A DNA stretch of 24,190 bases, taken from positions 1 to 24,190 of IMG/VR virus record IMGVR_UViG_3300003690_000212. One strand, 5' to 3'. This document shows, in pieces, positions 1 to 24,190 of the stretch (positions within the stretch are counted from its first letter, which is position 1; each line of letters opens with the position of its first letter). The stretch comes from a virus. Under the pieces are notes generated by a model. The model was not told where the DNA came from. It searched no databases and saw nothing but the letters and a program-made list of their open reading frames with translations. The position numbers were made by a program, and so were the translations under genes.

Positions 1-559
1 AGGTAAACACATCGCCGTATCTACGTGCGAATTGTTCAAAGGTCATCACAAACAAGAAATGGAATTGCTCTCTGGTCTTTTCGACCACTTCGCTGGGGAC
101 GCCAAGCATGCTTAAGTTTTTGAGAGCCTTCTTAAAAGCTCGCGGCCATCGGCCCATCGGTTTGTTGGTTACTACGCCCTCGGAATAAGCCATGTCTTGA
201 ATAATATACAGAATTCTCTTGCGTTTGGCTTCGGGACTAAGTTCAGACCCTTTGGGCTCTTCGCCCGGTTCGGGGGCGCCCTCCCATGCCTGCTCGTCGG
301 TGTAAGCCGAGAGGATATTAAGCAACTTATGACCAAACTCCTGGGCGGTGGTCCCGCGTTCTTGACCGCGCACAGGAATACTGTGAAGGCGTGTGTCCTT
401 CCATTGATGACCCATCCAGGTCTTTGCTTTTTCGCTAGCCTCGGGAAGTGTGGCTTCGATGCGGTCTACGACTACTTCGGGGAGTCCTATGTCTCGGACC
501 CCCTCTATTAATACGTCTTCGCGTAGGTAGCGGAACCATTTATCGGTTGCGTAACTCAT
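1..559 (-). CDS. Conserved-looking phage protein of unknown function, C-terminus cut by window edge
   Basis: An open frame starts at ATG 559 and runs off the left edge, giving 186 codons without a stop. The start is supported by a GAGG Shine-Dalgarno about 9 nt upstream, in the 41-nt gap after the preceding gene. The protein opens MSYATDKWFRYLREDVLIEG, continues with a RDIGLPEVVVDRIEATLP stretch and a GHQWKD motif, and has a charged, acidic middle (EPGEEPKG) followed by a basic helix (AKRKRIL). It looks soluble, with no signal peptide or membrane segment. I do not recognise a catalytic motif and give no function. It is the last visible gene of the run that starts at groEL. The small plus-strand frame at 197-511 overlaps it and is judged a shadow. 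Confidence 0.8.
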   Translation of the reverse strand, partial: MSYATDKWFRYLREDVLIEGVRDIGLPEVVVDRIEATLPEASEKAKTWMGHQWKDTRLHSIPVRGQERGTTAQEFGHKLLNILSAYTDEQAWEGAPEPGEEPKGSELSPEAKRKRILYIIQDMAYSEGVVTNKPMGRWPRAFKKALKNLSMLGVPSEVVEKTREQFHFLFVMTFEQFARRYGDVFT

Positions 560-600
560 TAATTTTTACCTCAACACTGTAAATAGTTGCTTATTTTACA

Positions 601-951
601 TTACTTCCAAAAGAGTTGGACGGCAAGGATGAGGCACGACAAGAAGACACATGTTAAAGTTTTAGCAGTAAGCATGCTTTCATGAAGAAGCACCCAAGTT
701 AATATAGGAAAAACAAAATAAGATGCCGAAAACCCTACAAATCGGCCGGACCATGCGGCGCCGGTCTCCTCAAAGATCAATTTTGTAGCATACCAAAAGC
801 ATAATCCCACGGGAATAGAATAAATTCCTACGGCTAGGAAAGGTTTATCTCGCCACCAGTTCCACGCAAATTGCGAATTAAGTTGAAACCACATAAACAC
901 ATGGCCTAAAACAAAGAAGCCAATCCCTGCCATCATATTAAAAGTTGGCAA
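601..951 (-). CDS. Small four-helix membrane protein, SMR/DMT-like
   Basis: A 116-aa, very hydrophobic protein with four predicted transmembrane segments: about residues 6-24, 38-56, 70-88 and 94-114. The size and four-helix layout resemble the small multidrug resistance (EmrE-like) branch of the drug/metabolite transporter superfamily. However, I cannot see the membrane-embedded first-helix Glu that SMR pumps use, so transport is only a possibility. The chosen start is TTG 951, because AAGGA sits 8 nt upstream. This gives a 14-nt overlap with the gene before it. The in-frame tandem ATGs at 936 and 933 would remove the overlap but have no Shine-Dalgarno. It is coupled to the D12-like protein upstream. 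A host inner-membrane location is inferred from the hydrophobicity. Confidence 0.7.
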   Translation of the reverse strand: MPTFNMMAGIGFFVLGHVFMWFQLNSQFAWNWWRDKPFLAVGIYSIPVGLCFWYATKLIFEETGAAWSGRFVGFSASYFVFPILTWVLLHESMLTAKTLTCVFLSCLILAVQLFWK

Positions 952-1687
952 TTATTATTTCCTTACACTTTTCAGAGTGTGGTGTTTCTCTACCGAATTG
1001 ATCTACCATAATGATATGTTTTCCTTCGTATAGTTCCAATAGCTGTGGATGAAAATCATACACTGTTATCCATTTTCCAGGTTCTCCTAATAGGAAATCG
1101 ATTAATTTAAGATGAGGAATAGTAGTTTTTTCTATAGTTCTGCTGTACCGCGGCATTGTGTCGAAGCTTCCAAGGGGAAACAACAAGTAATCGTTCGAGT
1201 CGCAGCTATAAAACGTTTCTAAAAAAGAGGCGGCTTGATGAACAACACTGAAATTAGAAATTTTAAAGTTCCCCAGTCGCAATAAAGCCGCAGCCGTAAA
1301 GTTATGAAGGTTCATGTTTCCATGCGAAACGGTACCGCGGACAGAACATCGATTTAAAAGAAAAAACAATGCTGCATTAAGGAATGGGCCCTTCACTTCG
1401 GCTATCTGTTCTTGTAAATTATAAAAAGCTTTTTCATCCTCCGGAGGGAATAGATTGTTAGCGATCTCTGCTATGCGGGCGGGATCGGAAAGGGCGCAAG
1501 TCCAAAAATTATGTACCTCCTTACTAAAAGTATAGGCGGTTAAATGGCGATTATAAAAAGCCAAAGGAATTTCCAGGACGCCGGCAAATAAAAAAAAGGA
1601 ATGAATATTACTTCTTTCTGGTATTATTTCTTTTAATGCTGAAAGGCTCTTGGTGGGAGCATCTAAGTCTCTCAATAATGTTTTCAT
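938..1687 (-). CDS. D12-class adenine methyltransferase-like protein lacking the catalytic DPPY motif
   Basis: A 249-aa protein whose order of segments follows the D12 class of DNA N6-adenine methyltransferases. A glycine-loop-like FLFAGVLEIPLAF lies near residues 33-45, where Dam enzymes have FxGxG. A helix with AALFFLLNRCSVRG at 105-118 resembles the Aa-F-lNR-fnG block. A conserved-strand region with NFKISNFSVV follows at 140-149. At the position of the catalytic D/N-P-P-Y (about 168-172) the sequence reads LLFPL, so the methyl-transfer motif is missing, and the AdoMet loop is also altered. I therefore infer a fold relative that is probably not an active methylase. It might bind DNA or a nucleotide, or block other enzymes. 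Translation is coupled to the preceding gene by a 4-nt ATGA overlap. The fold assignment is by eye and moderate. Confidence 0.65.
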   Translation of the reverse strand: MKTLLRDLDAPTKSLSALKEIIPERSNIHSFFLFAGVLEIPLAFYNRHLTAYTFSKEVHNFWTCALSDPARIAEIANNLFPPEDEKAFYNLQEQIAEVKGPFLNAALFFLLNRCSVRGTVSHGNMNLHNFTAAALLRLGNFKISNFSVVHQAASFLETFYSCDSNDYLLFPLGSFDTMPRYSRTIEKTTIPHLKLIDFLLGEPGKWITVYDFHPQLLELYEGKHIIMVDQFGRETPHSEKCKEIIIANF

Positions 1688-2004
1688 TCTTCTTCATAAA
1701 CCATCACTTCCCCCGCGGGAGAAGGAAGGGGAGTTTGTGACTTCGGCCTCTCGCTTTTATAACTGATATATCCGTTCAGAAGCTGTGTCACATCTTGAAA
1801 AACATAGTCTGCGCGCGCCAAGCACTGTCGCACTTCTTCTATTTTCTCCACGTTCGCCAGTGTAGCCAATCGTTCAGGGGAAACCTCGTTGGCTTTTGCC
1901 ATTGCTTCATTTAAATAGTCAAAGGCTTTTTGTGCCAATCGGAACGTTTCTGCTTCCACTTCGTCTATCTCTACATTATATTGAATCGTCACTCGTTGGC
2001 TCAT
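1684..2004 (-). CDS. Small acidic helical phage protein, unknown function
   Basis: A 106-aa protein starting MSQRVTIQYNVEIDEVEAET. A short beta-like N-terminus (about 1-14) is followed by long amphipathic helices (about 15-85) with regular Leu/Ala spacing, and by a proline-rich acidic tail ending VMVYEEE. There are no cysteine pairs, membrane segments or catalytic signatures. The start ATG 2004 has GAGG 5-6 nt upstream. It lies 1 nt after the preceding gene and overlaps the following D12-like gene by 4 nt, so it belongs to the groEL-led transcript. I do not recognise the family. A helical adaptor or subunit is possible but unproven. Confidence 0.7.
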   Translation of the reverse strand: MSQRVTIQYNVEIDEVEAETFRLAQKAFDYLNEAMAKANEVSPERLATLANVEKIEEVRQCLARADYVFQDVTQLLNGYISYKSERPKSQTPLPSPAGEVMVYEEE

Positions 2005-2005
2005 C

Positions 2006-2494
2006 TTATCCTCTTAATAATTTAGCAGTATGTTGTAGTTGCTGTTCTACAATAGCCGGGGCGCCAACCACTACAATATCTGTGCCGGTATGACCTTTAT
2101 TAATGGTCAATTTAGAAAATCCATGGTCTGGATTCAAGCCGGGAGCTAAAAGATTCTGCTCATTTAGTTGGCGCATGCGCATCTCTTCTCTTATCATGAT
2201 AACGTGTTCGGGATTGACTAATACCTCTCGCAACGTGTACTCTTGATTAGTTGTTACTGTTCCATTCGCACACACTTCTGTTAGTTTTACTAACAATTTT
2301 TCCTCCATAGGATATACATGTCGTTTCTGTGCGAGCATTTGTCGCCCCCATACCCACAGAAGAGCATGCTGCTCGGCTTGTTCTCCAAGATAAATAGCTG
2401 CTATTGGTTTCTGTGTGGTTATAACATGGGGCTCATGTTCATTAAACAACTGGACCGCTTGTGGTATATAACATAAATCGCCTTCTTTCATCAT
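2006..2494 (-). CDS. Unknown 162-aa protein encoded directly downstream of groEL
   Basis: The protein begins MMKEGDLCYIPQAVQLF. The N-terminal half (about 5-85) is rich in short hydrophobic strands (AAIYLGEQ, LLWVWGRQ) with a CYIP motif, suggesting a small beta-barrel domain. The C-terminal segment (about 125-160) contains INKGHTGTDIVVVGAPA. The start is the first of two tandem ATGs at 2494 and 2491, with GGAG 6 nt upstream overlapping the groEL stop region. Only 3 nt separate it from groEL, so it is almost certainly co-translated with the chaperonin. I see no chaperonin substrate-binding or GroES mobile-loop motif, and the real GroES-like gene lies 15 kb away, so I do not call this a co-chaperonin. 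The function is unknown. Confidence 0.72.
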   Translation of the reverse strand: MMKEGDLCYIPQAVQLFNEHEPHVITTQKPIAAIYLGEQAEQHALLWVWGRQMLAQKRHVYPMEEKLLVKLTEVCANGTVTTNQEYTLREVLVNPEHVIMIREEMRMRQLNEQNLLAPGLNPDHGFSKLTINKGHTGTDIVVVGAPAIVEQQLQHTAKLLRG

Positions 2495-2497
2495 TTT

Positions 2498-4072
2498 TTA
2501 CTCCGTTTGTATAATCCCGAAATTTGTAGTAATCAAAGTGCCAGCGCAACTAGCGGCGTTTTGCAGCGCGCAGCGCGTGACCTTCACGGGATCAATTACT
2601 CCACTTTCATATAAATTGGTGAGTTCTCCCTTGCGGAAATCCCACCCGACATCATCAGGCGCATTTAAAACCTGTTCCAATATTAAGTCAGGAGATGCTC
2701 CGGCATTTAATGCCATTTGTCGAATAGGCTCCTTGCATACTTCTTTGATAATCGAAATGCCCAAAGCCTGATCACTGTTGTCCAACGAGGAGAAGTTAAT
2801 ATCTTTGGCTGCGCGCAACAGCGCGGTGCCTCCGCCAGCAACGATACCCTCTTCTTGAGCGGAGTTTACCGCCTCTAGAGCATCTTCAATGCGATGCTTT
2901 TTCTCGGTCATCTCAACTTCCGTGGCTCCTCCGACGCGAATAACTCCCACTCCTGACGCCAAGCGAACAATTCTAGCCTGAATGCTTTCTCCTTCTTGGA
3001 TTGAGTCCGTGGCCTTAATAGTTTCTTTTAGGCTCGCGATCTTATTTTCAATCTCTTCGAAGTCAGCGTTCCCACCAATAATCGTTGTAGTATATTTAGT
3101 GCTCTCAATAGAATTTGCGCTGCCAAGGTGTTGAAGCTTTACATCAGGTAGCTTCACTCCACTTTCACGGGTTATGAAAGTGGCACCTACCGACAATGCT
3201 AAGTCTTGCAATGTGGTACGACGCTCCTCTCCATATGCCGGAGCTTTAATTGCGGCGATCTTTAATGTTCCACGCATAGCATTCATAATCATGGCTGCGA
3301 GGGCTTGGCCGTCGATATCTTCCGCAATAACCACCAAGGGGCGCCCTTCTCTGGCCATCAATTCCAACAAGGGAAGTATAGGCTCAACATTAGAAATCTT
3401 ATAATCACTTACAAAGATGAGCGGCTCCTCATATTTCATGACGGCCCTGCGTTCATCAGTAATGAATGCGCCGGCGCAGTATCCTGCATCAAATCGAAAT
3501 CCCTCGGTGAGATCGAGGGATGTTTCCAGTGAGCGGGATTCTTCTATTGTAATAGATCCATCTTGACCCACCCGATCCACAGCAAGAGCGATAAGCTCTC
3601 CAATTGTAGTATCATTATTGGCCGAAATTGTTGCGATATGTGCAATATCGCCTGTGCTTGTAACTGGTGTAGCCATCTTTTCCAGGTTTTTTGTAATCTC
3701 TTTAACTGCAACTTCAATTCCTCTCTGTAGTTCTATGGGGGATACACCAGTGGCAATGTACCGCTGGGCTTCCCGCAAAATAGCGCGTGCCAACACAGTC
3801 GCGGTAGTAGTACCATCACCTGCGTCAGTGTTTGTTTGAATGGCTGCCTGTTTAATAACTTGGGCAGCCGCATTCTCAAAGGGATCCTCTAACGCAACAA
3901 AGTGCGCGACGGTTACCCCATCCTTTGTAATAAACGGTGTTTGTCCTTTCTCTTGGAGAAGCACATTTCTTCCGCGGGGTCCTAAAGTGGATGCCACATT
4001 GTCGGCTAATATGTTAACGCCGTTCATGATCTTCTGCTGTAGCTCTGTTTGGCTATTATAAGCTCTGCTCAA
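2498..4072 (-). CDS. groEL: Phage-encoded GroEL chaperonin (Hsp60)
   Basis: A 524-aa group I chaperonin, nearly full length (bacterial GroEL is about 548). GroEL forms a double heptamer that folds client proteins in an ATP-driven chamber. Family signatures are intact: GRNVLL near 35, ITKDGVTV at 48-55, the ATP-binding DAGDGTTT at 83-90, VEMTEKKHRIEDALEA with the catalytic Asp, and EEGIVAGGGTALL in the C-terminal equatorial part. The apical domain spans roughly 190-375. The protein stops shortly after LITTNFGI, so the flexible Gly-Gly-Met tail of bacterial GroEL is absent. The start is TTG 4072, with a GAGGT Shine-Dalgarno 5 nt upstream; the next Met would remove conserved residues. A consensus sigma-70 promoter lies just upstream (4093-4121). 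It leads the left-hand gene run and presumably works with the GroES-like protein at 19556-19837. Confidence 0.97.
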   Translation of the reverse strand: MSRAYNSQTELQQKIMNGVNILADNVASTLGPRGRNVLLQEKGQTPFITKDGVTVAHFVALEDPFENAAAQVIKQAAIQTNTDAGDGTTTATVLARAILREAQRYIATGVSPIELQRGIEVAVKEITKNLEKMATPVTSTGDIAHIATISANNDTTIGELIALAVDRVGQDGSITIEESRSLETSLDLTEGFRFDAGYCAGAFITDERRAVMKYEEPLIFVSDYKISNVEPILPLLELMAREGRPLVVIAEDIDGQALAAMIMNAMRGTLKIAAIKAPAYGEERRTTLQDLALSVGATFITRESGVKLPDVKLQHLGSANSIESTKYTTTIIGGNADFEEIENKIASLKETIKATDSIQEGESIQARIVRLASGVGVIRVGGATEVEMTEKKHRIEDALEAVNSAQEEGIVAGGGTALLRAAKDINFSSLDNSDQALGISIIKEVCKEPIRQMALNAGASPDLILEQVLNAPDDVGWDFRKGELTNLYESGVIDPVKVTRCALQNAASCAGTLITTNFGIIQTE

Positions 4073-4092
4073 TTTGCACCTCTCTATAATAC

Positions 4093-4121
4093 ATTATAAC
4101 CTCTCGACAAAGGAATGTCAA
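4093..4121 (-). promoter_or_regulatory. Perfect sigma-70 promoter driving groEL
   Basis: On the minus strand TTGACA (4121-4116) is followed after exactly 17 nt by TATAAT (4098-4093). Both hexamers match the bacterial housekeeping consensus. It lies in the 55-nt gap between the stop of the 494-aa gene (4128) and the groEL start (4072), with the expected transcription start near 4086. No CIRCE repeat (the HrcA operator common at bacterial groE) is present, so heat-shock-type control is not indicated by sequence. Confidence 0.9.
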
Positions 4122-4127
4122 GCTTTT

Positions 4128-5612
4128 TTATTCAGGTTCGGAATCAGGAGCGCTAATTTGAGTGCGCAGGGAATCTTGAATTTGAATTGTGTTCTCGATT
4201 GCTTTTTCTCCAGAACCAATGGCGCGGGCCCTCTTCTCGAAGGTAAAGTACTTAGTAATGTTTTCGGACAACGCATGCGTAGCCGTAAACATTTCAGTGA
4301 GTTCTCCATTTAATTTATCCATATGCATTTCTGCGACCGCTTCAATTTGTTCGGGGGAGTAAGCAAGAGTTCCTAGTTCCTTATAGTCGACAAATCCAAA
4401 AGAACTAAGCTGTGGCGCACTGATCATCCATTGAGTGGTGTGGCCGGCGGCTTCCGTCAATAGTGACCATTCTTCGAGGATTATTTCAGTCAAAGATTGT
4501 TGTATGTCTTCTTTATAAAGGTCGCCTATTTCTCGTGGGGTCAATCGCGCACCTTTGCGGCGCTTGGCGTCATAGTATCGTTCAACGCGTTGTTGGGTAG
4601 TAAGGTCTTCATCACTTGGGGCGCGCATGGCTTGGCGCCATCCTGCCGGTTCTGTTTCAGAGGCTTCGGCCGGTGGGGGACTGTCATCGCCAAGCGGAGA
4701 CGTATCGGCGCGTTCCAACTCAGCCTCTCTTTTACGCCTTACTCTTTCGGAATAGCCTGCCGTATGCTGTAAAAGTTTATACTTATCATCCCATGACGTC
4801 GCAGCCTTGAGTTTCGCGATAGACCCTTCCGCAGAAAGATTCGTTCCCACTATTTTAAATAAGCGGAGGCCTGCTGCTTTGCCGCGGCCCCTGGCGGACA
4901 ATGTTAAGGCATCTATAAAGTTGTCTTGAGTTAAAGTAAATTCCTCAATCGCAATTTTTTCACCATCTTTGCGAGCTACCACATAAACCATGCGACCGAA
5001 TTCAGCTAAGCCATCCACAAGATTAGTATAGCTCCCTTCGATATTGGTTTTTGGACCCAGCAACTTTAAACTGACGGGCAGCGGCTCATCACTTTCAGTA
5101 AAGGCAATCAAATCTTGAATTGGCAAATTGCCCTTGGCAGATACTTCTCCAACTTGGACGCCTTGTAACAGTGCCGACATAAATCCTTCGAACACAAAAC
5201 CTGCGCTGGCAGCATTAAAGCTCGTAACAACCGCACTCAGGGATTCGAGAATAATGAGCGACGAAATGATGCGCCTTGGCGACGTGATTCTATTATCGGG
5301 GGCCGCAATTTGTTGCAAAAAAGCTAGTTTTCCTTGGATAGTTCTTCCTCCTCCGACAACATTAAACAGGCGTTCGATTTGCGCGCGTTCCATTGACTCA
5401 GGATCTCCCCACGCCTCTGTGGGAGTGAACTTAGGCAGTACCAGCAAAAACTCTTTTCCCTTCGAAACCTTGGTGGACGCTTCGCTGACCACTACGTTAT
5501 CATATACTTGGTCCAACGTTTCCTCAATCAATTGCATGAGAGCATGCGGATCCATCAGTTGATCCATTGTCTTGTTATATTCTTCTTTTAAAATCTCGCC
5601 CAATTCAGACAT
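4128..5612 (-). CDS. 494-aa phage protein with a possible PD-(D/E)XK nuclease-like core
   Basis: The protein starts at ATG 5612, with AAGGA about 9 nt upstream, 12 nt after the ClpP-like gene. It has a helical N-terminus. A compact region at about 95-200 holds AASAGFVFEGFMSALL (Glu142), LPIQDLIAF (Asp167) and PVSLKLLG (Lys183), then a GSYTNLVDGL helix. Glu in a helix, Asp at the end of a strand, and x-x-Lys in the next strand is the order of the PD-(D/E)XK nuclease core, so I infer a restriction-endonuclease-like fold at low to moderate confidence. Residues about 300-350 are charged and proline-rich (SPPPAEASETEPAG), probably a linker. The C-terminal 140 residues are helical. Alternative: a virion or DNA-packaging-associated protein that shares this pattern by chance. 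The plus-strand frames here are shadows. Confidence 0.8.
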   Translation of the reverse strand: MSELGEILKEEYNKTMDQLMDPHALMQLIEETLDQVYDNVVVSEASTKVSKGKEFLLVLPKFTPTEAWGDPESMERAQIERLFNVVGGGRTIQGKLAFLQQIAAPDNRITSPRRIISSLIILESLSAVVTSFNAASAGFVFEGFMSALLQGVQVGEVSAKGNLPIQDLIAFTESDEPLPVSLKLLGPKTNIEGSYTNLVDGLAEFGRMVYVVARKDGEKIAIEEFTLTQDNFIDALTLSARGRGKAAGLRLFKIVGTNLSAEGSIAKLKAATSWDDKYKLLQHTAGYSERVRRKREAELERADTSPLGDDSPPPAEASETEPAGWRQAMRAPSDEDLTTQQRVERYYDAKRRKGARLTPREIGDLYKEDIQQSLTEIILEEWSLLTEAAGHTTQWMISAPQLSSFGFVDYKELGTLAYSPEQIEAVAEMHMDKLNGELTEMFTATHALSENITKYFTFEKRARAIGSGEKAIENTIQIQDSLRTQISAPDSEPE

Positions 5613-5624
5613 ATCATCTTTTCC

Positions 5625-6266
5625 TTATATAATAATGTCGGCAATACCTAGTTCGACTGCTTCTTCTGCTGATAAATAGACATTAACTTTGCGTTCGAGC
5701 ATCTTTTTCAATCGCGATTTAGTCAGTTTTGTTTCTGACACCAAACAATCAATGAACATTTGTTGTTGTTGTTCAATGGCTTCCATTTCATTCAGCATGT
5801 TATGCAAGTCCCCCTGGTTGCCACCCACGACTGAATGAATCATAACGCGGCAGTTTTTTCCAATCTTGCGTTCGCCCTCTGTGCCGGCGGCTAGGATCAA
5901 TACTCCTGCTGACATTACCTTACCCAAACCTACAGTATGAATAGGCGTCCGTTCGCGTACCATCCTTATCACATCATAAAGAGCAAACATATCATCACCC
6001 GAACCTCCATAGGTAGAGATATAAAAATCAATAGGCTCTATATCTTCCGGGTCTTTGTGCTTGTTAATATCGTTAGCATACAAAAGCGCATGTACTAATT
6101 CTCCTATTTTCTCTTCTACTACTTCTGCGAATAGTCCCACCATAGGAGACGCTTCTTGTTCAGGTTCTTTTAGTTGGTCAGGATCAAAAAAAATTAAATT
6201 CTTTTTTTCATCTTCGTCTAAGTTAGTAACAAAAGGAGCCAGCGCTTTCTTAATGCGTTCAATCAT
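5625..6266 (-). CDS. clpP: ClpP-like serine protease with a Ser-His-Asn triad
   Basis: A 213-aa ClpP-family protein. ClpP subunits form tetradecameric barrels that degrade unfolded proteins delivered by AAA+ partners; some phage relatives process heads. The oxyanion region YGGSGDD (86-92), nucleophile Ser119 in KVMSAG and His144 in VMIHSV are present. In the handle/active-site block before LSAEEAVELG, the residue matching E. coli Asp171 is Asn195. A Ser-His-Asn triad is known in Listeria ClpP1, so activity is possible but may be conditional. The N-terminus carries about 40 extra residues before the ClpP core. ATG 6266 has an AGAGGG site upstream and overlaps the preceding membrane-protein gene by 8 nt. 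No ClpX/ClpA ATPase lies in the window, so a host unfoldase or independent action would be needed. Confidence 0.93.
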   Translation of the reverse strand: MIERIKKALAPFVTNLDEDEKKNLIFFDPDQLKEPEQEASPMVGLFAEVVEEKIGELVHALLYANDINKHKDPEDIEPIDFYISTYGGSGDDMFALYDVIRMVRERTPIHTVGLGKVMSAGVLILAAGTEGERKIGKNCRVMIHSVVGGNQGDLHNMLNEMEAIEQQQQMFIDCLVSETKLTKSRLKKMLERKVNVYLSAEEAVELGIADIII

Positions 6267-6666
6267 TCGACCCTCTCATTAAAAATTGTACTGCAAAGTC
6301 TTGGTTGTTTTCCAGATATTTCATCGCGCCGGCCCAATCGTCAAATTCTAACAAACGATCAAAGGGCGGCGTATGAAGGGCGACCAACATTCTAATGGCC
6401 TTTTTCTTGTAATAATCAAGCTCCTCTTCCATTTGATATGAAAAAGCAGTGATATTATGCTCGGTTTCTCCCGATTCTACCATTTTTTCCATGCGGTAGA
6501 CTTTGGCAAAATAAAAATCTTCAATGGCTTGCGCCAGAAGTGCGGTCGCCATAAGTTGGGCGCCTTTGATAAGCAGCAAACTAGTGCGAGTAGATCTAAT
6601 AAAGTAAAGAAGCTTGCAAGTTATATATCCGAAGATAAAGGTTAATGTAAAAGCACCCCATTCCAC
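6259..6666 (-). CDS. Small membrane-anchored phage protein, unknown function
   Basis: A 135-aa protein with one N-terminal transmembrane helix (about 5-24: TLTFIFGYITCKLLYFI) and possibly a second weak hydrophobic segment at 30-48. The rest is a soluble, charged helical domain containing YFAKVYRMEKMVE and YYKKKAIRMLVALH. The start is GTG 6666, chosen because AGGAG lies 6 nt upstream. It is the first gene after the promoter at 6722-6750 and overlaps the ClpP-like gene by 8 nt. It may tether something to the inner membrane. No catalytic motif is visible and the family is not recognised. Confidence 0.72.
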   Translation of the reverse strand: MEWGAFTLTFIFGYITCKLLYFIRSTRTSLLLIKGAQLMATALLAQAIEDFYFAKVYRMEKMVESGETEHNITAFSYQMEEELDYYKKKAIRMLVALHTPPFDRLLEFDDWAGAMKYLENNQDFAVQFLMRGSND

Positions 6667-6682
6667 TATTGTCTCCTATCTG

Positions 6683-6721
6683 TAAAACAAATCGACCACT
6701 AGAGCTTACACCCTAGTGGTC
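6683..6721 (-). terminator. Hairpin with 9-bp perfect stem and T-rich tail, possible terminator or operator
   Basis: GACCACTAG at 6694-6702 is an exact inverted repeat of 6713-6721, with a 10-nt loop. Read on the minus strand, the hairpin is followed by a T-rich run (6683-6693, GATTTGTTTTA) and lies 33 nt downstream of the acidic protein's stop, as a Rho-independent terminator would. The GC content of the stem is only moderate and the T run is interrupted. The repeat also touches the -10 box of the promoter at 6722-6750, so it could equally be an operator. Confidence 0.6.
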
Positions 6722-6750
6722 AATATAACTGCTCGTAAAGTTGTTGTCAA
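6722..6750 (-). promoter_or_regulatory. Sigma-70 promoter for the membrane protein/ClpP/494-aa unit
   Basis: TTGACA (6750-6745), a 17-nt spacer and TATATT (6727-6722) on the minus strand: a perfect -35 and a 5/6 -10. It begins directly after the stop codon at 6754 of the acidic-protein gene. The transcription start is expected near 6715, inside the first arm of the inverted repeat 6694-6721. It would serve the genes at 6666-4128. Confidence 0.85.
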
Positions 6751-6753
6751 GTT

Positions 6754-7626
6754 TTATTTTGCTGTTAGGCGATTGAAAATGCGTTCAGCCAACTGATCTG
6801 CCATATTTTCTTTCTTCTGGTTTGACATTAAGCGTGCTGCTACTCGGCGAGATACTTCAGCTACAATCTCTTCATGATCGAGACTTTCGGCTTGACGACG
6901 TTCGCACTCTTCATCACCGGGCACACACTCTTCCTCTGGCTGGGCGCGCGGAGCGGTGGGCCTTTCGGGGGCGACGGCGCGGCCGCCACCAGTGTGTGTT
7001 ACGGCTCGTTGCATGCGTGGCTGGCGGCCACGCTGACGAGCGCTCGGGAAGGCTGGACCTCCAACACCTTCTTCAATATCTTCCTCTTCCTCTTCCTCTT
7101 CCTTCAGCCAACGACCGGTAGCCTTGTTTGCCACGTCGCTGCGGTCTTGCTTGCCGGCCTTTGTCGAAGAAGTTGCGCCAGATGCGGTTGGGGTATTCCA
7201 GTTTTCCTGATATAAATCAGAGGCCCCGGGAACCTCTTCTTCGGCTCCAAACTCCATTTCCACGTCACCTTCGGGGCCTTCTAACTCGGCGCCGACTTCA
7301 AGCTCTTCTTCTTCACCCCCTTCTTCGCCGTCTACGCCTAAGTCCATGTCTACGCCATGTTGTTCGCCCCAATCTTGAATATGCTGGAGCAAATCTACAA
7401 CGAGATCTTCGGCTTCGCCACCTTCGTCTTCGCCTTCGAGACCTGCGTCATCAACCGGAAGCTCGTCTTCAACGGCTCCTACTTCAATTTCATCTTCGAC
7501 GCCTAATTCGTCTTCTTGTTCATCTAGCGGATTATTGGTAAAATAATTCTCACTTAATGGGGCGAGATTGGCTAGTTTCATGAATTTCCTAACCTCGCCT
7601 TCTGTTAACAGTTTGTTACGAGCCAT
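6754..7626 (-). CDS. Highly acidic low-complexity protein, possible internal head or scaffold-type protein
   Basis: A 290-aa protein. The N-terminal module (1-33) contains VRKFMKLANLAPLSENYF. A long acidic, Gly/Glu/Asp-rich stretch (about 34-130) follows, then a Ser/Thr/basic segment, a second acidic run (about 174-186, eight Glu in a row), an Arg/Pro-rich linker, and a C-terminal helix (about 245-288) with IVAEVSRRVAARLM. Strong acidity and low complexity are typical of prohead core or DNA-mimic proteins of large phages. Either reading is inference, since no structural gene lies nearby. ATG 7626 has an ideal AAGGAG 8 nt upstream. It is followed by a hairpin and a new promoter, so it may be a separate transcription unit. 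Long plus-strand frames here are artefacts of the repetitive GAA/GAG codons. Confidence 0.78.
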   Translation of the reverse strand: MARNKLLTEGEVRKFMKLANLAPLSENYFTNNPLDEQEDELGVEDEIEVGAVEDELPVDDAGLEGEDEGGEAEDLVVDLLQHIQDWGEQHGVDMDLGVDGEEGGEEEELEVGAELEGPEGDVEMEFGAEEEVPGASDLYQENWNTPTASGATSSTKAGKQDRSDVANKATGRWLKEEEEEEEDIEEGVGGPAFPSARQRGRQPRMQRAVTHTGGGRAVAPERPTAPRAQPEEECVPGDEECERRQAESLDHEEIVAEVSRRVAARLMSNQKKENMADQLAERIFNRLTAK

Positions 7627-7707
7627 TTAGTTTTCTCCTTGAGCATATTATGCTAACTCAAAAATAAATAGTAATCTCTTTGGATAAAGTCCAAAAAAAC
7701 GAGTTTT
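7627..7707. other. AT-rich gap with small inverted repeats, no clear promoter
   Basis: Unlike the other large gaps, this 81-nt stretch has no convincing -35/-10 pair for the acidic-protein gene. The best minus-strand candidate is TTGGAC (7693-7688) with TATTTA 18 nt on, which is weak. It contains a 6-bp inverted repeat AGCATA/TATGCT (7642-7654) just before the ribosome site and TTTGGA/TCCAAA (7679-7695). An A7/T6 pair near 7693-7709 might act as a weak terminator. None of these is firm. Confidence 0.3.
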
Positions 7708-8034
7708 TTATAAGTCTGGGTGCTCTTTGGCAATCACGTCAAATATATCTACCAACTGTTGTTCGGATAATCCTAAGTCGCGCGACCTTTGAGATCCGGT
7801 ATTTCTTAGTGTGGCCGTTTTGGCTTTACGTACTTTTGATTGCGGCTTAACTTCGTCAATATAAGACAGAATTCTATCGTCTTCTTCGAGATAAGCCGTA
7901 ATAATATGACGAAAAAAAGCGGATTGTGATAACCCATCTTGACGCAACTTTACGATCAATTTTGCTTGGCGATGATCGTTGTCTGTAAATACAATTTTCT
8001 TGGTTAGTTTACCATAATCAATCTCATTGGACAT
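7708..8034 (-). CDS. Small basic/helical protein, ribbon-helix-helix-like segment
   Basis: 108 aa from ATG 8034 (MSNEIDYGKLTKKIVFTD). I prefer this ATG to the one at 8040 because it forms a TAATG stop-start junction with the IMPDH-like gene and has GAGG about 9 nt upstream; the earlier ATG is too close to that site. Residues about 10-48 read KIVFTDNDHRQAKLIVKLRQ, then DGLSQSAFFRHIITAYL: a strand followed by two helices with the S-x-x-FFR pattern common in ribbon-helix-helix DNA-binding proteins. The middle is Lys/Arg-rich (KVRKAKTATLR) and the C-terminus is an acidic helix ending EHPDL. A transcriptional or DNA-binding role is inference. It is the last gene of the nucleotide-metabolism run. 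Confidence 0.7.
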   Translation of the reverse strand: MSNEIDYGKLTKKIVFTDNDHRQAKLIVKLRQDGLSQSAFFRHIITAYLEEDDRILSYIDEVKPQSKVRKAKTATLRNTGSQRSRDLGLSEQQLVDIFDVIAKEHPDL

Positions 8035-9062
8035 TACCATTTCCTCGTTAAAATATGAGTGTGGCTTTCAGATAAACCAGAAGGACTTTGACGCACAAAT
8101 TCAGCCTTGAGTTGTAGTTCCTCTATGGAACGTGCACCAGAATAAGAAAATCCTGATCGAATGCCCTGGTTGAGATCTTCTAAAATATCCTTAACTCGTC
8201 CTTGATATGGAACACGCGCAGATACTCCCTCAAAAGACGTATATTTTCCGCGCCATTCGGTTTGAGCTTCTTTGCTGGCCATTCCTCGATAAGACTTCCA
8301 TGTGCTGCCATCGGTGTCCCGTTGAATTTCGCCTGGGGTTTCTGAGGTGCCGGCCAATAAAGAGCCACACATTGCTGCATTCGCGCCGCACGCCAAAGCT
8401 TTTACAATATCGCCCGAGTTTTTAATTCCCCCGTCTGCAATGATGGTTACATCTCGATCCGTTTCGGCACAATCGAGAATAGTCTGCAAGCCAGGAAGCC
8501 CGTGACCGGTTTGAATTCGTGTAGAACAAATTGATCCACCCCCAATATTACAGCGTACTGAATCTGCACCCCAATCGGCTAAATCATTAATGCCTTCCAA
8601 AGTAGCAACGTTTCCTGCCATAATATGAAAGTTATCTCCAAAAATTGCTCGAAGCGATTGAAGGGCGGACTTTACTAATATATGGTGGCCGTGGGCTACA
8701 TCGATGCATATAAAGGTTGCGCCTGCATCAAAAGCTGCTGTGGCGCGTTCGATATATTCTCCAGTTACGCCAACTGCGGCGCCTACGTGGCCAAATTCAT
8801 CCATGTTATCCGTCACGCGCTTAATGTGCCGTTGTTGTTCAATAATAGTATTATATCGATGAATGACGCCCGCGCCACCACGAAGTGTCATAGCCATGGC
8901 CATAGGACTTGCTGTTACTGTGTCCATCGGAGACGAGAGGAGGGGCGATTTAAGAATAAGGCCATTTCCAAGGTCGGTGCTAATGTCAATCTCGGTGCGC
9001 GATTTAATATCGGAGTATTGTGGGACTAGAAGTATATCATCATATGAAAGAGAATTACTCAT
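8034..9062 (-). CDS. IMP dehydrogenase/GMP reductase family enzyme, closer to GMP reductase
   Basis: 342 aa from ATG 9062 (MSNSLSYDDILLVPQYSD). An upstream in-frame TTG at 9077 lacks homologous sequence and support. This family interconverts purine nucleotides: IMPDH oxidises IMP to XMP, GMP reductase converts GMP to IMP. It has the YDDILLVP start, the LLSSPMDTV block, nucleotide-binding GGGSICSTR with catalytic Cys179, and ADGGIKNSGD. The terminal block is YRGMAS then FEGVSARVPYQG then GIRSGFSYSGA. No CBS domain is inserted, and the IMPDH flap Arg-Tyr pair is not evident. The region after YRGMAS and the EG-V-x-G segment align better with GMP reductase. It overlaps the thioredoxin gene by 8 nt. 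A role in purine salvage for dNTP supply is inferred. Confidence 0.9.
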   Translation of the reverse strand: MSNSLSYDDILLVPQYSDIKSRTEIDISTDLGNGLILKSPLLSSPMDTVTASPMAMAMTLRGGAGVIHRYNTIIEQQRHIKRVTDNMDEFGHVGAAVGVTGEYIERATAAFDAGATFICIDVAHGHHILVKSALQSLRAIFGDNFHIMAGNVATLEGINDLADWGADSVRCNIGGGSICSTRIQTGHGLPGLQTILDCAETDRDVTIIADGGIKNSGDIVKALACGANAAMCGSLLAGTSETPGEIQRDTDGSTWKSYRGMASKEAQTEWRGKYTSFEGVSARVPYQGRVKDILEDLNQGIRSGFSYSGARSIEELQLKAEFVRQSPSGLSESHTHILTRKW

Positions 9063-9426
9063 TTTGTCCACCCTCAATAAAACTTTTAATGTCTTTAGAA
9101 TAAAACCATGTCATTTTGTTAGGAGGATCAGGATCCTGCAAGTGCTGAATACTCAGCCGCTTGTCTCCATTTTTTATCATTATAATGCTCGGCACCCCAT
9201 GGAATCCTAATCGGCCTTCAACAGAAAGATCGTCTTCAATATTGAAAGCAAAAAAATGTAAATTTTCTCCATCGCTATATTGATTAGCAAGGTCTTCATA
9301 GTAGTCTTTTAAACTATGGCAGTAGTGACAATTATTGGCATAAAATTTAACAATGCACGTAGCTGTATCTTCGAAGCGTCCTTCTATAATTTTATGAAGT
9401 GCTTCCGTTGATAATCGTTCAACCAT
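9055..9426 (-). CDS. Thioredoxin-like protein with CHYC active site
   Basis: A 123-aa thioredoxin-fold protein. The redox motif C33-H-Y-C36 sits in VKFYANNCHYCHSLK after the first strand, and the cis-Pro loop GVPSI (Pro79) is present, as is the FAFNIEDD strand. Length and layout match a stand-alone thioredoxin. The dipeptide between the cysteines (HY) differs from thioredoxin GP and from glutaredoxin PY, so its redox potential and partner are uncertain. The natural client in this window would be the class II ribonucleotide reductase at 19848-21815, whose C-terminal cysteine pair needs re-reduction; that link is inference. It overlaps its neighbours by 8 nt on each side, indicating translational coupling. 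Confidence 0.92.
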   Translation of the reverse strand: MVERLSTEALHKIIEGRFEDTATCIVKFYANNCHYCHSLKDYYEDLANQYSDGENLHFFAFNIEDDLSVEGRLGFHGVPSIIMIKNGDKRLSIQHLQDPDPPNKMTWFYSKDIKSFIEGGQNE

Positions 9427-9676
9427 ATTTCTCTATAACCTTTTGTGTTTTTTTTAAACAGTCGGGGCAAAAGAGCCTTACTTGATTTTGTTCTTCTCTC
9501 ACCACTACTTTCCATGATGTTACCATGTCCTTGTTGCTTTTGTCAAATGCTTCTTCACAGGTATTACACTGGCTCGGTAGTCGATCAAAGAGGAAAATTT
9601 TTTGGGAAAGATTCCGTTCCTCTGGTGTTGATTTCTTTTCTATTTTCTTCGCTTTTCTGCGTTCTTTTCTATTCAT
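9419..9676 (-). CDS. Small zinc-ribbon-like protein
   Basis: An 85-aa protein with a very basic N-terminus (MNRKERRKAKKIEKK). Two CxxC knuckles follow: C37-N-T-C40 and C70-P-D-C73, about 30 residues apart, the layout of a treble-clef or ribbon Zn site. The intervening strand SWKVVVREE and the helix after the second knuckle fit a small Zn domain. Nucleic-acid binding is plausible from the basic tail but not shown. Start ATG 9676 has no clear Shine-Dalgarno and follows the previous stop by 1 nt, so it probably relies on translational coupling. The long plus-strand frame at 9445-9876 is a shadow. Confidence 0.75.
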   Translation of the reverse strand: MNRKERRKAKKIEKKSTPEERNLSQKIFLFDRLPSQCNTCEEAFDKSNKDMVTSWKVVVREEQNQVRLFCPDCLKKTQKVIEKYG

Positions 9677-9677
9677 T

Positions 9678-9998
9678 TTATAGATTCAATTCCAACATGG
9701 CTGCATCACTTAAGAGATGCATGCCCCATTTCGGTTCGAATACAACATTAATAATGGCTTTCTCAATACTGACCAATTCTTCTACTTTGGCTTTAACTTC
9801 TACTGGCAGACTTTCAGCCACCGGACAATTAGGCGACGTTAAAGTCATTACAATTTCTACGATCTTATTGTCTTGAAGGTTAATTTCGTATATAAGGCCT
9901 AACTCATAAATACTTATGGGAATTTCCGGATCATAAATTGTTTGCAAAACTCTCACGATTTCTTTAGCTCTTTCGGTCATCTCTTTCTCTTCCATCAT
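9678..9998 (-). CDS. MIP18/DUF59 (SufT/PaaD-type) Fe-S cluster assembly protein
   Basis: 106 aa covering the whole MIP18 domain, which helps deliver iron-sulfur clusters to target proteins. Signature elements are IYDPEIPISIYELGLIYEI (about 21-39) and MTLTSPNCPVAESLP with the conserved Cys58. The WGMHLLSDAAMLELNL end is typical of SufT-like proteins. The start could be either tandem ATG at 9998/9995 or ATG 9980, where the domain proper begins; I keep 9998 because it overlaps the methylase stop as ATGA. It sits among redox and DNA-modification genes. No obvious Fe-S enzyme is encoded nearby (the reductase here is B12-dependent), so a host Fe-S protein or an enzyme outside the window is the likely client. 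Confidence 0.9.
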   Translation of the reverse strand: MMEEKEMTERAKEIVRVLQTIYDPEIPISIYELGLIYEINLQDNKIVEIVMTLTSPNCPVAESLPVEVKAKVEELVSIEKAIINVVFEPKWGMHLLSDAAMLELNL

Positions 9999-10483
9999 CG
10001 CGCGAGGGCCCCCATGAGCGGGTCGCTGGGCCGGCCATAATCTGGGCGCTTAGTAAATACGACAACTGCCGAGGGAAAGGGGGCGCTGTTAGTGCTATCG
10101 CCAAACTTTAATCGGCCTTTGATAAAGAAAACCATTTCTGCTTTCATTACATAGTCGTGCCAATATTTTGTGTCTGTTCGCGCTGGAACCAACATCACTA
10201 CTTTAGTGTCGGGATCTTGGGCTTCTTCATATCCCTTTTTAATCCACGCGTCGATGCCGCGGCCATAAGGTGGGTTGACAAAAACAGTGTGTCCTTGCCA
10301 GCTTTGTGTTAACCCATTTTCTTCTTCGGTAAAAAACGTTTTGCATTTGGTGTTATCGGAAGTGGCACAAGCATCTAGATCAAATGGCCCGAATCTCCAA
10401 TCAAGTTTCTTAAAGAAATCGTAAGGAGTTGACCATTCGCCAACTTTACTTGAAAACATTACAAGTTGTGTTACTTTATTCAT
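9995..10483 (-). CDS. Phage-type DNA N6-adenine methyltransferase (Dam)
   Basis: 162 aa, matching the short phage Dam family (PF05869-type). EWSTPYDFFKKLDWRFGPF is followed by FDLDACAT (34-41), the AdoMet-binding entry. The catalytic NPPY is at 70-73 in VFVNPPYGRG. KVVMLVPARTDTKYWHDYV follows, with the FIKGRLKFG block near 120-130. It transfers methyl from AdoMet to adenine N6 in DNA, in phages usually as protection from host restriction or as a mark. All motifs are intact, in contrast to the D12-like protein at 938-1687. It overlaps dut by 4 nt (ATGA) and the Fe-S gene by 4 nt. The recognition sequence cannot be deduced. Confidence 0.92.
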   Translation of the reverse strand: MNKVTQLVMFSSKVGEWSTPYDFFKKLDWRFGPFDLDACATSDNTKCKTFFTEEENGLTQSWQGHTVFVNPPYGRGIDAWIKKGYEEAQDPDTKVVMLVPARTDTKYWHDYVMKAEMVFFIKGRLKFGDSTNSAPFPSAVVVFTKRPDYGRPSDPLMGALAR

Positions 10484-10935
10484 CCTGTACTCCCCAGGGC
10501 TCCATCGCCTCTATCGCTAATGGTAATGGGATATTCGTTATAGAGCGCCTCTGCGGCTGTCTCTTGGGGTCGAAAATGTATGACGGGCGTAAGCACTAAT
10601 TGTGCAATTTTTGTGCCGGGGGCCACATATTGAGTGTGGACTCCCACATTGTGAAGGTTAATAAATACTTCTCCCTCATAGCCTGAGTCAATAACACAAG
10701 CTCCGACAACAAGACTGCGTTTGGCTGCCATTCCAGATCGATTCTTCACTTCTAGCATGTATCCATGAGGCACTTCAAACTTTAAGCCTGTGGGTAAAAT
10801 CCTGCTGTCTCCTTGTTGGAGGCGGCATTTGTCTTCGGTCTCGGGACAAAAGTATACATCAAGTCCGGCATCCGAAGGGTTTGCGCGGGTGGGGGTCGTA
10901 ACCCCCGGCCGCACTTTCGAATATCGTATAATCAT
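10480..10935 (-). CDS. dut: dUTP diphosphatase (dUTPase)
   Basis: A 151-aa trimeric-type dUTPase that hydrolyses dUTP to dUMP and pyrophosphate, keeping uracil out of DNA and feeding thymidylate synthesis. All five family motifs are visible: DAGLD (22-26), NRSG (65-68), VGACVIDSGYEGEV (77-90) with the catalytic Asp83 and Tyr86, GTKIAQLVLTP (107-117) and RGDGALGSTG at the C-terminus. The usual second Asp of motif 3 is Gly, a position outside the strict catalytic set. Start ATG 10935 overlaps the preceding stop by one base (TAATG). Confidence 0.97.
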   Translation of the reverse strand: MIIRYSKVRPGVTTPTRANPSDAGLDVYFCPETEDKCRLQQGDSRILPTGLKFEVPHGYMLEVKNRSGMAAKRSLVVGACVIDSGYEGEVFINLHNVGVHTQYVAPGTKIAQLVLTPVIHFRPQETAAEALYNEYPITISDRGDGALGSTG

Positions 10936-11138
10936 TAGTCTTTTTTTTCCTTCTTCGCCATAAAATTAAACATTTGTTGAAAAAGTGCAGGCAACATGGC
11001 CTCTTCTACAAAATTATCAAATTCATCTTTTTTAATCTCTTCGAGTAGCTGGCTTTTGGCCACGCCGTCCCATGATTTCTTAGGATCGCTATAAACCATA
11101 ATAAATGGAAATTTTTTATGACGCAATATCATGCTCAT
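10935..11138 (-). CDS. Small unknown protein in the nucleotide-metabolism operon
   Basis: A 67-aa protein, MSMILRHKKFPFIMVYSDPK onward. It is a compact strand-rich N-terminus followed by a helix with FDNFVEEAMLPALFQQMFNF and a basic KKEKKD tail. No known motif is present. It overlaps both neighbours (4 nt with the GapR-like gene, 1 nt with dut), which argues that it is translated. Function unknown. Confidence 0.65.
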   Translation of the reverse strand: MSMILRHKKFPFIMVYSDPKKSWDGVAKSQLLEEIKKDEFDNFVEEAMLPALFQQMFNFMAKKEKKD

Positions 11139-11395
11139 GGTTGCCCTCCAGAATATTGCCCGCTAATCATTTCAAAGTTCTCCACCACTTCATCGATGTT
11201 AAACTTGCCTTTATACAGACGGTATGCCTTTACTGCTGCTCGAATCTCATCGGTATTCAGCCAACTATTCTCTCGGTATTCAGACCGTAAATCTCGGCGC
11301 TGATCCTTATAAGGCTCCATCGCCTCTTCAATTGCTGCCAACGAACGAATATATTCCTTGACATACTTCTTTTTTTCTTGGTGTGAGTTTGCCAC
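11135..11395 (-). CDS. Small helical protein, GapR (DUF2312)-like
   Basis: An 86-aa protein starting at GTG 11395 (read VANSHQEKKK). This start is decided by a strong AAGGAGGT site at 11400-11407 and by the promoter at 11421-11449. The longer frame back to 11449 would place the start inside that promoter. A helical N-terminus, YIRSLAAIEEAMEPYKDQRRDL, is followed by a second helical part with IRAAVKAYRLYKG. Helix, ExIxxIExxxxPxKxxxxDL, then a short turn and a lysine-rich helix resembles GapR, the nucleoid protein that binds overtwisted DNA ahead of replication forks. The similarity is short, so the call is tentative. It heads the operon running left to about 7708. Confidence 0.7.
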   Translation of the reverse strand: MANSHQEKKKYVKEYIRSLAAIEEAMEPYKDQRRDLRSEYRENSWLNTDEIRAAVKAYRLYKGKFNIDEVVENFEMISGQYSGGQP

Positions 11396-11399
11396 ACTT

Positions 11400-11407
11400 A
11401 CCTCCTT
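11400..11407 (-). promoter_or_regulatory. Strong ribosome binding site that fixes a GTG start
   Basis: AAGGAGGT on the minus strand, ending 4 nt before GTG 11395. It is among the best matches to the anti-Shine-Dalgarno sequence in the window and shows that the GapR-like gene begins at 11395, not at the longer open frame's start at 11449. Confidence 0.85.
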
Positions 11408-11420
11408 GTGGTACTCTATT

Positions 11421-11449
11421 AATATAACAAATAATTCGTCACTTGTCAA
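11421..11449 (-). promoter_or_regulatory. Sigma-70 promoter with extended -10 for the nucleotide-metabolism operon
   Basis: TTGACA (11449-11444), 17-nt spacer, TATATT (11426-11421), with a TGT extended -10 just before the hexamer. It occupies the 60-nt gap after the J-domain gene. The expected transcription start is near 11414, giving a leader of about 19 nt to the GTG start. It would drive genes from 11395 to about 7708. Confidence 0.9.
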
Positions 11450-11455
11450 GCGATT

Positions 11456-12145
11456 TTATTCTATAAACCCAAAAAGTTGATGCAAATATCTTCGCATCAA
11501 ATTATCTTTTTCATCTTGAGTCTCGCATTCTGCAAACATATAATTATAAGTCTGTTTCTCTCCTAAAATACTCTGGTTAACAGTAGCGACTTCTTTCCGC
11601 ATCCATCCTACTTGTTGTTTATAGTTAGTAGGAGTATCCACTCCATATTGTTCTGCCAGATCTAAGAGAACAAAATATCGCCGTTCTTCTAGCGCCTTTA
11701 ATGCCTTCTTAAAGGTTTGCATTTTTTGGTCTCTTTCTTCTTGCATTAAATCTTTTGATAAACGGTCTGGGTGAAAATGCATAGCCAATTTTTTAAATAC
11801 CCGAACAAACGCTTTATGGACTTCGTTTTCTCGTTCAAAATCCCGCACTTCCTCCATCATATTAGCAAACTCTTCATCATTCTCTAAAACCTCATCGCTC
11901 TGGCACAGGCTTGTTTCATCAACAACCTCCGCAGCCGGCGCACTCGGGTTAGTGAGTCCGAGCCTTTCATAATAAGACGCCGTCACGGCCGCCAAGTCAA
12001 TATCATTGCGCCGGCAATACTCTTCATAATATTGTTGGAATTCAGGGGCACTCGTTTTAGTTATCTGTTGTACCAAATCAAGCTCTCCATATAAATAGCG
12101 TAACTCATTTACTACCTTTTGCCATCGAAGCCGAACTGTAGACAC
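11456..12145 (-). CDS. J-domain (DnaJ-like) protein
   Basis: A 229-aa protein with a J-domain-like segment at about 108-170. VHKAFVRVFKKLAMHFHPDR contains the invariant His-Pro-Asp (125-127), preceded by a basic helix II and followed by helix III/IV-like TFKKALKALEERRYFVLLDL. J-domains stimulate the ATPase of Hsp70 (DnaK); there is no Hsp70 here, so a host DnaK would be the partner. The N-terminal 100 residues are helical and acidic with no Gly/Phe or Zn-finger region, so it is not a full DnaJ but a phage-specific co-chaperone or recruiter. ATG 12145 has AGAGG 6 nt upstream. It is the last gene of the polymerase-sigma-ClpP run. Confidence 0.85.
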   Translation of the reverse strand: MSTVRLRWQKVVNELRYLYGELDLVQQITKTSAPEFQQYYEEYCRRNDIDLAAVTASYYERLGLTNPSAPAAEVVDETSLCQSDEVLENDEEFANMMEEVRDFERENEVHKAFVRVFKKLAMHFHPDRLSKDLMQEERDQKMQTFKKALKALEERRYFVLLDLAEQYGVDTPTNYKQQVGWMRKEVATVNQSILGEKQTYNYMFAECETQDEKDNLMRRYLHQLFGFIE

Positions 12146-12158
12146 ATTTTATCCTCTT

Positions 12159-12764
12159 TTATTTAAAATCAAACCTAACGCGGGCTTCGATCTTCAATGT
12201 AGGAATGTGTAGATGATTAGCGAGATTGTGCTTTAAACACTCATCGGCTTCTAAAAACCAGTCTGCATGTCCTTTCTCGTGAATGATGTCCAAAAAATAT
12301 TCTTCATGATGACCACAGTTTTTAGCCATCATCTTATAAACTTTTTGATTGAGTCTCTCGGTTTCTTCGGCGTCTGCTTTAATCTCTTCTACTTTTCCAA
12401 TGGACATCGATGACACATCATGAATCATTAAGGTGGCGTCCGGGTCCATATGGCGGTACCCTTCAGTACCAAAGCTAAAGAGTAACGCGCCACAGGACAT
12501 AGCTTTGCCTTGAACAATCGTAGCCACAGTAATGCGTGACGTCCGGATATCAGCAACCATAGACATCAAACTATAAACTTGTCCGCCGTAGCTATCAATA
12601 ATGATCGGCACTACAGGTTGTCCCGTGTTATGGGCTTTGCTCATTTTCTCTGAAAATTCTTTTGCGGCTGCTTCATCAAACTTTTTAACGCGAATGACAA
12701 TAGGCAAATCATCAATAAGCTCTTTGTCTTTTAATAGTGGACTGAAGTTTGTGATGACGTTCAT
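12159..12764 (-). CDS. clpP: ClpP-like serine protease with a complete Ser-His-Asp triad
   Basis: A 201-aa ClpP-family protein, the second in the window. The oxyanion strand IIIDSYGGQVYS (54-65), nucleophile Ser90 in KAMSCGALLFSFG, His115 in TLMIHDVS and Asp168 in GHADWFLEADECL reproduce the classic triad. Sequence identity with the protein at 5625-6266 is low outside motifs, so the two are old paralogs or separate acquisitions. The N-terminus is short, with no obvious propeptide, and the C-terminus is basic-acidic. It sits 1 nt from the sigma-like gene and 13 nt before the J-domain gene. A co-transcribed protease plus co-chaperone suggests turnover of selected host or phage proteins (inference). 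Confidence 0.93.
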   Translation of the reverse strand: MNVITNFSPLLKDKELIDDLPIVIRVKKFDEAAAKEFSEKMSKAHNTGQPVVPIIIDSYGGQVYSLMSMVADIRTSRITVATIVQGKAMSCGALLFSFGTEGYRHMDPDATLMIHDVSSMSIGKVEEIKADAEETERLNQKVYKMMAKNCGHHEEYFLDIIHEKGHADWFLEADECLKHNLANHLHIPTLKIEARVRFDFK

Positions 12765-12765
12765 A

Positions 12766-13443
12766 TTAGTAATTATTCTCTTTCTGAACTTTACGATAAA
12801 GAGGACGCAAATATGCCTTTAGTGTCCATGCAATTTGCTTGGTGGTGACTCCTGCACAACCTCTTATCAATAAATATAAGGCTTTCTTCTTTATTGTTGT
12901 TTCATCAAGACTCTTAATAGTGCTCATCACGCGAAGAATGACTTCGGTAGTGGTTTTTTTATATTTACCTTCTGCTATTTCGCTGGTGGCTGCTTCAATA
13001 GCAGGAATCAATTTGTTATAATAAAATGCCTCTTTTTCTGTGCGTTCCTCTTCATCTACACTATTAATATACAAAGAGTGATGCATGTTTATCCATTGTT
13101 GTTCCATCTCTTGTCCTACCATCAACAGTGTCTTCTTGCTTTTGTTATAAGTTCTGGACACTCCGCAAAAATAATGAAACGCACACGCACTTAAGTAAGA
13201 AAATGTTCTCCCTTTCTTCTTGTCATATTTATATCTTAAGCATTCCCATAGATGAGAAATACACCCATCAATAACCGCTCGACTCCGATAGAGAGAAACT
13301 GGTTTAAATTGCTTCCCTCCGCATACTCCATATGTTATTTCTCGCAAGAGGGGATAGATTTCTTCTTCGAAAAGTTGTTCATCATTGGTCTTTAAATACT
13401 GCTGTACCCGCTTTTCTTGATGCGGTCCATAATAAATTCCCAT
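12766..13443 (-). CDS. Sigma-factor-like protein (phage late sigma type)
   Basis: 225 aa from ATG 13443 (MGIYYGPHQEKRVQQYLKTN), which lies 2 nt after the polymerase stop. The TTG at 13497 used by a longer frame would overlap it. Residues about 60-110 read CISHLWECLRYKYDKKKGRT, then FSYLSACAFHYFCGVSR. This pattern of an acidic/basic helix, a K-x-x-K-G-x-x-FSYL turn and an aromatic helix resembles sigma region 2 (core binding and -10 recognition) as found in T4 gp55-type late sigma factors. The C-terminal region (about 180-225) is helical and basic, with TTKQIAWTLKAYLRPLY, compatible with a small DNA-binding end. The call rests on region 2 alone and is moderate. Confidence 0.75.
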   Translation of the reverse strand: MGIYYGPHQEKRVQQYLKTNDEQLFEEEIYPLLREITYGVCGGKQFKPVSLYRSRAVIDGCISHLWECLRYKYDKKKGRTFSYLSACAFHYFCGVSRTYNKSKKTLLMVGQEMEQQWINMHHSLYINSVDEEERTEKEAFYYNKLIPAIEAATSEIAEGKYKKTTTEVILRVMSTIKSLDETTIKKKALYLLIRGCAGVTTKQIAWTLKAYLRPLYRKVQKENNY

Positions 13444-13445
13444 TT

Positions 13446-15386
13446 TTATCCCAGCAGCCGAAAGTTGTGGCGAATAGATCGAGTTGAAAAACCCCAATCA
13501 GGATCATACTCTAGCCGAGACATGTAAGGCCGGTTAACAAAAATCGTATCCTTTTCGGGTCGTACTCCCCAACAGCGAATTCGCGTGAGTTCGTTATTGC
13601 TATCAATAACTTCTATAATCCAATAAAGTTTTCCATTCTTGGTTTTCCGGGAGATAATCTTTCTGGGAATAAACCAACATAGCTGGACGTGGGGATCAAA
13701 TTCAGAAATCGGAGGAACCAACTTATCTTGGAGCTTCTCAATCGTATCTGTATCAATAACCAGATTAAGAGGAAAGATTCCCGTAAGATCGGTTTTAAAT
13801 TGAATGATCTCTTCTTCGGTAAAATCTCCTTCGGGCTTATACCTTTCCATGTTCTCGACCAATTTCTTCAACGTCTTAGGTCGGTCGACCACACACGCTG
13901 ACCAAAAGTGCTTGCGTCCTGTAAAGCGATCATCTATAATACCATCGAGGGCGCCGCCGCGGCAAAGAGCATCCAACGCTTTCTTGTTAAACTTGCTGTA
14001 AGAGATCCCTTCACGAAATAATAAATCTTCTGCATTCTTAAAGGGCCGATGGTTAAGAATCTGTTCGATTGCGGACATGCCGAGTCCCTTGATAGAAGTC
14101 AATGGCTGAATGAGAGTCTTGCCGTCTGCGCTAATCTCCCATACTGTGCCTGACTTGTTGATATCCAAGGGCTCGATTTGAAAGCCGTACTTCTTTGCAA
14201 TGTTGATAGCCTTTTCTTTTCTAGTCTCGGGCTCTTTGTCCAAGAAGGCGGCCATCCACTCAGAAGGATAATAATTCCACAGCCATGCACACTGATAAGA
14301 GATAATGCTATAACTCACGGCGTGCGACTTGTTAAAGCCATAGCCGGAGAAATATTCAAACTTATCCCAAAGTGATTCGGCCGCATCACGAGTGATCCCG
14401 TTGGCTGCACATCCGTCAACAAACTTAAGGTGAAGCTTGGTCTTGATGCCGCCTTTACCTGTGCCCTTTTTGGTGAGAACTTTGCGGAGCATATTTCCCT
14501 CGTCAAGAGTTAGGGCACCAAGTTTATGTGCCAGCAGTGCGATTTGCTCTTGGAAGATGAGGAAACCAAATGTTTCTTCTGTAATCTCTCTCGCTTCTTC
14601 CGATAGATACGATACATATTGCGGATGGTTCTTTGCTTCTATGTAATCAGCATCGACTCCGGCCGACAAGGGGCCAGGACGGAAGATCGAGGTTACCGCT
14701 GAAATATCGATAAGACTTGTCGGTTTTGCTCTAGCACAAAAGCCTTGGGCACCTTGTTCAGTAAACTGAAAGACGCCGGCCCATTTGCCCTTATGAAAGA
14801 TATTTTCATAAACTTCCTGATCATCAAAATCCAGTATGTCCGGATGAATATGCTCGTTATAAAACTCCAATACGTCTTCAAACGTAGGCTCTGCAATGCC
14901 ATGATGTCGGCGCAAGATATGTTCAATACATCCTTCCATCATCTTTAAGGTCGAGAGCCCCAATAAATCAAACTTAATGAATCCCATGGGCTCCAAGTGA
15001 CGGACGTTCTGTCCTTCGCTCCAGGGCGACTGGCGAACTCCTCCCGAATTAATAAGAGGCATATGACGGTCTAGATCTTCTGCAATGACAACGCCCCCGG
15101 CATGCCGACTGCATGACCGCACTTGGCCTATAAGACCTTCAACGCGTGCTTTAACTTCGGGATAAGTCTGTAAAAACTTTTGTAGGGTAACAGAGTATTC
15201 CATCACCTCTTCCCAAGTGGGTGTGTATACCCCGGCTTTAATGCCGTGCTTCTTTTTGGCTTCGGGCATTGCTTCTCGCATCATCACGCTGGTAACGTTA
15301 TTAACCTCCGTAAAAGGAATGCCATAGAGCTTCGTCACCCCACATCTCAACCAATCTTTCTTTAAGTTCCATGCTATCTGACACAT
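13446..15386 (-). CDS. dnaE: DNA polymerase III alpha-like, C-terminal part (palm end, fingers, HhH, OB) in a shifted frame
   Basis: A 646-aa frame; similarity to DnaE begins only around residue 19 (KLYGIPFTEVNN), so the first residues (MCQIAWNLKK) are out-of-frame translation of the upstream part. It contains SRHAGGVVIA (93-102), the third catalytic Asp140 in GFIKFDLLGL, fingers VFQFTEQGAQGF and IFRPGPL, and FGFLIFQEQI. FSGYGFNKSH is the site that carries the split intein in cyanobacterial DnaE; it is uninterrupted here. Then come helix-hairpin-helix SIKGLGMSAIEQI and an OB-fold near the end. It lacks the conserved FGTM.A..A.RDVGR-type segment between the two frames. Either the gene is broken or the assembly lost about 20 codons. 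Confidence 0.9.
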   Translation of the reverse strand: MCQIAWNLKKDWLRCGVTKLYGIPFTEVNNVTSVMMREAMPEAKKKHGIKAGVYTPTWEEVMEYSVTLQKFLQTYPEVKARVEGLIGQVRSCSRHAGGVVIAEDLDRHMPLINSGGVRQSPWSEGQNVRHLEPMGFIKFDLLGLSTLKMMEGCIEHILRRHHGIAEPTFEDVLEFYNEHIHPDILDFDDQEVYENIFHKGKWAGVFQFTEQGAQGFCARAKPTSLIDISAVTSIFRPGPLSAGVDADYIEAKNHPQYVSYLSEEAREITEETFGFLIFQEQIALLAHKLGALTLDEGNMLRKVLTKKGTGKGGIKTKLHLKFVDGCAANGITRDAAESLWDKFEYFSGYGFNKSHAVSYSIISYQCAWLWNYYPSEWMAAFLDKEPETRKEKAINIAKKYGFQIEPLDINKSGTVWEISADGKTLIQPLTSIKGLGMSAIEQILNHRPFKNAEDLLFREGISYSKFNKKALDALCRGGALDGIIDDRFTGRKHFWSACVVDRPKTLKKLVENMERYKPEGDFTEEEIIQFKTDLTGIFPLNLVIDTDTIEKLQDKLVPPISEFDPHVQLCWFIPRKIISRKTKNGKLYWIIEVIDSNNELTRIRCWGVRPEKDTIFVNRPYMSRLEYDPDWGFSTRSIRHNFRLLG

Positions 15387-16821
15387 CGTAATCGATATCC
15401 GGATAGTCTGTCGCGTCCGAGCGCAGAAAGCGTGAGAACAGAAGGCCGTACTTAATAGGGTCGACTTGAGTAATACCTAATGTGTAAGCTACAAGAGAAC
15501 CAGCCGCAGATCCGCGGCCCGGGCCGGCGAGCATTCCTTTGGTTGCCTCGTCAGCAATAGCCTTCATGGTCAAGAAATACTTGGAAAATCCTCGGTCATC
15601 AATTACATCTAGTTCTCGCTTTAATCTCGCCAAGTATTCTGGGTTTTCGTTAAGTCCTTTTTGACGGAGGCCTTCGAGTGCATAGTTAACTAATGCTTGC
15701 GTGGCTGTGGTGCCTGCGGGTACCACAAAATCAGGAAGGCGTACCGTTGTGTCTGGAAAGAAGCTTTCGATGCGTTGGTGTGCGATATGATACGTTTCCG
15801 TAATACTGTTCATTACCAGTTCGTCATCATACTCAAAGCCTGCGCTCTCACAGTAATTCTGATAGCTCTCCCACATTTGATCACCATTCTTCGGATACAG
15901 TTCATATCCAATTTCCTCTACGCCCTCGGGGAATTCTGCTCCCTCACCCCAGGATGGGGTTCCTTTTCCAAGCCATCCTAGGCGCTTGTATAGCTCTCTA
16001 TCCTTCCACGCGGTAGGGCTCGGGTAGTGGCTATCGGCTGTGGAAATCAGCTTCATATTAAACTCTTCGGCAATCTGAATGATGAGCTGGTTAAGTTCGT
16101 GCTGTTCTTTAATGTTGTTCCACTGTAGCTCGCCGTACCAGCGATCTCCAAAGACTGCTTGCATGCGACGTGTGGTATCACGCATGGCATCGAGGGTGGC
16201 ATCACGGTCAACACCGGTGCGGTTGCCCTCATCATCATAAGTGCCGTTGTCCCAATAGTTACCGGCATAGACGCCACCGAGACATGCTGACGCAGCGATG
16301 ACTCCTTCACCATATTTCTCAAGCAATGCATAATCCATGCGAGGATAACGATAGAAGTTCTGGCTCTTGTAGCTCTCTGAAACCAACTTGAAAAGGTTAT
16401 TAAGCCCAGTTTGGTTTTGTGCCAATAGAATAAGGTGGCGGCGGCGGCGCAAGAGGCCTTGAACTTTCTTACTGTCTATTTCATCCTCTACGGTTGCTCC
16501 CGAAGCAGCAGCTTGTTTGGCACTTCGGGCGCGCTTCTTGTCGGCCATGGCGACCTCATATTCTGTTCGCCACTCTTCGATGGACGGGATAAAGTACGCC
16601 TCCACACCAAAGATGGGTTTAAAGTCTTTGCCCTCTTCGTGCATCTTCTTGGCATGCAGAACCTGTCCCGCTAGTCCGTTCATGTTTCCATGATCCGTGA
16701 GCGCTAACGCATCGCTCCCGTTCTCAAAAGCAAAATCCATATGAGCATCGGGGTAACCGATTGCATCAAAAATGGATCCTGCTACACTGTGGGCGTGTAG
16801 CCCTACGAATTTAATCATCAT
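15301..16821 (-). CDS. dnaE: DNA polymerase III alpha-like, N-terminal part (PHP and palm start)
   Basis: 506 aa from ATG 16821, with GGAG 6 nt upstream and its own promoter at 16845-16873. This is the replicative polymerase family of bacteria. The PHP domain (about 1-280) has H9-x-H11, LTDHGNM at 41-47 and GVEAY at 72-76, so metal ligands seem present. The palm begins with GPGRGSAAGSLVAYTLGIT and carries the catalytic aspartates in DYPDIDYDV (about 472-480). The reading frame then diverges after MWGDE and ends ALWHSFYGG-stop. The remaining polymerase continues in the frame at 13446-15386, overlapping by 86 nt. Together the two cover a full-length DnaE minus about 20 conserved residues at the junction. 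Confidence 0.93.
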   Translation of the reverse strand: MMIKFVGLHAHSVAGSIFDAIGYPDAHMDFAFENGSDALALTDHGNMNGLAGQVLHAKKMHEEGKDFKPIFGVEAYFIPSIEEWRTEYEVAMADKKRARSAKQAAASGATVEDEIDSKKVQGLLRRRRHLILLAQNQTGLNNLFKLVSESYKSQNFYRYPRMDYALLEKYGEGVIAASACLGGVYAGNYWDNGTYDDEGNRTGVDRDATLDAMRDTTRRMQAVFGDRWYGELQWNNIKEQHELNQLIIQIAEEFNMKLISTADSHYPSPTAWKDRELYKRLGWLGKGTPSWGEGAEFPEGVEEIGYELYPKNGDQMWESYQNYCESAGFEYDDELVMNSITETYHIAHQRIESFFPDTTVRLPDFVVPAGTTATQALVNYALEGLRQKGLNENPEYLARLKRELDVIDDRGFSKYFLTMKAIADEATKGMLAGPGRGSAAGSLVAYTLGITQVDPIKYGLLFSRFLRSDATDYPDIDYDVSDSMELKERLVEMWGDEALWHSFYGG

Positions 16822-17713
16822 TTAAATCTCCCTCTCTATATGGTAATTTAACATATTTATGCGCCTTTGTCAAGCTATTTGAAGGTTTTTGAATAAAGTT
16901 TTCCGAACCCATAAATGCTTGATATTGTTGCCATTTGGAAATGTCATAGTACCAATCAAGCTCTACCCGGTGGGCATCTTTTTCATTGACTTTCCCAAAG
17001 ATAGTGTCAAAATCAAACTGGCGCGCAGACCATCTTTCTAAAAGTGGCAATTTTTTTTGGGGATATTTTTCATCAGGGCCGGGATTGATATATTCGCGCG
17101 TTGTGGTCTTGTTGACATGACGCCGACAATGAATATAATCGTCGCCGAACATTGTGAAAGGAAGAGGAACATTATCTTTTACACTCTTCCCCTCATGGGT
17201 TAAAAAAAAGTTATTTTCAAAATCTGAAATTTTTGGGCGCAAAATTCTTAGCGAATACACATTATAGGCATTCATCGGAAAGGCCACAAAATACTTATGC
17301 GGTACTACCCACTTAGATATTATATTAGCTACTCTCCAGGCTGAATAGACTCCATACAAGGCTGACCAGCCATATGAGTCTCGACGGTCACGATCTTTAG
17401 GATGAATAGGCACATAATATATAGGGATCTCTTTGCGATGTTCACTCGGAAAAATGCTGTGCTGACGATAAAAATACACCGGGTCGTACACCCATTCTCC
17501 TACTATTTTTTTGACGATGGGCGCAAGGTCATCGTTGGCTACAATCCAAATGGTCTGACAGCCGGCGACAGCACATTCGAATACAGCCTTTTGAATCGCA
17601 GTGAAGCCGGGATCAACCGGGGTCAAGCAGGCAGGCGTGGATAAATCAAAATCTGTCTGTAGGTTAGCAAGCGGTATAATCCCTGCTAAATGTATGTGTC
17701 TGCCGGCACTCAT
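16811..17713 (-). CDS. Nucleotidyltransferase-like conserved phage protein
   Basis: A 300-aa protein. The N-terminus HLAGIIPLANL, then TAIQKAVFECAVAGCQTIWI followed by VANDDLAPIVKKIVG, has the beta-strand/loop/helix/strand layout of sugar-1-phosphate nucleotidyltransferases (GlmU N-domain type). The G-G-x-G-T-R phosphate loop is missing, replaced by PLANLQTDFDL. The middle has PIYYVPIHPKDRDRRDSYGW and the Phe/Tyr-rich FVAFPMNAYNVYSLR. A glycan-related or nucleotide-binding role is inferred; activity is doubtful. Start ATG 17713 overlaps the upstream partner by 4 nt (ATGA). The 3' end overlaps the polymerase start by 11 nt and contains the polymerase promoter. Confidence 0.8.
   Translation of the reverse strand: MSAGRHIHLAGIIPLANLQTDFDLSTPACLTPVDPGFTAIQKAVFECAVAGCQTIWIVANDDLAPIVKKIVGEWVYDPVYFYRQHSIFPSEHRKEIPIYYVPIHPKDRDRRDSYGWSALYGVYSAWRVANIISKWVVPHKYFVAFPMNAYNVYSLRILRPKISDFENNFFLTHEGKSVKDNVPLPFTMFGDDYIHCRRHVNKTTTREYINPGPDEKYPQKKLPLLERWSARQFDFDTIFGKVNEKDAHRVELDWYYDISKWQQYQAFMGSENFIQKPSNSLTKAHKYVKLPYREGDLNDD
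16845..16873 (-). promoter_or_regulatory. Promoter for DNA polymerase, embedded in the preceding gene
   Basis: TTGACA (16873-16868), 17-nt spacer, TAAATT (16850-16845) with TGT extended -10 on the minus strand. The -35 is perfect and the -10 is 4/6. It lies inside the last codons of the nucleotidyltransferase-like gene, 24 nt before ATG 16821. The spacer also contains CATAAATA, close to the T4-type late-promoter core, so late control is an alternative. Confidence 0.7.
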
Positions 17714-18591
17714 AAACTATCTAAAAATCTATTGTATCCCACACAAGCTGATGGTAAAGTCTGGAGTAAATCTTCTTCATTAATCTCCGGCACTTCAACC
17801 GTCTCGATGGATGGCTGTGGGCGTGCCAGTTGCGGGCTTCTCTCGCGGCCAATGATAGTTGTTCTAAATTTGTAATATTTAGGCCTCCCAGTGGGCGAGT
17901 AGCCATTAAAGAGTCCTTTCATGCCTCGGTTCTCCATCTCAGCCAGCATTTTAAAGCGCGCCATCGTTTGAGAATAGTCAAACTCTAAAAGCTCTGCTTC
18001 TGTGAGGTGAGAAACTACACAAGCATCCTTAACAGGAGAATTCCCGTCAACGCGATCTGTAGGGAAAAACCAGATGTGTTTGACAAAATCATCGGGCGTT
18101 TCAATGAAATCAATTTTATGCTTGCCTCCACGATTGAACGCTATCCAATCATAACATATGTACCGGGGGTTGGCAACTCTTTTTTCCTTGACGAGCCCTG
18201 TACACTGTGGGTCTCCAAAGTAGAACGCCTTTTCAAATTTGATCTCGGCTATTTTTGAGTATTCGTTGGAGCACACCAAGGTTTCTCCATTGTAGCGTAG
18301 GCTCTTGCAGAGGGTGCTTACAGGCGCGCGGCCAGCCAGCGCAGTAAGAAACAATAACCTCTCCCACACTAACATTTTGGCAGCTCCGACGTTAATGTTT
18401 TCTGCGTGAGTGGTTAGATGGCGGACATCATTGTCCAACTGAATGCAAGACATATCTAAGTCAAGGTTCAGATAATCAAACCGAAAAGGAGGTTGCGAGA
18501 CCGTAAAAAAAATAGGGAGTTTGTTATGGAAGGCATATAAAACTGCCGTTAAAGTACTCCCGATTACTATCTCTGCATATTCATGAATCAT
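17710..18591 (-). CDS. Conserved phage protein of unknown function paired with the nucleotidyltransferase-like gene
   Basis: 293 aa from ATG 18591 (MIHEYAEIVIGSTLTAVLYA), coupled to the amidase stop by an 11-nt overlap. A GTG at 18624, preceded very closely by GAGGAGG, would add 11 residues and overlap the amidase by 44 nt; it is the alternative start. The N-terminal strand-glycine-helix (EIVIGSTLTAVLYAFHNKLP) resembles a Rossmann dinucleotide-binding entry but lacks GxGxxG. Later blocks include LWECL-like VWERLLFLTALAG, SNEYSKIAEIKFEKAFYFGD, DWIAFNRGGKHKIDFIET and MENRGMKGLFNGYSPTGRPK, all soluble and strongly patterned as if under tight selection. No catalytic family is recognised. The 4-nt overlap with the next gene suggests that the two proteins act together. 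Confidence 0.78.
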   Translation of the reverse strand: MIHEYAEIVIGSTLTAVLYAFHNKLPIFFTVSQPPFRFDYLNLDLDMSCIQLDNDVRHLTTHAENINVGAAKMLVWERLLFLTALAGRAPVSTLCKSLRYNGETLVCSNEYSKIAEIKFEKAFYFGDPQCTGLVKEKRVANPRYICYDWIAFNRGGKHKIDFIETPDDFVKHIWFFPTDRVDGNSPVKDACVVSHLTEAELLEFDYSQTMARFKMLAEMENRGMKGLFNGYSPTGRPKYYKFRTTIIGRERSPQLARPQPSIETVEVPEINEEDLLQTLPSACVGYNRFLDSL

Positions 18592-19537
18592 CTGCGCAGA
18601 CTTCGCTGGCGCTACTATATCCACTATCCTCCTCTTCTTCTACTTCCTCTAGAAGGGCTTTAATATCTAGACCTGCGCAGTCTTTCTTGGTTTTAGAAAC
18701 ATGATAGTGACTGACGAAGCCTTTAAAATCTCCATACTTTACGTGCTGGGCATAGTTGTTGTCAGTGTTACCGAATTGATTCAGGGGAGCAATATATGGA
18801 ATGTCTAATCCCTTATGAATAGCTTTCCATAGTTGTTTGAGAGCACGAATCTGTACCGGGTAAAATCCCAGAAAAGGCTCCAGTTCTGTGCTTTGACAGC
18901 GCATTCCTTCTAAAATAGGTCTTTCTCCATGGCCGTTTCTTACATACCACTCTTGATATTTAGGATAGTATGCATTTGAAATCTCAACTCCCACCGAGGC
19001 ACGGTTGGCGCGGGTACTACCGGCATGCCAACAGCCATGCTGCATATCAATGGTTTGGTAAATGGTTCCATCATTATCGATCAGAAAGTGCACAGAAATA
19101 CCTCGATTGTTTAAAACTTTTTGACAAGAGGCGGAATTGAGGCATACGTCCCAATGGTTTACAAAGTAACGAATGGCTCGGGTTGGCCGGCCACTATAAT
19201 CATAGTGTGTCCCGGGATTGGCTTTAAGACCACCGTTCTCCGACCACAGCACTACTTTATCCCACTCAATAGGAATAAAGCTGCCATTAAAAACGATATA
19301 ATTAGAATAAGTAGGGGTGTCGGGCTTATACTCATCAATATCTACTTGGCGTTCGGTCCAGATGCGACGGAAGGTCATGGGCCCTACTAAGCCATCAGAA
19401 GTAAGAGTATGAGCGCGTTGCCATTTCTTAACTGCTCTAATCAGCTTGTCGTCATAAAATTTCTCGCCAAACCATGTTGGATCCCAGCCTAAATTGGCTG
19501 CAGATGATTCATTATAAAAGTTTTTATCGATTGGCAT
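18581..19537 (-). CDS. N-acetylmuramoyl-L-alanine amidase with peptidoglycan-binding domain (endolysin type)
   Basis: A 318-aa cell-wall hydrolase. An N-terminal peptidoglycan-binding-1 module (about 13-60: LIRAVKKWQRAHTLTSDGLV, GPMTFRRIW) is followed by a type 2 amidase/T7-lysozyme-like domain (about 118-292). Zn ligands and catalytic residues are visible: His128 in FVNHWD, CWHAG at 169-173, VGVEIS at 182-187, and His277/Lys285/Cys287 in SHYHVSKTKKDCAG. It cuts the amide between MurNAc and L-Ala, typically for lysis. There is no signal peptide or membrane segment, so a holin elsewhere, or use as a virion enzyme, is needed. The C-terminus is an acidic tail (EEVEEEEDSG). ATG 19537 has AGAGG 10 nt upstream. 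Its position among early-type genes, beside GroES, is unusual for a lysis gene. Confidence 0.93.
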   Translation of the reverse strand: MPIDKNFYNESSAANLGWDPTWFGEKFYDDKLIRAVKKWQRAHTLTSDGLVGPMTFRRIWTERQVDIDEYKPDTPTYSNYIVFNGSFIPIEWDKVVLWSENGGLKANPGTHYDYSGRPTRAIRYFVNHWDVCLNSASCQKVLNNRGISVHFLIDNDGTIYQTIDMQHGCWHAGSTRANRASVGVEISNAYYPKYQEWYVRNGHGERPILEGMRCQSTELEPFLGFYPVQIRALKQLWKAIHKGLDIPYIAPLNQFGNTDNNYAQHVKYGDFKGFVSHYHVSKTKKDCAGLDIKALLEEVEEEEDSGYSSASEVCADDS

Positions 19538-19555
19538 ACCATTATGACCTCTCTA

Positions 19556-19837
19556 TTACTTCCCGACAATTCCTATAATATAATTATCTAATACTATATT
19601 AATCGTCTGGTTTTTAATATTAATTTCCTCGACCATTGTTTTATCTACCACGATTTGCGTGCCTACTTTTAAATTTTCCTTGAAGCGAACATCATTAGCC
19701 CAACTAATAATCTCCGCAGTTACATAACGTTCTTCTTTGGGCTTAAAATCCGCCGGTAACATGATTCCACTTTCAGTCGTGTGCTGTGGGGGAGTAGGGA
19801 GCCGAATAGAAACATATCGATTCACTGGATTAAACAA
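19556..19837 (-). CDS. groES: GroES-like co-chaperonin
   Basis: 93 aa, about the size of GroES (97), which caps the GroEL chamber as a heptamer. The beta-barrel pattern starts RYVSIRLP. The mobile loop HTTESGIMLPADF carries G-I-M-L at 24-27, matching the GGIVL GroEL-contact motif. LKVGTQIVVDK (56-66) matches the GDxVxFxK strand, and IVLDNYIIGIV is the C-terminal strand. Start TTG 19837 is chosen because AGGAGGTG ends 4 nt upstream, overlapping the ribonucleotide reductase stop. The first residues are then MFNPVNRYVS. It lies 15 kb from groEL (2498-4072), an unusual separation for partners, and downstream of a perfect in-gene promoter at 20250-20278. Confidence 0.88.
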   Translation of the reverse strand: MFNPVNRYVSIRLPTPPQHTTESGIMLPADFKPKEERYVTAEIISWANDVRFKENLKVGTQIVVDKTMVEEINIKNQTINIVLDNYIIGIVGK

Positions 19838-19841
19838 ATAT

Positions 19842-19849
19842 CACCTCCT
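19842..19849 (-). promoter_or_regulatory. Strong ribosome binding site fixing the TTG start of groES
   Basis: AGGAGGTG on the minus strand, 4 nt from TTG 19837. It shares two bases with the reductase stop codon (19848-19850), so groES translation is probably efficient despite the weak TTG initiator. Confidence 0.85.
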
Positions 19850-21815
19850 AAATTGTGCATGTGTCATTTGTACAGAATTTAGTGCCGTTTCCACCCTGCT
19901 CGTCATGAATACGATTAATCGGAGTGATGGCACTTGTCATTTTTTCATAAGTCTCTTGAGTAATAGCTTCATAAGGGGCTTGTTCATACCCTGTTTCCTC
20001 AAGCTTGAGGAAAGAGACAGCTTTCAAGCGTGTCTCATACATTTCGAGAGCATCTTTAATTTGAGACGCTTCTTCTTCTTTGAAAGTAACTGTAACAGAA
20101 ACAGAATTATCAGCCCAATAGTGTTGGTACTGCGCGGCAATTTCTAATTGTTCCCACATTCCTACGTCTTGTTTCCCTTTAGTAAAATGGGGCTCGTATA
20201 CTGGAAACTCTACAACCATAGTGCGGGGGGAGTACTTATCCTTTTCTACATTATATCCTGATTTCTTAAGAGTGTCAAGAATTGTAGAATCTTGAGAGAA
20301 ACGAATGCGTCGAATATAATATTCGGCTTCGGGAAAATGAATGCCCGGAGTTGATCCATTAAGAAGAGATACTGTCCCGGAGGGCTTAATAGATGTAGTA
20401 CGCACCGACTTAGGAATACATAACCAGTTAGAATATTCTTCATCCAGCGCACTAATGGCTTCGTAAGCTGTGTCGCACCATTCATACATGCGCCGGCGGC
20501 CGTGCTTAGTGAAGGCTTGGACGACGCCCGATTGTGACAATCCAATGCGTCTGTTCTTAAGCATCTTGGCGTTTGTTTCTGGCCAATGAGTATTAGAAAG
20601 GGTGATCGTCTTGCCATAGAGATAGGCGATCTTTAATGTTCTCAAATAATCTTCTAGATTTTCATGTTTGGCGGGAAAAGTTTCTACTAAACAACAAAGC
20701 TCAGCATCTTCTAGCTGTTGTTCGACACAGGGGTTAAAGCCCGCAACATTAACATCATCCAGCCGGATTCCATCTTTAAATCGGCCGCGGGTGCGGGCAT
20801 TTTCTAACCAAATGTAGCCGGGCTCTCCCTTCTTTTGGCTCTGCTGAGCATGCCATTCATAATCCATCCCTACCACCGCATTGAAGGAGTTATTAGAACC
20901 CCAGCGGTGGTGGTAAAGCTTTTCATCATCGTTTTTCATTTCGAGATAATGTTTATCATCATAACGGCCCATGGCCAACGCAGCAGACCGCCGTACATTG
21001 CCGGACACAACACAGCGACCAATAAGATTTTCAGTATCTACAATGTCCACAGACGTGATAGTCTCTCCAAGCCGAGGGCTGTACAAGGCACTTAAATTCT
21101 CATGTAACTCCTTAAGGGGGCCCGCGCCACTCGATGTGCCACCAAATCCATATATGGGGGCGCCCTCTGCACGAATAACAGAATAATCAAACTTCGGTAC
21201 CTTCCCTCCAAAGAAAAATCCATCCAGGAGAAGGTGAACCGAGTCCACCCATCCTTCCCGGGAATCATCAATGGCGAGGGTGTCGTTGGTATACTGGGGC
21301 TCTTTAATAATAAGAGAGCCGGCACCTTCGGTATCAAACCCAACACCAATCCCCAACATTAAAGCATCCATCATCCACGCAAACAGATAACCCCCTTTGT
21401 TAGCCAGATCTTTGGTAGAACGAAACGCACAATTAAATAATCCCGCTGCTGTTCTTTCTTCTACAAACTTGGTGCCCATCATCCAGAGGCCGCGGCCGGG
21501 GGGAGTCCACTTGAGATTAAACAAACGAATATAAGCTTCTTTGGCTGTACGTTGAGCCTTTGCATCGTTCCATTCGAGACCCAGATGAAACACATGCGCT
21601 TTCTGCATATCAAACATTCCTTCGATGACGCGCTTGCATGTCTGCCACCATTCCTCGGATCCTGTGGCCTCAGAATCAAATTCACTAAGGCGTCGTGAGT
21701 ACGTGCGCTTAAAGGTAACATATCCCAGCGGCCCCCATGGAACGTCTTTAGTTTTGTAAGGCTCCAGGAATGTATCGGATAATCTGAATCTACGAATGTT
21801 GTCTAATGTTCTCAT
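19848..21815 (-). CDS. nrdJ: Adenosylcobalamin-dependent (class II) ribonucleoside-triphosphate reductase
   Basis: A 655-aa monomeric class II reductase, related to the Lactobacillus leichmannii enzyme (739 aa). It reduces ribonucleotides to deoxyribonucleotides using a thiyl radical generated from B12. The start has VTFKRTYSRRL, with WWQTCKRVIEG. Substrate cysteines are Cys129 (LFNCAF) and Cys374 or Cys375 in AELCCLVE. The radical Cys363 and Glu365 sit in NPCVE, where Val replaces the usual Gly. The tail ends FCTNDTCTI, a Cys-x4-Cys pair with the same spacing as the leichmannii re-reduction cysteines, to be recharged by a thioredoxin. No ATP-cone is visible. It lies 5 nt after the helicase gene. 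A perfect sigma-70 consensus lies inside it at 20250-20278. Confidence 0.96.
   Translation of the reverse strand: MRTLDNIRRFRLSDTFLEPYKTKDVPWGPLGYVTFKRTYSRRLSEFDSEATGSEEWWQTCKRVIEGMFDMQKAHVFHLGLEWNDAKAQRTAKEAYIRLFNLKWTPPGRGLWMMGTKFVEERTAAGLFNCAFRSTKDLANKGGYLFAWMMDALMLGIGVGFDTEGAGSLIIKEPQYTNDTLAIDDSREGWVDSVHLLLDGFFFGGKVPKFDYSVIRAEGAPIYGFGGTSSGAGPLKELHENLSALYSPRLGETITSVDIVDTENLIGRCVVSGNVRRSAALAMGRYDDKHYLEMKNDDEKLYHHRWGSNNSFNAVVGMDYEWHAQQSQKKGEPGYIWLENARTRGRFKDGIRLDDVNVAGFNPCVEQQLEDAELCCLVETFPAKHENLEDYLRTLKIAYLYGKTITLSNTHWPETNAKMLKNRRIGLSQSGVVQAFTKHGRRRMYEWCDTAYEAISALDEEYSNWLCIPKSVRTTSIKPSGTVSLLNGSTPGIHFPEAEYYIRRIRFSQDSTILDTLKKSGYNVEKDKYSPRTMVVEFPVYEPHFTKGKQDVGMWEQLEIAAQYQHYWADNSVSVTVTFKEEEASQIKDALEMYETRLKAVSFLKLEETGYEQAPYEAITQETYEKMTSAITPINRIHDEQGGNGTKFCTNDTCTI
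20250..20278 (-). promoter_or_regulatory. Perfect sigma-70 promoter sequence inside the reductase gene, upstream of groES
   Basis: TTGACA (20278-20273), exactly 17 nt, TATAAT (20255-20250), all on the coding strand. It reads through codons for ILDTLKKSGYNVE. The expected start is near 20243, about 400 nt before groES. Both hexamers and the spacer match the groEL promoter. That favours a real internal promoter, although coding constraint alone could produce it. Confidence 0.6.
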
Positions 21816-21820
21816 GCTGC

Positions 21821-23197
21821 TTATTTCCTTTTTAGTTTGGAGTATTTCTCTCGCAATAATTCTTGTTGTTGTTTAACTCCGAGCGCTACTGGTGTAGTTG
21901 CAATTGAATTAAGGCCCGTAGGCATCGGTGGTTTGGGAAGAATTTTAATCTTTACGTAAGAAGGGTCCATAAAGATGGGATAAACAATCCCATCGGGGCC
22001 ATGTCTGTTCTTAGCAATAAAAATCTTTCCTTGATTGTTTTGTTTATCTTCGATAGTGCGCGACACAGAAAAAATAAAATCTGCCACGAAACACTTGCTA
22101 AATGCTTCGGAGATCTGTTCCATTGTAATCACTTCTGCATTTAAACCAGAGCGATTCGTTTGGGAGGCTGTCCAAATGGGGAATTTAAACTCGGTAGCCA
22201 GGGCACGAAGTTCCTCATAAATAGATTCGAGTTCGTTTCTCTTCTCTTTTCTTATTACAGTCGGCTTTAAAAGATCTGCATAGTCTACAATTACTAAGCC
22301 GGGCTTAATACCCCGCTTGATTAAGCGAGATAAATGAGAACGGATCGTATTAGTAGTAGCAGATTTGGTAGGATATTCTTTAATAATAAGAGAGCCTTCC
22401 ATATCTTTAATCGCCTCGTATACTTCTTGCTTAAAAGTAATAATATCAGAGAGGGGATAGCCTGTCAAACAACTATCATAGCGATTAGCAATGACAGTAT
22501 CTTGTAGTTCAAGAGTATAATGAATAACTGTCTTCTCTTCTTTGAGAGCCTCGGTGCCCAAATGAACCAAGGCCATTGACTTCCCGGCGCCCGTAGGAGC
22601 AATTACTACTCCGAGTTCCCCTTTGCCTAGGCCTCCACCACAAACACCATCAATCTCTGTCCATCCTGTGGATACCGGTTGGCGATGTTTCGGTTGAAAT
22701 CTTATTTCAAAATCAGCAATATAATCATATCCAAAGTTGTTATCTGATCCGAGCTTGAGTGCATTATTAATAACTGTAGAGATCTCATCGAAAGAACAAT
22801 TTTGAAGGAGTCCTACCGACTTCATCATGGCTTCTTTGAGATTCTGCTTGCGGCAAAACTCCAACGAGACATCTTTAATGTATTCTGTGTCTGTTAGCTC
22901 GCGCGCGTGGATACGAGCGAAATATTCTCTGACTTGGGTTTGTGTTACCTCGTCCTCGTTCTCTAACTCTATACGCAGAATAGTAATCATTGCTTCTACA
23001 GAAGGATGGGTATTATATTTGTCGCGATAGGTTGTTATTTTACTAACAAAAACTCTAAGGTACTCTAACTCTAAAAATTCTATATCTAGTACTTCGGTGA
23101 TCTGATCGGCGAAAGGCCTATCTTCAAAGATCAACTGCACTAAGCCCTCTTGGAAGGCTTTTCCATACCTTCCAAAGTGTGCATTTTTAGATAACAT
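21821..23197 (-). CDS. DnaB/gp41-like replicative DNA helicase
   Basis: A 458-aa hexameric RecA-fold helicase that unwinds DNA at the replication fork. The N-terminal helical domain spans about 1-170. The core begins with STGWTEIDGVCGGGLGKGEL. Walker A is APTGAGKS (200-207), the catalytic Glu230 is in YTLEL, Walker B is LVIVDYADLL (301-310), and the H3-like FPIWTASQTNR follows. A final basic tail (LREKYSKLKRK) may contact the primase or polymerase. It resembles the T4 gp41 branch more than host DnaB because the N-terminal domain is divergent. ATG 23197 has AGAGGG 4 nt upstream and a promoter at 23223-23250. No separate primase or helicase loader is visible in the window. Confidence 0.93.
   Translation of the reverse strand: MLSKNAHFGRYGKAFQEGLVQLIFEDRPFADQITEVLDIEFLELEYLRVFVSKITTYRDKYNTHPSVEAMITILRIELENEDEVTQTQVREYFARIHARELTDTEYIKDVSLEFCRKQNLKEAMMKSVGLLQNCSFDEISTVINNALKLGSDNNFGYDYIADFEIRFQPKHRQPVSTGWTEIDGVCGGGLGKGELGVVIAPTGAGKSMALVHLGTEALKEEKTVIHYTLELQDTVIANRYDSCLTGYPLSDIITFKQEVYEAIKDMEGSLIIKEYPTKSATTNTIRSHLSRLIKRGIKPGLVIVDYADLLKPTVIRKEKRNELESIYEELRALATEFKFPIWTASQTNRSGLNAEVITMEQISEAFSKCFVADFIFSVSRTIEDKQNNQGKIFIAKNRHGPDGIVYPIFMDPSYVKIKILPKPPMPTGLNSIATTPVALGVKQQQELLREKYSKLKRK
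22440..22468 (-). promoter_or_regulatory. Near-consensus sigma-70 promoter inside the helicase gene
   Basis: TTGACA (22468-22463), 17 nt, TATTAT (22445-22440), with a TGA extended -10 on the minus strand, inside codons for LTGYPLSDII. Expected start near 22433, about 620 nt before the reductase start. One mismatch in twelve; a chance origin is possible. Confidence 0.45.
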
Positions 23198-23222
23198 AAA
23201 TCCCTCTTAACCCTGTACTATA

Positions 23223-23250
23223 TATATAACATGGGGGCGCCTAAAGTCAA
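23223..23250 (-). promoter_or_regulatory. Promoter for the helicase-reductase unit
   Basis: TTGACT (23250-23245), 16-nt spacer, TATATA (23228-23223) with TGT extended -10, in the 64-nt gap between the exonuclease stop (23262) and the helicase ATG (23197). One base differs from consensus in each hexamer. An 18-nt spacing to the overlapping TATATA at 23221-23226 is equally possible. Confidence 0.75.
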
Positions 23251-23261
23251 TTAAAAATCGA

Positions 23262-24190
23262 CTAAATTTGGGTTGGTTTGTCAAGACATTCCCTGGCAAT
23301 TTTGTTTAACGATGTTCTCAAATCTTCCCAATTTAATTCACCAAAACCATCATCCCGCATCATCCCAATAATTTCTGTTTTATTGAATTCGCACTCAAAA
23401 TTTTCTATCGATTCTTTGACGTGTGTTTTAGATTGAAAGGACATCTGCGGTGCATATAATTGCATCAAGCGATAATTGTGCTCGATGAGCTTCTTGTTCT
23501 CTGCGATGTTGGTAAAAAACTTGAGTGTGCTTTTAGTATTTTCACAAAATTCTACTACCTCATCAATGGTATAGGATTTACTATCGCTTAAAAAGTTTAA
23601 TCTTTTCCCTACTGTGGCAAACCCCGCGCCCTTAATACCCGGAAGATTATCGGAAGTATCTCCTATAATGGCCCGGGCGAGCGCCATGTTGGTTGGGTGG
23701 ACGCCTGTCTGTTCAATGATTCGTTTCTTATTGAGTAATTCGTTTTTGGTAGGGCGTAGCAAAACCGTTTCATCATTGCATACCTGCATGAAATCGCGGT
23801 CATTAGAGATAATAATCTTTTGCCATCCTTTGTAGTAATCCATCTGTGTAATATATGCAATCACATCATCCGCTTCGATCTCTGGAATCATAAACTGAAC
23901 GATAGGCATATTATTCATATATTCAATAGTTCGACTTTGCTGCCACATCTTGTTGTGCAATTCTTCATCGTCAGTGAGGTTGTGGTACGCTCGATTTAAT
24001 CTGATCGGCTTCCTACCTGCCTTATAATTTTTGTCCATGCTCTTGCGCTTTCGAGAGCCATTAGGACCATCCCATACGACCACGATCTGATCTGGTTTGG
24101 TCTCTCGGACATGTCGCTGAAGGATCTTAATGAATCCTTTCAGGCCTCCTATAGGATCTCCATTGGAGGAAATGGATGGGTCTACAATAT
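23262..24190 (-). CDS. 5'-3' exonuclease/flap endonuclease (PolI N-domain/T5 type), 5' end cut by window edge
   Basis: The frame is open from the right edge, not just from the internal GTG at 24083. The extra upstream codons read IVDPSISSNGDPIGGLKGFI, continuing to KPDQIVVVWDGPNGSRKRK. That is the typical beginning of a PolI-like 5' nuclease, so only the first few residues are missing. Visible metal-binding motifs are VVVWDG, IEADDVIAYI and ISNDRDFMQV, with the helix-3-turn-helix GDTSDNLPGIKGAGFATVGK. It removes RNA primers and 5' flaps. The C-terminus ends AREYL-like ECLDKPTQI. About 309 residues are visible, close to full length. No polymerase domain is fused. It is followed by the helicase promoter. 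Confidence 0.94.
   Translation of the reverse strand, partial: IVDPSISSNGDPIGGLKGFIKILQRHVRETKPDQIVVVWDGPNGSRKRKSMDKNYKAGRKPIRLNRAYHNLTDDEELHNKMWQQSRTIEYMNNMPIVQFMIPEIEADDVIAYITQMDYYKGWQKIIISNDRDFMQVCNDETVLLRPTKNELLNKKRIIEQTGVHPTNMALARAIIGDTSDNLPGIKGAGFATVGKRLNFLSDSKSYTIDEVVEFCENTKSTLKFFTNIAENKKLIEHNYRLMQLYAPQMSFQSKTHVKESIENFECEFNKTEIIGMMRDDGFGELNWEDLRTSLNKIARECLDKPTQI

Follow-up and report, generated by a model that had tools for sequence, protein, structure and literature searches.

A DnaE-type polymerase gene interrupted by a 65-nt gap in one uncultivated phage contig

A gene for a DnaE-type replicative DNA polymerase lies in two reading frames on the minus strand of the contig IMGVR_UViG_3300003690_000212 (16821 to 13446, interrupted between 15335 and 15334). 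This raises the question of whether the virus has a split polymerase or whether part of a single gene is missing from the contig. The window, i.e., the whole stretch of DNA that was analysed, is 24,190 nt long.

The interrupted gene and the segment it lacks

The gene comprises the following features:
15301..16821, minus strand: N-terminal DnaE part, 506 aa, with PHP and the first half of the palm
13446..15338, minus strand: C-terminal DnaE part, with the rest of the palm, fingers and HHH; homology from KLYGIPF
15334..15335, minus strand: deletion junction, 65 nt of the relatives missing

The N-terminal ORF contains PHP (5.5e-27) and covers positions 3-112 of the 260 in the Pfam palm profile (DNA_pol3_alpha, 4.6e-33), while the C-terminal ORF (13446-15386, 646 aa, in a different frame) covers positions 147-260 of the same profile together with DNA_pol3_finger (7.7e-32) and HHH_6 (9.4e-14); the intervening stretch is thus absent. 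The domain order of DnaE-type (C-family) polymerases is found across the two ORFs (PF02811, PF07733 and PF17657; PHROG 405); the palm is not continuous, since the contig lacks 65 nt and with them the conserved segment that follows the first catalytic Asp motif. In the N-terminal ORF, homology with relatives runs through EMWG(DE) and is followed by nine out-of-frame codons (ALWHSFYGG) and a stop. It picks up in the C-terminal ORF at KLYGIPFTEVNN. The latter ORF is listed from 15386, but up to its 16th codon it reads the N-terminal half out of frame; the frames of both halves overlap by 86 nt (15301-15386). A sequence-only reading had described this arrangement, with one frame that follows DnaE to EMWGDE and ends nine codons on, a second that restarts out of phase, and a conserved block lost between them; the ORFs and the alignments of the relatives confirm it.

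In two scans of IMG/VR, whose lists share many contigs, near relatives were found at 160 loci; the best show 94-95% amino acid identity with both halves: residues 1-499 of the N-terminal ORF are 95% identical to L081-L083 and the C-terminal ORF is 94% identical to L001-L003. The uncultivated phages represented here (L081-L083, L085, L090 and others; PHROG 405) have the same gene in the same neighbourhood, but theirs is a single ORF that includes the 21 residues lost in the window. All fetched relatives that span the site carry the block at a constant position within one unbroken ORF (read directly, ..EMWGEDCVAPISNWNTLQLRSLIKDISKLYGIPF.. is one frame), and where the ORF is under 1,000 aa it runs up to a contig end. 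The site is absent from three loci (L038, L047 and L097) and one (L093) stops before the block. Related phages that naturally lack the segment in one frame, as the sequence-only reading had envisaged, were not found among the fetched relatives spanning the site, nor was a split at the same site found in the fetched relatives.

Pairwise alignment with L082, the nearest relative, over 13446-22821 (9.4 kb, about 87% identity) has a single gap, 65 nt long, at 15335/15334, and the identical gap appears against L090, L085 and L086. It is absent from every relative compared. Since 65 nt are 21 codons plus 2 nt (3x21+2), the frame shifts and 21 whole residues are lost, shortly after the catalytic DYPDIDYD motif. 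The measured length fits the earlier estimate of a deletion, real or artefactual, of about 60 nt and not a multiple of three. The missing residues were absent from every frame of the window, where the best meaningful tblastn matches were the two flanks, so that a frameshift alone is insufficient, as had been proposed.

The lost block is highly conserved: in a comparison of 95 distinct genes, 19 of the 21 positions reach at least 98% invariance, the remaining two being a Cys (91%) and a Lys/Arg position. It aligns gap-free to the DNA polymerase III alpha of Taq (PDB 2hpi) VAQIGTFGSLASKAALKDVAR. The phage family has the missing segment within EDCVAPISNWNTLQLRSLIKDIS, homologous to EDKVAQIGTFGSLASKAALKDVAR of the Taq enzyme; EDCVAPISNWNTLQLRSLIKDISKLYGIP pairs gap-free with EDKVAQIGTFGSLASKAALKDVARVYGIP, shortly after the catalytic PDID.D motif. 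The sequence-only reading had named an absent block of about 20 residues of the type QI.TFGTM.A..A.RDVGR; the Taq alignment bears out the homologous segment, but the letters differ in this family (VAPISNWNTLQLRSLIKDIS). Bacterial DNA polymerase III alpha (Taq; E. coli, PDB 2hnh) shares the order of PHP, palm, fingers and HHH, but is cellular, distantly related and intact. Given how conserved it is and what is generally known of C-family polymerases, the palm segment would be needed for catalysis. The gene of this lineage is a DnaE, and the copy in the contig is broken.

Split genes and recoding

Two separately translated halves might assemble into a polymerase that dispenses with the 21-residue segment, and such an enzyme would overturn ideas of what the DnaE palm requires. 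In favour of this, each half is a long open frame that remains under purifying selection, and elsewhere there are annotated phage DnaE genes that consist of two CDSs. However, all spanning relatives keep the segment, nearly invariant, and it aligns without gaps to the Taq enzyme beside a catalytic motif. The start of the C-terminal ORF also lies out of frame inside the N-terminal half, and nothing in relatives corresponds to its first 16 codons; no ribosome-binding site was seen by eye at this start. Because the block is near-invariant in the single ORF of the relatives and the lesion is found in this contig only, a functional split polymerase, one of the options first put forward for this locus, is unsupported and very unlikely.

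In the annotated split genes the break is much further downstream, around residues 657-728 of P0001. In Bacillus phage vB_BauM_KLEB27-3, dnaE is encoded in two CDSs with an HNH endonuclease between them, and in Rossellomorea phage phiT1 the two CDSs are separated by a small ORF. Both are broken around the inserted ORF rather than by loss of a conserved block, and in phiT1, the one inspected for it, the N-terminal half retains the TFGT block (ITFGTLGARGVIRDVGK); this is a different phenomenon from the gap in the window. Among the titles and abstracts found in literature searches on split phage dnaE and on assembly chimeras, none was directly relevant.

Two further candidates were rejected. A naturally split gene does not fit halves that fail to make up the whole protein, the block being absent, with no relative split there and no inserted ORF at the break. 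A split intein does not fit either, as only nine extra codons follow the N-terminal half and the Pfam scan gave no intein domain.

Programmed frameshifting or bypassing could join the frames within their 86-nt overlap and so fuse them into one protein. Even so, the conserved block would be missing from the product, as the sequence-only reading had pointed out, since it is absent from the DNA of the window, and the relatives have one frame and need no recoding. We consider this extremely improbable.

Origin of the gap

We favour an assembly or sequencing artefact, which is probably the source of the gap. On this reading, the replicative DNA polymerase of the lineage would be a DnaE-type enzyme of the usual kind, made as a single chain, and the contig, rather than the virus, would have lost the 65 nt through an error made when a mixture of related phage strains was sequenced or assembled. 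Consistent with this, the gap is the only one in 9.4 kb against L082 and breaks the frame of a gene whose block is kept, with 19 of 21 residues near-invariant, in one ORF of the spanning relatives. The genome also keeps genes for a DnaB-type helicase, a class II RNR and an exonuclease, which makes a dead polymerase in its consensus unexpected.

The gene is otherwise intact and under purifying selection. Compared with L082, dN/dS is 0.023/0.82 (about 0.028) in the N-terminal half and 0.026/0.98 (about 0.027) in the C-terminal half, and these ratios, both about 0.03, point to strong purifying selection on the two halves. With L085 as the outgroup, amino acid changes specific to the window and to L082 number 9 versus 8 in the N-terminal half and 11 versus 11 in the C-terminal half. 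With L087 and L089, the N-terminal half has some excess in the window (17 versus 3 and 12 versus 6), which may reflect a mosaic tract in that half, and the C-terminal half has none (11 versus 12 and 12 versus 9). By these counts, selection is not clearly relaxed in the N-terminal or the C-terminal half and window-specific changes are in no consistent excess, which fits an artefact; any real deletion must therefore be recent.

The 28-mer across the junction had no match elsewhere in the viral contigs searched, and neither did 27-30-mers flanking it on both sides, although near-identical records may lie outside the searched set. Thus, neither an intact nor a deleted copy from the same strain turned up. 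The unmatched words are compatible with an artefact, and the presence of the deletion in no second contig argues against a real one.

Sequence similarity to the relatives changes at the junction:
15180..15337, minus strand: mosaic tract, closer to L090 than to L082, beginning at the junction, about 158 nt

Along the gene strand, L082 is for the most part the closest relative up to the junction, while from 15337 to 15180 the sequence is L090-like at 22 of 25 informative sites, compared with 176 of 601 gene-wide (0 of 5000 shuffles). The tract is near short-read length, which is in keeping with a chimera. However, equally strong or stronger tracts occurred in more than half of 52 other intact genes used as a control, and we therefore do not take the switch of parents at this point to prove a chimera. 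Tracts of similar size are common in the gene family, and the dnaE of the window has a further one (16177-16402, minus strand), which is nearer to L092 than to L082 and has no deletion. Recombination within dnaE is common across these phages. The coincidence of tract and junction is compatible with either an assembly chimera or natural recombination, proves neither, and is weak evidence for a chimera.

The same coincidence and the frequency of recombination in dnaE would also suit a real, very recent 65-nt deletion that inactivates the polymerase of the sampled virus, possibly by illegitimate recombination between related phages. The removed DNA is non-repetitive and was removed cleanly; the junction shows no repeat or clear microhomology that could account for a collapse, which counts against an artefact. 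Moreover, a real variant virus would give an identical consensus. Such a deletion would nevertheless knock out an essential gene, although the aligned 9.4 kb contain no second indel and selection is not clearly relaxed in either half, and we regard it as possible but doubtful. If the deletion is real, the genome would belong to a defective virus within the population, or would depend on co-infection or the host enzyme. The preferred reading, an artefact, serves as a warning that one indel confined to a single metagenomic contig can mimic a gene split; comparison with relatives resolves most such cases.

Other genes in the window

Between dnaE and a ClpP gene lies a gene for a 243-aa protein of no known family (12766-13497, minus strand). 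It is missing from the nearest relatives L081-L083, and among the fetched loci only L079/L145 (one contig) has a relative, at 47%. By eye, the protein resembles a phage sigma-like factor, for which it is a candidate. The window encodes two separate ClpP-family proteases (5625-6266 and 12159-12764, both minus strand), as well as a GroEL-like chaperonin (2498-4072, minus strand; Cpn60, 9.5e-67) and a GroES-like co-chaperonin (19556-19837, minus strand; Cpn10, 3.4e-06) about 15 kb apart. It also contains a full-length gene of the IMP dehydrogenase/GMP reductase family (8034-9077, minus strand; 3.2e-104) and an iron-sulfur cluster assembly gene (FeS_assembly_P; 9678-9998, minus strand), with a thioredoxin-like gene and a Dam methylase close by.
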